A DNA stretch of 64,000 nt from Arthrobacter dokdonellae (GTDB lineage: Bacteria > Actinomycetota > Actinomycetes > Actinomycetales > Micrococcaceae): contig NZ_CP029642.1 of the NCBI RefSeq assembly GCF_003268655.1, positions 1,984,001 to 2,048,000 on the forward strand, in the 5' to 3' direction. The position numbers and the translations under genes are program-made. Below, piece after piece: positions 1 to 64,000 of this stretch. The notes beneath the pieces were generated by a model. That model searched no databases. It was not told the origin of the DNA and was given only the letters and a program-made list of their open reading frames with translations. Position 1 is the stretch's first letter, and each line of letters starts with the position of its first letter.

Positions 1-749
1 ACATCGACCTGCCGGACGCCTACCTGTCCGTGACCGAGGCGCTGCGGGCCGGCGGCTTCGCCAACAGCACGAAGGTCAAGATCCGCTGGGTCCCGTCCGA
101 CGACTGCGCCACCGAGGCCGGGGCCATCAAGGCCCTCTCGGACGTGGACGGCATCTGCGTGCCCGGCGGCTTCGGCATCCGCGGCCTGGAAGGCAAGCTC
201 GGCGCCCTGAAATACGCCCGGGAAAACCAGATCCCCACGCTGGGCCTGTGTCTGGGCCTGCAGTGCATGGTCATCGAGTACGCCCGCGACGTGGTGGGGC
301 TGGAAGGCGCCTCCTCGTCGGAGTTTGACGTGAACCCGGAGTACCCCGTCATCGCCACCATGGAAGAGCAGCTGGACATCGTGGACGGCAAGGGCGACCT
401 CGGCGGCACCATGCGCCTGGGCCTGTACCCGGCCGTCCTCACCGACGGCTCGGTCATTGCCGAAACCTACGGCCGGACCGACGTCGCCGAACGCCACCGC
501 CACCGCTACGAGGTCAACAACAAGTACCGCGACCAGCTTGCCGCGGCCGGTCTCGTGTTCTCCGGAACGTCGCCCGACGGCAAGCTGGTGGAGTTTGTGG
601 AACTGCCCCGCGAGGTGCACCCTTACTATGTGTCCACCCAGGCGCACCCGGAACTGAGCTCGCGCCCCACCCGGCCGCACCCGCTCTTCGCCGGCCTGAT
701 TGCTGCCGCGCTGGAGCGCCAGAACGCCACCCGGCTGCTGGAGGTCTAG
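1..749 (+). CDS. pyrG: CTP synthase, C-terminal part (5' end outside window)
   Basis: CTP synthase makes CTP from UTP, ATP and glutamine, the last step of de novo pyrimidine nucleotide synthesis. The frame is open from base 3, so only the C-terminal ~248 residues, the class I glutamine amidotransferase domain, are present. Visible motifs are the nucleophile elbow GLCLGLQ (Cys codon at 249-251) and the His-Pro-Glu end of the triad in AHPELSSRP near 645-653. [10 protein letters not shown] at the window edge is a typical stretch of the linker region. The stop is TAG at 747-749. A NUDIX gene starts 7 bases later and xerD overlaps that gene, so the three probably form one transcript, as in many actinobacteria. 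Confidence 0.97.
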
Positions 750-756
750 CTCTGTC

Positions 757-1449
757 ATGACCTCACCCGGCTCGCCGTCGACGGCGGACACGCAGCCTCC
801 CGCTGTTGATGCACGGCCGGTGGCTGACACGCCCAGCCGCCGTGCGCTCCAGTCCTCCACGACGGTGTACCGGGGGAGGATCTGGGACGTTGTCTCGGAC
901 ACCTTCAGCCTCGCGCCCGGCACGGAACCGCTCACCCGCGACTACATTGCCCACCCGGGCGCCGTGGCCGTCGTCGTCCTCAATGACCACGACCAGGTGC
1001 TGTTGCTGCGCCAGTACCGCCATCCTGTCCAGATGGACCTGTGGGAGATCCCCGCGGGCCTGCTTGACGTGGAGGGCGAGGACTTCGTGGCGGGCGCCGC
1101 CCGCGAACTGGCCGAGGAAGCGGACCTGCAGGCCGCGGATTGGCACGTGCTGGTCGATTTCTTCACCTCGCCCGGCTCCTCCAGCGAGGCCATCCGGATC
1201 TACCTGGCCCGTTCCCTCTCCTGGATTCCCGAAGCCGATCGGCACGTGCGCACGGACGAGGAGGCCGAGATCCAGTTCCGCTGGGTGGACCTCGACGACG
1301 CCGCGGCCGCGGCCATGGAGGGGCGGATCCACAACCCATCGGCCGTGGTCGGCATCCTGGCCGCGCAATCCGCCGCCCGGAACGGCTTCACCACGCTGCG
1401 GCAGGCACGCGCCCCCTGGCCGGCGCATCCCAGCCAGCGCGGCCAATGA
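757..1449 (+). CDS. NUDIX hydrolase, ADP-ribose pyrophosphatase type
   Basis: A 230-residue cytosolic hydrolase expected to cleave ADP-ribose or a similar nucleoside diphosphate derivative. The Nudix box lies at about residues 101-123 ([10 protein letters not shown]...RELAEEADL), preceded by the [10 protein letters not shown]...WEIPAG signature of the ADP-ribose subgroup. The ATG at 757 is chosen because it follows the pyrG stop closely. An upstream ATG at 700 in the same frame would overlap pyrG by 50 bases and add no conserved sequence. The stop overlaps the xerD start (ATGA at 1446-1449), indicating translational coupling. The pyrG-nudix-xerD order is conserved in actinobacteria, for example the Rv1699-Rv1701 region of M. 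tuberculosis. Exact substrate is inferred. Confidence 0.92.
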
Positions 1450-2459
1450 CGGGACACGCGGCAGTTGCCGGCACGTCTGTGGCCGCCACGTCTGCGGCCG
1501 GGCAGGGTCGTGCCGGCGGTGCCTCCGAACTGGACCGGGCCATCGGCGACTACCTCCAGCACGTCGGCGTGGAGCGCGGCCTGGCCGCCAACACGCTGCA
1601 GGCCTACCGGCGCGACCTTGCCCGCTACGAACACTTCCTGGCGGACGTGCCCGTCACGACGCCGGGCGACATCACCAGGCACCACGTGAGCGCATTCGCC
1701 CAGGCCCTCGCCGACGGCGGCGACGGCGGCTCGGCCCTGGGCCTCCGCTCCGCCGCACGCACCATTGTGGCCGTGCGGGGCCTGCACAGGTTCTGGGCGC
1801 TGGAGGGACTCACGGACGCCGACCCCGCCGTGGACGTCCATCCGCCCATGCCCGGGCGCCGCCTGCCCAAGGCCATCAGCGTCGACGACGTCACCGCCAT
1901 TTTGGAGGCTGCCGGCTCGGACAGCGCAGCCGGCCTGCGCAACACGGCGATGCTTGAATTCCTTTACTCAACAGGGGCACGCATCAGCGAGGCGGTCGGG
2001 CTGGACGTGGATGACCTTGTCCTGGCCGGCCCGGACGACGACGGCCCGTCGCTGGTGCGGCTGTTCGGCAAGGGCTCCAAGGAACGGCTGGTGCCGATCG
2101 GCTCCTACGCCCTGCGTGCCCTCGATGCCTACCTGGTGCGCGGGCGCGGCAGCCTGGCTGCCAAGGGGAAAGGCTCCCCCGCGTTGTTCCTTAACACCCG
2201 GGGCGGCCGGATCAGCCGGCAGAGCGCCTGGAGCATCTTGAAGGTTGCGGCGGAGCGGGCAGGCGTCACCGCGGACGTGTCCCCGCACACCCTGCGCCAC
2301 TCCTTCGCGACCCACCTGCTGGAGGGCGGCGCCGATGTGCGCGTGGTGCAGGAACTGCTGGGCCACGCCTCCGTGACCACCACACAGGTCTATACGCTGG
2401 TCACGGCCGAGACCCTCAGGGAAGTGTACGCGGCAGCCCATCCGCGGGCGCTCGGGTAG
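1446..2459 (+). CDS. xerD: Site-specific tyrosine recombinase XerD
   Basis: Tyrosine recombinase of 337 residues that, with XerC, resolves chromosome dimers at dif. It has an N-terminal SAM-like core-binding domain (about residues 28-130) and a C-terminal catalytic domain. The catalytic set is visible: Arg179 (STGARISE), Lys near 209 (FGKGSKERL), His281 and Arg284 (HTLRHSF), His307 ([11 protein letters not shown]) and Tyr316 (QVYT). The first 27 residues are an Ala/Gly-rich extension. The start ATG overlaps the stop of the NUDIX gene. Its usual neighbour parA-scpAB lies 19 kb downstream here because an accessory block sits between them. Confidence 0.96.
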
Positions 2460-2533
2460 GTCCTTAAGATCACGGCCGGGACATGCGGCCCGCCCGGACA
2501 CGGGGCCGGCCGGCGCGCCCGGTGAGAGGGCGG

Positions 2534-2800
2534 TTAGGCGTTCGCGGCGCGGGGTGCGCCGATGCCGCGCAGCGGATCGGTGGCGATCAGGTCCCCTTCG
2601 CGCTTGTTCCATTTCGCCAGCAATGGCGCCGACGGCGCGGTGCCCATGAGGCCGGGATGGATCAGGCCCTCAAAGCGGACCTCCGGCACATGGCGGGAGG
2701 TGGCCACCTGGCCGGTGAAGTCCCAGACCGCCTTGTAGGCATCGGGGGAATTACTCGGTGAGGAAGCCGCCGCCGTTGTTGCCCGAAAGATGCCGGCGCA
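2534..2800 (-). pseudogene. Decayed formamidase/acetamidase (FmdA family) fragment
   Basis: No intact gene covers 2460-3098. Reading the minus strand gives a clear stretch of the FmdA/AmdA family: DAYKAVWDFTGQVATSRHVP, then RFEGLIHPGLMGTAPSA, then LLAKWNKREGDLIATDPLR, ending at a TAA (2534-2536). Just upstream, the family-typical NGGGFLTE is readable, but it is followed by an in-frame TAA and a one-base excess before DAYKAV. A second frame change lies just before NNGGGFLTE. The N-terminal part and the C-terminal half of the roughly 400-residue family are missing. This is an internal remnant of a formamide/acetamide hydrolase. No further coding signal was recognised in 2801-3098 or 2460-2533. 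Confidence 0.8.
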
Positions 2801-3098
2801 GCGTCAGGGGCGGGGCAGCTTTTGGTGCAGGGGATTGGAGGTGTACGGTGCCGCCGGCCGCCGTGGCTCCCGGCTCCGGGCGAGGATACGACCTCCGGGA
2901 TGTGGGCGCTGCGATTGCTGGCCTCGATCAGCCGGTAGGCGGACGCGCCGGCGATGGAGAGCCGCGGTGATGGGAACAGCCGCTTTCCCCGAGCAGTTCA
3001 GCGGGTGAGGGACACGGACTGGGCGCGGCGGAGGGGAACTGCCGTGGCGGTCGCCGTGCCATACGGGACGACGCCGGTTCCGCGCCTACGCTGGAAGC

Positions 3099-3587
3099 AT
3101 GACTGCCGCTGCCGTGACCCTGTGCTTCCTGCTCCGCACCTCCCACGGGATGGAGCAGGTGCTCCTGGGGCTGAAAAAGACAGGCTTCGGCGTGGGCAAG
3201 GTGGTCGGGATTGGCGGGCACGTTGAACCGGGCGAAACCACGGCACAGGCCATCTGTCGGGAGGTGGACGAGGAATCCGGCATTACGGTGCTGGAGCCCG
3301 ACCTGATTCCGGCGGGCACGGTGCGCTTCGTGTTTCCGGCCAGGCCCGAATGGGACATGGACACCACCGTCTACCTGTGCCGGCTCTTTGCCGGGGAGGC
3401 CGGGGAAAGCGATGAAATCGCCCCGCACTGGTACCCGGTGTCACAACTGCCGGAAGAGCTGATGTGGGCGGACGCCATCCACTGGCTGCCGGCGTTCCTG
3501 GCCGGGGAGCGGGCAGACTGGCGCATCGAGATGAACCCCGACAACCAGACCGTCGCCTCCAGCTCCCGCACCCCTGTGGACGACTAG
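3099..3587 (+). CDS. NUDIX hydrolase, MutT/MTH1-like
   Basis: A 162-residue NUDIX enzyme. The box is at about residues 48-70: GHVEPGET, then AICREVDEESGI, matching G-x5-E-x7-REV-x-EE-x-G. The KxxFGVGKxxGxGGxVEPGE-type lead and the later WDMDTTVYLC and WADAIHWLPAFLAG resemble eukaryotic-type 8-oxo-dGTP diphosphatase (MTH1/NUDT1), so hydrolysis of oxidised purine nucleotides is likely; this is inference. The ATG at 3099 is followed directly by the conserved first strand TAAAVTLCFLL. It stands alone, convergent with the cupin gene whose 3' end is 11 bases downstream. Confidence 0.88.
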   Translation: MTAAAVTLCFLLRTSHGMEQVLLGLKKTGFGVGKVVGIGGHVEPGETTAQAICREVDEESGITVLEPDLIPAGTVRFVFPARPEWDMDTTVYLCRLFAGEAGESDEIAPHWYPVSQLPEELMWADAIHWLPAFLAGERADWRIEMNPDNQTVASSSRTPVDD

Positions 3588-3598
3588 TTGCCGCGTCG

Positions 3599-3928
3599 TC
3601 AGGGCTTGGCGACCGTCAACAGGAACGTTGAATCCTCCAGGGCCTTGACCGAGTGGCGCGTGTTGGGCACCACCAGATGGTCCCCGGTGCACCCTTCCCA
3701 GGAGACGTCCCCGGTGGCCAGGACCAGGCGGCCGCTGAGCACCTGGACCGTCGCCTCGCCGGGGTTGTCGTGTTCGTCCAGCATGGAGCCGGCCGTCAGG
3801 GCGATCACCGTCTGGCGCAGGACCCGTTCATGCCCGCCGTAGACGGTCCGGGCGCTGCGCCCGTTGGTGCCCGCCTTGGCGTTTCCCAGCAGTTCCCTGG
3901 CTAGTGCGGTCAATGACGATTTTTCCAC
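3599..3928 (-). CDS. Small cupin-domain protein
   Basis: 109 residues forming a single cupin barrel. The first cupin motif is seen around residues 52-66 (DEHDNPGEATVQVLSGRL) and the second, weaker one around 82-93 (GDHLVVPNTRHSV). Conserved His and Glu residues could bind a metal. The start is GTG (3926-3928) preceded by a GAAGGAG ribosome-binding sequence. Single-domain cupins of this kind are often unassigned small-molecule binding or dioxygenase-like proteins; the sequence does not show which. It lies just downstream of prpC on the same strand with 97 bases between, so it may be the last gene of the propionate operon. Confidence 0.75.
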   Translation of the reverse strand: MEKSSLTALARELLGNAKAGTNGRSARTVYGGHERVLRQTVIALTAGSMLDEHDNPGEATVQVLSGRLVLATGDVSWEGCTGDHLVVPNTRHSVKALEDSTFLLTVAKP

Positions 3929-4025
3929 GGTGCTCCTTCAACTGTGCGCGGTGTGGGCTAGGTCCCAATTACACTACCTGCAATCACCGGACAGTGCCGG
4001 TGTGCCCGACACCTCAACGTCCGCG

Positions 4026-5165
4026 TCAGCCCAGGTGGCGTTCGTCCACGCCGTTGTAGGCGCTCAGCGGGCGGATCAGCGCGTTGGCCGCGCGCTGTTC
4101 CATGATGTGCGCCGTCCATCCGGTGATGCGTGAGGCGATGAAGATGGGCGTGAACATGTCGGTGTCGAAGCCCATCAGGTGATAGGTGGGGCCGGCCGGG
4201 TAGTCCAGGTTGGGCTTGATGGCCTTGGCCTCCGCCATGGCCTGCTGCAGCCCGTCGTAGAGGCCCAGGATTTCCGGCCTGTCGAAGTGCGCAATCATTT
4301 TGTCCAGCGCGCCCTTCATGGTGGGCACGCGCGAATCGCCGTTCTTGTAGACGCGGTGGCCGAAGCCCATGACCTTTTTCTTCTGCGCCAGGGCGTTTTC
4401 CATCCACGCCTTGGCGCGTGCCGCGGCCTCCTCGCGAGACTCCTCCTTGCGGATGCCGATCTCGTCGAAGGTGTGCATGACGGCCTCGTTGGCGCCGCCG
4501 TGCAGCGGACCCTTCAGGGCGCCGATGGCGGCGGTGACGGCCGAATGCAGGTCCGAGAGCGTGGACGTCACCACCCGCGCCGTGAAGGTGGAGGCGTTGA
4601 AGGAGTGCTCGGCGTAGAGCACCATGGAGACGCGGAAGGCGTCAACCACCTCCGGGGCCGCCTCCTCGCCGAAGGTCATCCACAGGAAGTTGTGCGCGTA
4701 GTCCAAGTCCTCCCGCGGCTCCACCGCTGCCAAACCGCGACGGCGGCGTTGGTCGTAGGCGACGACGGCCGGGAACTGGGCGAACAGCTCCTTGGCCTTT
4801 TCCAGTTCCGCCGCGGGCGAGGAATCTTCGGCGAGCGCGTGGTTGGCGCCGAGGACGGAGACGGCCGTGCGGCCCACATCCATGGGATGGCAGTCCAGCG
4901 GCAGCAGGTCGATGGCGGCCCGCACGTTGGCATCCAGCGCCCGGTTGGCCCGTTCAAAGGCCTCGAACGCGGTCAGCTCCTCCTCGGTGGGCAGTTCGCC
5001 GTTCCACAGCAGCAGTGCCACTTCCTCAAAGGACTTGGCGGCGGCCAGCTCCTGCACCGGGTAGCCGCGGTAAAGCAGGGAGTTGGACTCCGGGTTGACC
5101 TTGGAAATGGCCGTGTAGTCGGCCACGACGCCGGCCAGGCCCTTACGTACGTCTTCGTCACTCAC
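4026..5165 (-). CDS. prpC: 2-Methylcitrate synthase
   Basis: Condenses propionyl-CoA with oxaloacetate to 2-methylcitrate, the entry step of the methylcitrate cycle. The 379 residues have the citrate-synthase fold residues: His187 (YAEHSFNAST), His222 (GPLHGGANE), His270 (MGFGHRVYKN) and Asp321 (PNLDYPAG). The short, N-terminally compact form and position in a prpDBC operon favour methylcitrate synthase over TCA citrate synthase, although such enzymes often accept acetyl-CoA too. The start is GTG (5163-5165) with an AAGGAG site 6-8 bases upstream. prpB ends 20 bases upstream on the same strand. Confidence 0.95.
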   Translation of the reverse strand: MSDEDVRKGLAGVVADYTAISKVNPESNSLLYRGYPVQELAAAKSFEEVALLLWNGELPTEEELTAFEAFERANRALDANVRAAIDLLPLDCHPMDVGRTAVSVLGANHALAEDSSPAAELEKAKELFAQFPAVVAYDQRRRRGLAAVEPREDLDYAHNFLWMTFGEEAAPEVVDAFRVSMVLYAEHSFNASTFTARVVTSTLSDLHSAVTAAIGALKGPLHGGANEAVMHTFDEIGIRKEESREEAAARAKAWMENALAQKKKVMGFGHRVYKNGDSRVPTMKGALDKMIAHFDRPEILGLYDGLQQAMAEAKAIKPNLDYPAGPTYHLMGFDTDMFTPIFIASRITGWTAHIMEQRAANALIRPLSAYNGVDERHLG

Positions 5166-5184
5166 AGTGGGTGCTCCTTAGGGC

Positions 5185-6114
5185 CTAGAGATTCGCGTTG
5201 TTGGTGGTGATGTCCAGGCCGGGAACCTGAAAATTGAAGATGCCTGTATCAAACTGGTTATACGCCTCGTAGTCAACCAGTTCATAGAGCCGGGCGCGAG
5301 TGAGCATGTCCGGCACGGCGGCCTCCTGGGTGCCGTCGTCGGCAATGGCATCCAGCACCCGTTCGGCGGCCCCCATGGCACTGCGCAGCAGGGTCACCGG
5401 GTAGATGATCATGGCCACGCCGGCCGTGGCCAGCGCATCCCGGGTGAACAGTTCGCTCTTGCCAAACTCCGTCATGTTTGCCAGCACCGGCACGTTCACG
5501 GCCTTGCACACGGCCTCAAACTCGGCGACGCTTTTCATGGCCTCCGGGAAGATGGCGTCTGCGCCGGCGTCCACGAGTGCCTTGGCCCGGTTGATGGCCG
5601 CGTCCAGGCCCTCGACGGCACGCAGGTCGGTGCGGGCCATGATGAGGAAGTTGGGGTCGCGGCGGGCGTCGGCGGCGGCGGCAATGCGCTTGACCGCCGT
5701 GTCCAGGTCCACCATGTTCTTGCCGTCCAGGTGGCCACAGCGCTTGGGGTTGAACTGGTCCTCGATGTGGCAGCCGGCCAGGCCGGCGTTTTCCAGCTCC
5801 TGGATGGTGCGGGCCACGTTCATGGGCTCGCCAAAGCCGGTGTCCGCGTCGATCAGGCAGGGCAGGTCCGTCATGCGGGCGATCTGTCCGCCGCGCGTGG
5901 CCACCTCGCTCAGGGTGGTCATGCCGATGTCGGGCAGCCCCAGGTCGTTGGCGAGGACCGCGCCGGAGATGTAGACGCCGTCGAACTTCTTTTCCCCGAT
6001 GAGGCGGGCCGAAAGCGGGTTGAAGGCCCCCGGGAACTGGCGGGCCGCGCCCGGGACCAGGATGGCGCGGAGGTCCCGGCGCTTCTCCTCGGCGGTTTTC
6101 TTCGAATACAGCAT
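5185..6114 (-). CDS. prpB: 2-Methylisocitrate lyase
   Basis: Splits 2-methylisocitrate into pyruvate and succinate, the last step of the methylcitrate cycle. The 309-residue protein belongs to the PEP mutase/isocitrate lyase superfamily. The catalytic loop is KRCGH at residues 124-128 (Cys126), and the Mg-binding acidic cluster is in IDADTGFGEP (about 88-97). The ATG at 6112-6114 is only one base after the prpD stop, so the genes are translationally coupled. A longer upstream reading in this frame only traverses prpD and is not coding. Confidence 0.96.
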   Translation of the reverse strand: MLYSKKTAEEKRRDLRAILVPGAARQFPGAFNPLSARLIGEKKFDGVYISGAVLANDLGLPDIGMTTLSEVATRGGQIARMTDLPCLIDADTGFGEPMNVARTIQELENAGLAGCHIEDQFNPKRCGHLDGKNMVDLDTAVKRIAAAADARRDPNFLIMARTDLRAVEGLDAAINRAKALVDAGADAIFPEAMKSVAEFEAVCKAVNVPVLANMTEFGKSELFTRDALATAGVAMIIYPVTLLRSAMGAAERVLDAIADDGTQEAAVPDMLTRARLYELVDYEAYNQFDTGIFNFQVPGLDITTNNANL

Positions 6115-6115
6115 G

Positions 6116-7636
6116 TTAAAACAGTCCCTTGGGTGCGGCGGCGAGGTCGACGACGCCGGGCGCCGCGGTGATGTTGAGCTGGTCCAGTTCCCCGGCGGCA
6201 AGGTTGGGCAGGTTTTCCGCTGCCGCGATGAAGCGGTTGATCTCGGCTTCCTCGACGAGGCCGGCGGCGAGGGTCCGGAACTTGTTGATGTACTGCTCGC
6301 GGGCAAACGGGCGGGCGCCCAGCGGGTGCGCGTCTGCGACGGCGATGGAGTCGGTGATGACCGTGCCGTCGTTGAGCGTGATCTCCACGGTGCCGCCAAA
6401 GGCCTTTTCCGCGATGTCCAGGGAGTGGTAGCGGCGCGTCCACTCGGCGTCCTCCTCCGTGGTGACCTTGTGCCACAGCGCCACGGTGTCGGGGCGGCCG
6501 GCCCGCTCGGGGGAGTAGGAGTCCACGTGGTGCCAGGAGCCGTCCTGGAGGGCCACCGTGAAGATGTACGGGATGGAGTGGTCAAGGGTTTCCCGGGAAG
6601 CGGTGGGATCGTACTTCTGGGGGTCGTTGGCGCCGGAGCCGATCACATAGTGCGTGTGGTGGCTGGTCTTGATCAGCACCGACTTCACGTTGGCCGGGTC
6701 GGTGGCTTCCGGGTGTTCGCCGTGCAGCTTGCGGGCCAGGTCGATCCACGCCTGCGCCTGGTACTCGGCGGAGTGCTCTTTGGTGTACGTGTCCAGGATG
6801 GCGCGCTTGGCCTCGCCGTCGGCCGGCAGCGGCACCGTGTACTGGGCGTCCGGACCGTCCAGCATCCACGCGATGACGCCGTCTTCGCCCTCGTAGATCG
6901 GGACCGGGGAGGTCTGGCCGCGCATGGCGCGGTCCGCGGCCTCCACGGCCATCTTGCCGGCAAAGGCGGGGGCGTGTGCCTTCCAGGTGGAGATTTCGCC
7001 CTTGCGCGACTGGCGGGTGGCCGTGGTGGTGTGCAGCCCCTGGCCCACGGCCTGGAAGATGGTCTCCACTTCAAGGTTCAGGAGGGTGCCGATCCCGGCG
7101 GCGGCGGACGGGCCGAGGTGCGCCACATGGTCGATCTTGTGCTTGTGCAGGCAGATGGCCTTCACCAGGTCCACCTGGATCTCGTAGCCGGTGGCGATGG
7201 CGCGGATGAGGTCCGCGCCGGCGGCCCCGGTGTGCTGGGCGACGGCGAGGATCGGCGGGATGTTGTCGCCGGGGTGGGAGTACTCCGCGGCCAGGAAGGT
7301 GTCGTGGTAGTCGAGTTCGCGCACGGCCACGCCGTTGGCCCAGGCGGCCCATTCGGGGGAGACCCGCTCCTTGATGCCGAAGACGTTGGCGCCGGAACCG
7401 CCCGTGGACGGGGCATGGGACAGGGCCTGGGCGCGGGCTGCGACGATGGGCCCGCGGTTCAGGGAGGCGATGGCCACGGAGGCGTTGTCGATCACGCGGT
7501 TGATGATCATGTCCGTCACCTCGGGGGTGACGGCCACGGGATCGGCGGCCACCTTGGCGATCTTGTAGGCGAGCTGGTCCTCGCGGGGCAGGTTCTCTTC
7601 GCTCTTGTAGACACGGACGGTGTGCTGGGCAACCAT
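6116..7636 (-). CDS. prpD: 2-Methylcitrate dehydratase
   Basis: Dehydrates 2-methylcitrate to 2-methyl-cis-aconitate. At 506 residues it has the normal length of the MmgE/PrpD family. Typical segments are visible: [18 protein letters not shown] (about residues 108-125), [18 protein letters not shown], and [15 protein letters not shown]. The ATG at 7634-7636 has an AAGGA site. It is the first enzyme gene of the prpD-prpB-prpC operon, 42 bases downstream of the GntR gene on the same strand, so the regulator and enzymes are probably cotranscribed. Confidence 0.96.
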
Positions 7637-7678
7637 GGGGATTCCTTTTCGGGGGAAGGGGACAGGTGAATGCAGGCG

Positions 7679-8320
7679 TTAGGGTGTTGCGCCGCCCTGA
7701 AGCAGGTGGCGGAGGCTCTTGTCGAGGTGGACGGTGGTGGCGGCGCTGGCGACGGCGGCGTTGCCGTTGGCTATGGCAAGGGCAATGTCGGCGTGTTCCC
7801 GGGCGGCGTCGCGCAGCCTGGAGGGGTTGTCCTTGGAGAGCCGGCGCACGCGCACCAGGTGCACGCGCAGGCTTTTCAGGGCCTGGGCCAGATAGTGGTT
7901 GCCGGCGGCGGCGTCGATCGCGGTGTCCAACTCGCCGGCCAGCCGGTAGTAGCTGTGCCGCGTGGGGTCGTGGTCGCTGATGAGGCGGCCGGCGTCGGCG
8001 AGCTGGCGGTGCAGTTCAAGGAACACCTCCCGGTCCCGGTTCCGCGCGGCCAGTTCCGCGGCGCGGCACTCCAGGGCCGAGCGCAGTTCAAAAAGCTCCT
8101 CGACGTGGTCCAGGGAGATGCCGCTGACCACGGTGCCGCGGCCGCTCTGGGGTTCGGCCAGGCCCTCGGCCGTCAGCCGGGCGAGGGCTTCCCGGACGGG
8201 GGTGCGTGAGACGCCCAGGCGTGCGGACAGCTCCACTTCGGCCAGGACCGTGCCCGGTGGCAGCCGCCAATCGACGATGTCGCCGCGCAGCGTGGCATAT
8301 GCCTTCTCGCTTGCCCGCAT
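7679..8320 (-). CDS. GntR-family (FadR/FCD subfamily) regulator of the prp genes
   Basis: 213 residues: an N-terminal winged helix-turn-helix (about residues 5-68, with LGVSRTPVREALARLTAEGL as recognition region) and a C-terminal all-helical FCD ligand-binding domain containing the acidic/His pattern (D..TRHSYYRLAGELDTAI, REHADIALAI). FCD proteins bind small carboxylic acids or acyl-CoAs and release DNA. It heads the prpDBC operon and is divergent from prpE. The shared 198-base intergenic region contains two TGTATACA palindromes (8380-8387, 8441-8448), likely its operators. Inference: it controls both arms in response to propionate, propionyl-CoA or methylcitrate. Confidence 0.9.
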   Translation of the reverse strand: MRASEKAYATLRGDIVDWRLPPGTVLAEVELSARLGVSRTPVREALARLTAEGLAEPQSGRGTVVSGISLDHVEELFELRSALECRAAELAARNRDREVFLELHRQLADAGRLISDHDPTRHSYYRLAGELDTAIDAAAGNHYLAQALKSLRVHLVRVRRLSKDNPSRLRDAAREHADIALAIANGNAAVASAATTVHLDKSLRHLLQGGATP

Positions 8321-8379
8321 GAACCGCTCCGTCCGCCCGCCGCCCTGATCCGGCTGCTGTTGCTGCCGCTCTCCTTAGT

Positions 8380-8387
8380 GTATACAT
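8380..8387. promoter_or_regulatory. Candidate GntR operator TGTATACA (gntR-proximal)
   Basis: Perfect 8-bp palindrome located 60 bases upstream of the GntR gene start. An identical copy is 61 bases away at 8441. FCD-type GntR regulators commonly bind short palindromes of this kind. The pairing and location in the divergent gntR-prpE region make autoregulation plausible. Seen directly: the palindromes. Inferred: the binding protein. Confidence 0.6.
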
Positions 8388-8440
8388 AGAAGCAAAAATT
8401 GGGTAGCGATCCGCAAGAAATTCCAACAAAGCAGGAATTG

Positions 8441-8448
8441 TGTATACA
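8441..8448. promoter_or_regulatory. Candidate GntR operator TGTATACA (prpE-proximal)
   Basis: Second exact copy of the 8-bp palindrome, 70 bases upstream of the prpE ATG. The 61-bp start-to-start distance is close to six helical turns, so both sites would face the same side of the DNA. This is compatible with cooperative binding or looping by one regulator controlling both divergent promoters. Confidence 0.6.
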
Positions 8449-8518
8449 AAATCCTTGCCTCTATCCACCGCCACCCGCTAGCATGACAGGCATCACATCA
8501 ACGCGGATGGAGGACGCC

Positions 8519-10447
8519 ATGTCCCGGAACGGCCGTAAGTACACCGACGAATACCGGCGCAGCCTGCAGGACCCGGAGGGGTTTTGGCTCGACGCGGCAC
8601 GGGCCCTGGACTGGGATGTCGAACCCACGCGGGCCTACAGCGGGGCGGACGCCCCGATCAGCCGCTGGTTCCCGGACGGCGAGCTCAACACCTCCTTCAA
8701 CGCCGTGGACAGGCACGTGGCGGCCGGCCGGGGAGACCAGGTGGCCCTCATCCACGATTCGGCCATGCTGGGGCGCGTGACCTCCTACACCTACAGCGAG
8801 CTGGCGGCCGCCGTGGCCGCCTTCGCCGGGGTGCTCCGCGCCCAGGGGGTGGGCAGGGGAGACCGCGTGGTCATCTACCTGCCCATGATTCCCGAGGCGG
8901 CCATCGCCATGCTGGCCGCGGCCCGTCTGGGCGCGGTCCACTCGGTGGTGTTCGGCGGATTTGCGGCCAACGAGCTGGCCGTGCGCATCAGGGACGCCGC
9001 GCCGAAGGTGGTGGTGACCACCTCGGGCGGCCTGGAACCGAACCGCCACGTGGAATACCTGCCCACCGTCCATGAGGCCCTGGCCACGGCGGGCGCACCG
9101 GAGCTGCCCGTCATCGTCAAGCACCGCGACGGCTTTGCCACGGACCCGGGCGACCTGGACTGGAACCAGGTGGACTGGGACGCCGCGCTGGCATCGGCCC
9201 GGCCGGCGGCGCCCGTCCCCGTGAAGGCCACCGACCCGCTGTACATCCTGTACACCTCCGGGACCACGGGGACGCCCAAGGGGGTGGTCCGCGACAACGG
9301 GGGGCACGCCGTCGCACTTCTGTGGACCATGGCGAACCTCTACGACATCCACGCCGGCGACGTGTGGTGGACGGCGTCGGACGTGGGCTGGGTGGTGGGG
9401 CATTCCTACATTGTGTACGGGCCGCTGCTGGCCGGCGCCACGACGCTCATGTACGAGGGCAAGCCCGTGGGCACCCCCGACGCCGGGGCGTTCTGGCGTG
9501 TCATTTCCCAGCACGGGGTCAAGGCCCTGTTCACCGCGCCCACCGCCCTCCGCGCCATCCGCAAGATGGACCCGGAGGCAGCCTTGCTGGGGAAGTACGA
9601 CGTCGGGCACCTCCAGACGCTGTTCACCGCCGGGGAGCGCCTGGACACCGACACCTACCACTGGGCCACCAAGGTGCTAGGGGTGCCCGTGGTGGACCAC
9701 TGGTGGCAGACCGAGACCGGCTGGGGGATCGTGGGCAACCCGCGCGGGCTCCAGCCGCTGCCGATCAAGGCGGGCTCGCCCACGCTGCCCATGCCCGGCT
9801 ACGACCTGCGCGTCGTGGACGGCCTGGGGGAGCCCGTGGCCGCGGGGCACGAAGGCAACATCGTGCTGCGGCTGCCGCTGCCGCCGGGCACGCTGACCAC
9901 CCTGTGGGGCGACGACCAGCGCTACGTGGACTCCTACCTCAGCGCGTTTGAGGGCTGCTACGCCACCGGCGACTCCGGCTACGTGGATGAGGACGGCTAC
10001 GTGTTTGTCATGGGCCGCACCGACGACGTCATCAACGTGGCCGGGCACCGCCTCTCCACCGGCGCCATTGAACAGGTGGTGGGCAAGCACCCGGCCGTGG
10101 CCGAATGCGCGGTGATCGGGGTGGCGGACGCCCTCAAGGGGCAGAAGGCCGTGGGCTTCGTGGTGCTCAAGAGCGGGGTGTCGATCGAGCCCGACTCGCT
10201 GCAGGCGGAGCTTGTGGCCCTGGTGCGCCGGGAGATTGGGCCGGTGGCCGACTTCAAGAACGCCACCATCGTGGACGCGCTCCCCAAGACCCGCTCCGGG
10301 AAGATCCTGCGCAAGACCATGCGCCAGATTGCCGACGGGGACGCCTATACCGTGCCCTCCACCATCGAGGACCCGGCCGTCATCGACGCGCTGGTCCCGA
10401 TCCTTGCCCCCGTTGAGGTTGGAGATGACCACCGCTCGGGCCGTTGA
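8519..10447 (+). CDS. prpE: Propionyl-CoA synthetase
   Basis: AMP-forming acyl-CoA synthetase of 642 residues that activates propionate, supplying the methylcitrate cycle encoded divergently. The P-loop-like motif YTSGTTGTPKGV lies near residue 244. WWTASDVGWVVGHSYIVYGP and MYEGKPVGTPDAGAFWR are characteristic of PrpE/ACSS-type enzymes. The C-terminal lysine region is KTRSGKILRKTMRQIA. The ATG at 8519 is selected for its GGAGG five bases upstream; longer in-frame starts from 8399 would run through the operator. The last residues (PVEVGDDHRSGR) and the stop codon are encoded by a duplicated dispersed repeat (10410-10468), so the extreme C-terminus is repeat-derived. Confidence 0.95.
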   Translation: MSRNGRKYTDEYRRSLQDPEGFWLDAARALDWDVEPTRAYSGADAPISRWFPDGELNTSFNAVDRHVAAGRGDQVALIHDSAMLGRVTSYTYSELAAAVAAFAGVLRAQGVGRGDRVVIYLPMIPEAAIAMLAAARLGAVHSVVFGGFAANELAVRIRDAAPKVVVTTSGGLEPNRHVEYLPTVHEALATAGAPELPVIVKHRDGFATDPGDLDWNQVDWDAALASARPAAPVPVKATDPLYILYTSGTTGTPKGVVRDNGGHAVALLWTMANLYDIHAGDVWWTASDVGWVVGHSYIVYGPLLAGATTLMYEGKPVGTPDAGAFWRVISQHGVKALFTAPTALRAIRKMDPEAALLGKYDVGHLQTLFTAGERLDTDTYHWATKVLGVPVVDHWWQTETGWGIVGNPRGLQPLPIKAGSPTLPMPGYDLRVVDGLGEPVAAGHEGNIVLRLPLPPGTLTTLWGDDQRYVDSYLSAFEGCYATGDSGYVDEDGYVFVMGRTDDVINVAGHRLSTGAIEQVVGKHPAVAECAVIGVADALKGQKAVGFVVLKSGVSIEPDSLQAELVALVRREIGPVADFKNATIVDALPKTRSGKILRKTMRQIADGDAYTVPSTIEDPAVIDALVPILAPVEVGDDHRSGR

Positions 10448-10468
10448 GGTTGGAGATGACCACCGCTC
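10410..10468 (+). repeat. Dispersed gene-end repeat, two direct copies
   Basis: Two identical 28-bp copies at 10410-10437 and 10441-10468, core CCGTTGAGGTTGGAGATGAC. The first encodes the end of PrpE in frame. The TGA of CCGTTGA in the second is the prpE stop codon. The same motif, diverged, occurs at 13571-13596 and in the 14631-14785 array, always at the 3' end of a gene and in the same orientation as that gene. Confidence 0.85.
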
Positions 10469-10601
10469 CAGGACCGCCCCTTGACGCCCCGGCGCGCCAG
10501 AGTAGGGTGCATATCAAGGCCACCGCGGCGATGGTGCCGGCGGCCGGCGACACTGCGATGCCCGCCGCACCCGCGGCAGGGCCCGGCGAAGGGGACATTC
10601 C

Positions 10602-12317
10602 ATGGCGTACGACGCGAGCCGCTTCAAGGACTACTTCGAACACGATTTCACCTACAACGCCGGCTTCCGCCGCAATGTGGGCAGGTTCGGCGGCCGGGTG
10701 GCCATCGTGGACCCCGTGGCGGGCCGCGACTGGACCTACGCCGAGCTTGACGCGGACGTCGACAAGGTCGCGGCCGCGCTCGCGGGCCTGGGCGTGGGGG
10801 AGGGCAGCCACGTGGCATACCAGCTGTTCAATTCTGTTGAATTCGCCTGGCTCTACCTGGCCACCCAGCGCCTCGGCGCCGTCGGCATACCCCTGAACTA
10901 CCGTCTGTCCTCCGGCGAGACCGCGCTCATCCTGCGCGACAGCGATCCCTCGGTCTTCATCGTCGACGCCGCCGTGGCGGGCGCGGCGCTCGCCGGGGTG
11001 GAAGCGGCAGGCTCATCCGCCGTCGTGCTGTCCGTGGGGAAGACGGACGACGCCGGACTCCCGGACCGGGTGCGTGACTTCGCCGACGTCGTGGCAGCCG
11101 CACCGGAAACCCCGCCGCGGCGGCGCGGCCCGGCCTCGACGTATGAGGAAACGACCCGGCTGTACACCTCCGGGACCACCGGCCTGCCCAAAGGGGTCTC
11201 GCTGCCTTCGATCGTGGAGGTCATGAGCGCCCACGACGTCATCATGCACTTCCCGCTCACCCCGCAGGACAGGACGCTGAACATGACGCCCTGGTTCCAC
11301 CGCGGCGGGCTGTACTCCGGCGGGCCGAACCCGCTGTTCTACGTGGGCGGCTCGGTGGTGCCGATGCGCGCCTTCGACCCAGCCACCGTGCTCGACTGGG
11401 TGGGCAAATACGGCCTGACGTTCCTGATCGGGGCGCCGGTCTCGCTGGGCATGCTCGCCGACGAGCAGGAAAGGAACCCCCGGGACCTGTCCGGGCTGCG
11501 CGGCATCGTCACGATGGGGGCGCCGCTGACCAAGGCCGCCGTGCTGCGTTACCAGGACCTGCTCACCCCGCGAATCTTCAACGGCTACGGCACCACCGAG
11601 GCATTCTGGAACACGTTCCTGCGCCCGGAGGACCTTCCCGAACATGCGGGCACGGCCGGCCGCGCCTGCACCGACGACGACGTCGCAATCGTCAGGATCT
11701 TCCCGGACCGGCGCGCCGAACCGCACGAACTGGCGGCCCGGGACAACACCGAGCAGGGCGAGATCATCATGCGCACGCCCAAGTCCGGCTTCAACTACGC
11801 CAACCTGCCTGAGGTCAACGAAGAAAAGTTCGTGCACAACTGGCTCTACTCCGGCGACCTGGGCACGTGGGACGACGACGGGTTCATCACCATTGTGGGA
11901 CGCAAGGACGACATGATCATTTCCGGCGGCGAAAACATCCACCCCGTCCAGGTGGAGGAGGTGCTCGGCTCCCACCCGGGGGTGCAGGACAGCGTGGTGG
12001 TGGGGCTGCCCGACGACCACTGGGGCGCCAAGGTCGTGGCGTACGTGGTCCGCCGCGACGCGCCGGCTGCGGCGGACGGCGTGCCCGCGGGGGGCGGCGC
12101 CGTCACCGCCGACGAGCTGGACCGGCACTGCCTGGCCAGCCCGGCGCTGTCCGACTTCAAACGGCCCCGCGCGTATGCCTTCGTTGACTCCGTTCCCGTG
12201 ACGGCCACCGGGAAGAAGATCCACTACCGGCTTGCCGAACAGGCCGTGGGCGACCGCGCGGCCGGGCTGTTCGTGGAACCCGCGGCACGAAACGGCGGCC
12301 GCGGGGAGCAGCGGTGA
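10602..12317 (+). CDS. AMP-dependent acyl-CoA ligase, FadD-like
   Basis: 571-residue adenylate-forming enzyme activating a carboxylic acid as its CoA thioester. Motifs: YTSGTTGLPKGV near residue 187, FNGYGTTEA (about 325), WLYSGDLGTWDDDGFITIVG with the ATP-binding Asp, and the C-terminal lysine in TATGKKIHYRL. The substrate is not evident; fatty or aryl acids are possible. The ATG at 10602 follows a GGGGA-type site. The downstream ketosynthase overlaps its stop (GTGA), so the two form a coupled pair, which is unusual outside lipid or secondary metabolism. Confidence 0.88.
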   Translation: MAYDASRFKDYFEHDFTYNAGFRRNVGRFGGRVAIVDPVAGRDWTYAELDADVDKVAAALAGLGVGEGSHVAYQLFNSVEFAWLYLATQRLGAVGIPLNYRLSSGETALILRDSDPSVFIVDAAVAGAALAGVEAAGSSAVVLSVGKTDDAGLPDRVRDFADVVAAAPETPPRRRGPASTYEETTRLYTSGTTGLPKGVSLPSIVEVMSAHDVIMHFPLTPQDRTLNMTPWFHRGGLYSGGPNPLFYVGGSVVPMRAFDPATVLDWVGKYGLTFLIGAPVSLGMLADEQERNPRDLSGLRGIVTMGAPLTKAAVLRYQDLLTPRIFNGYGTTEAFWNTFLRPEDLPEHAGTAGRACTDDDVAIVRIFPDRRAEPHELAARDNTEQGEIIMRTPKSGFNYANLPEVNEEKFVHNWLYSGDLGTWDDDGFITIVGRKDDMIISGGENIHPVQVEEVLGSHPGVQDSVVVGLPDDHWGAKVVAYVVRRDAPAAADGVPAGGGAVTADELDRHCLASPALSDFKRPRAYAFVDSVPVTATGKKIHYRLAEQAVGDRAAGLFVEPAARNGGRGEQR

Positions 12318-13561
12318 AGGTCCGCGAGGCCTCGGAACGGGTGGTTGTCACGGGCATCGGCGCGCTCACCCCGCTGGGCAACACGGCGCCGGCCACCTGG
12401 GAGGCGCTGCTTGCCGGGCGCAGCGGCGTCCGCACCATCACCGCCTTTGACGCCACGGGGTTCACCACCAGCATCGCGGCGGAAGTCAAGGGCTTCGACC
12501 CATCCGCGCTGTTGCCGGTCAAGCGGCTCAACCGGTCCTCGCGCTGCACCCAGCTGGCCATCGCCGCCGCCCGCGAGGCCCTGGCGGACGCCGGGCTCGG
12601 GCCCACGCTGGAAGGGATGGAGGCCGCCGTCGTCATTAACAGCGCGGTATCCGGCTTCCCGGAGATCGAGGAGGCCGTGCACGTGCTGGGCGCGCGCGGG
12701 GCCCGGTACGTCAGCCCCAGCTTTGTGGCGTCGTCGCTGACCAACATGGCCGCGTGCGAGGTGGCGATCGATCTCGGCGTGCACGGCTGGGTCAACGCCA
12801 GCGCGCTGGCCTGCGCCAGCGGCACGCATGCGCTGCTGGAGGCCCGGCGGCTGCTGCTGGACGGCGACGCGGACGTGGTGGTGGCCGGCGGGGCCGACGC
12901 CGCCATCACCCCCGTCATGTTCGCCGGCCTCACCGCCATGCGCGGACTGTCCACCAGCAATGACTGCCCGCAGTGCGCGTCGCGCCCGTTCGACGCAGGC
13001 CGCAACGGTTTTGTGTTTGGCGAAGGGGCCGTCGTGTTCACCCTGGAACGCCTCTCCGACGCCCGCGCCCGCGGCGCCCGGGCGTACGCGGAAGTCGCCG
13101 GGGGTGCGATGACGGCCGACGCCTTCCACATCGTGGCCCCCGAGCCGGGCGGGACCTACGCTGCCCGGGCCATCACGAAGGCGCTGGACAAGGCGCGGCT
13201 GGACCCGTCCGACGTCGAACTGGTCTGCGCCCACGGCACGTCCACGAAGGCCAACGACAAAACGGAAACCGCCGCCATCCACCAGGCCTTTGGCGCGCAG
13301 GCCGCCGCGCTCGCGGTCACGGCGCCCAAGTCCATGACAGGGCACCTGATCGGGGCGGCAGGCGCGCTCGGTGCGCTGGTCTGCGTCCGCGCCATCGCCG
13401 ATGCCGCGGTGCCGCCCACCATCAATTACACGGACGCGGACCCGGAATGCGATCTCGACTATGTGCCGAACGAGGCCCGCGCCATGTCGGTCCGGCACGC
13501 TGTGACCAACGCGTTCGGCTTTGGCGGTCAAAACTGCGTGGTGGCCTTCTCCGCCGTCTGA
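12314..13561 (+). CDS. Beta-ketoacyl-ACP synthase, FabF-like, orphan
   Basis: 415-residue condensing enzyme of the FabF/KAS II family. The thiolase-fold triad is intact: Cys167 (SALACASGTHAL), His307 (CAHGTSTKAND) and His344 (KSMTGHLIGAAGA). The C-terminal NAFGFGGQNCVV is typical. The start is GTG, overlapping the stop of the acyl-CoA ligase. No acyl carrier protein, ketoreductase or malonyl transferase lies nearby, so this is not the housekeeping fatty acid cluster. Inference: it elongates an acyl unit supplied by the adjacent ligase, product unknown. A dispersed gene-end repeat begins 10 bases after its stop. Confidence 0.9.
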   Translation: MKVREASERVVVTGIGALTPLGNTAPATWEALLAGRSGVRTITAFDATGFTTSIAAEVKGFDPSALLPVKRLNRSSRCTQLAIAAAREALADAGLGPTLEGMEAAVVINSAVSGFPEIEEAVHVLGARGARYVSPSFVASSLTNMAACEVAIDLGVHGWVNASALACASGTHALLEARRLLLDGDADVVVAGGADAAITPVMFAGLTAMRGLSTSNDCPQCASRPFDAGRNGFVFGEGAVVFTLERLSDARARGARAYAEVAGGAMTADAFHIVAPEPGGTYAARAITKALDKARLDPSDVELVCAHGTSTKANDKTETAAIHQAFGAQAAALAVTAPKSMTGHLIGAAGALGALVCVRAIADAAVPPTINYTDADPECDLDYVPNEARAMSVRHAVTNAFGFGGQNCVVAFSAV

Positions 13562-13570
13562 CCGCCCCCG

Positions 13571-13596
13571 CCGCTGAGGTTCGAGATAACGACGCC
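13571..13596 (+). repeat. Dispersed gene-end repeat, single diverged copy
   Basis: Core CCGCTGAGGTTCGAGATAAC, 10 bases downstream of the ketosynthase stop and directly abutting the 3' end of the convergent endonuclease gene (stop at 13597). CTGAGG and CCTCAG at its ends could pair as a 6-bp stem. It is related to the copies at 10410 and 14631. Confidence 0.7.
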
Positions 13597-14541
13597 TCAG
13601 TGGAGTGGGCCAGCCCAGCCGCGGGCGTGAAGGGCCCGGCGCACCAGCGCGATGGCGGCTTTTCCCTCATTGTCATCCAGCATGTCCTTGGTGATTCTTA
13701 GTTGCGTCCAGCCTAGCGAGGCCATCAGGCGGTTGCGGGCGTCATCGGTGGCCTGCTGTTTCACTCCCAGATGGTGCTCGCCGTCGTATTCAAGGGCCGT
13801 CTTCCATTCCGGCAGCGCCAAGTCCGGCCACGAGACGTGATTTCCGGCAGCATCCTTAACAACGTGGTTAAGTACGAGGGGAGGGATGCCTGCACGCTCC
13901 AGTGCGAGGCGAAGTCTCGTTTCCGGGGGCGAATCGGCGCCTGACCTGATCAGGTCGGCGGCTTCGCGGGCCTTGACGATTCCCCTTCGCCGGAACTCGA
14001 GTTTGACCGTTTGCCGCAGCGTGACGAGCTCTACAAGGGCCGCTCGTTTGGGACCGAAGATCCGGTCATGTTCGCAGACGAGGAAATCGCCGGCGGCGAC
14101 GAGATCATCGAGTTCGAGCATTCCGGCCAAATCCAGCCACGTCCGCAGTGGCGACGTCACATCCGTCCCCCGATGCCGGGCCACTTCGCCCGGCTTGAAC
14201 CTCGTGTGATGTCCCGTGACGCCCGCCCGCCACGGTGGATCGCTCGAGGCGGCCTTGGAAATGTGGATGTCAAAGCTGCCCGCCAACCAAGGCGGAAGCG
14301 GGATTCCCCACAGAAGCGCAGCAGTGCTATGGCTTGCGATTCCACCCGGCGTCAGCGCCAAAAGCGGGCGGACGCGATCAGCCAAGTCCTGCTGGACTCC
14401 CCACGGCACGCGGATGCCGCGGCTGGGCGTATGCAGGTCACGGCCCGCCGCGCGCCGTCGGCTAAGACCGCACTCGTCGGACTCTCCCAAGGTGAACGAT
14501 CGTCCACGCAACCATTCAGGCAGGGGCTGGGCGTTGGTCAT
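13597..14541 (-). CDS. Orphan DUF559/Vsr-like endonuclease-fold protein (paralog 1)
   Basis: 314 residues. The C-terminal part looks like a PD-(D/E)XK nuclease of the DUF559/Vsr-like group: SPPETRLRLALERAG, then WPDLALPEWKTALEYDGEHH with the acidic core, then RNRLMASLGWTQLRITKDML. The N-terminal ~190 residues resemble the wHTH/AbiEi-like region often found in actinobacterial proteins of this type. A paralog with the same architecture is at 38047-38994. No methylase, toxin-antitoxin partner or defence genes accompany it. It is bracketed by members of one repeat family (13571-13596 and 14631-14785) and shares with its paralog an identical 16-bp box 32 bases upstream of the ATG. Cellular role unknown. 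Confidence 0.75.
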   Translation of the reverse strand: MTNAQPLPEWLRGRSFTLGESDECGLSRRRAAGRDLHTPSRGIRVPWGVQQDLADRVRPLLALTPGGIASHSTAALLWGIPLPPWLAGSFDIHISKAASSDPPWRAGVTGHHTRFKPGEVARHRGTDVTSPLRTWLDLAGMLELDDLVAAGDFLVCEHDRIFGPKRAALVELVTLRQTVKLEFRRRGIVKAREAADLIRSGADSPPETRLRLALERAGIPPLVLNHVVKDAAGNHVSWPDLALPEWKTALEYDGEHHLGVKQQATDDARNRLMASLGWTQLRITKDMLDDNEGKAAIALVRRALHARGWAGPLH

Positions 14542-14573
14542 GGCTCCAGTCTGGCCCGAATTCCGTTTCGTTT

Positions 14574-14589
14574 TTTAAGTTATCCACAG
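14574..14589 (-). promoter_or_regulatory. 16-bp upstream box shared with the second endonuclease gene; contains a DnaA-box 9-mer
   Basis: On the minus strand it reads CTGTGGATAACTTAAA and includes TGTGGATAA, the complement of the consensus DnaA box TTATCCACA. It is identical to 37999-38014 and in both cases lies exactly 32 bases before the ATG of a DUF559-type gene. GATAAC could alternatively be a -10 element. Either way, identity over 16 bases with the same spacing indicates a conserved regulatory element. Confidence 0.6.
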
Positions 14590-14630
14590 CCCGCAGTTGA
14601 ACCCGAAGAAGTCAAGATTACTACCCCGCA

Positions 14631-14785
14631 GTGGGGGAGGTGGTGATCTCGAACTTCAACGGTGGGGGAGGTGGTGATCTCGAACTTCAACGGTGGGGGA
14701 GGTGGTGATCTCGAACTTCAACGGTGGGGGAGGTGGTGATCTCGAACTTCAACGGTGGGGGAGGTGGCGATCTCGAACTTCAACG
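14631..14785 (-). repeat. Tandem array, five 31-bp units
   Basis: Units start at 14631, 14662, 14693, 14724 and 14755 with no spacers. Four are identical and the fifth has one T-to-C change. The plus-strand core is GGTGGTGATCTCGAACTT; read on the minus strand it is the same motif as the copies at 10410 and 13571. The unit adjoining the response-regulator gene contributes its TGA stop codon (14780-14782). The array fills the gap between two minus-strand genes, downstream of the response regulator and upstream of the endonuclease gene. No spacers, so not a CRISPR. Confidence 0.95.
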
Positions 14786-15481
14786 GGCGCGGAGCCAGCT
14801 GTATTCCAGTTCCGGCCGGCCGGGCGATCCGTGGCGCGGTGCCTTCGCCGCGGAGCCGGTTTCCACCAAGTGGTCTAGGTAGCGGCGGGCCGTGACGCGG
14901 GACATCGCCAGCCCGGCGGCAACTTCGGTGGCGGAGGCGGCACGGCCTTGGATCCGCAGCCAGTCGGCCACGGCCCTGAGCGTTTCGGGCAGCATCCCCT
15001 TGGGCAGCTGGAGCCTCCCTCGCGGCCGCAACGTGGACAGGGCGCTGTCAATCGCATCCTGGCTGGTGTGCGTCCGGTCCGCCAGGGCGTAGTGGTAGCC
15101 GCGGTAGCTCTCCATTTTCTCCCGGAACGCCGCAAACGTGAACGGCTTGATCAGGTAGGCCGTGATGCCCAGGGCGATGGCCGAGCGCACCACGTGGATT
15201 TCCTGCACGGCCGTGATGGCCACGACGTCCGGCACCAGCCCGAGTCCGTGGACGCGCCGCAGCAGGTCCAGGCCGTGCCCGTCGGTCAAGTTCATGTCCA
15301 GCAGCATCAGCTCGATGGGCCGGGTTGCGGGATCGTTCAGGACGGCCAGCGCGGCGCCCATTCCGCCCGCGGTCGCGGCCACCTCGAAGCCCTCAAGGCG
15401 CCGCACATACTCGGCATGGGCGGCGAGCGCGACGGGTTCATCGTCCACCACCAGCACCCGGATGGGTGGGGATCCGATCAT
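14780..15481 (-). CDS. Response regulator, CitB/DcuR/DctR type
   Basis: 233 residues: receiver domain (about 1-125) with acidic pair Asp13/Asp14, phosphoacceptor Asp62 (LLDMNLTDG), Thr90 and Lys112 (YLIKPF), then a C-terminal wHTH (about 165-220; AAGLAMSRVTARRYLDHLV). This is the architecture of regulators paired with CitA/DcuS sensors. It overlaps the histidine kinase gene by 4 bases. The divergent dctA-type transporter is the obvious target. Its stop codon lies in the last unit of the 31-bp array. Confidence 0.93.
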   Translation of the reverse strand: MIGSPPIRVLVVDDEPVALAAHAEYVRRLEGFEVAATAGGMGAALAVLNDPATRPIELMLLDMNLTDGHGLDLLRRVHGLGLVPDVVAITAVQEIHVVRSAIALGITAYLIKPFTFAAFREKMESYRGYHYALADRTHTSQDAIDSALSTLRPRGRLQLPKGMLPETLRAVADWLRIQGRAASATEVAAGLAMSRVTARRYLDHLVETGSAAKAPRHGSPGRPELEYSWLRAR

Positions 15482-17232
15482 GTTTTTTCCTTGGTCTCGG
15501 CGGCGGTGTCAGTGGTGGTCAGGGGCACGACGGCGGTCATGACGGCGCCGCCGTCGTTGTCGGCCGTGAGCGTGCCCCCCAGGGCGGCGGTGGCGCGGCG
15601 GATCAAGGCTATCCCGTAGCCGCGGCCGCCGGGGGCCACGGACGTTTTTTCGGTGGTGCCGATCCTGCCCAGCAGGTCCAGGTCGGTGGTGGGCAGGCCG
15701 GGGCCGTTGTCCGCCACGGTGATGGTGAGCGTGCCGTCGGCCACCAGCAGGTCGGCCCAGACGGTCGCGTCCCCGGAGTGGCCGGCCGCCGCGTCGATGG
15801 CGTTGTCCACCAGGTTGCCCAGCAGTGTCACGAGTTCCCGTGCGTCAAGCCGGCCGGGCGGGAGGGTGCCGGAGCCGCTGAGTTCCAGCTTCACGCCGCG
15901 CTCGTCCGCCTGCGCGCCCTTGCCCACCAGCAGCGCTGCCAGGAACGGCTCGTCCAGGGTGCCCACAAACTCGCCGCCCAGCCGGACCGTGTCGGAGAGG
16001 TCCGCCGTGGCAAAGTCCAGGGCTTCCCGGGCCCGGTCCAGCTCGATCAGGGAAATGATGGCATGGAGTCGGTTCGCGTGCTCGTGTGTTTGGGACCGCA
16101 GTGCCTCGACGAGGGTCTGGGTGCTGCTGAGGCTGCCTGCCAGCGCGGTCAGCTCGGTGTGGTCCCGCAGCGTTGCCACCGTGCCGGCTGCGGCATTGCT
16201 GCCCGGGGCCCGGGCCGGGCGTTGGCTGACCACCAGGAGACGGTCGCCGGCGAGGTGGACCTCGTCGGTGGCGGTGCGCCCGCTGCGCAGCAGCTCCTTT
16301 AACGATTCGGGGAGTGCCAGCGACTCCAGCCGCGGAGCGGCGGGCGTCGCCCGACCGGACGCCGGACGGCGGCCCGCGCGCCCGGGCCGGACACCTGGCG
16401 TCGAACGTCCGGACGGACCTCCATCAGACCTTTCGGCCGGACCTTCAGCCGACCTTGCGGCCGGATTCCCCGCGGGGGCGTCCATGCCCAGCAGCAGGGC
16501 GGCGTGGTCGTTGTAGAGGACCATGGAGCCGCGCGTGTCCACCAGGACCAGTCCCTCCCGCACGGAGTGGAGCACGGATTCATAGTAGGCAAACAGCTGC
16601 GCCAGCTCCTCCGGGCCCCAGCCGAGCGTCACCCGCTTGAGGTAGCGGCCCAGGAGCCAGGAGGCCAGCGAACCGGCCAACAGGAGCGCCGCCGCCAGCC
16701 CCAGCACATCCGGGAGCCGTGCCGCCACCAGCACCTCGACGTTGCTGACCGTCACGCCGGCGGCCACCATGCCCACGACCGCGCCGGCCGTGTCCTTGAT
16801 GGGCACGATGACGCGGACGGAGGGGCCCAGCGTTCCCGCCGTGGTCTCAAAATACGTGTGTCCGGCCTGCGCCTGCGCGATGGACCCCACGTACGGCTTC
16901 CCGATTTCCGCCGGGTTGGGGTGGGTCCAGCGGATGCCCTGCGGGTCCATGACGGTGATGAAGTCCACGCCGGCGTCATGCATGACCGCGACGGCGTAGG
17001 GCTGCAGCGCCGCAGACGGGTTGGGTCCCTCCGCGGCCGAAAGCACCATGGGGGAGTCGGCCAGCGCCGTGGCGACGGACAGCATGCGCTGGCGGGTCTG
17101 CTCATAGGTGCGGGAGCCGGCGTCGGACACCATCACGGCGGACACGCCGGCGGTCAGCAGCAGCACAAAGAGCAGGTTGGCGGTGAACAGCCTCCCGGCA
17201 ATGCTCCAGCCACGCCAGAAGCGCGAAGACAT
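15478..17232 (-). CDS. Sensor histidine kinase, CitA/DcuS family
   Basis: 584-residue membrane sensor for di- or tricarboxylates. TM1 is at about residues 13-35, followed by an extracytoplasmic Cache/PAS sensor (about 36-175), TM2 (about 180-200), a cytoplasmic PAS region and the kinase core. The phosphorylated His lies in QTHEHANRLHAI near residue 386, with the N box NLVDNAIDAA, G1 VADNGPGL and G2 GGRGYGIAL. Start ATG 17230-17232 has AAAGG upstream; a TTG two codons earlier is less likely. A Pro/Gly/Arg/Ser-rich stretch of ~50 residues (16328-16475) interrupts the cytoplasmic PAS region, which is unusual. Forms an operon with the response regulator and is divergent from the transporter. Confidence 0.92.
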   Translation of the reverse strand: MSSRFWRGWSIAGRLFTANLLFVLLLTAGVSAVMVSDAGSRTYEQTRQRMLSVATALADSPMVLSAAEGPNPSAALQPYAVAVMHDAGVDFITVMDPQGIRWTHPNPAEIGKPYVGSIAQAQAGHTYFETTAGTLGPSVRVIVPIKDTAGAVVGMVAAGVTVSNVEVLVAARLPDVLGLAAALLLAGSLASWLLGRYLKRVTLGWGPEELAQLFAYYESVLHSVREGLVLVDTRGSMVLYNDHAALLLGMDAPAGNPAARSAEGPAERSDGGPSGRSTPGVRPGRAGRRPASGRATPAAPRLESLALPESLKELLRSGRTATDEVHLAGDRLLVVSQRPARAPGSNAAAGTVATLRDHTELTALAGSLSSTQTLVEALRSQTHEHANRLHAIISLIELDRAREALDFATADLSDTVRLGGEFVGTLDEPFLAALLVGKGAQADERGVKLELSGSGTLPPGRLDARELVTLLGNLVDNAIDAAAGHSGDATVWADLLVADGTLTITVADNGPGLPTTDLDLLGRIGTTEKTSVAPGGRGYGIALIRRATAALGGTLTADNDGGAVMTAVVPLTTTDTAAETKEKT

Positions 17233-17360
17233 GGGCAAACCTTTCGTGCGACCAATATGAACGCAACGGTGAGATTAGTCACTTCAGCGGGCACTGTTGT
17301 GTGAGGCGGATCGCACGCCACACCTACCAATGCTAATCACCGAAGATCACAAGGAGTGAC

Positions 17361-18722
17361 ATGAGCTCTCAACGCGGAGGGACAGCCACGATGGCAAAGC
17401 CCGCACGGCGCAAAATGGACAAGACCCACTGGCTCTACGTCGCTGTCATCGCGGCCGTGGTCCTCGGTGCGGCAATTGGGCTCCTGGCCCCAGGCGTCGG
17501 CAAGTCGCTTGCCCCGCTGGGCACCATGTTCATCGCCCTGATCAAGATGGTCATCGCGCCCATCATCTTCTGCACCATCGTGCTGGGCGTAGGCTCCATC
17601 GCCAAGGCGGCCACCGTCGGCAAGGTGGGCGGGCTGGCCCTGGTGTACTTCATGGTGATGTCCACCGTGGCGCTCGCGATCGGCCTGGTGGTCGGCAACA
17701 TCGTCCACCCCGGCGCCGGCCTGCACCTGCAGCCGTACAAGACGGCCGCCGCATCCGCGGACAACGCCACGGTGAAGTTCCTGCTGGACTTGATCCCCGG
17801 CGACATCCCCGTGCTGCCCACCTTGGTCCTGGCGCTGCTGGTCGGCTTTGCGCTCCAGTCCCTCGGCAAGGCCGGCGAGCCCGTGCTCAACGCGGTGAAG
17901 AACATCCAAAAGGTGGTCTTCAAGCTCATGATGATGATCATGTGGGTGGCCCCGGTCGGCGCGTTCGGTGCCATCGCCGCCGTGGTCGGCGCCACCGGCT
18001 GGGCCGCCATCGGCTCCATGGCGATCCTCATGGGTGCGTTCTACCTGACCTGCGCCCTGTTCATCGTGGTCATCCTCGGCTCCATCCTGCGTCTGGTCAC
18101 CGGGCTGAACATCTTCGCCCTGATGCGCTACCTGGCCCGCGAATACCTGCTGATCTTCGCCACCTCCTCCTCCGAATCCGCCCTGCCGCGCCTCATCGCC
18201 AAGATGGAGCACGTGGGCGTCTCCAAGCCCGTGGTCGGCATCACCGTCCCCACCGGCTACTCCTTCAACCTTGACGGCACCGCCATCTACTTGACCATGA
18301 GCTCGCTGTTCATCTCCACCGCCATGGGAATGCCCATGAACCTCGGCGAGCAGATCGGCCTGCTGGTGTTCATGGTGATCGCCTCCAAGGGCGCCGCCGG
18401 AGTCACGGGCGCCGGCCTGGCCACGCTCGCCGCGGGACTTCAGGCGCACAAGCCTGTCCTGCTCGACGGCATGGGCGTGATTGTGGGCATCGACAAGTTC
18501 ATGTCCGAGTGCCGCGCCCTCACCAACTTCACCGGCAATGCTGTTGCCGCCCTGCTGGTGGGCAAGTGGACGCACGAGCTGGACCTCGACCAGGCCCGCG
18601 AAGTGCTCTCCGGCCGCAGCCCCTTCGACGAGCTGTCCCTGGAGCCGGACGGCCATGCCTCGGAACCTGACGCCGCGGCGCTGCCTTCGCGCGACGACGA
18701 GCGCGTGCCCGTCTCGGTCTAA
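17361..18722 (+). CDS. dctA: C4-dicarboxylate:cation symporter, DctA/GltP (DAACS) family
   Basis: 453-residue inner-membrane secondary transporter with about eight membrane segments and two re-entrant loops. Typical motifs are KMVIAPIIFCTIVLG, FATSSSESALPRLI (serine-rich hairpin), VPTGYSFNLDGTAIYLT and the substrate site near TNFTGNAVAALLVGKW. Expected to import succinate, fumarate and malate with protons or sodium. The ATG follows AAGGAG. It is divergent from the CitA/DcuS-like sensor operon (128 bases between the starts), which very likely controls it. A strong terminator follows. Confidence 0.94.
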   Translation: MSSQRGGTATMAKPARRKMDKTHWLYVAVIAAVVLGAAIGLLAPGVGKSLAPLGTMFIALIKMVIAPIIFCTIVLGVGSIAKAATVGKVGGLALVYFMVMSTVALAIGLVVGNIVHPGAGLHLQPYKTAAASADNATVKFLLDLIPGDIPVLPTLVLALLVGFALQSLGKAGEPVLNAVKNIQKVVFKLMMMIMWVAPVGAFGAIAAVVGATGWAAIGSMAILMGAFYLTCALFIVVILGSILRLVTGLNIFALMRYLAREYLLIFATSSSESALPRLIAKMEHVGVSKPVVGITVPTGYSFNLDGTAIYLTMSSLFISTAMGMPMNLGEQIGLLVFMVIASKGAAGVTGAGLATLAAGLQAHKPVLLDGMGVIVGIDKFMSECRALTNFTGNAVAALLVGKWTHELDLDQAREVLSGRSPFDELSLEPDGHASEPDAAALPSRDDERVPVSV

Positions 18723-18750
18723 GGAGTCCTGGGTCAAAGTTCACGCGTCA

Positions 18751-18790
18751 AAGCGGGCGGCTTCCTCCTTGAGGGGGCCGCCCGCTTTTG
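18751..18790 (+). terminator. Rho-independent terminator after dctA
   Basis: Stem AAAGCGGGCGGC / GCCGCCCGCTTT with a ~15-base loop, followed by TTTTGTTTT. It lies 28 bases after the dctA stop. The following 166 bases up to the end of the convergent membrane gene hold nothing recognised. Confidence 0.85.
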
Positions 18791-18956
18791 TTTTGCCGCC
18801 GGTTCGTTGATGTACGACGCCGGGACCTGGCCTGCGCCGTCCGGCCCCCTTCGCATGCGCCCGGTTCATGCCGGACCTGGCGCACCGCCCGGTCGCCGCA
18901 CATCTGTGCCGACTGTCCGGCACCGGGTTGTGCCGCGGCCCGGGTGAAGGGTCCGG

Positions 18957-20630
18957 CTACTTGGCCACAGGGGCCGGCGGCAGGCCGAATATGCCGCCCG
19001 ACTTCGCCGACTTTGGCTTGCGCACGCGGGTACCCCACGCGTAGGCGAGCAGTGTCAGCCCCAGCTGCGCGGGGAACGCAATGACGGGAACGCCGCCGGA
19101 GATCAGGCAGATCAGCACCGGCAGCAGCGAAATCAGCGTCAGGTCCGGGCCCACCAGCAGAGCCCGCACCGCGCCGGTGGGAATGGGGCCGGACGCCGTG
19201 GCGACGGCCGGCATGTTCCAGTCCGGGGCCGGGCGGAACGCGGCGCGAAGGGTGGCCGCGCCCAGCCCGGGCCCGGCCAGCACGGCCAGCACCAGCAGGG
19301 ACGGTGAGCCGACCCCCAGCGCGAGCAGCAGCCCAAAGCACACCAGCGCCCACACCGCCATGCCGACGGCCGGCAGCACGTAGTGGACGCGGCGGACTAT
19401 CCGGGCGGGCAGCGGCATGAGCATGTCCACGGCCGGGTTGCCGTTGGCAAACCGGGCCGTGGCCCCCAGCGACGTGGCCGCGAAGTGGGCGCAGAAGTAC
19501 AGCACCACGGCAATCAGGACGGAGTTGCCCAGGAACTGCACCGCGGCCAGGCTGGCCGGAATGGCTGCCAGCACCAGGACGCGAAGCAGCGACATGGGGG
19601 ACCGCAACGCCATGGTGGCATGGGTGCTCAGGAGCGTCTTGACGCTTCGCGAAAACACCGTGCCGCCGTGGAAGACGAGCGGCAGCCGCACCTTGGACTT
19701 TCCCGAGGTGCGGCCACCGCCCAGGGAGCGCGAAAGTTCCGAGGCGTCCATGGACATCAGGGAGCCGGCGACGTAGGCGCCCGCCGCGGCACCCTCCTTC
19801 AGCTTCGCCGTCGTGATCCGCTCAAGGTTCCAGTAGACGGCGGCCAGCAACACCACGGCAATGACCACCAACACCAGCGGCCACAGGGCGCCGCCGGCGA
19901 CCAAAAGCGGCCAGCTCGTGGGCAGGTATTCGAGCCAGGCCGTTTGCGCGCCCGTGATTGCCCCGGCCCCGGCCGTGTTGTTATAAAGCGCTGTGGCGAC
20001 AAGCGTCAGCGGGGCCACCAGTGTCACGACCCCGGTCAGCACCTTTAGCCAGGACCCGGAGTTGGTGATTTGGCACCACGCCGCGATCCCGTAGAGCAGC
20101 CAGCCGAGCCCGACCCCGCACAGCACGGAAAGGGCAATGCGGCCCGGCGACGGCGAGGAGGACATGCCCAGCGCCACCGGCACCATCACGACGACGCCCG
20201 CAGCCGCGGGCCAGATCAGGGACTTCAGGAAGCCGGGCTGGATGAAGCCGCGGCGCCTGACCGGCAGTCCCAGCCACCACGCCGTCTGCGGCAGCGTCAT
20301 GGTGATGGGACCCACGGTCATCTCAACGGACAGCAGGGCCGCGGCGAGCGTGAGCAGCACGGTGGCGCTGGCCTGGAGCAGGGTCACCGAGTGGAACCCC
20401 GGCGCGATCACCGTGGCGGTCAGCGCCGATTCATGCCCCACGCCGAGGCTGTTGCGCAGGCCCACGATGATGGCGCCCGCCATGGTGAGCAGGGTCAGCC
20501 CGCCCAGCACGAAGGTGTAGGCCTCCGAGACAAGCTCCATGACGCCGCCCTCTGTGCGGCTGAGGCCGGCCCGGAACGTGTATTGCCTGATTTCCCGGGC
20601 GCTGAACCGGTCGCTGGTTTCCATGGACAT
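18957..20630 (-). CDS. Large multi-pass membrane protein, ABC-transporter permease partner (DUF6297-like)
   Basis: About 557 residues with roughly a dozen hydrophobic segments (e.g. AYTFVLGGLTLLTMAGAIIV, WPLVLVVIAVVLLAAVYW, SVLIAVVLYFCAHFAATSL). No catalytic motif. It follows an ABC ATPase gene immediately, so it is likely the membrane part of that transporter, resembling actinobacterial permeases annotated DUF6297. The start is uncertain: ATG at 20628-20630 (used here) lies 4 bases after the ATPase stop; a TTG at 20640-20642 would overlap it by 8. Substrate unknown; an exporter is more likely than an importer because no binding protein is present. Confidence 0.72.
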   Translation of the reverse strand: MSMETSDRFSAREIRQYTFRAGLSRTEGGVMELVSEAYTFVLGGLTLLTMAGAIIVGLRNSLGVGHESALTATVIAPGFHSVTLLQASATVLLTLAAALLSVEMTVGPITMTLPQTAWWLGLPVRRRGFIQPGFLKSLIWPAAAGVVVMVPVALGMSSSPSPGRIALSVLCGVGLGWLLYGIAAWCQITNSGSWLKVLTGVVTLVAPLTLVATALYNNTAGAGAITGAQTAWLEYLPTSWPLLVAGGALWPLVLVVIAVVLLAAVYWNLERITTAKLKEGAAAGAYVAGSLMSMDASELSRSLGGGRTSGKSKVRLPLVFHGGTVFSRSVKTLLSTHATMALRSPMSLLRVLVLAAIPASLAAVQFLGNSVLIAVVLYFCAHFAATSLGATARFANGNPAVDMLMPLPARIVRRVHYVLPAVGMAVWALVCFGLLLALGVGSPSLLVLAVLAGPGLGAATLRAAFRPAPDWNMPAVATASGPIPTGAVRALLVGPDLTLISLLPVLICLISGGVPVIAFPAQLGLTLLAYAWGTRVRKPKSAKSGGIFGLPPAPVAK

Positions 20631-20634
20631 GGCG

Positions 20635-21369
20635 CTAGTCAACGTGGGGGTTCTCGGAGGAGATGGCCACCGCGGCCTGGGACGGCGTCATGGCGTGGAT
20701 GGTGTCCGCGATGAACAGGGCCTTGGTGGCCACGGTGGAAAGGAAGTCGGGGTCGTGGGTGACCACCAGCAGTGCCAGGCCGTTGTCCACCTCGGCCCGC
20801 AGGCGTTCGGCGAGCCGGTGCCGCATGCCGGTGTCGAGCCGTTGTTCCGGCTCGTCCAGGACCAGCAGCGAGCGGGGCCGGACAAATGCGGAGGCCAGGA
20901 GCATGCGGCGGCGCTGCCCGGACGAAAGGTTGTAGGGCCGGGACTTGGCCAGCCGGCCGAGCCCGAAGAAGTCCAGTTCGGCGGCGATCACGTCCTCGAC
21001 GTCGTGCACGCCATGCCCGGCCGAGACGATGGCCAGGTGTTCCTCCACCGTCAGCGCGGGGAAGAAGGCGTCGTCGTCGAACACCACGGCAACTTCGCGC
21101 CGGAAATCCAGGGTCCTGTCATCCACCGTGGCGCCGTTGATCAGCGCGGTGCCGGAGACCGCCTCAAGCTGGCCGACCACCGTTTTCACCACCGTGGACT
21201 TGCCGGCGCCGTTGGGCCCCACCAGGGCCAGGGCCTGTCCGGCGTGGAGGCTGAAGCTGACCACGCCGCAGACTGCGGTGGTGCCGTAGCCTGCCTGCAG
21301 CTTTTCGGCCCGGACCACGTCCTTGCGTCGTTCGGAACTTTTCGAGGAAGGTTTTTTAGCGTTGCTCAT
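20635..21369 (-). CDS. ABC transporter ATP-binding protein
   Basis: 244-residue nucleotide-binding domain: Walker A GPNGAGKST (about residues 48-56), signature LSSGQRRRMLLA, Walker B SLLVLDEP, D-loop and H-loop VVTHD. The start ATG at 21367-21369 (MSNAKKP) is preferred over a longer in-frame extension to 21513 that would run across the parA promoter region. Forms an operon with the downstream membrane protein and is divergent from parA. Confidence 0.9.
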   Translation of the reverse strand: MSNAKKPSSKSSERRKDVVRAEKLQAGYGTTAVCGVVSFSLHAGQALALVGPNGAGKSTVVKTVVGQLEAVSGTALINGATVDDRTLDFRREVAVVFDDDAFFPALTVEEHLAIVSAGHGVHDVEDVIAAELDFFGLGRLAKSRPYNLSSGQRRRMLLASAFVRPRSLLVLDEPEQRLDTGMRHRLAERLRAEVDNGLALLVVTHDPDFLSTVATKALFIADTIHAMTPSQAAVAISSENPHVD

Positions 21370-21504
21370 CAATTCGAAGTATAGGCTCGCCGCTGAACAT
21401 TCAGCCTCAACTTGAGGGTCAAGGCTCAAAAGGCAAAGCACGCAAATGTCCAAAACTTGCCCCGCCCACCCGGTAACGTAGTGGGTGGCAGCGGGAAGCC
21501 ACCA

Positions 21505-21544
21505 GTGAATCAAGTTGGTTGTGAATCAACTTGGAAGTGAATCA
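21505..21544 (+). promoter_or_regulatory. Iterated GTGAATCA elements upstream of parA-scpAB
   Basis: GTGAATCA occurs at 21505, 21521 and 21537, i.e. three times with an exact 16-base period. Between the first two, CAAGTTG (21511-21517) and CAACTTG (21527-21533) form a 7-bp inverted repeat. The last copy ends 28 bases before the GTG start of parA. Regularly phased repeats like these usually bind a protein; none can be named. Confidence 0.5.
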
Positions 21545-21572
21545 GCAAAGCGGCGAAAGTGTGGACTGACAG

Positions 21573-22454
21573 GTGAGCAACGAGCAGGGTGCAACGGCAC
21601 TTGCGGGCGAAGACGTTTTGGGACCCACCGGACGGCCCGTGACCGATTTCCCCGAGCCTCCCGTCCTCACGTCCCACGGCCCAGCCCGCGTCATCGCCAT
21701 GGTGAACCAAAAAGGCGGGGTGGGCAAGACGACGTCGACCATCAACCTCGGTGCCGCCCTGGCCGAGGCTGGTCGCCGGGTCCTGCTGGTGGACTTTGAC
21801 CCGCAGGGCGCGCTGTCCGCGGGACTCGGGACGAACCCGCATGAGCTGGACATCACCGTGTACAACGTGCTGATGGACCGCAAGGTGGACATCCGCGACG
21901 CCATCCTGAAGACCGAGATCGAGAACATCGACATCCTCCCGGCCAACATCGACCTCTCCGCGGCGGAGGTCCAGCTGGTCAACGAGGTGGCGCGCGAACA
22001 GGTCCTGGCCAGCGCCCTGCGCAAGGTCGAGGACGACTACGACGTGGTCCTGATCGACTGCCAGCCTTCCCTGGGCCTGCTGACCGTCAACGCGCTCACC
22101 GCCGCGCACGGCGTCATCATCCCGCTGATCTGCGAATTCTTTGCCCTGCGGGCCGTTGCCCTGCTGGTTGAAACCATCGACAAGGTCACCGACCGGCTGA
22201 ATCCGCGGCTGCAGGTCGACGGCGTCCTGGCCACCATGTACGACGCCCGCACCCTGCACGGCCGCGAAGTCCTGGCCCGCCTGGTGGAGGCCTTTGGCGA
22301 CAAGGTCTTCGAGACCGTCATCAAGCGCACCATCAAGTTCGCCGACGCGTCCGTGGCCGCCGAACCCATCACGTCCTTCGCGAGCAACCACCAGGGCGCC
22401 GACTCCTACCGCCGCCTGGCCAAAGAGCTGATCGCCCGTGGCGGCGCACCCTAA
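21573..22454 (+). CDS. ParA/Soj-family ATPase linked to scpAB
   Basis: 293-residue deviant-Walker ATPase: NQKGGVGKTTS near residues 45-55, VDFDPQGALS for the second lysine/aspartate region, and LIDCQPSLGLLTVNAL. The N-terminal ~38 residues are a variable leader. Start is GTG (21573). In actinobacteria this ParA paralog sits beside scpA-scpB (Rv1708-Rv1710 in M. tuberculosis) and is separate from the parAB operon near oriC; no parB follows here. scpA overlaps its end by 17 bases, so they are cotranscribed. Likely membrane- or nucleoid-associated role in chromosome organisation. Confidence 0.9.
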   Translation: MSNEQGATALAGEDVLGPTGRPVTDFPEPPVLTSHGPARVIAMVNQKGGVGKTTSTINLGAALAEAGRRVLLVDFDPQGALSAGLGTNPHELDITVYNVLMDRKVDIRDAILKTEIENIDILPANIDLSAAEVQLVNEVAREQVLASALRKVEDDYDVVLIDCQPSLGLLTVNALTAAHGVIIPLICEFFALRAVALLVETIDKVTDRLNPRLQVDGVLATMYDARTLHGREVLARLVEAFGDKVFETVIKRTIKFADASVAAEPITSFASNHQGADSYRRLAKELIARGGAP

Positions 22455-23493
22455 ACTGGACAGCAAAACCCTGGACCGCCGGGATGGCGCCGCGGGGATC
22501 CCGGCTGACGTGGACGGCGCTGCCGCACAGAGGCCGCAGGAGGGACCTCCGCCAGGCAAGGCACGCTTCCAGGTTCGGCTGGAGAATTTCACCGGCCCCT
22601 TCGACCTGCTGCTGGGACTGATTTCCAAACATGAGCTGGACATCACGGATGTGGCGATCGCCACTGTCACGGACGAGTTCATCGCCTACCTCAAGGCGCT
22701 GCAGGTGCCGGGCGGGGAATGGGCGCTGGACGAGGCGAGCGAATTCCTGGTCCTCGCCGCCACCCTCCTGGACCTGAAGGCCGCCCGGCTGCTGCCCGCC
22801 GGCGAGGTGGAGAACGACGACGACCTGGCCCTTTTGGAGGCCCGTGACCTCCTGTTCGCCAGGCTTTTGCAATACAAGGCCTTCAAGGAGGTCGCCTTCC
22901 TGCTGGGCGCCGAGCTGGACCGCGAGGCCATGCGATACCCGCGGATGGCCGGCCTGGAACCGCACTTTGCCGCGCTTTTGCCGGAACTGGTCTGGCGCCA
23001 CCCCCCGGAGCAGTTCGCCGAACTCGCCGCCAGGGCCATGGAGCCCAGGGAGGCCGCACCCACGGAAGTGGGGTTGGCCCACCTGCACATTGCCCCGGTC
23101 AGCGTCCGTGAACAGGCCGCGATCATCACCTCCATGCTGACCGAGGGCATGCCGGGCCCCGATGATCCCGCCGGCGACGGGTGGACCGGGCGTCCCCTCT
23201 CCTTTCGTGCCCTGAGCGCCGACGCTGAAAACAATATGGTGGTCATTGCCCGGTTCCTGGCCCTGCTGGAGCTTTTTCGCGACGCCGTCATTTCCTTCGA
23301 CCAGGCCAGCCCGCTGGGGGAGCTGCTGGTGCACTGGAGCGCAGGCGCCCGGCGCAGCCTGCTGACGGACAGCGATTTTGATGACGAAGACGGCCGCGAG
23401 CATGCGGCCCAGAACGCAGACAACCACAGTGACCACGACGCCGGCCACGACGTCCACGACGGCCGGCACCAAGGGGCGCACCATGAGCACTGA
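22438..23493 (+). CDS. scpA: Segregation and condensation protein A (kleisin)
   Basis: 351 residues. ScpA is the kleisin that bridges the SMC head domains and binds ScpB. The N-terminal signature FQVRLENFTGPFDLLLGLI and KHELDITDVAIATVTDEFI is clear, as is the C-terminal wHTH region (ALLELFRDAVISFDQASPLG). Start GTG at 22438 overlaps parA. An acidic/His-rich tail (DDEDGREHAAQNADNHS...) ends the protein and overlaps the scpB start by 11 bases. Confidence 0.94.
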   Translation: MAAHPKLDSKTLDRRDGAAGIPADVDGAAAQRPQEGPPPGKARFQVRLENFTGPFDLLLGLISKHELDITDVAIATVTDEFIAYLKALQVPGGEWALDEASEFLVLAATLLDLKAARLLPAGEVENDDDLALLEARDLLFARLLQYKAFKEVAFLLGAELDREAMRYPRMAGLEPHFAALLPELVWRHPPEQFAELAARAMEPREAAPTEVGLAHLHIAPVSVREQAAIITSMLTEGMPGPDDPAGDGWTGRPLSFRALSADAENNMVVIARFLALLELFRDAVISFDQASPLGELLVHWSAGARRSLLTDSDFDDEDGREHAAQNADNHSDHDAGHDVHDGRHQGAHHEH

Positions 23494-24160
23494 AGACCTG
23501 CGGCCCGGGACCGCGGCGGACGGAAATCCGGCGGGGGAATCGGGCCCCGCCGAGGCGGCGGCCGGTCCCGCCGAGTACACACCCGGCCCCGGCGGTGCCC
23601 GCGGGGCACTCGAGGCAGTGCTGATGGTGGTGGACGAGCCCGTAGCGGAGGAACAGCTGGCCGCCGTGGTGGGCCTGCCCACGGCCCAGGTACGTGAGCT
23701 GCTGCACGAACTGGCGCGGGAGTATGACGGCTATACTAGGGATGGTGGCACCCTACCGGTGCGCGGCTTTGAACTGCGGCAACTTGCCGGGGGATGGCGT
23801 GTTTATTCACGGGCCGCATATTCCGGGATCGTGTCACAGTTTGTTGTGGACGGCCAAACGGCCCGGCTCACGCAGGCGGCCTTGGAGACCTTGGCGGTGA
23901 TCGCTTACCGCCAGCCGGTCTCGCGGGCCCGCGTTTCCGCCATCCGTGGCGTGAACGTGGACTCGGTGGTGAGGACGCTGGCACAGCGTGGCTTGATTGA
24001 GGAAGTGGGCACCGATCCGGTGTCAGGGGCATTCCTGTACCGCACCACAGCGTACTTTTTGGAACGGTTGGGGATTGGGAGCGTGGACGAGTTGCCGCAA
24101 ATCGCACAGCACCTGCCAGGGCTGGAAAACCTTCATGATTTTGATGAGGCCAGCCTCTAG
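23483..24160 (+). CDS. scpB: Segregation and condensation protein B
   Basis: 225 residues with tandem winged helices. Visible features: ALEAVLMVVDEPVAEEQLA, RPAYSG-type segment AAYSGIVSQFV, and TQAALETLAVIAYRQPVSRARVSAIRGVN, the ScpB hallmark. The ATG at 23483 (MSTEDL) overlaps the end of scpA. A longer in-frame start at 23378 would lie entirely inside scpA and is rejected. The first ~45 residues are Gly/Pro/Ala-rich. Confidence 0.95.
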   Translation: MSTEDLRPGTAADGNPAGESGPAEAAAGPAEYTPGPGGARGALEAVLMVVDEPVAEEQLAAVVGLPTAQVRELLHELAREYDGYTRDGGTLPVRGFELRQLAGGWRVYSRAAYSGIVSQFVVDGQTARLTQAALETLAVIAYRQPVSRARVSAIRGVNVDSVVRTLAQRGLIEEVGTDPVSGAFLYRTTAYFLERLGIGSVDELPQIAQHLPGLENLHDFDEASL

Positions 24161-24277
24161 GCCCTCCCCGTCAACCCAGGCCCGTACCATGACGGCCTGC
24201 CCCAATGCACCGCACCTGAACCGTCCAGGGACACCCACGTACAGCTACACAACTAAAGAAGCATTAAGGACATACCA

Positions 24278-25444
24278 ATGACACCGTCGCCCCGTTCCGG
24301 GAGTTCGTCCGGGCAGCACCAGCCGCGAGGCGGCAATCCCCGCTCCGGCGCCCCCAAGTCCGGCGCGCCCAAGTCGGGCGGCTACAAGGGCGCAGGCGCC
24401 CCCAAGTCCGGCGCCCCGAAGTCGGGCGGCTACAAGGGCGCAGGCGCGTCCCAGCCCGGCGCGCCCAAGTCCGGAGCCCCCCGGTCCGGCGGCAAGTTTG
24501 GCGGCCCCAAGGGCGGCGCCGCCTCCGGCGCCAGCACGTTTGGCGCGCGCGCCGCGGCCCGCACCGGATCCGGAAACCGCAAGCCGTCGCAGACGGGCGC
24601 CCGCCCCTTTAAGAACGACCAGTACGGGCGCAACCTTGGCCCGGTCAAAAACCGTCCCACCGAACAGAACCGCCGCCCCGAGCGCACCACGGACGACGTC
24701 GACATCCACAATGCGGAAGGCGTCCGCCTGCAGAAGGTCATGGCCATGGCCGGGGTCGCCTCCCGCCGCCTGTGCGAGGACATGATCCTGGAAGGCCGCG
24801 TCCAGGTCGACGGCGTCACCGTCACCCAGCTGGGGCTGCGCGTGGACCCGGAAACGGCGGAAATCGCCGTGGACGGCATGACCATCCAGACCAATGAATC
24901 CATGATCTACATGGTGTTCAACAAGCCCAAGGGTGTGGTGTCCACCATGGACGACCCCGAGGGGCGCCCCTGCGTCTCCGACTTCCTGAAGAAGCGCCAG
25001 ACGCGTGAGCGCCTGTTCCACGTGGGCCGCCTCGACACGAACACCGAGGGCCTGCTGCTCCTGACCAACGACGGCGAGCTTTCCAACCGCCTCAGCCACC
25101 CCAAATACGGGGTGGAGAAGACGTACCTGGTCCAGGTCCGCGGACCTATGGCGCACGGCGTCGGCGCCCAGCTGAAGGACGGCGTGGAACTCGAGGACGG
25201 CTGGGCGAAGGTTGACTCCTTCCGCCTGGTCGACTCCACCCCTGGCCACGTGCTGGCCGAGGTGGTGCTGCACTCCGGCAAGAACCGCATTGTCCGGCGC
25301 ATGTTTGACGCGGTGGGCTACCCGGTGGAGCGCCTGGTCCGCGTCAAGTTCGGCCCGATTGCGCTGGGAGACCAGCGCCAGGGCAGCATCCGCATCCTGG
25401 GCCGCCACGAGGTGGGCCACCTGCTCGCAGAAGTGGGGATGTAG
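24278..25444 (+). CDS. rluB: 23S rRNA pseudouridine synthase RluB-like with disordered N-terminus
   Basis: 388 residues. The C-terminal ~240 residues are a pseudouridine synthase of the RsuA/RluB family: S4 RNA-binding domain (about 148-190, RLQKVMAMAGVASRRLCEDM) and catalytic Asp253 in GRLDTNTEGLLLLTNDG. Expected to modify the peptidyl-transferase region of 23S rRNA. The first ~140 residues are a low-complexity Gly/Ala/Pro/Lys/Ser extension with near-perfect internal repeats (GAPKSGAPKSGGYKGAGA), positively charged and probably RNA-associating. Such tails are common in actinobacterial RluB. ATG 24278 follows AAGGA. Confidence 0.93.
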   Translation: MTPSPRSGSSSGQHQPRGGNPRSGAPKSGAPKSGGYKGAGAPKSGAPKSGGYKGAGASQPGAPKSGAPRSGGKFGGPKGGAASGASTFGARAAARTGSGNRKPSQTGARPFKNDQYGRNLGPVKNRPTEQNRRPERTTDDVDIHNAEGVRLQKVMAMAGVASRRLCEDMILEGRVQVDGVTVTQLGLRVDPETAEIAVDGMTIQTNESMIYMVFNKPKGVVSTMDDPEGRPCVSDFLKKRQTRERLFHVGRLDTNTEGLLLLTNDGELSNRLSHPKYGVEKTYLVQVRGPMAHGVGAQLKDGVELEDGWAKVDSFRLVDSTPGHVLAEVVLHSGKNRIVRRMFDAVGYPVERLVRVKFGPIALGDQRQGSIRILGRHEVGHLLAEVGM

Positions 25445-25452
25445 GCCAAGGG

Positions 25453-26556
25453 ATGAATCCAACGCATTTGACGGGGCCTGTCCTGATCCTGGGCAGCGGG
25501 CTGCTCGGTGCCAGCATCGGGCTTGGCCTGCGCGCCCACGGCATCGACGTGGTCGTCTCCGACCCGTCGCCGTCGGCGGAGGCCGTCGCCGTGGACATCG
25601 GCGCCGGCCGCGCCTTTAACGCGGCCGAGGTCCTCAGTCCGGAGCTGGTGGTCGTGGCGGCGCCGCCCGACGTCACCGCGGCGGTGGTGGCGGGTGCCCT
25701 GCAAACGTACGCGGCCGCCGTCGTGGTTGACATTGCCAGCGTCAAGGTGGCCGTGGCCACGGAACTTGTTGGCATCCTGGGCCCGGACAAGGGCATGCTG
25801 GAGCGCTACGTGGGTACGCACCCCATGGCCGGGCGGGAGAAGTCCGGGCCGGTGGCCGCGCTCGGCGAGCTGTTTAACTCCATGCCCTGGGTGCTGTGCC
25901 CGTCGGAAGTCAGTTCGAAGCATGCCGTGAAGGTGGCGCACTCCCTGGCGATCGACCTCAACGCCGTCGTGTTCCGCTTCACCCCGGACGAGCACGACGC
26001 CGCCGTGGCCCTGGTCAGCCACCTGCCGCAGGTCATGAGCTCGCTCGTGGCCAGCCGGCTGCAGGAAACGCCGCCGCATGCGCTCTCGCTGGCCGGCAAC
26101 GGCCTGCGCGACGTGACCCGGATCGCCGCGAGCGACCCCGCCCTGTGGGTGCAGATCCTCGGCGCCAATGCGCCCAAGCTGCTGGAGATCATGCAGGGCG
26201 TCCGGGCGGACCTGGACCGGCTGATCAACACGCTGCGCGCCCCGACCGCGCCGGGTGCGCGGCTGGACCTGGCCCAGCTGATGGCGGAGGGGAACGCCGG
26301 GCAGACCCGTATTCCCGGCAAGCACGGCGGGCCGGCGCAGCAGTACACCTGGCTCACGGTGCTGGTCGATGACAGGCCCGGTCAGATTGCCAGGCTGCTG
26401 ACGGAGATTGGCCACATCGGCGTCAACGTGGAGGACCTGCGCATGGACCATTCGGCCGGGCTGCAGGTGGGCATGGTGGAGATTTCGGTGCTGCCGTCCA
26501 AGCGCGCACGCTTGGTGGAGGACCTGACGGAGCGTGGATGGAAGGTAATTCTGTGA
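25453..26556 (+). CDS. tyrA: Prephenate dehydrogenase
   Basis: 367 residues; oxidises prephenate to 4-hydroxyphenylpyruvate with NAD(P)+ in tyrosine synthesis. The Rossmann motif LGSGLLGASIG is at residues 13-23. Substrate-region residues include THPMAGREKSGP and a helical C-terminal half. An ACT domain follows at about 296-367 (WLTVLVDDRPGQIARLL), suggesting tyrosine feedback control. It starts 8 bases after rluB and overlaps cmk (GTGA), in the operon rluB-tyrA-cmk-plsC-der. Confidence 0.94.
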   Translation: MNPTHLTGPVLILGSGLLGASIGLGLRAHGIDVVVSDPSPSAEAVAVDIGAGRAFNAAEVLSPELVVVAAPPDVTAAVVAGALQTYAAAVVVDIASVKVAVATELVGILGPDKGMLERYVGTHPMAGREKSGPVAALGELFNSMPWVLCPSEVSSKHAVKVAHSLAIDLNAVVFRFTPDEHDAAVALVSHLPQVMSSLVASRLQETPPHALSLAGNGLRDVTRIAASDPALWVQILGANAPKLLEIMQGVRADLDRLINTLRAPTAPGARLDLAQLMAEGNAGQTRIPGKHGGPAQQYTWLTVLVDDRPGQIARLLTEIGHIGVNVEDLRMDHSAGLQVGMVEISVLPSKRARLVEDLTERGWKVIL

Positions 26557-27290
26557 CGGACATGTTTGTGACTTTTCCCGAACCGGTGGTCCCGGAGCGG
26601 ATCCGCCTGGGCAAGCCCCTGGTGGTGGCCGTGGACGGACCCTCCGGCTCCGGCAAGTCGAGCGTCAGCAAGGCCGTGGCGCGCCGGCTGGGCCTGGCTT
26701 TCCTGGACACGGGGGCCATGTACCGGGCGGTCACCTGGCACTGCCTGAACGGGCGCATCAACCTCGAGAACGCCGCCGCCGTCGAGGCCGCCGCCCGCAC
26801 CTTGAAGATTGAGCAGAGCCTGACCCCGGATGGCGAGTTCGTGCGGGTCAACGGCATCAATGTCACCGATGCCATTCGAGAACCGGAAATTTCCAAGGCC
26901 GTCAGCGCCGTGGCCACCAACCTCGGCGCACGCCGAGAACTGGTGCGCCGCCAACAGGAAGCCATCACCCGGTGCAACAGCCGCATCGTGGTGGAGGGTC
27001 GTGACATCACCACCGTCGTGGCGCCGCACGCCGAGGCCCGGCTGATTCTCACGGCCAGCGAGGAAGCGCGGATGCGCCGCCGCGGACTCCAGCTCGGCAG
27101 CACCCAGACCCGGGCCCAGCTGCACGAACAAGTGGTGGGCCGGGACGCGAAGGATTCCACCGTGGTGGACTTCCAGCGCGCCGCCGACGGCGTGTACACC
27201 GTGGACTCCTCCGCGCTGGACTTTGAGGAAACCGTGGACGCCGTGATCAACGTGGTGCGGCTCTCCGTGAACGAGGGCCCCGCTGCATGA
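26553..27290 (+). CDS. cmk: Cytidylate kinase
   Basis: 245 residues; phosphorylates CMP/dCMP. P-loop GPSGSGKSS at residues 29-37, LDTGAMYRAVTW for substrate binding, and VVEGRDITTVVAPHAE. The GTG at 26553 overlaps the tyrA stop and has GGAAGG upstream. An in-frame ATG at 26538 is possible and would add five residues. The 3' end overlaps plsC by 4 bases. Confidence 0.95.
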   Translation: MTDMFVTFPEPVVPERIRLGKPLVVAVDGPSGSGKSSVSKAVARRLGLAFLDTGAMYRAVTWHCLNGRINLENAAAVEAAARTLKIEQSLTPDGEFVRVNGINVTDAIREPEISKAVSAVATNLGARRELVRRQQEAITRCNSRIVVEGRDITTVVAPHAEARLILTASEEARMRRRGLQLGSTQTRAQLHEQVVGRDAKDSTVVDFQRAADGVYTVDSSALDFEETVDAVINVVRLSVNEGPAA

Positions 27291-28021
27291 GCCGCCAGAA
27301 AGGGGCAGCGGGCGGTCAGCTCCGGAGCCTGGCTGCGGCCCCTCCCCGCTGGAAGACGCTTTGGAGCCGTCCGGTGGGGCGGGTGCTGGACCACGTGGTC
27401 TACCGCACCGCCGTGGCCGGCCGTGAAAACATTCCCGCCCATGGACCGGTGATCTTTGCCGCCAACCACCTGAGCTTCCTGGACGGACCGGTCATGGTCG
27501 GCGCCGCCAGCCGGCACATGCACGTGATGGTCGCGCACGAGATGTTCAAGGGCTTCCTCGGCTGGGTCCTGGACACCTCGGGGCAGATCCCCGTGGACCG
27601 CGCCGGCGACCGCCAGGCCCTGCAGTTCGCCAAGGATGTGCTGGAGCGCGGCGGCTGTGTGGGCATCCTGCCCGAAGGCACCCGGGGGATCGGCGACGCC
27701 GCCCACGTGAACGGCGGGGTGGCCTGGCTGGCTCTCAACTCGGGCGCCGCCGTCGTGCCTGTCGCCATTTTGGGCACACGGGTGGGGCGGGAACCTCGCA
27801 ACACCATTCCCAGGCCGCGCCGCCGTCTGCACGTGGTGTTTGGGGAGCCGCTGCGGATTGTCCGTGAGAGCGGGGTTTCCGGCCGTGTTTCAATGGACAG
27901 GGCGACCGAAAGAATCCAACACCTGCTGGCCGGACACATACAGTCCGCCGTAGCCGCCACCGGGCAGGAACTGCCTGCGGATGACCACCTACCTTCAAAG
28001 CACAAAGGACAGCAACCATGA
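27287..28021 (+). CDS. plsC: 1-Acylglycerol-3-phosphate O-acyltransferase (PlsC family)
   Basis: 244 residues. The acyltransferase motif NHLSFLD (residues 60-66) gives the catalytic His61 and Asp66, and GILPEGTRG is the phosphate-binding motif. Acylates lysophosphatidic acid at the membrane in phospholipid synthesis. It overlaps cmk at its start and der at its end (ATGA), in a typical actinobacterial cmk-plsC-der arrangement. Confidence 0.9.
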
Positions 28022-29574
28022 GCGACTCCACGTCTGCCACGACCCCCGGCGAGGGTGAGCTTGGCCACCAGGACTACGTGCCCACGGGTGAGGACCATGT
28101 TGCCGAGAGGCTGGCGGAAATCACCGACGAGGACGCCGAGGCCCGCGCCGCAGGGCTCCTGGCCGGGCTGGCGAACTATGACCTTGAGGACGAGGACGCG
28201 GCGCTGCTGGCCGGCGGGTTCGACGACGGCACCTCCGAGGATGCCCTGCGCCAGGACCCCGTCCTGGCCATCGTGGGACGCCCGAACGTGGGCAAGTCCA
28301 CGCTCGTCAACCGCATCCTGGGCCGTCGCGAGGCCGTGGTGGAGGACACCCCCGGCGTGACGCGCGACCGCGTGCAGTACACGGCGCACTGGAACGGGCG
28401 CAATTTCACGCTCGTGGACACCGGAGGCTGGGAACGCGACGCCCGCGGCATCCACCTGCGCGTGGCCGAGCAGGCCGAAGTCGCCGTGGAAATGGCCGAC
28501 GCCGTGCTGCTGGTGGTGGACGCGATGGTGGGCATCACCGCGTCCGACGAAGCCATTGTGCGCATGCTCCGCCGGTCCAAGAAGCCCGTCATCCTGGTCG
28601 GCAACAAGGTCGACGACATGGTCCAGGAAGCCGAGGCCGCCACGCTGTGGGGCTTGGGCCTGGGGGAGCCGTACCCGGTTTCCGCCGTCCACGGACGAGG
28701 CGTGGCGGACATGCTGGACAAGGTCATGGACGTGCTGCCCGAGTTCTCCGCCGTCGCCGGCGTGGAGCGCACCGGCGGCCCCCGGCGCATTGCGCTGATC
28801 GGACGGCCCAACGTCGGCAAGTCCTCGCTGCTGAACAAGCTGGCCGGCACCGACCGGGTCGTGGTCGACAACGTTGCCGGCACCACGCGCGACCCCGTCG
28901 ATGAACTCATCGAGCTCGGGGACCGCACCTGGCGCTTTGTGGACACGGCCGGCATCCGCCGGCGCCAGCACATGGCCCAGGGCGCCGACTTCTACGCCTC
29001 CCTGCGCACGCAGACGGCACTGGAAAAGGCCGAGGTGGCCGTGGTGCTGCTGGCCGTCGACGAGATCCTCAGCGAGCAGGACGTGCGCATTCTGCAGCTC
29101 GCCATCGAGTCCGGCCGCGCCCTGGTGCTGGCCTTCAACAAGTGGGACCTGCTGGACGACGAACGCCGCAAGTACCTGGAACGCGAAATCGACCAGGATC
29201 TGGCGCACGTGGATTGGGCGCCGCGCGTGAACATCTCGGCCAAGACGGGCTGGCACAAGGACAGGCTGGTGCCGGCCCTGGACCTGGCCCTGGAAAACTG
29301 GGACCGCCGCATTCCCACCGGGCGCCTCAATGCCTTCCTGGGCGAGTTGGTCTCCGAACACCCGCATCCCGTCCGCGGCGGCAAGCAGCCGCGCATCCTC
29401 TTCGGCACCCAGGCCTCCAGCCGCCCGCCGAAGTTCGTGCTGTTCACCACCGGATTCCTGGACCCTGGATACCGCCGATTCATCACCCGCCGCCTGCGCG
29501 AGACGTTCGGCTTCGAAGGCACGCCCATTGAGGTCAGCATGCGGGTGCGGGAAAAGCGCAGCCGCAAGAAATAA
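28018..29574 (+). CDS. der: Ribosome assembly GTPase Der (EngA)
   Basis: 518 residues with two tandem GTPase domains and a C-terminal KH-like domain. First G domain: GRPNVGKS (about 87-94), DTGGW, NKVD. Second: [17 protein letters not shown]. Der functions in 50S subunit maturation. The N-terminal ~78 residues (acidic, [14 protein letters not shown]...) extend beyond the usual family start, as in other actinobacteria. A ~190-base gap to tRNA-Pro follows with nothing recognised. Confidence 0.96.
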
Positions 29575-29765
29575 CACGCTGGTGGAGTCTGGCGGGAACC
29601 GGCGGCGGACATTGACCGCCGGTGATCGGGCCTGTCCACCGGTGATGGGGCTTGTCGAGATCCGAGATCCCCGTCACAGCGGGAATGGTCATCCCAGCGC
29701 GTTTTATGGGGTAAGCTTTTTCAGGTGGTTCGGCCACGGGAGATGCCTCCCGGACGCTGGACTTT

Positions 29766-29839
<74 letters not shown>

Positions 29840-29850
29840 CCGCACCAACC

Positions 29851-29890
29851 TGGGGCAGTGTCCACGTGGGCACTGCCCCACGTTTGTTTA
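29851..29890 (+). terminator. Rho-independent terminator of tRNA-Pro
   Basis: Perfect 10-bp stem TGGGGCAGTG / CACTGCCCCA with a 10-base loop, followed by CGTTTGTTTA. Directly downstream of the tRNA. Confidence 0.85.
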
Positions 29891-29980
29891 AGGCCCCCGT
29901 TTCGGCCGCTTTGTGCGTGTGGACATGCCCGACACGACTGTGTGCTGGGCATTCGCCACCCGGGGGTGTAGCTTGGGCCA

Positions 29981-30139
29981 ATGATTGGATTAATAGTCGT
30001 TCTCCTTGTCATTTGGGTCATCCTTGCCATCCTGGGATTCGTCATCAAGGGCCTTGTCTGGCTGGCCATCGTCGGGATCATCCTGTTCGTGGCCACCGGG
30101 GTCATCGGCTGGGTGCGCCGCAACGCGCTGAATAGGTAG
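29981..30139 (+). CDS. Small hydrophobic membrane protein
   Basis: 52 residues: MIGLIVVLLVIWVILAI, a short GFVIKG turn, LVWLAIVGIILFVATGVIG, then WVRRNALNR. Two membrane helices with a basic C-terminal tail are predicted, so the tail would be cytosolic. Small hydrophobic proteins of this size are widespread in actinobacteria and have no assigned function. No strong ribosome-binding site is visible before the ATG. Confidence 0.65.
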   Translation: MIGLIVVLLVIWVILAILGFVIKGLVWLAIVGIILFVATGVIGWVRRNALNR

Positions 30140-30151
30140 GACCGGCCGGCC

Positions 30152-30340
30152 CTATCTGCTTCCGCAGCGGGCGCCGGACAGTATGCGCAGGTGGCGGTCC
30201 ACGGACTGCCGTGAGACGTTCAATGACGGTGCCGGCGAGGATGCCGATGCGGCGCCGTCGCGGGCCAACATGACGAGCAGCTGTCGCCGGTGGGAGCCGC
30301 CCACGGCGGCGAACACCTCCGCCGTCGAGCGTGGCATCAT
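30152..30340 (-). pseudogene. Truncated ArsR-type regulator
   Basis: 62 residues beginning MMPRSTAEVFAAVG. The first helices and recognition helix of an ArsR fold are readable (SHRRQLLVMLARDG, then LNVSRQSVDRHLRIL), but the protein stops immediately after the recognition helix (SGARCGSR). The wing and dimerisation helix, another ~35-45 residues, are missing. The ATG overlaps the stop of the upstream SRPBCC gene. ArsR-SRPBCC pairs are a common module; here both members look broken. Confidence 0.6.
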
Positions 30341-30767
30341 GACTCCAGCGCCCACGAGCGGGCCGCGTCCAGCTCGATCCTCCACCCCTCGGCATTCCCT
30401 TCGACGTGCTTCCGCAGCTCGTCCTCGTTGACGCCCAGCGAGCGGAAGCCGCTCTCCGCCACGCGAAGCGTTACGCCGGAGGCTGCGCCCTCGATCCAGA
30501 ATTCGACCAAAGTGGTGGCTGCGCCGTCTTGGTCGCCCACCCAGCGGAATGCCGCATGCCGGGGTGCATCGAGGGCCACCGTCTTGATGCGGAAGGTGCC
30601 GTGCACCGGGTGGGTGACGACATTGACGTCGCTGGCAGGGTCAAGGCGTGGTCCACCACCTCGCCATCGTTGATCCGCCAGCCCGGGCGGCTGGCAAGCG
30701 TCCACACCCCGGCGGCGGTGGCGGCGATGTGGATCTCGCGCTCCATCCGGTCCGTACTGGTTTCCAT
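30337..30767 (-). pseudogene. SRPBCC/AHSA1-type protein with a frameshift
   Basis: The N-terminal part begins METSTDRMEREIHIAATAAG and continues GVWTLASRPGWRINDGEVV. After about residue 45 the frame must change (near 30620-30640) to continue PASDVNVVTHPVHGTFRI, then FRWVGDQDGAATTLVEFWIE to the TGA at 30337-30339. Joined, the pieces make a complete ~143-residue START/SRPBCC hydrophobic-ligand-binding domain. Either a real mutation or a sequencing error. It is the first gene of a pair with the truncated ArsR gene and is divergent from the FAD monooxygenase. Confidence 0.7.
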
Positions 30768-30905
30768 GACATTCTCCTTGGTTGACCTGCCATGGAATTG
30801 TTGCACCTCAGACATCGGGGCGCAGACGTTTTGGTGCAAGTGAGCCCATATGGCCCCGCGGCCCGGCAGTCGAACTGGATGCTTCCCGGGCGTAGGCTCG
30901 TCCCT

Positions 30906-31955
30906 ATGAAGGGAAATGCAGTTGTCGTCGGCAGTGGAGTCGGAGGGCTGGCTGCGGCCCGGGCCCTGACACAGCAGGGCTGGAGCGTGGCCGTGTACGA
31001 GCGGTCCCCGGCGCTTCCGCGAACCGGCACGGCGCTGGGCATGTGGCCTGAGGCGCTGGGCGCACTTGATGAAATGGGCGTGGGAGACAAGGTACGCGGA
31101 GCCGCCACCCGCGTGTCGGAGACCGGGACCGCCGGCCTGCGCACGCCCGGCGGAAGGACCCTGGTCTCCATGAGAAGGGATGGGGGCCTGTGCCTGGTAT
31201 CCCGGCCCACACTGCTTTCCATCCTGGCCGACGGCGTCGACGTCCACTTTGGCCATAAGGTCGAGGACCAGCGGGGCCTCGCCGGCGTCGACCTTGTGGT
31301 GGGTGCGGACGGCACATTCAGCGACACCCGGCTGACTGTTTTTGGCGCGCAGTTCACGGCACGTCCGCTCGGGGCCGTGGTGTGGCGCGGCACCGTGGAC
31401 GGAACGGTTTCCAGCTACGGGGAAACGTGGGCGCCCGGAGCGATGTTCGGCATTACGCCCGCCGGTCCGGATTCCAGTAATTGGTACGCCTGCCTGGATG
31501 CCGGGGGGACGTTTAAACCTCCCCACCGCCAGCACTTGCGGGACGTATTCGGGTCCTGGCGCTCGGGGGTCACGGAAGTGCTGGAGCGGATCGAGGAAGA
31601 GTCCATCCTGCACCACGAATTGTTTGAGGCCCCGCCGCTTCCCTCCTACGCCAGCGGCAACACCGTCCTGGTCGGAGATGCCGCCCACTCCATGGCGCCG
31701 TTCCTGGGGAGGGGGGCCTGTGAAGCGCTCGTTGACGGAGCTGCGCTTGGGCGCTGCCTTGGGAACGCGGCCACCGTGGCGGACGGGCTGGCGGCGTACG
31801 ACCACCAGCGGCGGACCAAGACGCAGCGCATGGCGGCCATGTCGCGCCGGATGGGCAGGCTGGCCATGATGCGGCGCGGCTTCGTGGCCCGGAACACGGC
31901 GTTCGGGGCCGCAGGCAGCGTGCTGCGTCTTGGTGCGTCCCTGAGGAGCCACTAA
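30906..31955 (+). CDS. FAD-dependent monooxygenase (UbiH/PHBH type)
   Basis: 349 residues. The N-terminal Rossmann motif VVVGSGVGGLAAARAL binds FAD, followed by LVVGADGTFSDTR (DG motif) and VLVGDAAHSMAPFLGRG (GD motif binding the ribityl chain). This is the aromatic-ring hydroxylase fold, using NAD(P)H and oxygen; the substrate cannot be told. The ATG at 30906 starts right at the first beta strand; an in-frame ATG at 30792 would add an unrelated leader. Shorter than most members (~400), mainly in the C-terminal part. Confidence 0.88.
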   Translation: MKGNAVVVGSGVGGLAAARALTQQGWSVAVYERSPALPRTGTALGMWPEALGALDEMGVGDKVRGAATRVSETGTAGLRTPGGRTLVSMRRDGGLCLVSRPTLLSILADGVDVHFGHKVEDQRGLAGVDLVVGADGTFSDTRLTVFGAQFTARPLGAVVWRGTVDGTVSSYGETWAPGAMFGITPAGPDSSNWYACLDAGGTFKPPHRQHLRDVFGSWRSGVTEVLERIEEESILHHELFEAPPLPSYASGNTVLVGDAAHSMAPFLGRGACEALVDGAALGRCLGNAATVADGLAAYDHQRRTKTQRMAAMSRRMGRLAMMRRGFVARNTAFGAAGSVLRLGASLRSH

Positions 31956-32280
31956 GCGTTGCGTCAGGCGTGCCCACTGGCTGCAGCTGTGCCCGGACCT
32001 GGCGTTTCGGATGGCGGGGCGGACGCACGGATTTGCCCACGGCATGCAATGACGCGTTCCCGCCACCATCCATGTAAGGTTCTTGGTAGCCAAGACGCTT
32101 TTCTCAAAGTCAGTCGCGGCTAGGTCCGTACAGCGATTCGCCGTCTCTGTGCGGACCGTCTAACTTTAACGCCCGCGCGCTGCCTGCACCTCTCTACGCC
32201 GCTGCCTGGGGATTTGACCCGCGAGGCGCCCGGCCAGGGCGGGGCCGCCCCACCCCGTTTAGAGTTTAGAAGGGCCCGCC
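31956..32280. other. Convergent intergenic region with one hairpin
   Basis: 325 bases between the 3' ends of the FAD monooxygenase and crcB. No open frame of credible composition. Its only structure is a hairpin at 32123-32157. CGGGGCGG-type GC-rich runs near 32235-32265 show no pairing with a T run. Confidence 0.6.
32123..32157. terminator. Hairpin between convergent genes, possible terminator
   Basis: GGTCCGTACAG pairs with CTGTGCGGACC (10 of 11 positions, one G:T-type mismatch) around a 13-base loop. It lies in the convergent gap between the monooxygenase and crcB. Only a weak T stretch follows (CTAACTTTAA), so function is uncertain. Confidence 0.4.
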
Positions 32281-32664
32281 TCACCCGGTCCACGCGGAAG
32301 CGGCCCAGTAGCCCAGGGCCGCTGCGCCGAGGCACACCAGCAGCGTGCCCAAGGCATTGGCCAGCGACGCCGCATAGCGATGTTCGCCCAACAACCGCAC
32401 GGTCTCATAACTGGCAGTGCTGAATGTGGTGTAGCCGCCCAGAAACCCCGCCCCGGCGATGAAGCTGGCGCTGGCGGGCAGCAGTGACCCGGCCGTTAAT
32501 GCGGTCAGGGCGCCCAGCGCCAGCGAGCCCGTGACGTTGATGGCGAACGTGGCCCACGGAAAAACTGTCCTGAACCGGCTGCGAATGAGTCCGTCGACCA
32601 CAAAGCGGGCCACTGCACCCACGCCCCCCGCCACGGCCAGCGCCGCAAAAACCCATGCGTTCAC
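32281..32664 (-). CDS. crcB: Fluoride channel subunit CrcB/Fluc
   Basis: 127 residues with four membrane helices. Family signatures: GGVGAVARFVVD, FPWATFAINVTGS (pore Asn) and GFLGGYTTFSTASYE (phenylalanine box and sodium site). Fluc channels are dual-topology dimers or, when encoded in pairs, heterodimers. Start ATG overlaps the stop of the preceding crcB gene, so the two are translationally coupled. No fluoride riboswitch was recognised upstream of the operon. Confidence 0.95.
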   Translation of the reverse strand: MNAWVFAALAVAGGVGAVARFVVDGLIRSRFRTVFPWATFAINVTGSLALGALTALTAGSLLPASASFIAGAGFLGGYTTFSTASYETVRLLGEHRYAASLANALGTLLVCLGAAALGYWAASAWTG

Positions 32665-33191
32665 CCTGTGCCGCCGCCGTCCGCGCTGCCGGGGCTGCTC
32701 GTGCTGGTGCCGTCCCGGCCGGTACTGCCGATCACGGTGGGAGTTGTTGCCGCGGCCGGCTGGAACCGCCTAGAACCGGCCAGAATTCCGCACCAGGTTG
32801 CCAAGGCTCCGAAAACAACCGTTCCCAGCGCATAGGCGGCAGCCCATCCCAACCCAGGCGAGACCGCACCGGATGTCCATCCGGCCAGGGCCGCGGTTCC
32901 CGTGGCAAGAGTGCTGTAGGTGGTGAAGCCGCCGCAAAAGCCGGTGCCCAGCAGGAGCCGCAGCTTAGCGCCGCGCGTGCCCGCCCAACGCGGCCGGGCC
33001 AACTCCTCATAGAGGAATCCCAGCACGAAGGCGCCGGCGAGGTTCACGAGGAACACTGGCCAAGGGACCGGGCCGGCGTCGGGCATGCCCAGGACCAGGC
33101 CCTCGCGGGCGGCCGCGCCAAACGTCCCGCCCAGGGCCACGAACCCCAGGGACTGCGGACGCAGGAATGGTCGTGGTGCGGTGCCTGTCAC
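32661..33191 (-). CDS. crcB: Fluoride channel subunit CrcB/Fluc, second copy
   Basis: 176 residues with LGGTFGAAAREG, VFLVNLAGAFVLGFLYE and GFCGGFTTYSTLATG. Four membrane helices, plus a ~35-residue Thr/Ser/Gly-rich C-terminal tail absent from its partner. The GTG start (33189-33191) overlaps the stop of the universal stress protein gene (GTGA). A longer in-frame reading to 33377 lies inside that gene and is rejected. Together with the 127-residue subunit it probably forms a heteromeric fluoride exporter. Confidence 0.92.
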   Translation of the reverse strand: MTGTAPRPFLRPQSLGFVALGGTFGAAAREGLVLGMPDAGPVPWPVFLVNLAGAFVLGFLYEELARPRWAGTRGAKLRLLLGTGFCGGFTTYSTLATGTAALAGWTSGAVSPGLGWAAAYALGTVVFGALATWCGILAGSRRFQPAAATTPTVIGSTGRDGTSTSSPGSADGGGTG

Positions 33192-33772
33192 GGGCGGCCG
33201 GCCCACGCTGAATCGCTGCCGTGCTGGCCGTGGTGGGTCGGGACCACCAGGACGGGACGGTGCTGGCGGCGCGCCAGGCGGGTGGCCACGGAATGGTTGA
33301 AGAGTTCTCGCATGGTGGCATGGACATCGCCGTGTGTGCCCACCACAATCAGCGCCGCGTCCAGCGTGTCGGCGCAATGGGACAGCGCCTCTGCCACCTC
33401 GCCTGCCAGCAGCAGCGGCCGCCAGGGATGGCCTTGGGGCGCCAGCTGCCGGTTCAGGTCAGCGGCGAGTTCCGCCGGGAACACCGCTTCGGCGGTGTCG
33501 TCGAAATCCGGGTCGACAGACGCGCTGGCCACGGAGCCGTCGGACGCTTCGGAAACCACGTAGCGGCCGGGGTTGACGTACGCGCAGACCAGTTCGTGGC
33601 CCAGTGCCGCGGCCAGCGTGGCGGCCTCGTACACCACGGCACGGGGCTGGCCGGGGAAAACGCCGGCGAGCACGCATGCCTGCCGGGGCGTCGGCTGCGC
33701 CTGGTCCGTCGGTGCATTATCCGGCTGCTGCGCCGGTTCCGGTCGCGAGCCCCGGTCAGGTTGCGGCTCCAT
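33188..33772 (-). CDS. Universal stress protein family protein
   Basis: 194 residues with one UspA domain. The ATP-binding-type motif is seen as VVGTHGDVHATMRELFNHSV near residues 142-161, followed by HRPVLVVP, the usual last strand. The N-terminal ~30 residues are Pro/Gln-rich and variable. It lies between a membrane protein gene and the crcB pair, overlapping crcB. A stress link for fluoride export is inferred from context only. Confidence 0.85.
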   Translation of the reverse strand: MEPQPDRGSRPEPAQQPDNAPTDQAQPTPRQACVLAGVFPGQPRAVVYEAATLAAALGHELVCAYVNPGRYVVSEASDGSVASASVDPDFDDTAEAVFPAELAADLNRQLAPQGHPWRPLLLAGEVAEALSHCADTLDAALIVVGTHGDVHATMRELFNHSVATRLARRQHRPVLVVPTHHGQHGSDSAWAGRP

Positions 33773-34567
33773 TCAGGCCTCCGGGGTGCCAGGCGGCGGC
33801 GTGGCGGCTCCGTCAGGCGTCGTCGGGGCTTGCGGGGCTCCTGCCGGAGGAGTGTCGCGGCCAGGACGCGCGGCGCCCTTGGTCCTCCTGCCCGCGGCCC
33901 GGACATCCGCCCGGGCCTCCTTCTCGGCCGCGCGTCGGGCGCGGTCGGCGTCCCTGGCCTTGGCCCGTTCGTTGTCCCGAACCAGCCTTTCCGCGGCCTT
34001 GATCTGACGGATCTTCCGGCCGCGCCGAATCCAGGCCCGGCCCAGGAAGATCACGGCCACCGCGCACACGACGCCGGCCACCATGAAGATCTGGCTCCAG
34101 GTGCCAAACCAGTTGGCGCCCCCTGTGGTCCAGATGGAGCGGGCATCCACCGCTGAAGCCGTGGTCCCGTACAGCACGGCGAGCGTGAGCAGGTTCGGCA
34201 GGGTCAGCAGCACGGCCACGACCAGCACGACGACGCGCACCCACTTGTTTAGCTTTCTGCGGCGCGCCTGCCAGGCAACCGTCACCGGCACGAAGGAAAA
34301 CACGAAGCCGTAGAACATGCCCAGCGGGACGGCGTTGCCCAGCTTGCCGCCGGTTTGGTCCCGGACGGAGGTGGCCCAGGCCAGCGGCACCGTCACTGAG
34401 GCAATGTAGTAGGCCAGAACCAGCACCACGATTGCCACCACGGCAACAATGGTGCGCAGCAGCCACACAGGCAGCCTTTTCCTCTGCATTGCAGGTCCGG
34501 CGCCGTCCACTGGAGGGGGTGACTCCTCCGGACGTGGTGCAGTCGATTCGCTCATACAAGGAATCAT
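33773..34567 (-). CDS. Four-helix membrane protein with basic cytoplasmic tail
   Basis: 264 residues, not assigned. After ~30 Pro/Glu-rich residues there are four hydrophobic segments (LLRTIVAVVAIVVLVLAYYI; PLGMFYGFVFSFVPVTV; VRVVVLVVAVLLTLPNLL; SQIFMVAGVVCAVAVIFLG), then a long Arg/Lys/Ala-rich helix (about 182-240) and a Pro/Thr tail. The ATG at 34567 is chosen because GGAGGGG lies 5 bases upstream; the alternative ATG at 34555 has no such site. It ends one base before the USP gene, so it heads the four-gene operon with crcB. Confidence 0.7.
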   Translation of the reverse strand: MIPCMSESTAPRPEESPPPVDGAGPAMQRKRLPVWLLRTIVAVVAIVVLVLAYYIASVTVPLAWATSVRDQTGGKLGNAVPLGMFYGFVFSFVPVTVAWQARRRKLNKWVRVVVLVVAVLLTLPNLLTLAVLYGTTASAVDARSIWTTGGANWFGTWSQIFMVAGVVCAVAVIFLGRAWIRRGRKIRQIKAAERLVRDNERAKARDADRARRAAEKEARADVRAAGRRTKGAARPGRDTPPAGAPQAPTTPDGAATPPPGTPEA

Positions 34568-34765
34568 GTCACCCCTCCGTGCTCCGTGTCAGGGCACGCA
34601 CCCGCGCGGTTCCAGAAAGGGATCGAATCAACCTTCGACTTGTCAAGAAGCCTTCCACACTAAAGACTGGATGTGGCCACGCGGAGCAATACCCGTGGCC
34701 GGCTTTGGCCCAAGCTAACAACTTCACATTCATCGCCGCGGCGATGAACCATGAAAGGTGCGCCC

Positions 34766-35152
34766 ATGAGTAACATTCCCGCAGACCTGTCCTACACCGC
34801 CGAGCACGAATGGATCGGCGTGCCCGACGCCGACGGCGTGGTCCGGGTTGGCATTACCGACTTCGCCCAGGACGCGCTGGGCGATGTGGTCTACGTCCAG
34901 ATGCCCGACGCCGGAACGGACGTTACCGCCGACACCGTGGTGGGCGAGGTGGAGTCCACCAAGAGCGTCAGCGACATCTATGCGCCGCTCACCGGTACCG
35001 TCAGGGCGCGGAATGAAGCGCTCGACGCCGACCCGTCCCTGATCAATTCGGATCCCTACGGCGCCGGATGGCTCGTGGAAATCACTTTGGCGGATGCCTC
35101 CACCCACGGATCGCTGCTCAGCGCCGCCGAGTACCAGGAAAAGGTAGGCTAG
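34766..35152 (+). CDS. gcvH: Glycine cleavage system H protein
   Basis: 128 residues, normal length. Carries the lipoyl arm that shuttles the aminomethyl group between P, T and L proteins. The lipoylated Lys is in VESTKSVSDIYAP (about residue 65), with HEWI and GAGWLVEI typical. ATG 34766 has AAAGG; an ATG five codons earlier (34751) is less likely. gcvP lies 5 kb downstream; gcvT is not in the window. The gcvH-garA-merR-BFN-merR-(...)-gcvP order matches Rv1826-Rv1832 in M. tuberculosis. Confidence 0.95.
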   Translation: MSNIPADLSYTAEHEWIGVPDADGVVRVGITDFAQDALGDVVYVQMPDAGTDVTADTVVGEVESTKSVSDIYAPLTGTVRARNEALDADPSLINSDPYGAGWLVEITLADASTHGSLLSAAEYQEKVG

Positions 35153-35264
35153 ACGTCAAGGAACATGCGCGGGCCCGGCCCGGCTGTCCCCAGAGGTGGC
35201 CAGCCGCGCGGCCCATCAACATTGCAGGCAGATTTTTTGTTTACGAAGCTAAGGAGGAGTACCA

Positions 35265-35747
35265 ATGGTTGACACGGGTAACGGCGCCGGAGTGAATGGT
35301 CAGGCGGATTCCCAGGATCAGCCGGGTGCTTCGGACACCACGTCCATTCAGCTCCCTCCCGTCAGAAGCGGCCCCGTCCAGACGCCGGCCCTCGCGCGAG
35401 ACGAGCAAAACGCTGTGCAGTCGCTGCCGGCAGGTTCCGCGCTGCTGATTGCCCACGCCGGTCCCAACGCCGGGGCGCGCTTTCTGCTGGACAGCGCCGT
35501 GACCACCGTGGGGAGGCACCCTGACGCAGACATCTTTCTTGACGATGTCACGGTCTCGCGCAGGCATGTGCAGTTCTTCAAGGTGCCCGGCGGGTTTGAA
35601 CTCACCGACTCCGGCAGCCTGAACGGCACGTATGTGAACGGCGATCGTGTGGACTCGGTGCTGCTGCGCACCGGCAACGAAGTGCAGATCGGCAAGTTCC
35701 GGTTGACGTACTACTTCAGCACCGCAGACGCCTCCGCGAATTCCTGA
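35265..35747 (+). CDS. garA: FHA-domain regulator, GarA/OdhI homolog
   Basis: 160 residues: a flexible N-terminus and an FHA domain (about residues 60-150) with VGRHPDADIFLDDVTVSRRH and SLNGTYVNGDRV. The N-terminal DTTSIQLPPV corresponds to the threonine motif phosphorylated by PknB/PknG-type kinases in GarA/OdhI. In those proteins the unphosphorylated form binds 2-oxoglutarate dehydrogenase and glutamate enzymes. An AAGGAGGAG site precedes the ATG. Confidence 0.93.
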   Translation: MVDTGNGAGVNGQADSQDQPGASDTTSIQLPPVRSGPVQTPALARDEQNAVQSLPAGSALLIAHAGPNAGARFLLDSAVTTVGRHPDADIFLDDVTVSRRHVQFFKVPGGFELTDSGSLNGTYVNGDRVDSVLLRTGNEVQIGKFRLTYYFSTADASANS

Positions 35748-35754
35748 GAACCCG

Positions 35755-36522
35755 GTGGCAAGTGTGAACCAGAGCGCCGGCAGGCGGCTGGTGGACGTCC
35801 AGTCCAGCAGCCGCCGGCCCGGCCCTGTGGCCGTTTTCAACATCGGCGAGGTCCTGGCCCAGCTCACGGGCGACTATCCGTCCGTGACGGCGTCGAAGAT
35901 CAGGTTCTACGAGGAAAAAGGACTCATCACCCCTCAGCGGACACCGGCGGGCTACCGCCAGTTCCGCGAGTCCGACGTGGAGCGTTTGCGCTTTGTGTTG
36001 GCGCTCCAACGCGACCACTACCTGCCCCTGAAGGTCATCCGGGAATACTTGGATGCCATAGACCAGGGGGAGGCGCCGTCCAACCTTCCCCCGGGCGTCT
36101 CCATCGCCCCGAGGATGGTCTCCGACGACCTCGCCGTGGAGTTGAAGGGCCGCCCGCGCCGGCTGAACACAGAGCAGCTGCGCGCCGAATGCGGGGCCAG
36201 CGCCGAGCTGCTGGAGGCCATGGTCAGCTTCGGTTTGGTGGAAATGCGTGGCGGCTGCTTTGACGACCATGCATTGCGCGTGGCCAAGGCTTGCACCGAC
36301 CTGGCCGCGCACGGCCTGGAGCCTCGCCACCTGAGGCCCTTTCAGGCGGCCGCCGACCGCGAGTTCGGTCTGGTCGAAAGGGCCGTGGCACCCCTCTCCT
36401 CACGGCGAGACAGCACCTCCGCCGCCCGCGCTGCGGAGGCCGCCCGGGAAATTGCCGAACTGTGCCTGAGCCTGCACAGCGCCTTGGTGCAGTCAAAGAT
36501 TTCCTCCATGGAAACGCCATGA
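35755..36522 (+). CDS. ftsR: MerR-family regulator (FtsR/Rv1828 type)
   Basis: 255 residues. The MerR winged helix is at about 27-100: FNIGEVLAQL, ASKIRFYEEKGLI, RTPAGYRQFRESDVERLRFV. A C-terminal effector/dimerisation region follows. In C. glutamicum the ortholog FtsR activates ftsZ expression; the neighbours garA and BFN support the assignment. Start is GTG 7 bases after garA. Its stop overlaps the ATG of the next gene. Confidence 0.88.
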   Translation: MASVNQSAGRRLVDVQSSSRRPGPVAVFNIGEVLAQLTGDYPSVTASKIRFYEEKGLITPQRTPAGYRQFRESDVERLRFVLALQRDHYLPLKVIREYLDAIDQGEAPSNLPPGVSIAPRMVSDDLAVELKGRPRRLNTEQLRAECGASAELLEAMVSFGLVEMRGGCFDDHALRVAKACTDLAAHGLEPRHLRPFQAAADREFGLVERAVAPLSSRRDSTSAARAAEAAREIAELCLSLHSALVQSKISSMETP

Positions 36523-37028
36523 TCGAAGTGGAAATTGTGGGCGTCCGCATCGAGATGCCGTCCAACCAGCCACTGGTCCTGCTCAAGGAGCGCCTGGGGG
36601 AGCGCCACATCCCCATCTGGATCGGTGCGTCGGAGGCCACGGCCATCGCCTTGGCCGAGCAGGGCGTGGTGCCGCCGCGCCCCCTCACCCACGACCTCCT
36701 GTGCGCCGTGGTGCTGGCCCTGGGCCGCCGAGTGGTGCGCGCGAACCTGACCAAGGTTGAGGACGGCGTGTTCCATGCGGAGCTGCTGTTCGACGACGGC
36801 ACCACGGTCGGCTCCCGGGCTTCCGACGCCATTGCCGTTGCACAGCGCGCCGGCTGCGCCATCTGGGCGTCCGAGGCGCTGGTCGAGGAGGCCGGGGTGC
36901 TCATTGCCGAGCACGATGAGCGTGACTCCTCCGAAACCGTGGACGACGACGCCGAGGCCAAGGAACGCGAAGTGCGCCAATTCCGCGAGTTCCTCAACGA
37001 CGTTGAGCCCGAGGATTTCGACAAGTAG
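36519..37028 (+). CDS. Bifunctional nuclease (BFN) family protein
   Basis: 169 residues of the BFN/DUF151 fold: VEIVGVRIEMPSNQPLVLL, RHIPIWIGASEATAIAL, RPLTHDLL, GSRASDAIAVAQRAG. BFN proteins were described as having RNase and DNase activity, but the role in actinobacteria (Rv1829 family) is not settled. The ATG is coupled to ftsR (ATGA). The acidic C-terminal tail (DDDAEAKEREVRQFREF) is family-typical. Confidence 0.92.
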   Translation: MIEVEIVGVRIEMPSNQPLVLLKERLGERHIPIWIGASEATAIALAEQGVVPPRPLTHDLLCAVVLALGRRVVRANLTKVEDGVFHAELLFDDGTTVGSRASDAIAVAQRAGCAIWASEALVEEAGVLIAEHDERDSSETVDDDAEAKEREVRQFREFLNDVEPEDFDK

Positions 37029-37308
37029 CGTCGCGTGAGAACCTGCCCGCAAGCATGTGGGGGATGGATTTCCGGGGTGTCTAACGTTAAACCTGAGGCT
37101 GAAAGTTTCGACACGGCAAAATAGTTGTCGTGGCGTCTTTGACCTTGGTGCCGCGCCGCTCTAACGTCGAAGTAATCAGTTCCCCATTGCAAGCTGTGGC
37201 CGGTGCAGTCACACTGGTGGTTAGGACCCCGCGTCCGAGCCATTCGTGTTGCGCCCAGCCCTCGGTGCGGCAATATCCGTTCGGGGGACCGCGAACAGGA
37301 GGATCCAC

Positions 37309-37902
37309 GTGAGTCCGAAGAGTGATGCCGGCGAACTCAACGCCGTTGCCGTCCCCGGCGCCGCCTTGACGGCTGGCGCCCAGGGACTGCTTTTCACCGA
37401 GGATCTGCCGGTGCTGGATGAAGACGCCGGCTACCGCGGCCCCATTGCGTGCAAGGCCGCCGGGATCACCTACCGGCAGTTGGACTACTGGGCCCGCACG
37501 GGACTGGTGGAGCCAGCCGTCCGCGGGGCCGCCGGGTCCGGCTCGCAGCGCCTCTACGGCTTCCGAGACATCCTGGTCCTGAAGGTGGTCAAGCGCCTCC
37601 TGGACACCGGCGTGTCACTGCAGCAGATTCGATCGGCCGTGGACCACCTGCGCGAGCGTGGCGTGGAGGATCTGGCCCAGATCACGCTCATGAGCGACGG
37701 CGCCTCCGTTTACGAGTGCACTTCCGCCGACGAAGTCATCGACCTTGTCCAGGGCGGCCAGGGCGTTTTTGGCATTGCCGTGGGCCGCGTCTGGCGCGAG
37801 GTTGAAGGCAGCCTTGCCGCACTGCCCAGCGAGCACGCCCCAGTCCAGTCGTTCCCCGACGACGAGCTCAGCCGCCGCCGCGCCGAGCGCAAGATCTCCT
37901 AA
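37309..37902 (+). CDS. MerR-family regulator (Rv1830 type)
   Basis: 197 residues with a MerR DNA-binding domain at about 45-115 (ACKAAGITYRQLDYWARTGL, SGSQRLYGFRDILVLKVV) and a C-terminal domain (SADEVIDLVQGGQGVFGIAV). GTG at 37309 is chosen because AGGAGG lies 6 bases upstream; the in-frame reading from 37246 has no such site. The 280-base gap upstream of it has an AACGTT-containing palindrome TAACGTTA near 37082 but no other recognised signal. Role unassigned; conserved next to garA and BFN. Confidence 0.88.
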   Translation: MSPKSDAGELNAVAVPGAALTAGAQGLLFTEDLPVLDEDAGYRGPIACKAAGITYRQLDYWARTGLVEPAVRGAAGSGSQRLYGFRDILVLKVVKRLLDTGVSLQQIRSAVDHLRERGVEDLAQITLMSDGASVYECTSADEVIDLVQGGQGVFGIAVGRVWREVEGSLAALPSEHAPVQSFPDDELSRRRAERKIS

Positions 37903-37917
37903 CCTTCTGCCAGCTAG

Positions 37918-37975
37918 CCCGCAATAGATGTCGTAAAACGTCGATTTTCGACGTATTTTCGACATCTTTTGCGGG
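37918..37975. repeat. 58-bp palindrome, left copy
   Basis: Arms CCCGCAATAGATGTCG and CGACATCTTTTGCGGG (15 of 16 pair), with an inner ACGTCGA/TCGACGT stem, so nearly the whole element folds. A second 58-bp palindrome with the same arms lies at 38985-39042, and the two bracket the endonuclease gene. Confidence 0.85.
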
Positions 37976-37998
37976 TTACTTGTGCGCGTCACGCGAGA

Positions 37999-38014
37999 CT
38001 GTGGATAACTTAAA
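37999..38014 (+). promoter_or_regulatory. 16-bp box identical to that of paralog 1, containing a DnaA-box 9-mer
   Basis: CTGTGGATAACTTAAA, identical to the minus strand of 14574-14589. It contains TGTGGATAA, complement of TTATCCACA. It ends exactly 32 bases before the ATG at 38047, the same spacing as in paralog 1, which also supports that ATG as the start. Confidence 0.6.
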
Positions 38015-38046
38015 CGGCCCGGAGCAGGACTTGCCATGATGTGGAC

Positions 38047-38994
38047 ATGTTCCATCCGCAGGAGTTTCCCCCGGAGTTGCATCTGGGGCCTTTCACCACA
38101 CGATTTGCCCAAGAACTCGGGGTTGGGCCCGGCCGGCTGAGGCACCGTGAAATCGTCAGCCTGAGCCGAGGCATCAAGAGCCTTGGCGGCAGCGACCTTC
38201 CGTTGGGCTTGCTGACGCGTCCCTACACACAGGCAACCGGGCATTCGGCGGCCTCCCATGCCACGGCCTTTGCCATCTGGATGCTGCCGGGTTTCCTTCC
38301 TGTGGCGGATTCCTCCCTGCTGCACATTTCACGGCAGGCGCCGCATGATGAACCGCGGCGCAAAGGTGTCTGCGGGCACACCACAAAATTTCGCGACAAT
38401 GAAGTCGTCTGCCTCGATGGGCTGTGGATCACCACGCGTGCGCGAACTTGGTTGGATTGTGCCCGCAGGATGAGTGTCGATGAGCTCGTCGTCGTCGCGG
38501 ACCACCTGATCCGGATTCCGCGCCCGGAGTTTGAGGGACGGAGTGAACCCTACGCCACCATCGTCGAGCTGGCGGCCATGTTGGAGCGGCACAAGGGCAC
38601 GCCGGGCATTCAAAAGGCGCGTGCGGCGCTGGCGCTGGCCCGCGTCGGGTCCGATTCGGCCCCCGAAACCCGTCTGCGGCTCGCACTCGGCAGGGCCGGA
38701 TTGCCGGAGCCGCAAATCAACGTCCGTGTGCAGCTTGCCCACGGCAGGTCCCGCACCCCGGATGCTTCGTTCCCGGAGTACCGCGTAGCCGTGGAATACG
38801 ACGGCGGCACCCATGGTGACATCGAACAGCAGGTCCGCGACATTCGGCGCCAGGAAGACTACGGAGATGCTGGCTGGATTGAGGTCCGTATCGGCAAAGC
38901 GCACATGCAGGATGACGCCAGGCAGGCCGTCCGGAAGATCCGCGACGCGCTGTACGGTCGTGGCTGGCGGGCAACGCAAAGTAACCCGCAGTAG
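38047..38994 (+). CDS. Orphan DUF559/Vsr-like endonuclease-fold protein (paralog 2)
   Basis: 315 residues. The C-terminal region (about 200-305) matches a DUF559/Vsr-like PD-(D/E)XK fold: SAPETRLRLALGRAGLPEPQ, PDASFPEYRVAVEYDGGTH, and RRQEDYGDAGWIEVRIGK. It parallels SPPETRLRLALERAG...ALEYDGEHH in paralog 1 (13597-14541). The N-terminal part (SRGIKSL, GHSAASHATAFAIWMLPGFL, TTRARTWLDCARRMSVDELV) resembles the AbiEi-like region. GTG at 38041 is an alternative start. The TAG stop lies inside the right-hand 58-bp palindrome. No partner gene for restriction or toxin-antitoxin function is visible. Confidence 0.75.
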   Translation: MFHPQEFPPELHLGPFTTRFAQELGVGPGRLRHREIVSLSRGIKSLGGSDLPLGLLTRPYTQATGHSAASHATAFAIWMLPGFLPVADSSLLHISRQAPHDEPRRKGVCGHTTKFRDNEVVCLDGLWITTRARTWLDCARRMSVDELVVVADHLIRIPRPEFEGRSEPYATIVELAAMLERHKGTPGIQKARAALALARVGSDSAPETRLRLALGRAGLPEPQINVRVQLAHGRSRTPDASFPEYRVAVEYDGGTHGDIEQQVRDIRRQEDYGDAGWIEVRIGKAHMQDDARQAVRKIRDALYGRGWRATQSNPQ

Positions 38995-39042
38995 ACGTCG
39001 AAAAAGCGGCAGGATTCGCGATTTTTCGACATCTACTGCGGG
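38985..39042. repeat. 58-bp palindrome, right copy
   Basis: Arms CCCGCAGTAGACGTCG and CGACATCTACTGCGGG (15 of 16 pair) and an AAAAA/TTTTT inner pairing. Its left arm encodes the final codons and TAG stop of the endonuclease gene. Same length and arms as 37918-37975, different core. It could act as a bidirectional terminator between two convergent genes. Confidence 0.85.
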
Positions 39043-39060
39043 CCAGTTGCGGCGGGAGGG

Positions 39061-39897
39061 TCAGCCGCGGTACAGGCGGCTTCGCGTGGCGTTTTGGGTC
39101 AGCACGGAGTCCAGCAGCTTGTCGAACAGGGCGGAGGAGTTCTTGGCCGAATCGCCGGGCCACTGGTGGATGGGATGCGCGGCCCCCTGAATCTGCTGCC
39201 AGTTCGCCTGTTCCGGAATGGTGGGGGAGAGCAGCAGCTCGCCAAACATGGTCTTCATCTCGCCCAGGCGGTAGCTGTGCTCGTTGGAGCCGCTGCGCAC
39301 GCGGTTCGCCACGATGCCCGCCGGCACCAGGGCAGGGGCGAACTCGCTGCGGAACAATTCGATGGCGCGCAGCGTCCGCTGCGTGCCGGCCACCGAAAAC
39401 AACCCGGGCTCGGCCACCAGCAGCACGCGGCTGCTGGCGGTCCACGCCATGCGGGTGAGCCCGTTCAGCGACGGCGGACAGTCAATGAGGACCAGCTGGT
39501 AGGGCGCCTTGCCGTCCCGGTCGGCGTTGGACAGGATGGTCGACAGGCGGCGCAGGTCGCGCCGTCCCAGGTCGGGGCGGTCGTAAATGCCGCTGAAGGC
39601 CGAGCCCATGGCGACGTCGAGCACGGGCAGCGGCGCGCCGTCGTGCTTGTGGGCGGCCAGCCAACCGGACGGGACCACATTGGCGGCAAGGTCCGCCTTT
39701 CGCGCGCCCTTGATCATGCGCCCAATGTCCTGCTGCCCGGCCGGGTGGACCCCCAGCCCGGTGGTGGCGTCTGCATGGGGATCAAGGTCAATCACCAGGG
39801 TGGGAAGGCCTGCGGCCAGTGCTGCCGAAGCCAGGCCGAGCGTGACAGACGTCTTGCCGACGCCGCCCTTGAGGCTGCTGATGCTCACTACTTGCAC
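39061..39897 (-). CDS. Orphan ParA/MinD-like ATPase
   Basis: 278 residues with deviant Walker [21 protein letters not shown] at the N-terminus, [16 protein letters not shown], and [17 protein letters not shown]. No ParB or parS is recognisable nearby. It belongs to the actinobacterial ParA-like orphan class and stands alone, convergent with the endonuclease gene and divergent from gcvP. Start is GTG at 39895-39897. Function beyond ATP-dependent surface positioning cannot be inferred. Confidence 0.85.
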
Positions 39898-40012
39898 GGA
39901 TGAACCATTACCTTTGCGTCGCGTTCAAAAACCAGGGGCTGCCTGCGGGTGCCGGGGGCATGTTGGGCGAGCCATAGAATGGCTGTGGAACGTTCGCGAC
40001 TTGGAGAACCCA

Positions 40013-42943
<2,931 letters not shown>

Positions 42944-42950
42944 TCCCCAC

Positions 42951-43110
42951 GCCCTCCCAGAGCTCGTTCCTCGCTCCGGGGCCCTCGGGCGCGTGGGCCC
43001 AGACGCCCTCCCAGAGCTCGTTCCTCGCTCCGGGGCCCTCGGGCGCGTGGGCCCAGACGCCCTCCCAGAGCTCGTTCCTCGCTCCGGGGCCCTCGGGCGC
43101 GTGGGCCCAT
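42951..43110 (+). repeat. Three tandem 54-bp repeats between gcvP and pyc
   Basis: Units start at 42951, 43005 and 43059, each beginning GCCCTCCCAGAGCTCGTT and ending in GGGCGCGTGGGCCC. They are identical, and a partial GCGTGGGCCCATC continues twice more to 43125. The unit holds the palindromes GAGCTC and two GGGCCC blocks that can pair. The array starts 8 bases after the gcvP stop. The rest of the gap (43126-43370) shows no gene; it should contain the pyc promoter. Confidence 0.92.
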
Positions 43111-43370
43111 CGCGTGGGCCCATCGGGTGGGTCGGTTGGGAATGTTACGGTCCCCGGACGTGAATTGCGACACACCATTTGGCGCTCCGGGGGCCGTGGG
43201 GCCAGACTGGCACCACTTTAGTTATTTCTAAAGCAACGATTCAGACGCGCTACCGCCCATGGGGCGCCGGGGTCACCCCAGCCACCTTTCCGGAACCATC
43301 ATTTCCACCAGCCCGCCTGCTGCCACAGCGGCCGGCGGGCCGCCATGCCGGCGTTTCACACAGGAGTGAC

Positions 43371-46300
43371 ATGTTTTCAAAGATTCTGGTCGCCAACCGC
43401 GGCGAAATTGCCATCCGTGCCTTCCGTGCCAGCTACGAGCTCGGCGCCAAGACGGTTGCCGTTTTCCCCCATGAGGACCGCAACTCCATCCACCGTCAAA
43501 AGGCGGACGAGGCATACCTGATCGGCGAGGAGGGACACCCCGTCCGCGCCTACCTTGACGTGGCGGAGGTGATCCGCGTCGCCAAGGAAGCCGGCGCGGA
43601 TGCCATCTACCCGGGCTACGGATTCCTGTCCGAGAATCCCGGCCTGGCCGCGGCCGCGGCCGCTGAAGGCATCACCTTTGTGGGGCCGCCCGCCGCGGTG
43701 CTGGAGATGACAGGCAACAAGTTCCAGGCGCTCAAGGCGGCCCGCGAGGCCGGCATCCCGGTGCTCAAGTCCAGCGAGCCCAGCGCCGACCCTGCCACGC
43801 TGATTGCGGCTGCGGAGGAGATCGGCTTCCCGGTCTTCGCCAAGGCCGTGGCCGGCGGCGGCGGGCGCGGCCTGCGCCGGGTGGACACCCGCGAGGAACT
43901 CCCCGAGGCCCTCAACGCCGCCATGCGCGAAGCGGACGCCGCCTTTGGCGACCCCACCATGTTCCTGGAGCAGGCGGTGCTTCGCCCGCGCCACATCGAG
44001 GTGCAGATCCTGGCAGACGCCGAAGGCAATGTCATCCACCTCTTTGAGCGCGACTGTTCGCTGCAGCGCCGCCACCAGAAAGTCGTGGAGATCGCCCCCG
44101 CCCCCAACCTCGACGAGAACATCCGCAAGGCCCTGCACGCGGACGCCGTGAAGTTCGCCAAGGCCATGGGCTACGTCAACGCCGGAACCGTCGAATTCCT
44201 CGTGGACACCGTGGGGGAGCGGGCCGGCCAACATGTCTTCATTGAAATGAACCCGCGCATCCAGGTGGAGCACACCGTCACCGAGGAAATCACCGACGTG
44301 GACCTGGTCCAGGCCCAGTTGCGCATCGCCGCGGGCGAAACGCTCGCCGACCTTGGTTTGACCCAGGACAGCGTGCACGTCAAGGGGGCCGCCCTGCAGT
44401 GCCGCATCACCACCGAGGACCCCGCCAACGGCTTCCGGCCCGACGTCGGAAAAATCACCACCTACCGTTCGGCCGGCGGCGCAGGCATCAGGCTCGACGG
44501 CGGCACCATCTACGCAGGCGCCGAAATCAGCCCGCACTTCGACTCCATGCTGGTCAAGCTCACCTGCCGCGGCCGCGACTACAAGACGGCCGTGGCCCGT
44601 GCCCGCCGCGCGCTGGCCGAGTTCCGCATCCGCGGCGTGTCCACCAACATCCCCTTCCTGCAGGCTGTGCTGGAGGACCCGGCGTTCAACGCCGGCGACG
44701 TCGCCACGTCCTTCATTGAGGAACGCCCCGAGCTCCTGAACGCCCGCGTCTCCTCCGACCGTGGCACCAAGCTGCTGACGTGGCTGGCCGAGGTGACCGT
44801 CAACCAGCCCAACGGCGCGCTGCCGGTCCACGAAGACCCCGCCCGCAAGCTCCCGGAGGTCGAGGTGGCCACCGCACCCGCCGGCTCGCGCCAGCAGCTG
44901 GCCGAGCTGGGTCCGGAAGGCTTTGCCGCCGCGCTGCGTCGGCAGACCGCCGTGGCCGTCACGGACACCACCTTCCGCGACGCCCACCAATCACTGCTGG
45001 CCACGCGCGTGCGCACCCGGGACCTGGTGGCGGCCGGCGCTGCCGTGAGCGTGCTGACCCCGCAGCTGCTCTCGGTGGAGGCCTGGGGCGGCGCCACGTA
45101 CGACGTCGCCCTGCGCTTCCTGGGCGAGGACCCTTGGGAGCGCCTGGCCCAGCTGCGCGAGGCGCTGCCCAACATCTGCCTGCAGATGCTTTTGCGCGGC
45201 CGCAACACGGTCGGTTACACGCCGTACCCGGCGGAGGTCACCGACGCGTTTGTCCAGGAGGCGGCCGCCAGCGGCATCGACATCTTCCGCATCTTTGACG
45301 CCCTGAACGACGTGGACCAGATGGAGCCCGCCATCCGGGCCGTCCGCGCCACCGGCACCGCTGTGGCCGAGGTGGCCCTCTGCTACACCGGCGACCTGCT
45401 GGATCCGGCCGAGGACATCTACACCCTCGACTACTACCTGGCCCTGGCCCAGCGCATCGTCGACGCCGGCGCCCACATTCTGGCCATCAAGGACATGGCC
45501 GGAGTGCTGCGCCCGGTCGCCGCGGCCACATTGGTCACCGCGTTGCGGGAACGCTTCAACCTGCCGGTCCACCTGCACACCCACGACACGGCCGGCGGCC
45601 AGCTGGCCACCCTGATGGCAGCTATCAACGCCGGGGTCGACGCCGTCGACGTCGCCTCCGCCTCGCTGGCCGGCACCACCAGCCAACCGTCCGCCTCGGC
45701 CCTGGTCGCGGCACTGGCGCACACCGAACGCGACACGGGAATCGACCTGGCCGCGATCAGCTCCCTGGAACCGTACTGGGAGGCCGTGCGGCGCGTGTAC
45801 GCCCCGTTTGAGTCCGGCCTGGCCGGGCCCACCGGACGCGTATACCAGCATGAGATCCCGGGCGGCCAGCTCTCCAACCTGCGCCAGCAGGCCATCGCGC
45901 TGGGGCTGGGCGAGCGCTTCGAGGAAATCGAGGACATGTACACGGCCGCCGACCGGATCCTGGGGCACCTGGTCAAGGTCACGCCGTCGTCCAAGGTGGT
46001 GGGCGACCTCGCCCTGCACCTGGTGGGCCTCAAGGCCGACCCCGCCGACTTCGAGGAAAACCCGCAGAACTATGACATCCCCGACTCCGTGGTGGGCTTC
46101 CTCGGCGGCGAGCTCGGCACGCCCCCCGGAGGCTGGCCCGAGCCGTTCCGCACCAAGGCACTGCAGGGCCGCACCGTCGTCGAGCGCAGGGGCACGCTCA
46201 GCCCGCAGGATAGCGAAGAACTGGCCGGGGACAGCGAAAGCCGCCGCGCAGCCCTGAACCGGCTGTTGTTTGCCGGGCCCACCAAGGACTTCGCGAAGGT

Positions 46301-46769
46301 CCGTGAGACGTACGGCGACGTGTCCGTGCTGGATACGCGCGACTACCTGTACGGGCTCCAGCGCGGCCAGGAGCACGTCATGGCGCTGGGCCGCGGCGTC
46401 CGCCTGATCGCCTCCCTGGAGACCATTTCGGAGCCGGATGAAAAGGGCATGCGCACGGTCACTTGCAAGCTCAACGGCCAAAGCCGTCCGGTGGTGGTGC
46501 GCGACCGCAGCGTTGAAAGCACCGTCAAGGCCGCGGAAAAGGCGGACGCGGCGGTGGCCGGACAGATCCCCGCACCGTTCGCCGGCGCTGTCAGCCTGAA
46601 GGTGGCCGTGGGCGACGCCGTGGAGGCCGGCGCCACCGTGGCCACCATCGAAGCCATGAAGATGGAGGCGTCCATCACGACGCCGGTGGCCGGCACCGTC
46701 TCCCGGCTCGCCGTGGACGGCGTGGCACAGGTGCAGGGCGGGGACCTGTTGGTCGTGGTGGCCGGCTGA
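43371..46769 (+). CDS. pyc: Pyruvate carboxylase
   Basis: 1132 residues, the full single-chain enzyme that makes oxaloacetate from pyruvate and bicarbonate. Biotin carboxylase domain with KILVANRGEIAIRAFRA at the start, ATP-grasp GGGGRGLRRV, and FIEMNPRIQVEHTVTEEITD. Carboxyltransferase domain begins near residue 535 (VAVTDTTFRDAHQSLLATRV). The C-terminal BCCP has biotinyl Lys in IEAMKMEAS near 1095. ATG 43371 follows AGGAG. It anaplerotically feeds the TCA and methylcitrate cycles. Confidence 0.96.
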   Translation: MFSKILVANRGEIAIRAFRASYELGAKTVAVFPHEDRNSIHRQKADEAYLIGEEGHPVRAYLDVAEVIRVAKEAGADAIYPGYGFLSENPGLAAAAAAEGITFVGPPAAVLEMTGNKFQALKAAREAGIPVLKSSEPSADPATLIAAAEEIGFPVFAKAVAGGGGRGLRRVDTREELPEALNAAMREADAAFGDPTMFLEQAVLRPRHIEVQILADAEGNVIHLFERDCSLQRRHQKVVEIAPAPNLDENIRKALHADAVKFAKAMGYVNAGTVEFLVDTVGERAGQHVFIEMNPRIQVEHTVTEEITDVDLVQAQLRIAAGETLADLGLTQDSVHVKGAALQCRITTEDPANGFRPDVGKITTYRSAGGAGIRLDGGTIYAGAEISPHFDSMLVKLTCRGRDYKTAVARARRALAEFRIRGVSTNIPFLQAVLEDPAFNAGDVATSFIEERPELLNARVSSDRGTKLLTWLAEVTVNQPNGALPVHEDPARKLPEVEVATAPAGSRQQLAELGPEGFAAALRRQTAVAVTDTTFRDAHQSLLATRVRTRDLVAAGAAVSVLTPQLLSVEAWGGATYDVALRFLGEDPWERLAQLREALPNICLQMLLRGRNTVGYTPYPAEVTDAFVQEAAASGIDIFRIFDALNDVDQMEPAIRAVRATGTAVAEVALCYTGDLLDPAEDIYTLDYYLALAQRIVDAGAHILAIKDMAGVLRPVAAATLVTALRERFNLPVHLHTHDTAGGQLATLMAAINAGVDAVDVASASLAGTTSQPSASALVAALAHTERDTGIDLAAISSLEPYWEAVRRVYAPFESGLAGPTGRVYQHEIPGGQLSNLRQQAIALGLGERFEEIEDMYTAADRILGHLVKVTPSSKVVGDLALHLVGLKADPADFEENPQNYDIPDSVVGFLGGELGTPPGGWPEPFRTKALQGRTVVERRGTLSPQDSEELAGDSESRRAALNRLLFAGPTKDFAKVRETYGDVSVLDTRDYLYGLQRGQEHVMALGRGVRLIASLETISEPDEKGMRTVTCKLNGQSRPVVVRDRSVESTVKAAEKADAAVAGQIPAPFAGAVSLKVAVGDAVEAGATVATIEAMKMEASITTPVAGTVSRLAVDGVAQVQGGDLLVVVAG

Positions 46770-46846
46770 CCGGTCCGGCACGCACGGTCCGCGGCAGGCC
46801 GGTTCCCCGCACGCTGCGCTACACTGAAAATCAATGAGCACCGCAA

Positions 46847-46882
46847 CCGCGGCCGGAAAATTCCTTCCGGCCGCGGCGGCAT
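46847..46882 (+). terminator. Strong hairpin between pyc and the ParA-like gene
   Basis: Perfect 12-bp stem CCGCGGCCGGAA / TTCCGGCCGCGG with a 6-base loop, followed by CGGCATTTT. It lies 78 bases after the pyc stop and just before the next start, so it could terminate pyc or regulate the downstream gene. Confidence 0.65.
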
Positions 46883-46901
46883 TTTGAGTGGTAGTGGAGA
46901 C

Positions 46902-48389
46902 ATGGCGAACAAGAAGAGCAAGCCGGCGCAGAACGCGGCGCCGGAGGCCCCGGAGCCTGAAACCCCCGACGCGCCGGTGCTGGACGGCACCGAGACCACG
47001 CAGACGGGCACGAAGGAATCGGACGCACCTGAGGCGCCGGAGCCGGACGCACCCGAAGCAACAGAGCCGGGAGTGCCGGACGCTCCGGCAGCGGAGGCCA
47101 CCATGGACGTTTCCAACCGCTCAGCCGCCGCCGGGGCCGACGCCGGGCTGGAACTGTCCGCGCCTTTCGGCGACCCCGCTTCCACCGGTGCGGTGCAGGT
47201 CATTGCGCCTGTCACTCCGGCGACTGTGCTGAGCCATCCGGCTACCGTGCCTGCCGCCGGGTCCGCCGCAGCGCCGCCCGCTGCCGCGAACATGCCGCAG
47301 TCCACTGTGGCCCCCCTGGGGCAAAAGTCACCCGGGGCGACGGCGGCCACTCCGGAACCGGCGGCACCGCGAGGGGAGGACACCAGCGCGGCGTCGGGGG
47401 CGCCGTCGGAGGCGGCGGTGCCGCCCCATCCCGGCGCCAGCCTGCGCCGCCAGCGTGAGGACGGCCCGGAGCCCGCGGCCGCGCTCACCAGCGACCGCCT
47501 CTTGAACAAGGCGGCCGCGCCTCCCGTGGGCGGCTGGCGGCTCTGGCTGTACAAGGCATCCTTCGGCTCGGTCAACGTGGGGGATTCGGACAAGGTCCGG
47601 CTGGAGCGGGCGCAGGACAACCTGATTTCCTCGCGGCTGGGGGAGCGCACCCGCTTTGTGCCCGTGCTGTCCCGCAAGGGCGGCGTGGGCAAGACCACCG
47701 TCACCACGCTGCTGGGCATGGTCCTGGCCGACACCCGTGAGGACCGGGTCATCGCCATGGACGCCAACCCGGACCGCGGCACGCTGTCCGACCGCTCGCC
47801 CGGCAGTGCCGACTTCACCGCCCGGAACCTGGTCAGGGACCGCTTTAACGTCACCACCTTCTCGCAGCTGTCCAATTATGTGGCGCGTGACGGCTCCCGG
47901 CTTGATGTGCTCGCCAGCGACACCGACCCTGCCGTGGCCCAGGCATTTGACGATGCCGACTACCGCGCCGTCACGGACATCCTGAGCAAGTACTACTCCA
48001 TCGTGCTGACCGACTCCGGCACCGGCATGGTGCACTCGGTCATGAAGGGGACGCTGGAGAAGGCCGACGCCGTGGTGCTGGTTTCCGGCGGAAGCGTAGA
48101 CGAGGCGCGGCTCGCCTCGGAGACGTTGTCCTGGCTTGAGGCCCATGGCCGACACGACCTGGTCGCCAACGCGATCGTGGTGGTCAACATGTCAGGCGGG
48201 GACACCCAGGTGGACATCGCCCAGATCGAGGAACACTTCAAGTCCCGGGTGCGCAATGTGCTGCGCATTCCCTACGACAGGCACCTGGCGGAGGGCTCGC
48301 GCGTTGAACTGGACAAGCTGCGGCCCGCCACCAGACTCGCCGTCAAGGAGCTGGCTGCGCTGGTGGTGACGGAGTTGCAGCGCCCTTAG
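46902..48389 (+). CDS. MinD/ParA-like ATPase with long Pro/Ala/Glu-rich N-terminus (EspI-like)
   Basis: 495 residues. The first ~210 are low-complexity Ala/Pro/Glu/Thr (EAPEPETPDAP-type repeats). The ATPase follows: LSRKGGVGKTTVTTLLGMVL near 256-275, AMDANPDRGTLSDR, VLTDSGTGMVHSV. This architecture is like mycobacterial EspI and related ESX-linked or actinobacterial P-rich MinD proteins, but no ESX genes are nearby. ATG 46902 follows GGAG; a TTG at 46884 is an alternative. Probably cytosolic or membrane-associated; partner unknown. Confidence 0.8.
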   Translation: MANKKSKPAQNAAPEAPEPETPDAPVLDGTETTQTGTKESDAPEAPEPDAPEATEPGVPDAPAAEATMDVSNRSAAAGADAGLELSAPFGDPASTGAVQVIAPVTPATVLSHPATVPAAGSAAAPPAAANMPQSTVAPLGQKSPGATAATPEPAAPRGEDTSAASGAPSEAAVPPHPGASLRRQREDGPEPAAALTSDRLLNKAAAPPVGGWRLWLYKASFGSVNVGDSDKVRLERAQDNLISSRLGERTRFVPVLSRKGGVGKTTVTTLLGMVLADTREDRVIAMDANPDRGTLSDRSPGSADFTARNLVRDRFNVTTFSQLSNYVARDGSRLDVLASDTDPAVAQAFDDADYRAVTDILSKYYSIVLTDSGTGMVHSVMKGTLEKADAVVLVSGGSVDEARLASETLSWLEAHGRHDLVANAIVVVNMSGGDTQVDIAQIEEHFKSRVRNVLRIPYDRHLAEGSRVELDKLRPATRLAVKELAALVVTELQRP

Positions 48390-50200
48390 TGGGGCTTCCT
48401 CGCGGCATAGATATCCTCCACGACGGTGTCAAAGTCCTTCAGGACCTGGGCCCGCTTGACCTTCATGGATGGCGTCAGGTGCCCCGAGGCTTCGGTGAAA
48501 TCGGTATCGACGATCCGGAACGCCTTGATCGCCTCAGCCTGCGAAACGGAACCGTTCGCCTTGTCGATGGCTCGCTGGACCGCGTCAATGACCGCCGGTT
48601 CCTTGGCCGCCTGGGCCACCGTGATGCCCTCGGGCAGGCCGTGGTGACGGCCCCACTGCGGCAGGGCTTCCTCGTCCAGGGTGACAATGGCGGCGATGAA
48701 CGGACGGTTGTCGCCAATGACCAGGCACTGCGAGACGATCGCGTCGGCGCGGATCTGGTCCTCCAGAAGTGCCGGGACCACATTCTTGCCGCCGGCCGTG
48801 ACGATGATTTCCTTTTTCCGGCCCGTGATCTTCAAAAAGCCCTGGTCGTCGAGTTCGCCGACGTCTCCCGTGCGGAACCAGCCGTCCACGAAGGCTTCTT
48901 CCGTCAGGTCGTCGCGGCCGAAGTAGCCCTTCATGACGCACACTCCCTGGGTGAGGATCTCGCCGTCGTCCGCAATCTTGACCGCGTTGCCCGGCAGGGG
49001 TGCGCCGACTGTGCCGATCTTGATGCGTTCGGGGCGGTTGACGGTGATGGGCGCGGTGGTCTCGGTCAGTCCGTAGCCCTCCAGGATCTGCAGGCCGATG
49101 CCGTGGAAGAAGTGGCCCAGGCGTTCGCCCAGGGGCCCGCCACCGGAGACGGCATGGCGGACGTCGCCACCCATGGCCGCGCGGAGCTTGCCGTAGACCA
49201 GCTTGTCGAACAGCGCGTGCCGGGCCCTGAGCACCAGCGGGACCCTGCCGCCCTGGCTGGCGCGGGAGAAGTCGATGGCTGTCTGGGCGGCCGCGGCAAA
49301 GATCTTGCCCTTGCCGTCGCCCTCGGCCTTGAGGGCGGCGGAGTTGTACACCTTTTCAAAGACGCGGGGCACGGCAAGGATGAAGGTGGGCTTGAAGCTT
49401 TGCAGGTCCTCGAGCAGGTGCTTGATGTCCGGGGTGTGTCCCACCTTGGCGCCGGCGGCGACGGCCAGCACCGAGATGTACCGGGCAAAGACGTGGGCCA
49501 TGGGCAGGAACATCACTGTCTGCGAACCGGGCGGGACCACGTCCTTGCCCAGCACGGCGAGGGCGTTTTCGCTCAGGTCCACGAAGTTGTGGTGCATGAG
49601 CATGCAGCCCTTGGGCCGGCCGGTGGTGCCGGAGGTGTAGATGATGGTGGCAACGTCGTCCAGGCCGTTGGAGGTGCGGTGGACCTCCAGGACGTCGTCA
49701 GGCACGCCGCGGCCGGCGTCCCGCAGGACGTCCAGTCCGTCGCCCTCCATCTGCCACACGTCCTTGAGCGCCGTCAGGCCCTCATCGCGGGCGGCCTGGC
49801 GGATCACGTTTTCATGGCCGGCCGATTCGGCGATGACGGCCACGGCCTGGGAATCGCCCAGGTTCCAGGCCACCTGCGACGGTGAGGACGTTTCGTAGAT
49901 TGGCACAGACACCGCGCCGGCAAACCAAATCGCGAAATCCACCAGGGCCCACTCGTAGCGGGTGCGGGCCATGATGCCCACGCGCTCGCCCACCTGGATG
50001 CCCGAGGCGATCAGGCCCTTGGCGATCGCGCACACGTCGGCGTGGAATTCCTTGGCGGAGATGTCAACCCAAACGTTGTCGGCATTGCGGCGGGAGAACA
50101 ACGCAGGATTTGATTCCAGCCGCGCCTGGCGCAGCACGAAGTCGGTGGTGTTCATGGTCCTCGGGCTGACCACCTGGGCCGGAACGGTTATCTCGCGCAC
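48386..50200 (-). CDS. fadD15: Long-chain acyl-CoA synthetase, FadD15 type
   Basis: 604-residue AMP-forming fatty acyl-CoA ligase. Motifs: IIYTSGTTGRPKGCML near residue 188, EGYGLTETTAP, WFRTGDVGELDDQGFLKITG and KKEIIVTAGGKNV. The class resembles bacterial FadD15 with the long gate region (KIFAAAAQTAIDFSRASQGG). Start GTG 50198-50200 with AAAGGAG upstream. It is divergent from the ROK kinase, with two palindromes between. Fatty acid activation feeds beta-oxidation and hence the propionate pathway. Confidence 0.93.
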   Translation of the reverse strand: MREITVPAQVVSPRTMNTTDFVLRQARLESNPALFSRRNADNVWVDISAKEFHADVCAIAKGLIASGIQVGERVGIMARTRYEWALVDFAIWFAGAVSVPIYETSSPSQVAWNLGDSQAVAVIAESAGHENVIRQAARDEGLTALKDVWQMEGDGLDVLRDAGRGVPDDVLEVHRTSNGLDDVATIIYTSGTTGRPKGCMLMHHNFVDLSENALAVLGKDVVPPGSQTVMFLPMAHVFARYISVLAVAAGAKVGHTPDIKHLLEDLQSFKPTFILAVPRVFEKVYNSAALKAEGDGKGKIFAAAAQTAIDFSRASQGGRVPLVLRARHALFDKLVYGKLRAAMGGDVRHAVSGGGPLGERLGHFFHGIGLQILEGYGLTETTAPITVNRPERIKIGTVGAPLPGNAVKIADDGEILTQGVCVMKGYFGRDDLTEEAFVDGWFRTGDVGELDDQGFLKITGRKKEIIVTAGGKNVVPALLEDQIRADAIVSQCLVIGDNRPFIAAIVTLDEEALPQWGRHHGLPEGITVAQAAKEPAVIDAVQRAIDKANGSVSQAEAIKAFRIVDTDFTEASGHLTPSMKVKRAQVLKDFDTVVEDIYAARKPH

Positions 50201-50227
50201 TTTGGCTCCTTTGCTGACGACAGTCCA

Positions 50228-50246
50228 AGTAAGGTTTGGCCTTACT
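50228..50246. promoter_or_regulatory. Inverted repeat AGTAAGG-N5-CCTTACT
   Basis: Perfect 7-bp arms with a 5-base centre, 28 bases upstream of fadD15 and 120 upstream of the ROK gene. Its position in the divergent gap suggests an operator. Similarity to iron boxes is slight (see rejected items). Confidence 0.5.
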
Positions 50247-50282
50247 CTATCCGGGGGGCGCCAGGGTCTGGCGGACCGGATA

Positions 50283-50300
50283 AGTTACTCGTCAGTAACT
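50283..50300. promoter_or_regulatory. Palindrome AGTTACTCGTCAGTAACT, TetR-type operator candidate
   Basis: Perfect 7-bp arms AGTTACT/AGTAACT with a CGTC centre. This TTACT-N4-AGTAA pattern resembles operators of TetR-type regulators that control fatty-acid genes in actinobacteria; the link to fadD15 supports that but is not proof. Confidence 0.55.
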
Positions 50301-50365
50301 TTATGTTGTTTGCATCACACATTCAATCCGGGGGGGCGCTGCCGATGGTGGCTAGAATCATAGGA

Positions 50366-51433
50366 ATGCAGCAGCCCCGTCCCGTCTTCAGGCCCACCTT
50401 GCGATTTCCAGGGCGGGCGGCCGTCGGCGGAAGCCTCGCCTTGGGCGTAGACATCGGCGGAACCAAGGTCGCCGCCGGCGTGGTGGACGGACTGGGCAAC
50501 ATCCGCGAGGAGCTCCGGCGCGACACTCCAGGCCGCGACCCACGCGCCGTCGAAGCCGTCATCGTGGAACTCGTCCACGAGCTCGGCGCGCGTCACGACC
50601 TGCACAGCGTGGGCATCGGCGCGGCCGGATGGATGGACCTCGACGGCGGCACGGTCGTCTTCAGCCCGCACCTGGCCTGGCGCAACGAGCCGCTGCGGGA
50701 AAACCTTGAATCCCTCTTGAACCGGCCGGTGACACTGGCCAACGACGCAGACGCTGCTGCGTGGGCCGAATGGCGTTTTGGTGCCGGTCGCGGCCGCGAC
50801 CGGCTGGTCTGCCTGACGCTGGGCACCGGGATCGGCGGCGCGCTGGTGGTGGACGGGCGCGTGGAGCGCGGCAGCTTCGGGATGGCGGGGGAGTTCGGAC
50901 ACCAGATCATCATGCCCGGCGGACACCGCTGCGAGTGCGGAAACCGCGGCTGCTGGGAGCAGTACGCCTCCGGCAACGCACTGGGCCGGGAGGCGCGGGA
51001 GCTCGCGCTGGCCAAGTCCCCGATGGCGGCCGAACTGCTGGCCGCCGTTGACGGCCACGCCGCAGACATCACCGGCACGTTGGTGACGGAGCTGGCGCTG
51101 GCCGGGGAGGCGACCTGCGGGGAACTTGTGGAGGAGGTGGGGGACTGGCTGGGCCTGGGCATCGCAAACCTGGCCGCGGCGCTGGACCCGGCACTGTTTG
51201 TCATTGGCGGGGGACTCTCCGCGGCCGGAGACCTCCTCCTGGCCCCTGCGCGGCGCGCCTATGCCAAAAACCTCACCGGCCGGGGCTTCCGCCAGGAGGC
51301 GGTCATTACAGGGGCGCAGCTTGGTCCCGCCGCCGGGTTGATCGGGGCAGCGGACCTCTCCCGGCTGCGCCAGTCCGACAGGCTCGGCGTGCGGCGAAGG
51401 CGCCAAAGGAGCGCCCGCCGCAGGCACGCCTAG
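50366..51433 (+). CDS. ROK-family glucokinase
   Basis: 355 residues. ATP site LGVDIGGTKVAAGVVD, sugar region ANDADAAAWAEWRFG, TLGTGIGGALVVDG, and the zinc site CECGNRGCWEQ near residue 190. Phosphorylates glucose (ATP-dependent ROK type). ATG at 50366 is used (AGGA immediately upstream); in-frame ATGs at 50345 and further upstream exist. The basic C-terminal tail (RLGVRRRRQRSARRRHA) is unusual for the family. Confidence 0.88.
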   Translation: MQQPRPVFRPTLRFPGRAAVGGSLALGVDIGGTKVAAGVVDGLGNIREELRRDTPGRDPRAVEAVIVELVHELGARHDLHSVGIGAAGWMDLDGGTVVFSPHLAWRNEPLRENLESLLNRPVTLANDADAAAWAEWRFGAGRGRDRLVCLTLGTGIGGALVVDGRVERGSFGMAGEFGHQIIMPGGHRCECGNRGCWEQYASGNALGREARELALAKSPMAAELLAAVDGHAADITGTLVTELALAGEATCGELVEEVGDWLGLGIANLAAALDPALFVIGGGLSAAGDLLLAPARRAYAKNLTGRGFRQEAVITGAQLGPAAGLIGAADLSRLRQSDRLGVRRRRQRSARRRHA

Positions 51434-51453
51434 GCCCGCCCGCCGTCGCCCAC

Positions 51454-52107
51454 CTAGACGACGGCGCCGTCGCCGCCATCATGGTCGCGGTTCTTGGGCA
51501 GGCGATAGATCAGGTAGGACGTGCCTGCCAGGAAGGCCAGGATCACGCCAATGACGCCCACCAGCGGCATTCCGCGCCAGAAGATGGCGGCCAGCACCAG
51601 AAAGATGGGTCCGCCGGCCGCGCCGATCCAGGACAGTACGACGGCGGGATCGGCACCGGCCAGGCTGGGGGGTTCGCCCGGGACAAATTCCCCTTCCAGG
51701 TCCTCAGCTTCGTAGTCCCGCGGGCCCAGCGTCCCCGCACCGCCGGGGACGTTGTCGAACCCCGGCTCGTGGGGCGCCGGTGACAGCTGGCGGCCCCACA
51801 CGCCCAGGGGATCGAAATCGTCCACGCCCTTGGCCCGGATCGCGTCGCCGGGCGCCGGGGCGTCGCCGGGCATGACGCCCGATGTTCCGGCATCTCCGGC
51901 CGGCGGCGCGTGTCCCTCCCCGGGTGTGCCGCCGGGCGCTTCGACGCCACCTGCCGGTGCGGCGTTGTCGGGCGTTCCGGCGTCGTCCGGGCCAGCCATG
52001 AAGACGTCGTCGGGTTCCTGCAGTCTCGCCACCAGGTCGAGCCACGCTGCCTCGTCGCTGTCGTGGCCACCCGTGCTCGGGGTGTCGTGGCCGTGGTCAG
52101 ATTGCAC
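51454..52107 (-). CDS. Actinobacterial two-helix membrane protein, acidic N-terminus
   Basis: 217 residues, unassigned. About 150 residues of Asp/Gly/Pro/Ala-rich acidic sequence (including EAAWLDLVARLQEPDDVFM and VDDFDPLGVWG) precede two membrane helices (IGAAGGPIFLVLAAIFWRGM and LVGVIGVILAFLAGTSYLIY) and a short basic/acidic tail. GTG at 52107 is chosen for GGAGG 7 bases upstream; GTG at 52131 is the alternative. It overlaps the 3' end of the esterase gene by 11 bases, so they are cotranscribed. Confidence 0.7.
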   Translation of the reverse strand: MQSDHGHDTPSTGGHDSDEAAWLDLVARLQEPDDVFMAGPDDAGTPDNAAPAGGVEAPGGTPGEGHAPPAGDAGTSGVMPGDAPAPGDAIRAKGVDDFDPLGVWGRQLSPAPHEPGFDNVPGGAGTLGPRDYEAEDLEGEFVPGEPPSLAGADPAVVLSWIGAAGGPIFLVLAAIFWRGMPLVGVIGVILAFLAGTSYLIYRLPKNRDHDGGDGAVV

Positions 52108-52846
52108 GTGCTTGCCTCCGGAAGAAGTCACTGGACTGGGAATAGATTTGTTGGGCGTCGTTGTCCATCGTGGCCACGTGGTAGCTGTTGGCGAGGGACA
52201 CCACCTCGAACTTCTCCGCGCCGATGCGGGCCTTCAGCAGGGCCATGCTGGACTCCGGCACCACATGGTCCACGGAGGAACGGAACACGAGGGTGGGCGC
52301 CACCACGCTTGGCAGCAGCGCGATGGTGTCCGCGAGCAGCTTGCCCAGCTCATGGACGGCCGCAACGGGCGTGCGCGCATACGCGCCTTCGGTGATGCCC
52401 GGCGCCTTGATGTCATCTCCGATGGCTGGCGTGCTTTTGAGCACGTGTTTGAGCAGGCCGGAATATTTGGCCCGCGGGTCGCCAAACGTGAGCACGGGAT
52501 TGACGGCGGCGACCCCTCCCACGGCATGCTTGGCCGCCACCCGCAGCGCCAGGGTGCCGCCCATGGACAGGCCGGCGACATAAACGGTGTCGCAACGGGA
52601 GGAAAGTTCCAGGTAGGCGGCTTCAAAGTCCCGGTACCAGTGTTCCCATGGCGTGCGTGAGAGGTCCTGCCAGGTGGTGCCGTGGCCCGCCAGCAGCGGC
52701 ATGTTCACGGAGAAGCCGGCGTCGGCGAGGAACTCAGACCAGGCACGCACGCTGACCGGTGAGCCGGTGAAGCCGTGGCACACGGCCACCCCGACCCGCG
52801 CCAAACTGCCATGTCCGTCAGAGTGGAACGCTTGCGCCGTCGTCAT
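52097..52846 (-). CDS. Alpha/beta-hydrolase, carboxylesterase/monoacylglycerol lipase type
   Basis: 249 residues. Nucleophile elbow GLSMGG (Ser94), oxyanion region CHGFTGSP, acid VDHVVP (Asp about 198), and His in SYHVATMDND (about 226). This pattern fits carboxylesterases of the Est30 group acting on short acyl esters or monoacylglycerols. Lies next to the plsC gene (divergent), consistent with lipid turnover; substrate inferred. Confidence 0.88.
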   Translation of the reverse strand: MTTAQAFHSDGHGSLARVGVAVCHGFTGSPVSVRAWSEFLADAGFSVNMPLLAGHGTTWQDLSRTPWEHWYRDFEAAYLELSSRCDTVYVAGLSMGGTLALRVAAKHAVGGVAAVNPVLTFGDPRAKYSGLLKHVLKSTPAIGDDIKAPGITEGAYARTPVAAVHELGKLLADTIALLPSVVAPTLVFRSSVDHVVPESSMALLKARIGAEKFEVVSLANSYHVATMDNDAQQIYSQSSDFFRRQARAI

Positions 52847-53031
52847 GGGGCCTCCGTCAAGTCAAGTGCCATGAGTATATGCGCCAAGGCTGTGCAGACA
52901 CCAAGGGTGACGCACGCCCACGTGGCCTCCTGTGTCGCCTCCCTCACTAGACTACTGTTGTTATGGTCGATGCGGTTGGACGTGTTGACCACGCCTGGCT
53001 GACCCCGGCCCCGCCGGAGAGGAACTTTACA

Positions 53032-53988
53032 GTGATTTATTGGGTGCTTAAAAAGATTTTCCTCGGACCGGTCCTGAGAATTCTGTTTCGCCCGTGGACC
53101 AAGGGGCTGGACAACCTGCCTGCGGAGGGGCCGGCCGTGCTGGCCAGCAACCACCTGTCCTTTTCGGACTCCATCTTCATGCCGCTGATGGTGCCGCGGC
53201 CCGTGGTGTTTTTGGCCAAAAGCGACTACTTCACAGGCCGCGGCTTGAAGGGGCGCCTCACGGCCGCGTTCTTCAAGCTGACCAACCAGCTGCCCATGGA
53301 CCGCTCCGGCGGCAAGGCCTCCGCCAACTCGCTCCAGACCGGCGTCGACGTGCTCAACGGCGGCGGCCTGCTGGGCATTTATCCGGAGGGCACGCGCAGC
53401 CCCGACGGCCGGCTTTACCGTGGCAAGGTGGGCGTGGCGAAGCTGGTGCTCACCGCGAACGTGCCCGTGATCCCGGTGGCCATGATCGGCACCGACAGGG
53501 TCCAACCGATCGGCAAGCGCATCCCCAACATCCGCCGCCTGGGCGTCATTTTTGGCGAGCCCCTGGATTTTAGCCGCTACCAGGGCCTGCAGGACGACCG
53601 GTTCGTGCAGCGCTCCGTGACGGACGAGATCATGTACGAACTCATGCGCATTTCCGGGCAGGAGTACGTGGATTCCTATGCCAGCACAGTGAAGGAAAAG
53701 ATCGCGGCGGAAAAGGCGGAGAAGGCGGGCAGGGCAGCCGGCGCCAAGGCCGGTGCCGGGAAGGTCCCGGAGGGCAAAGCCGGCGACGCCGTCAGAGTCG
53801 ATCCGGCCACCACCGTGGCGCCCGGAACCGTTACCGTCATTGGCGCAAAAGTTGAACCTCCACGTCCGCGCCTCGCGGCCGAGGACGGTGCCATCGAGGA
53901 CTCAAACGCCGGGGACCCTAACGCCGACGCGTCGGTCGATGACGGTGCCGCCGGCGAGGCCGTCCCGCCGGAAACGCCCCAACAGTAG
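53032..53988 (+). CDS. 1-Acylglycerol-3-phosphate acyltransferase (PlsC family), second copy
   Basis: 318 residues. Acyltransferase motif NHLSFSD (residues 40-46; His41, Asp46), GIYPEGTRSPDG, and AMIGTDRVQP. The C-terminal ~85 residues are a low-complexity Ala/Lys/Glu extension. GTG at 53032 is preferred because GAGAGGA precedes it and the family usually begins MIYW...; an ATG at 52963 would add 23 residues. Next to aroG, as with the Rv2178c-Rv2182c group. Confidence 0.9.
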   Translation: MIYWVLKKIFLGPVLRILFRPWTKGLDNLPAEGPAVLASNHLSFSDSIFMPLMVPRPVVFLAKSDYFTGRGLKGRLTAAFFKLTNQLPMDRSGGKASANSLQTGVDVLNGGGLLGIYPEGTRSPDGRLYRGKVGVAKLVLTANVPVIPVAMIGTDRVQPIGKRIPNIRRLGVIFGEPLDFSRYQGLQDDRFVQRSVTDEIMYELMRISGQEYVDSYASTVKEKIAAEKAEKAGRAAGAKAGAGKVPEGKAGDAVRVDPATTVAPGTVTVIGAKVEPPRPRLAAEDGAIEDSNAGDPNADASVDDGAAGEAVPPETPQQ

Positions 53989-54144
53989 CGGGCAACCGGC
54001 TGCGCTCAACAGCAGCGGGCAGCCGGCAGCGCGCACCGGGTGCCGGCGTCGTGCTAAAGCGCGCAGCGGGTTCGGCGGGTACCCGCCGTCTCATGACTCG
54101 GACGCGTTCGGCGCGATGGCGCCTTGGAGCGATACCCTTGAAGT

Positions 54145-55542
54145 GTGACTGACCTAAAGATCCCAGCAATGCCCGCACCTGCCGCCGGCGTATCCATCCC
54201 CGGCGCAGCCGTGTACCCCGGCCTTGACGATTGGCGCGAACTCCCCATCGCGCAGCAGCCCTCCTGGGCCGACCCCGATGTCTTCTCCGCCAGCGTGAAG
54301 GAGCTTTCCTCACTGCCGCCACTGGTCTTCGCCGGCGAGGTGGACGTGCTGCGCTCCCGCCTGGCCCAGGCCGCACAGGGCAAGGCGTTCCTGCTCCAGG
54401 GCGGCGACTGCGCCGAGACGTTCGAGGCCGCCACGGCAGACAGGATCAGCGCACGTGTCAAGACCATCCTGCAGATGGCCGTGGTGCTCACCTACGGGGC
54501 GCAGCTGCCGGTCATCAAGATGGGCCGCATGGCGGGGCAGTTCGCCAAGCCGCGTTCCTCCAACGACGAAACACGCGACGGCGTCACGCTCCCGGCGTAC
54601 CGCGGCGACATTGTCAATGGCTTTGAATTCACGCCCGAATCGCGCAGGCACGACGCCTCGCGCATGCTCAGGGCCTACCACACCTCCGCCTCCACGCTGA
54701 ACTTGATCCGCGCCTTTACGCAGGGCGGCTTCGCCGATCTCCGCCTGGTCCACGAATGGAACCGCGGCTTCACCTCGAACCCGGCGCACAGCCGCTACGA
54801 GAAGCTCGCCAAGGACATCGACCGTGCCATCAAGTTCATGGCCTCCTGCGGGGCCGACTTCGAAGCGCTGAAGACGGTAGAGTTCTTCGCCAGCCACGAG
54901 GCCCTGCTCCTGGACTACGAGCGCGCGCTCACCCGCATCGACTCACGGACCGGGACGCCCTACGACACGTCCGCCCACTTCCTGTGGATCGGCGAACGCA
55001 CCCGCGCCTTGGACCAGGCGCACGTGGACTTCCTCTCCCGCGTCCGCAACCCCATCGGTGTGAAGCTGGGCCCGTCCACCTCCCCGGACGACGCCCTGCG
55101 CCTGATTGAGAAACTCGACCCGAACCGCGAACCCGGCCGCCTGACGTTCATCACGCGCATGGGCGCGGCCAACATCCGCGAGAAGCTGCCCCGCCTGGTC
55201 GAGAAGGTCACCGCCTCCGGCGCACAGGTGCTGTGGGTGACCGATCCCATGCACGGCAACACCGTCACCTCTCCCAACGGCTACAAGACACGCAACTTTG
55301 ACGACGTCATCGACGAGGTGCGCGGCTTCTTCGAAGTCCACCAGGCCTTGGGCACCTTCCCCGGCGGACTGCACGTGGAGATGACCGGCGACGACGTCGC
55401 CGAGTGCCTTGGTGGCGCGGATCCGATCGACCAGGAAGCGTTCCTGACAGGCTACGAATCCGTCTGCGACCCCCGCCTGAACCACAAGCAGTCCCTCGAA
55501 ATGGCGTTCCTCGTCGCGGGGGCGCTCGGGCAAAGCAAGTAG
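54145..55542 (+). CDS. aroG: Class II 3-deoxy-7-phosphoheptulonate (DAHP) synthase
   Basis: 465 residues; condenses PEP with erythrose 4-phosphate, the first step of the shikimate pathway. Class II markers: LLQGGDCAETFEA, YGAQLPVIKMGRMAGQFAKP, RGDIVNGFE, and PMHGNTVTSPNGYKTRNFD. Metal and substrate residues include Cys in the GGDC motif and the final Glu/Asp in HVEMTGDDV. The GTG start (54145) gives MTDLKIPAM. The gene follows plsC by 156 bases of GC-rich sequence. Confidence 0.95.
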   Translation: MTDLKIPAMPAPAAGVSIPGAAVYPGLDDWRELPIAQQPSWADPDVFSASVKELSSLPPLVFAGEVDVLRSRLAQAAQGKAFLLQGGDCAETFEAATADRISARVKTILQMAVVLTYGAQLPVIKMGRMAGQFAKPRSSNDETRDGVTLPAYRGDIVNGFEFTPESRRHDASRMLRAYHTSASTLNLIRAFTQGGFADLRLVHEWNRGFTSNPAHSRYEKLAKDIDRAIKFMASCGADFEALKTVEFFASHEALLLDYERALTRIDSRTGTPYDTSAHFLWIGERTRALDQAHVDFLSRVRNPIGVKLGPSTSPDDALRLIEKLDPNREPGRLTFITRMGAANIREKLPRLVEKVTASGAQVLWVTDPMHGNTVTSPNGYKTRNFDDVIDEVRGFFEVHQALGTFPGGLHVEMTGDDVAECLGGADPIDQEAFLTGYESVCDPRLNHKQSLEMAFLVAGALGQSK

Positions 55543-56042
55543 CAACCGCCCCGCCCGCGCGTTTTTGCGCCGCCCGCCCCTTCGCGGGGAAGCATGGGCA
55601 CTGCGTGCCCGAGCTTCGCCGTTGCCCACATTCGTCACCCTGCAGGAACAGGTGGACAGAGACAGTTCGCGGCTGCTTGCGACCAGAGACGGGTGCAGTA
55701 TTTCGCGTTGCAGAGCGAGGATGCCAGAACGACGTGCTTGGCCTTGTTCCACCTGACGCGGATCCTGACTGTCAGGTTGGTTGTAGCGATACGAGACGCA
55801 GCGGTGAAATCGTAAATATGTCCTCGCTCAAAGGCTCCCTGTCCACGATTCTTCTCGGAGATGACTCGGATACCGGAAAACTTGAACCAGGCGGGACGAA
55901 GATCGCCGACAACATTCTCGTCTCCGGCCCTTGGGAACTCACCAGCTGTGGTGCCAGTTCACAACTTAGGCGGTAGGGCCGCGATCGTGCCCGTAGCCGG
56001 AACGCCCAGCGGTTCACGACATGGGTGGCGTCCTGGTGACGC
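55543..56042. other. 500-base gap after aroG with no recognisable gene
   Basis: No open frame here has convincing actinobacterial codon use. The composition is clearly less GC-rich than the flanks. A 52-codon frame at 55818-55976 starts without a ribosome-binding site and matches nothing I know. Marks the start of a variable, transfer-prone region. Confidence 0.6.
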
Positions 56043-56879
56043 TTACAATCCAAAAGTGCGGAGCTCGAAGCTATTGGGGGTCGATATTGTGGCGTCGGTG
56101 ACGGCGCCGCAGCCGGGGGCTGTGATGATGGCGTGGCCCTCGCCGTCGGCCACGAGCCAGAGGGTGACCGGGCTGCCGGGCTTCGGCGCAAATTCTGGCA
56201 AATCCTGGGCGCGGTAGCGGAGAAGACATTCCCGATCGGTGCCGTCGGTGACTGGTACCTGCAGAAGCAGGCTGGTTGGTATCGTGTCGGCGTTCACGCC
56301 TTTCACAACGGCCGTGACTTCACGCCAGGGCTTCTTGCCTGCGGCTTTTCGGGCATGCCTGTATGAGCGGACGAAGGCAAGCATGATGGCCAGCGCGGGC
56401 AGGAGCACGATGGCGATGTTGATCACGATCAAGCCTGTCGCAGCACGGATGCCACTGTCATGTCCTTCGATCAGCACCCCGGATAGATCCTTCGGGTCGT
56501 AGGCGAGCACGACCTGAGCGCCCGGATGCGGCAGGAACGAGCAAGGATCCGCATCAGTCACGCTGGCCGTGTGCAGCGTGCCGTCGAGCATGAACTGCAG
56601 GTCGACGCGGCAGATGGTGCTCTTACCGCCGTGAAACTCGACCCGTCCCGCGACCGTGGCGCGCACCTGTGGATAGTTCCCCCACAAGGGATGCGTGAAC
56701 AACGCCAAAACGACGACGGCGGTAGCGGCCAGCACGATGAAGGCTGCGGTGGAAATGATCGCGCCTTTGAGGCGGCCTTTCCTGACGGCCGCTGACTGCC
56801 ACACGGGGGCCTCGCCGGCGGGCGCCAGGGCAGAGGGAATCTGCAAATCTTTAGTGAGTTGCATCAGTTCCGCCTGCAC
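56043..56879 (-). CDS. Two-helix membrane protein (DUF3592-like), full-length paralog
   Basis: 278 residues, not assigned. Two hydrophobic segments (IISTAAFIVLAATAVVVLAL about 41-60; IVINIAIVLLPALAIMLAF about 150-168) enclose an exterior domain with two cysteines (ICRV... and ...DPCSFLPH) that could form a disulfide, followed by a cytosolic domain. Ends TPNSFELRTFGL. The same layout and ending (VPNAFELRAMGA) is seen in the protein at 57800-58489. DUF3592-type proteins are poorly characterised. Confidence 0.7.
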   Translation of the reverse strand: MQAELMQLTKDLQIPSALAPAGEAPVWQSAAVRKGRLKGAIISTAAFIVLAATAVVVLALFTHPLWGNYPQVRATVAGRVEFHGGKSTICRVDLQFMLDGTLHTASVTDADPCSFLPHPGAQVVLAYDPKDLSGVLIEGHDSGIRAATGLIVINIAIVLLPALAIMLAFVRSYRHARKAAGKKPWREVTAVVKGVNADTIPTSLLLQVPVTDGTDRECLLRYRAQDLPEFAPKPGSPVTLWLVADGEGHAIITAPGCGAVTDATISTPNSFELRTFGL

Positions 56880-57001
56880 CCTGTCCCCGTTCCGTCGTTA
56901 CTGGCAGGTTATCCCGGAAAGGACACGGATTACTCAATTAGGTGATCGGGATTCGGGGCGCTGCACCATCGTCGTTTGGACGTCACCCATCATCTGCACT
57001 A

Positions 57002-57460
57002 TCACTCTTCGTGCAGATTGGCCGTGCCGAACGCTTCGCGGGTCTTGTAGTTGTAGATCGTGATGCTTTGAGGGGTTCCGGTGAGGGACTTTAGTGATGC
57101 GATTAGGAACATGGCGGGGTCCTCTACGACGTTGTCCCCGGCCGCATTTTTGGTCATGGCTCCTGGATTCCATTCGACAGTTAGATCATCCCCTGGAGGA
57201 GTGGAAAAGTCCTTCAATGTCAGGACGATGCTGTCGGGTGTCTCCGTGATCACGACCTCGCCCTTGTTGTTCTGGCCTGGGAACGTCCCGATGAGCACCC
57301 GTGATGTCTTTGGCGTTAAGGTCGGTGCAGAGCCGGCGGGTGCCACCGTTGGGACTGTCACAGTTGGGGGTGGCGCTGCATCGACCAGTGCGGTAATAGT
57401 GCAGCCCGAAACAGCAATGACGACGATGGATCCGACAGCGAGTAGTCGTGCAATTTTCAT
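57002..57460 (-). CDS. Putative lipoprotein with a DM13-like domain
   Basis: 152 residues. The N-terminus MKIARLLAVGSIVVIAVSGC is a lipoprotein signal with lipobox VSGC; the Cys would be lipidated. A Pro/Thr linker follows. The segment LIGTFPGQNNKGEVVITETP, then LTLKDFSTPPGDDLTVEW, resembles DM13 domains, which are proposed to act in redox reactions at the cell surface. DM13 assignment is tentative. The ATG at 57460 follows GGAG. Confidence 0.65.
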   Translation of the reverse strand: MKIARLLAVGSIVVIAVSGCTITALVDAAPPPTVTVPTVAPAGSAPTLTPKTSRVLIGTFPGQNNKGEVVITETPDSIVLTLKDFSTPPGDDLTVEWNPGAMTKNAAGDNVVEDPAMFLIASLKSLTGTPQSITIYNYKTREAFGTANLHEE

Positions 57461-57799
57461 CGTCTCCACTTAATACCTCCGGGTTCGGCTGGCACCTTGC
57501 GATCATGCTCAATATTGCGGTGCAGTTGAGTCCTAGACCCACCGGGACGAACAGGAGCCGTACGTGGCCGAAGACTGGATGCCTGAGGGTAGTGGAATGC
57601 AATCTTCAAGGTCCGGGTTCGCACTTGGTTCAGCGTGGGGCGTGAAAAATCAATCGCGTCGAATGCTGGGCAGTTATTGCACGCCCAAGGACACTGGCGA
57701 TGCCATGACCGCTACAGCTCCGTTGTCGAATCGGTAACAGATAGGCGATCAATGAGGAGTGTGGGCTTGCCGGGTTTCAAAGGCGATGTCGGCTGAAAG
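57461..57799. other. 339-base gap, nothing recognised
   Basis: No gene, clear hairpin terminator or repeat was seen. It should contain the promoter of the lipoprotein gene on the minus strand. Confidence 0.5.
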
Positions 57800-58489
57800 T
57801 CATGCTCCCATCGCTCGGAGTTCGAAGGCGTTCGGTACTTCTAGTTGTACGAGCCAGAGCTTTGGATCGTTTTTCTCTGACAGGAGTGCGGCTTTTCCTC
57901 CATCGGTTGCCATGGCAAGTACGAAAGGGACTCCAACTTTCGGTAAGGGATGCCATGGGCTCGGGCCACGGTGGCGGAGGACGAATTGCTGTCGTTGGCC
58001 CGCGGTGTTTTCGGCTTCAAGCAGGAGAGTCGTCCGGCCGCCGTCCTGAGAACGCCCCTTCAAAGTGGCAGTGACTTCGTGCCAGATCGGACACTTGGCG
58101 ATAAGGCGGCGAACTTGCCGGTATGGGATAGCCGCCTTCGCCAGATATAAGCCAGTCAAAGCGATGGACATGATTGCCATCATCCCCATTTCCCACGGCC
58201 AGGTGTACGCGTTGGAACGAGGGTCAACGACATGGATGGCATGAGGGGAGCTTGGTTCTAAAGCAATCTGCAGTACAGTGCCCATCGGAGGGGCTTTCGC
58301 GCATTCGATTGGTTCGCGAGTTGTTCCTTCGACTTGCTTTCCGTCAAGAGTGAAAACAATATTCTGCTGGCATTGTCTATCTGCTCGAGAGTCGATATGG
58401 ACTAGACCGGTCACCACTCCATCGACACGCTGGTAGCCAGCTGTGAACGGGGCAATTGCAGAACCGACGAAATATGAGGAAAACGTCAC
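57800..58489 (-). CDS. Two-helix membrane protein paralog, probably 5'-truncated by the IS110 element
   Basis: 229 residues from a GTG at 58487-58489, ending VPNAFELRAMGA like the 56043 gene. The frame stays open upstream through SLARSLRISLLVAFVVFAST, an apparent first membrane helix, up to the IS110 transposase end at 58572, where no start codon is found. The full paralog has ~35 more N-terminal residues. So the true start was probably lost on IS110 insertion and the GTG is at best a secondary start. The exterior Cys pair (DRQCQQ, PIECAK) is conserved. Confidence 0.6.
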   Translation of the reverse strand: MTFSSYFVGSAIAPFTAGYQRVDGVVTGLVHIDSRADRQCQQNIVFTLDGKQVEGTTREPIECAKAPPMGTVLQIALEPSSPHAIHVVDPRSNAYTWPWEMGMMAIMSIALTGLYLAKAAIPYRQVRRLIAKCPIWHEVTATLKGRSQDGGRTTLLLEAENTAGQRQQFVLRHRGPSPWHPLPKVGVPFVLAMATDGGKAALLSEKNDPKLWLVQLEVPNAFELRAMGA

Positions 58490-58571
58490 AGTAGAAGCGA
58501 AAACGACGAAGGCGACCAGCAGTGAAATTCGTAGTGATCTTGCCAGCGAACTGATACGAAAATAGGGTGGG

Positions 58572-59825
58572 TTAGGCCGCCTGGGTGAGTGTCACCTCGT
58601 ATCCAAGCTGCTTGAGTGCCCTGAGGGCGTGTTGGCGGGTCCTGTCGTTGTTGGCCTGGTCGTATCGGCGCGGGTGTGGTTCTTCGTAGGCGACGCCGTT
58701 GGCGAGCATGTTCCAGATGTCCGTGATGAGTGTGTGTCCGGTGGCGACGATGGCGCGGGGCTTGCCGCGGCGGTTGGCGATTCTTTTGTAGCGTGTGGGC
58801 AGGAAGCCGCCCTTTTGCTTGGCGATGTTCAGCGCGGCCTGCCCGAGGGCGGCCTTGAGGTACTTGTCGCCCTTGCTGGTCGCGGCGGGCTTGTGGCGGC
58901 CGGCGGATTCGTTGTTGCCGGGCGCGACGCCGGCCCAGGAAGCGAGTTGGGCCGAGGTGGGAAACGCGGCCATGTTCCCGCCTGTTTCGGCGATGATGAC
59001 TTGGGCGATGGTGGTCTTCACGCCCGGGATCGTGGAGAGCAGTTCGATGTCGGTGCGAAAGGGCGCAAACGCCTCGGTGATCTGCGCATCGAGGGCGGCC
59101 AGGCGTGCCTGCTGGGCGTTCAGCTCGTCCAGGTGGAAGGCGACCATGAACGCGTCGTGTGCGGTGAAGCGGATCCCGGTGAGGGCCTGCTCCAGCTCGT
59201 CGGTCTTGTTCTTCAGCCGGCCCTTGGCCAAGGCGGCCAGCGCCTTCGGGTCGCGTTCACCGCCGGCCAGGGCGCGCAGGATCAGCGTGGAGGTCACCCC
59301 GTCCAGGTCCGAGACCACGGAGGAGAGCTTGCTTCCGGTGCTTTCCAGGTACTTCTCCAGCCGCTGCAGTTCACTGGCGCGCCCGAAGGTGATCGTGCTG
59401 CGGGCCCGGGTCAAATCCCGCAACACCCGGATTGGCGGGGGTGGCACGAACGAAGGTGCGAGCATCCCCCACGAGGCGGTCTTCGCCAGCCAGTGGGCAT
59501 CGGAAACGTCCGTCTTGCGCCCTGGCAGGTTCCGTGCCTGGCGGGCGTTGACCAGCTGCACCGGGACGGTGTCCTCGAGCAGGTAGAAGTACGGCTTCCA
59601 ATAATCGCTGGTGGACTCCATCACGACCAACTCCAGCTGCGCTTCTTCCAGGAACGCCTTCAGCTTCATGATCTCCGGCACCGTCGCACCCCAGGTCGTG
59701 ACCTCGGAATGGTACCGGTTGCGCTGGGTCGAGGGCACCCTCACGCAAACCTTCACATCACTCTTGGACACATCCATGCCCGCCACACGGCGGTACACCA
59801 CATCATTCGGATCCTTGGTTCCCAT
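58572..59825 (-). CDS. IS110-family transposase (DEDD recombinase)
   Basis: 417 residues. N-terminal RuvC-like DEDD catalytic domain: GMDVSKSDVKVCVRV near the start (Asp), VMESTSDYWKPYFYLL (Glu), GRKTDVSDAHWLAK (Asp, Asp). C-terminal transposase_20 domain with STIPGVKTTIAQVIIAETGG and ASWAGVAPGNNESAG, carrying the catalytic Ser. ATG 59825 is used; a longer frame to 59936 lacks family similarity. Apparently intact. Family knowledge: such enzymes are guided by a bridge RNA from the element's own non-coding flank. Confidence 0.92.
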   Translation of the reverse strand: MGTKDPNDVVYRRVAGMDVSKSDVKVCVRVPSTQRNRYHSEVTTWGATVPEIMKLKAFLEEAQLELVVMESTSDYWKPYFYLLEDTVPVQLVNARQARNLPGRKTDVSDAHWLAKTASWGMLAPSFVPPPPIRVLRDLTRARSTITFGRASELQRLEKYLESTGSKLSSVVSDLDGVTSTLILRALAGGERDPKALAALAKGRLKNKTDELEQALTGIRFTAHDAFMVAFHLDELNAQQARLAALDAQITEAFAPFRTDIELLSTIPGVKTTIAQVIIAETGGNMAAFPTSAQLASWAGVAPGNNESAGRHKPAATSKGDKYLKAALGQAALNIAKQKGGFLPTRYKRIANRRGKPRAIVATGHTLITDIWNMLANGVAYEEPHPRRYDQANNDRTRQHALRALKQLGYEVTLTQAA

Positions 59826-60180
59826 CACAATCCCTCCAACGGTACAGACATGCTGCGCCCCGGCACGGGGTGCGTGCCCGTGAAGGGGAGGGCGGGATAA
59901 AACTAAGGAAACTGATACGCGTGCTCGAAGCAACAATCCACGGTGCCCATGGAAGCCCTCCGCGCCAAGCTAGTCCACAAGCTCAAGGCATCATAGTCGC
60001 ACCGGCGTCGACGATCACAGACACCACCATCATCACCCCGGCAACACCGCCGGGCAAGGGCACACGGCGCCACGGAAGCGCACACACGGCGCCACGGAAG
60101 CGCACACATTTTCGGCACCCACTGGCGCGGCGAAGCCGCCCATTTGCTAGGCCGAAATGCTGGGGGAAGCTGAGGTAGCT
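59826..60180 (-). ncRNA. Candidate bridge RNA region of the IS110 element
   Basis: Non-coding 5' flank of the IS110 transposase. In the IS110 group the guide (bridge) RNA is encoded upstream of the transposase. The stretch is GC-rich, with potential stems (CCCCGGC..GCCGGG near 60037-60054; GGCGCGGC..GCCGCC near 60127-60141) and a 22-bp tandem duplication at 60061-60104. Extent and folding are not determined. The rest of 60181-60330 shows nothing recognised. Confidence 0.35.
60061..60104 (+). repeat. 22-bp tandem duplication
   Basis: CACACGGCGCCACGGAAGCG plus CA, present twice head-to-tail at 60061-60082 and 60083-60104, upstream of the IS110 transposase. May be a copy-slippage product or part of the RNA structure. 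Confidence 0.85.
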
Positions 60181-60330
60181 GAGCCGTCGCCTTGAGGCCG
60201 ATACCCTCAGGCAATGCCATCGTTTCAGTCACCAGATGATCGATCTGTCATGCACCAAACATAGCCCACTGCCTCCTACGAAATTCCTTACGTGGACTTA
60301 TACCTGCACGTCTGTCGAGAACTGCGGGCT

Positions 60331-60420
60331 TGTGTCGCCTGCCAGGAGGATGGGACCGCTGTAGCCCGTTTTTTGCCACCTTCATGGGACCACTTGTTTA
60401 GCCAGTCATGGGACCGTCCG
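60331..60420 (+). repeat. Left end of an IS21-type element with three ATGGGACC repeats
   Basis: ATGGGACC at 60350, 60384 and 60408. IS21 elements carry several short direct repeats near each end as IstA binding sites, and this cluster is 100 bases before the istA start. The terminal TG at about 60331 (TGTGTCGCC) fits an IS21 end but is not proven. Confidence 0.6.
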
Positions 60421-60517
60421 GCGTGTTGTGCCGGGGAGTTCTCCGCTTCCTTGTTTGAACATCGCGTCAGTGTTCTCGGCGTGGAGGTCAACGGGGATGG
60501 TTTTCAGGGAGGTCAGC

Positions 60518-61645
60518 GTGGTTGAGATTCGGGAAGTTTTACGGGCATGGCTTGCTGGTGCGGGGTTGCGCACAGTGGGCGAGCGGGCCGGGGTGGATAG
60601 GAAAACGGCACGCCGTTATGTGCAGGCTGCTGAGGCGGCGGGCCTGGTGCGCGACGCCGGGCCCGGCGCGGTCACTGACGAGCTCGTCGGGGCCGTGGTC
60701 GCCGCCGTCCGCCCGTCACGGCCGAACGGGCACGGGCAGGCGTGGGAGGAGCTGGCCGGGCATGAGGAGCAGATCCGGGCCTGGGTCACCGGGACGGGGA
60801 CGGGGAAGGCGGGCCGGGCGCTGAATCTGGTGAAGGTCCACGAGCTGCTGGCCCGCCAGGGCTGCCAGGTGCCGTATCGGACGCTGCACCGTTTCGCGAC
60901 GGAGCGGTGCGGGTACCGGGTCAAGGCGACGACGGTGCGCGTCGCCGATGGAGAGCCTGGGGTGGAGTGCCAGATCGACTTCGCCTACATGGGCACCATC
61001 ACCGACGCCGAGACGGGCCGGGACCGGAAGGTGCACGCGCTGATCTTCACCGCCGTGTATTCCCGGCACATGTTCGTCTGGCTGACGTATACCCAGACCC
61101 TGGCGGCGGTGGTTGCCGGGTGCGAGATGGCGTGGGCGTTCTTTGGCGGTGTCTTCAAGGTCCTGATTCCGGACAACATGAAGCCGGTGGTGACGGCCGC
61201 GGAGCCGGTGAATCCGCGTTTCTCCACGGGCTGGCTCGATTACGCCGCCCATGCCGGGTTCGCCACCGATGCCGCCCGCGTCAGGACACCGACCGATAAG
61301 CCCCGCGTGGAGCGGGTGGTGCAGTATGTGCGCGGGAATTTCTTTGCCGGCGAGGTCTTCGCGGACTTGGAAGATGCCCAGGCCCGGGCGGTGTTCTGGT
61401 GCCAGGAAAAGGCCGGGATGCGTATTCATGGCACGACGCAGGCGCGCCCGGCGGAGGTCTTCACCGCCGAGGAAGCCCCGGCCTTGTTGCCGGCCCCGGC
61501 GGACTATGACGTGCCCTTGTTCAAGGACGCGAAGGTGCACCGTGACCACCACCTGTTGACTGAACAGCCTGCCGGGTTTGGGCATGTCGCAGAGGGACGG
61601 GTCAGCTGGGGACATAGCGTCTTGGATCATGGTCGAAGAATCTGA
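60518..61645 (+). pseudogene. istA: IS21-family transposase IstA, C-terminally truncated
   Basis: 375 residues of a protein normally ~500. N-terminal HTH (EIREVLRAWLAGAGLRTVGE, KTARRYVQAAEAAGL). DDE catalytic residues in VECQIDFAYMG, IPDNMKPVV and KPRVERVVQYVRG. Family sequence stops at KDAKVHRDHH (about 61553); the tail HLLTEQPAGFGH... is unrelated and the protein ends inside the recombinase leader. No istB follows. GTG 60518 has GGGAGG 6 bases upstream. The element was evidently interrupted by the recombinase operon. Confidence 0.85.
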
Positions 61646-62792
61646 TTGTTCCAGGGAGTTGGAATATCTGCGTGTGCCTGCGGTCGGTTCGCTGGAGGCA
61701 ACCGGGTCGCGGTGGGAGCCGTATCGGCTGGTGGGCGCGGACGGCGGAACAGTCCATGCCGTCGAGGCGTTTTTCGCTGATCTGCTGGCGGCCGGGCGCA
61801 GCGAGGCAACCGTCCGCTCGTATGGCATGGATCTGCTGCGCTGGTTCCGTTTCTTGTGGGCGATTGGCGTGGCCTGGGATCGTGCATCCCGGATCGAGGC
61901 GCGGGATTTCTGCCGCTGGCTGGCGGTAGTGGCCCGGGAAGGCCGCGGGTATTCAATTTCGGCCCGGCTCCACAGCGAGACGGTGCTGCGGGGCTTCTAC
62001 GATTTCCACCGCGATGTCGGATCGGGCCCGTTGGTCAATCCGTTCCCGCTTGCTCGGTCCCGACGCACCGGACGGGCGAACGCCCATCACAATCCTATGG
62101 ATCCCTACCGGCTGGAAAAGTCGGGCTTGTACCGGCCCAAGCCGCAGCGCAGGATTCCACGGAGCATCCCTGATCGGGTTTTCGACGACATCTTCGCGAA
62201 GTTGCGCTCGAACAGGGACCGCGCCATGGTGGCCTTCTACGTGTCTACCGGTGCGCGCGCCTCGGAGTTGTTATCGGCCACTCAGGGAGGCGTGGACCCC
62301 GGAAGGCAACTGATAACGGTGGTGCGCAAGGGAACCCGGGAAGTGCAGGAATTGCCGGCGTCACCAGACGCGTTTGTGTGGCTACGTTTGTATCAGGTCG
62401 AGATGAAAGATGCGATCGGGCAGGGTCCGCTGCAGCCGTTGTGGTGGACGCTGGACCGGCCGGCGCGGCCATTGACCTACCACGCGGCACACCGGATGTT
62501 TGAGCGTGCCGGCCAGGCGGCCGGCCAAGAAGCAACGCTACACGCGCTTCGGCACACCGCTGCCTACCGGATGGCCGAGGACCCCTCGATGCCGCTCACA
62601 GACGTGCAATACGTCCTTGGTCATGCCCGGCTGACGACCACCCAGATTTACATCACGCCGCGAAAGGAGGACGTGATCGCCCGCGTGTTGGCGCACCACT
62701 CCGCCCGCGACCGCATCGAGCAGCCGCCCCCGGCGGCGCCGGGCTACTCGCCAGAAACCCTCGCCGTGCTCTTTGGAAAGGCCACACCATGA
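61629..62792 (+). CDS. Tyrosine recombinase, Tn554 TnpA-like
   Basis: 387 residues. N-terminal SAM-like domain (about 40-140) and catalytic core with Arg in VSTGARASELL, His/Arg in LHALRHTAAYRM, His in LGHARLTTTQIYI with Tyr as nucleophile. The ATG at 61629 is used; no good ribosome-binding site. The stop overlaps the next gene (ATGA at 62789-62792). A tandem arrangement of tyrosine recombinases is the mark of Tn554-like or recombinase-in-trio elements. Confidence 0.9.
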   Translation: MVEESDCSRELEYLRVPAVGSLEATGSRWEPYRLVGADGGTVHAVEAFFADLLAAGRSEATVRSYGMDLLRWFRFLWAIGVAWDRASRIEARDFCRWLAVVAREGRGYSISARLHSETVLRGFYDFHRDVGSGPLVNPFPLARSRRTGRANAHHNPMDPYRLEKSGLYRPKPQRRIPRSIPDRVFDDIFAKLRSNRDRAMVAFYVSTGARASELLSATQGGVDPGRQLITVVRKGTREVQELPASPDAFVWLRLYQVEMKDAIGQGPLQPLWWTLDRPARPLTYHAAHRMFERAGQAAGQEATLHALRHTAAYRMAEDPSMPLTDVQYVLGHARLTTTQIYITPRKEDVIARVLAHHSARDRIEQPPPAAPGYSPETLAVLFGKATP

Positions 62793-64000
62793 GCATCAGC
62801 GCCGTTATGGCCCCGGCAGAACAAAGCAAAGACACCAACGGCGACTGGCCACCACAGTCGGATGACACCAGGGACGTGGCCGCATGGCGGGCACGGTTTC
62901 CCCCGAGGCCCACCGTCGATCGGTGGCCGGCCACCGGCGTTGACAGGCGGACCTTGGATCAACGGGCGTCGGAAGCGCTGTGTGCCCCGGTATCGAAATC
63001 GATGCGGCTGCTGGGCCTTCGCGGATTGTTGATGCTCCTGGACTGGTTGTCAGAGCACCCGGGCGACACCTGGCAGGAACGATGGCTGGCCAGCGGAGCG
63101 GACGCGGCGGGCGACGACTGGGCCGAGCTGCCCGCCCGGTGGCTACGTGAGCGCGGCGACTACTCGCCCTCCCGGCTGGAGGTGATGACCAGTTCCTTCC
63201 TGATCGCCGTCGGACTCGATGTGGTTCGCCCGTCCTTGCGGTGGCTGCTGACCGGAGGAAAGAAACGCAAGCTGGTCCGTCACCTGACCCGTACCCGCGA
63301 CGGTGAAGGATTCGCCCGGCTGGGCGACCACTGCGAGCGTGACGAGACAGTCGGCACCGACGTGGGCAAGCACGTGCTGTTTCGTTGCGCCGTGATCGTC
63401 GCCGCAAAAGGCGGCACAGTCGAGGACATCACCGTCGGTGATGTCCTCGAGGTCATCGACCTGGAGAAGGAGATTCGCGCCAAAGCACCCTCAGCCGGGG
63501 CGAGCATCCGCGTCCTGCGGCAAACCGGGATCATTACAGCAGACGTACCGAGCCTCAAACAGATCCACAGCACCGGGCAACGCACCGTCGAACAACTCGT
63601 CGACCGCTACAACATTGCCTGCATCCCAATACGCGACCTGCTGGTCGACTACCTGCGTGAGCGGCAGCCGTCCGTCGACTACTCCACACTGCTGTCGCTG
63701 GCCTACGCGCTGGTCCGCTGCTTCTGGGCCGACCTGGAACGCCACCACCAGGGCATCGAATCGTTGAACCTACCCCGCAATATTGCCGGGGCGTGGAAGC
63801 GACGACTGAGCACCAAAATTCGCACCATTGTCCGCGACGGCAAGGAAATCCAGATCGAGACCGAGCGACTGTCGCACCTGGATATTCTGGCAGCGGTCCG
63901 GGCGTTCTACCTCGACCTGTCCCAGTGGGCATTAGAAGACCCTAGCCGGTGGGCCCCATGGGTGGCACCGTGTCCTATCAGCCAGGACGATCTGTCACGC
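62789..64000 (+). CDS. Large tyrosine recombinase, Tn554 TnpB-like, N-terminal part
   Basis: The frame is open for 404 codons from the ATG overlapping the preceding stop to the last base of the window, so the gene is incomplete. It begins MSISAVMAPAEQSKD. Readable segments include KSMRLLGLRGLLMLLDWLSE, VSYSTLL-type SVDYSTLLSLAYALVRCFW and LSHLDILAAVRAFYLDLSQW. The catalytic core is not yet reached. TnpB-type proteins are ~650-700 residues, so the expected recombinase motifs lie beyond the window. Assignment rests on coupling to the TnpA-like gene. Confidence 0.65.
   Translation, partial: MSISAVMAPAEQSKDTNGDWPPQSDDTRDVAAWRARFPPRPTVDRWPATGVDRRTLDQRASEALCAPVSKSMRLLGLRGLLMLLDWLSEHPGDTWQERWLASGADAAGDDWAELPARWLRERGDYSPSRLEVMTSSFLIAVGLDVVRPSLRWLLTGGKKRKLVRHLTRTRDGEGFARLGDHCERDETVGTDVGKHVLFRCAVIVAAKGGTVEDITVGDVLEVIDLEKEIRAKAPSAGASIRVLRQTGIITADVPSLKQIHSTGQRTVEQLVDRYNIACIPIRDLLVDYLRERQPSVDYSTLLSLAYALVRCFWADLERHHQGIESLNLPRNIAGAWKRRLSTKIRTIVRDGKEIQIETERLSHLDILAAVRAFYLDLSQWALEDPSRWAPWVAPCPISQDDLSR

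Follow-up and report, generated by a model that had tools for sequence, protein, structure and literature searches.

One promoter geometry, with natural variants in orientation and distance, recurred in 164 of 206 nuclease-like genes related to two genes of the window (the whole stretch of 64,000 nucleotides that was analysed, corresponding to C1:1984001–2048000 of the 4.53 Mb genome). The promoter architecture is real and widely conserved, and DnaA is the best candidate for the activator. The set is best read as a phased single-DnaA-box promoter class, the activator of which would be DnaA or a protein of the same specificity. The box is probably a single, mostly isolated DnaA box of the high-affinity type, acting as the activator site of a predicted leaderless promoter.

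The first-pass annotation had reported an identical 16-mer before both nuclease-like genes of the window. Both copies of CTGTGGATAACTTAAA were located, at 37999–38014 on the plus strand and at 14574–14589 on the minus strand, and no other match existed in the window even with up to three mismatches. The number expected by chance was 0.04, and two matches were reached in none of 100 shuffles (three mismatches allowed). The reported gap of 32 nt to the ATG was exact at both loci (ATG at 38047 and 14541), and the sequences between box and ATG proved unrelated when compared. Each box also held the announced perfect DnaA 9-mer, TGTGGATAA, the reverse complement of TTATCCACA; these were its only two exact copies in the window. 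In both, TTATCCACA agrees exactly with the 9-mer consensus TTWTNCACA, which the available text of PMC12371093 gives for the DnaA box. Across 73 forward promoters of the home family, the bases following the TGTGGA core were T in 67, A in 73, A in 69, and C in 69. The conserved unit was the 11-mer CTGTGGATAAC, which contains the perfect DnaA box, and strong conservation elsewhere was limited to the first 10–11 bases (Table 1). The full 16-mer was rejected as the unit, as the core alone recurs elsewhere. The TTAAA tail is common to one further paralogue (L021), is absent from the other boxed host-genome paralogues displayed, and is incidental. The hexamer TGTGGA occurred 31 times in the window (19 on the plus and 12 on the minus strand). 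When starts of ORFs of at least 100 aa with a coding-like GC pattern were counted, it stood 45–49 nt before a start at the two boxes and before one internal ATG of the 38 kb gene; the three matches in reverse orientation all preceded internal or doubtful starts.

Table 1. Coordinates of the two boxed promoters and their genes in the window.
Feature	Position	Strand	Remark
Core CTGTGGATAAC of first box	37999..38009	+	DnaA-box 9-mer 38000–38008
TTAAA tail, first box	38010..38014	+	not conserved as a whole
−10-like CATGAT	38035..38040	+	−12 to −7 of start codon; base frequencies across promoters
AbiEi-like + Vsr/DUF559-type nuclease-like gene	38047..38994	+	predicted leaderless start ATG 38047
Core CTGTGGATAAC of second box	14579..14589	-	9-mer 14580–14588
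TTAAA tail, second box	14574..14578	-	sequence match
−10-like CAGACT	14548..14553	-	−12 to −7 of start codon; base frequencies across promoters
Second AbiEi-like + nuclease-like gene	13597..14541	-	AlphaFold2 pLDDT 91.7; C-terminal part resembles I-Bth0305I, Vsr

In the whole genome, CTGTGGATAACT was present at seven exact sites and its reversed control at none. At every one of them, an ORF began after a gap of 32–34 nt, measured from where the 16-mer ends. These ORFs encode five AbiEi/DUF559-type proteins, a Ser/Thr kinase (L005), and a DUF1877 protein (L006). A sixth nuclease paralogue, L021, carried GTGTGGATAACTTAAA at 32 nt. A protein search gave nine nuclease matches in the host genome, and six of the eight listed were the boxed genes. 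The link with the nuclease-like genes had been said to fall if the 16-mer were equally frequent before unrelated genes. The kinase and DUF1877 genes go some way in that direction, but only part of the way, because the box, though not nuclease-specific, belongs to a small promoter set.

The spacing was followed in nuclease genes collected by protein similarity, from order and class samples and from named records. The named records contributed the best 80 of 284 places; judged by title, a single one fell outside Arthrobacter, Pseudarthrobacter, and other Micrococcaceae. From 220 rows, 206 were used, 11 duplicates and three rows without an in-frame start being dropped, and start codons were picked blind to the position of the box. 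TGTGGA was found 45–49 nt before the start in 114 of the 206 genes, against a mean of 0.17 and a maximum of 2 in single-base shuffles. At 45–50 nt, the count was 115 forward, 49 genes had a reverse box only, and 42 had neither. The reverse hexamer TCCACA preferred distances of 47–49, 56–59, 66–69, and 84–87 nt before the start; these peaks held 43 genes against 0.39 in shuffles (largest 2), the distances having been named after the histogram was seen, so that this control is post hoc. The best-fitting period was 9–9.5 (vector length 0.60) and 10.5 fitted worse (0.32); helical phasing is therefore only approximate, and the steps of about 9–10 bp between the reverse boxes are at most suggestive of a single helix face.

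A phased box of either kind was present in 27 of the 29 families sampled, many of them represented by one to three genes; this bears out, in genes ascertained by protein, the expectation that the spacing would be conserved in other genomes. The families without it were f100 (two genes) and f101 (one gene), and f22 had it in 4 of 13. With the home family set aside, 120 genes remained, in which TGTGGA was the most frequent positioned hexamer (42), followed by CTGTGG, which overlaps it (39), and by TCCACA, the reverse complement of TGTGGA (26). Three nuclease copies on Arthrobacter plasmids also had the box: in two of them it lay 47 and 46 nt upstream of where the match begins, and in the third 60 nt before a match beginning at residue 7.

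The sequence between the box and the start codon showed a second signature. An A at −11 together with a T at −7 was found in 65 of the 115 forward and 30 of the 49 reverse-only promoters (95 of the 164 boxed), when the same pair at other offsets averaged 3.4 (largest 20 of 115) and 1.1 (largest 5), respectively. The pair was also present in 15 of the 42 unboxed nuclease genes, with a mean of 1.2 at other offsets. A Shine-Dalgarno-like motif preceded one forward, two reverse-only, and one unboxed gene. The −10 element stops 7 nt short of the start codon and Shine-Dalgarno motifs are nearly absent, so that these promoters look leaderless in sequence; given a −10 signature at −12 to −7, transcription probably begins at the start codon itself.

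The forward box occupied a fixed position relative to these promoter elements, with the centre of the 9-mer at about −44 and the end of the conserved core at about −38. It would thus lie upstream of the transcript, beside the −35 region, which makes both an RNA element and GATAAC as the −10 unlikely. The first-pass annotation had offered GATAAC as a −10, and this gave way to the separate −10-like elements of Table 1. That the box is a sigma-factor element, either a −10 formed by GATAAC or a −35 formed by the box as a whole, would suit the fixed spacing to the start; the separate −10 signature, the end of the conserved core near −38, and the reversed boxes make this extremely unlikely. The −35 variant was rejected on the last point, as occurrence in two orientations argues against it. 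Activator promoters of class I and class II (CRP type) have a site adjoining the −35 region, at preferred upstream positions. The box near −44 and its preferred positions are alike in this respect; the present promoters differ in having an asymmetric single site of replication-initiator type, and a spacing period nearer 9–9.5 than 10.5.

The proteins encoded behind the two boxes of the window have AbiEi-type N-terminal parts (PADLOC, E 4.6e-12 and 1.5e-8). In the AlphaFold2 model of the 14 kb gene product, the C-terminal part resembles I-Bth0305I and Vsr: Foldseek matched 3r3p with E 9.3e-3 (TM 0.78 by target length) and 1cw0 with E 0.019. No Foldseek match of this model reached E 0.001, and the top rank by E-value went to a mitoribosome chain with a TM of 0.28, apparently unrelated. 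Vsr and I-Bth0305I differ from the present proteins, in which an AbiEi-like part is fused on. With the Pfam profile DUF559 (PF04480), the window proteins scored 14.7 and 20.1 bits, below the curated cut-off of 20.6, which paralogue L007 cleared with 27.6 bits. AbiE type IV toxin–antitoxin systems share the AbiEi-like N-terminal part; here, in contrast, it is fused to a Vsr-like nuclease domain, and a scan of four neighbouring genes, which encode a ketoacyl synthase, a response regulator, MerR, and a ParA-like protein, gave no match to the AbiEii nucleotidyltransferase, the adjacent toxin of AbiE systems. The earlier description of both genes as orphans therefore fits.

Repeats lie near both genes. 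A 31-bp tandem repeat in five copies (99% matches) covers positions 14631–14786, just upstream of the second box, in the gap that separates this box from a response-regulator gene. Two 71-nt repeats in inverted orientation (37911–37981 and 38979–39049, 76% complementary) flank the 38 kb nuclease gene, and the downstream one contains a hairpin with 24-nt arms that are 92% complementary; the pair is possibly a mobile or REP-like element. A ParA-like ATPase gene at 39061–39897 is convergent to this nuclease gene.

AbiEi antitoxins are known autoregulators, and the AbiEi-type parts of the window proteins raise the question of whether each nuclease uses its N-terminal domain to bind the promoter of its own gene. 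The distribution of the box makes such autoregulation very improbable: the box also stands before kinase, DUF1877, lipoprotein, and clpB-like genes, and is thus not specific to nucleases, and the sites are mostly single and asymmetric. Among 30 kinase loci collected by protein similarity, 23 had TGTGGA 46–49 nt upstream of a start in frame, with every ATG or GTG in that frame accepted as a start, a choice that favours the box; in the other seven the box was not at leaderless distance. Genome G046 (100% complete) had no nuclease match at E 0.001, and its kinase gene L047 kept the box at exactly 32 nt, on which ground autoregulation by the nuclease was rejected. A nuclease match was likewise absent from G021, in which a kinase-like gene was boxed at another distance.

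A census of the 13-mer CTGTGGATAACTT gave 146 sites in 49 of 61 family genomes, and one site for the reversed control. All 146 exact sites were inspected for downstream starts and neighbouring boxes. Leaderless spacing, meaning a start codon 34–38 nt past the 13-mer that opens an ORF of 50 aa or more, was found at 44 of them, which by similarity cluster comprised 22 kinase, 15 nuclease, and two DUF1877 genes and five single cases, some doubtful. The clusters without this spacing included a lipoprotein-like gene (eight sites), clpB (five), and the replicative helicase gene dnaB (three), the last two recognised by eye. At least three further TGTGGA boxes were present within 300 bases of 48 of the 102 non-leaderless sites, as at origins, against 2 of the 44 leaderless ones; the box before leaderless genes is therefore usually solitary. 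Further afield, a 17-mer with Y was present in 1 of 296 genomes of the phylum, the box drifting in other families, and in 48 viral stretches. Boxes outside oriC have been proposed as DnaA titrators in E. coli (PMC12371093, available text). With that precedent, the sites could titrate DnaA or be neutral remnants, in either case with no influence on the gene behind them; we regard this as most improbable, since the distance to the start codon and the −10 is fixed, in two orientations and in many families.

Which protein reads the box was approached through the TGTGGA sites downstream of dnaA, which had the consensus CTGTGGAYAAC (186 sites in 27 of 29 genomes); the promoters were alike. Across the 18 single substitutions of TGTGGA, tolerance in the oriC regions (27 of 29 genomes) and in the phased promoters was correlated (Spearman 0.80, p 8e-5), although the 18 variants total 24 promoter cases and the correlation therefore rests on small counts. 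Genome by genome, the oriC and promoter boxes covaried weakly, with a rho of 0.44 (p 0.026) at one box position and of 0.25 (p 0.22) at the position after it, in 25 genomes in which GC content is a confounder and duplicates are still included. The same promoter architecture might be served by another actinobacterial protein with a DnaA-box-like site, a reading that we consider rather unlikely. Home-family conservation exceeds the 9-mer and speaks for it: of 73 forward promoters, 60 had a C before the 9-mer and 69 had one after it. TTCTGC also occurs at many kinase and some nuclease promoters, and the f22 nuclease genes are mostly unboxed. The sites of the oriC regions, however, also carry a C at either flank (63% and 44%), they tolerate the substitutions tolerated at promoters, and the same 13-mer was found within DnaA-box clusters. 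DnaA control, as put forward in the first-pass annotation, thus gains from the box consensus, from substitutions matching the oriC-region boxes of the lineage, and from the kept spacing; the restriction to nuclease genes fell away.

In the proposed mechanism, DnaA would bind immediately upstream of a −35 element that is weak or lacking, contact RNA polymerase, and recruit it. Expression of the nuclease-like proteins and of the conserved Ser/Thr kinase would then track replication status through free DnaA, by its amount or its nucleotide state. According to the available text of the review PMC8203912, DnaA boxes occur at promoters in E. coli, B. subtilis, and Caulobacter, DnaA being an activator or a repressor, and for lambda-derived plasmids the review cites a potential direct contact of DnaA with the beta subunit of RNA polymerase. 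DnaA boxes at promoters are the likeness to the DnaA-activated promoters in that text; the present set differs from them in its mostly solitary box, near-invariant distance, and predicted leaderless transcripts, in its many paralogous targets conserved across an order and beyond, and in its reverse-orientation class at other preferred distances. The mostly solitary boxes also contrast with E. coli DnaA, which according to the title of PMC11317965 prefers pairs of sites; the Introduction of that article describes transcription activation by DnaA as poorly understood.

Taken further, the promoters may form a conserved actinobacterial DnaA regulon, in which a stereotyped, orientation-flexible single-box leaderless promoter would tie the multicopy AbiEi-nuclease family and the Ser/Thr kinase to the state of the initiator; we put this forward tentatively, at somewhat less than even chances. 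Such a regulon could, for example, arm repair or defence upon disturbed replication, although activation by DnaA, like any tie to replication stress, defence, or repair, is here inferred. It would give a first handle on a large uncharacterised nuclease-like family, expression coupled to the replication state. As the geometry recurs with natural variants, the contact with RNA polymerase is open to direct test. In the literature searched, with subscription journals mostly outside, no paper was found that linked DUF559 with a DnaA box, with leaderless transcripts, with AbiEi, or with promoters in actinobacteria; TTATCCACAG with promoter gave nothing related, judged by title, and a search for a DnaA regulon in Arthrobacter turned up a genome description only.

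Some sites of the survey stood apart from these promoters. In clpB-like promoters (L041, L056, L057, L077, and L081), the same box lay about 18–19 nt before a TACACT/TAGACT element, which overlaps ACTCAA repeats. These repeats resemble a HAIR heat-shock operator. A Firmicutes-labelled contig in a Sporosarcina beigongshangi record (L316) carried a nuclease gene that resembles those of Micrococcaceae and has its box at 48 nt; the record is probably contaminated. In the host genome, clusters of DnaA-box-like sites were visible at about 529.3 and 446.3 kb of C1 (L173 and L174), away from dnaA at about 513–514 kb; it is possible that they mark origin-linked or titration loci.
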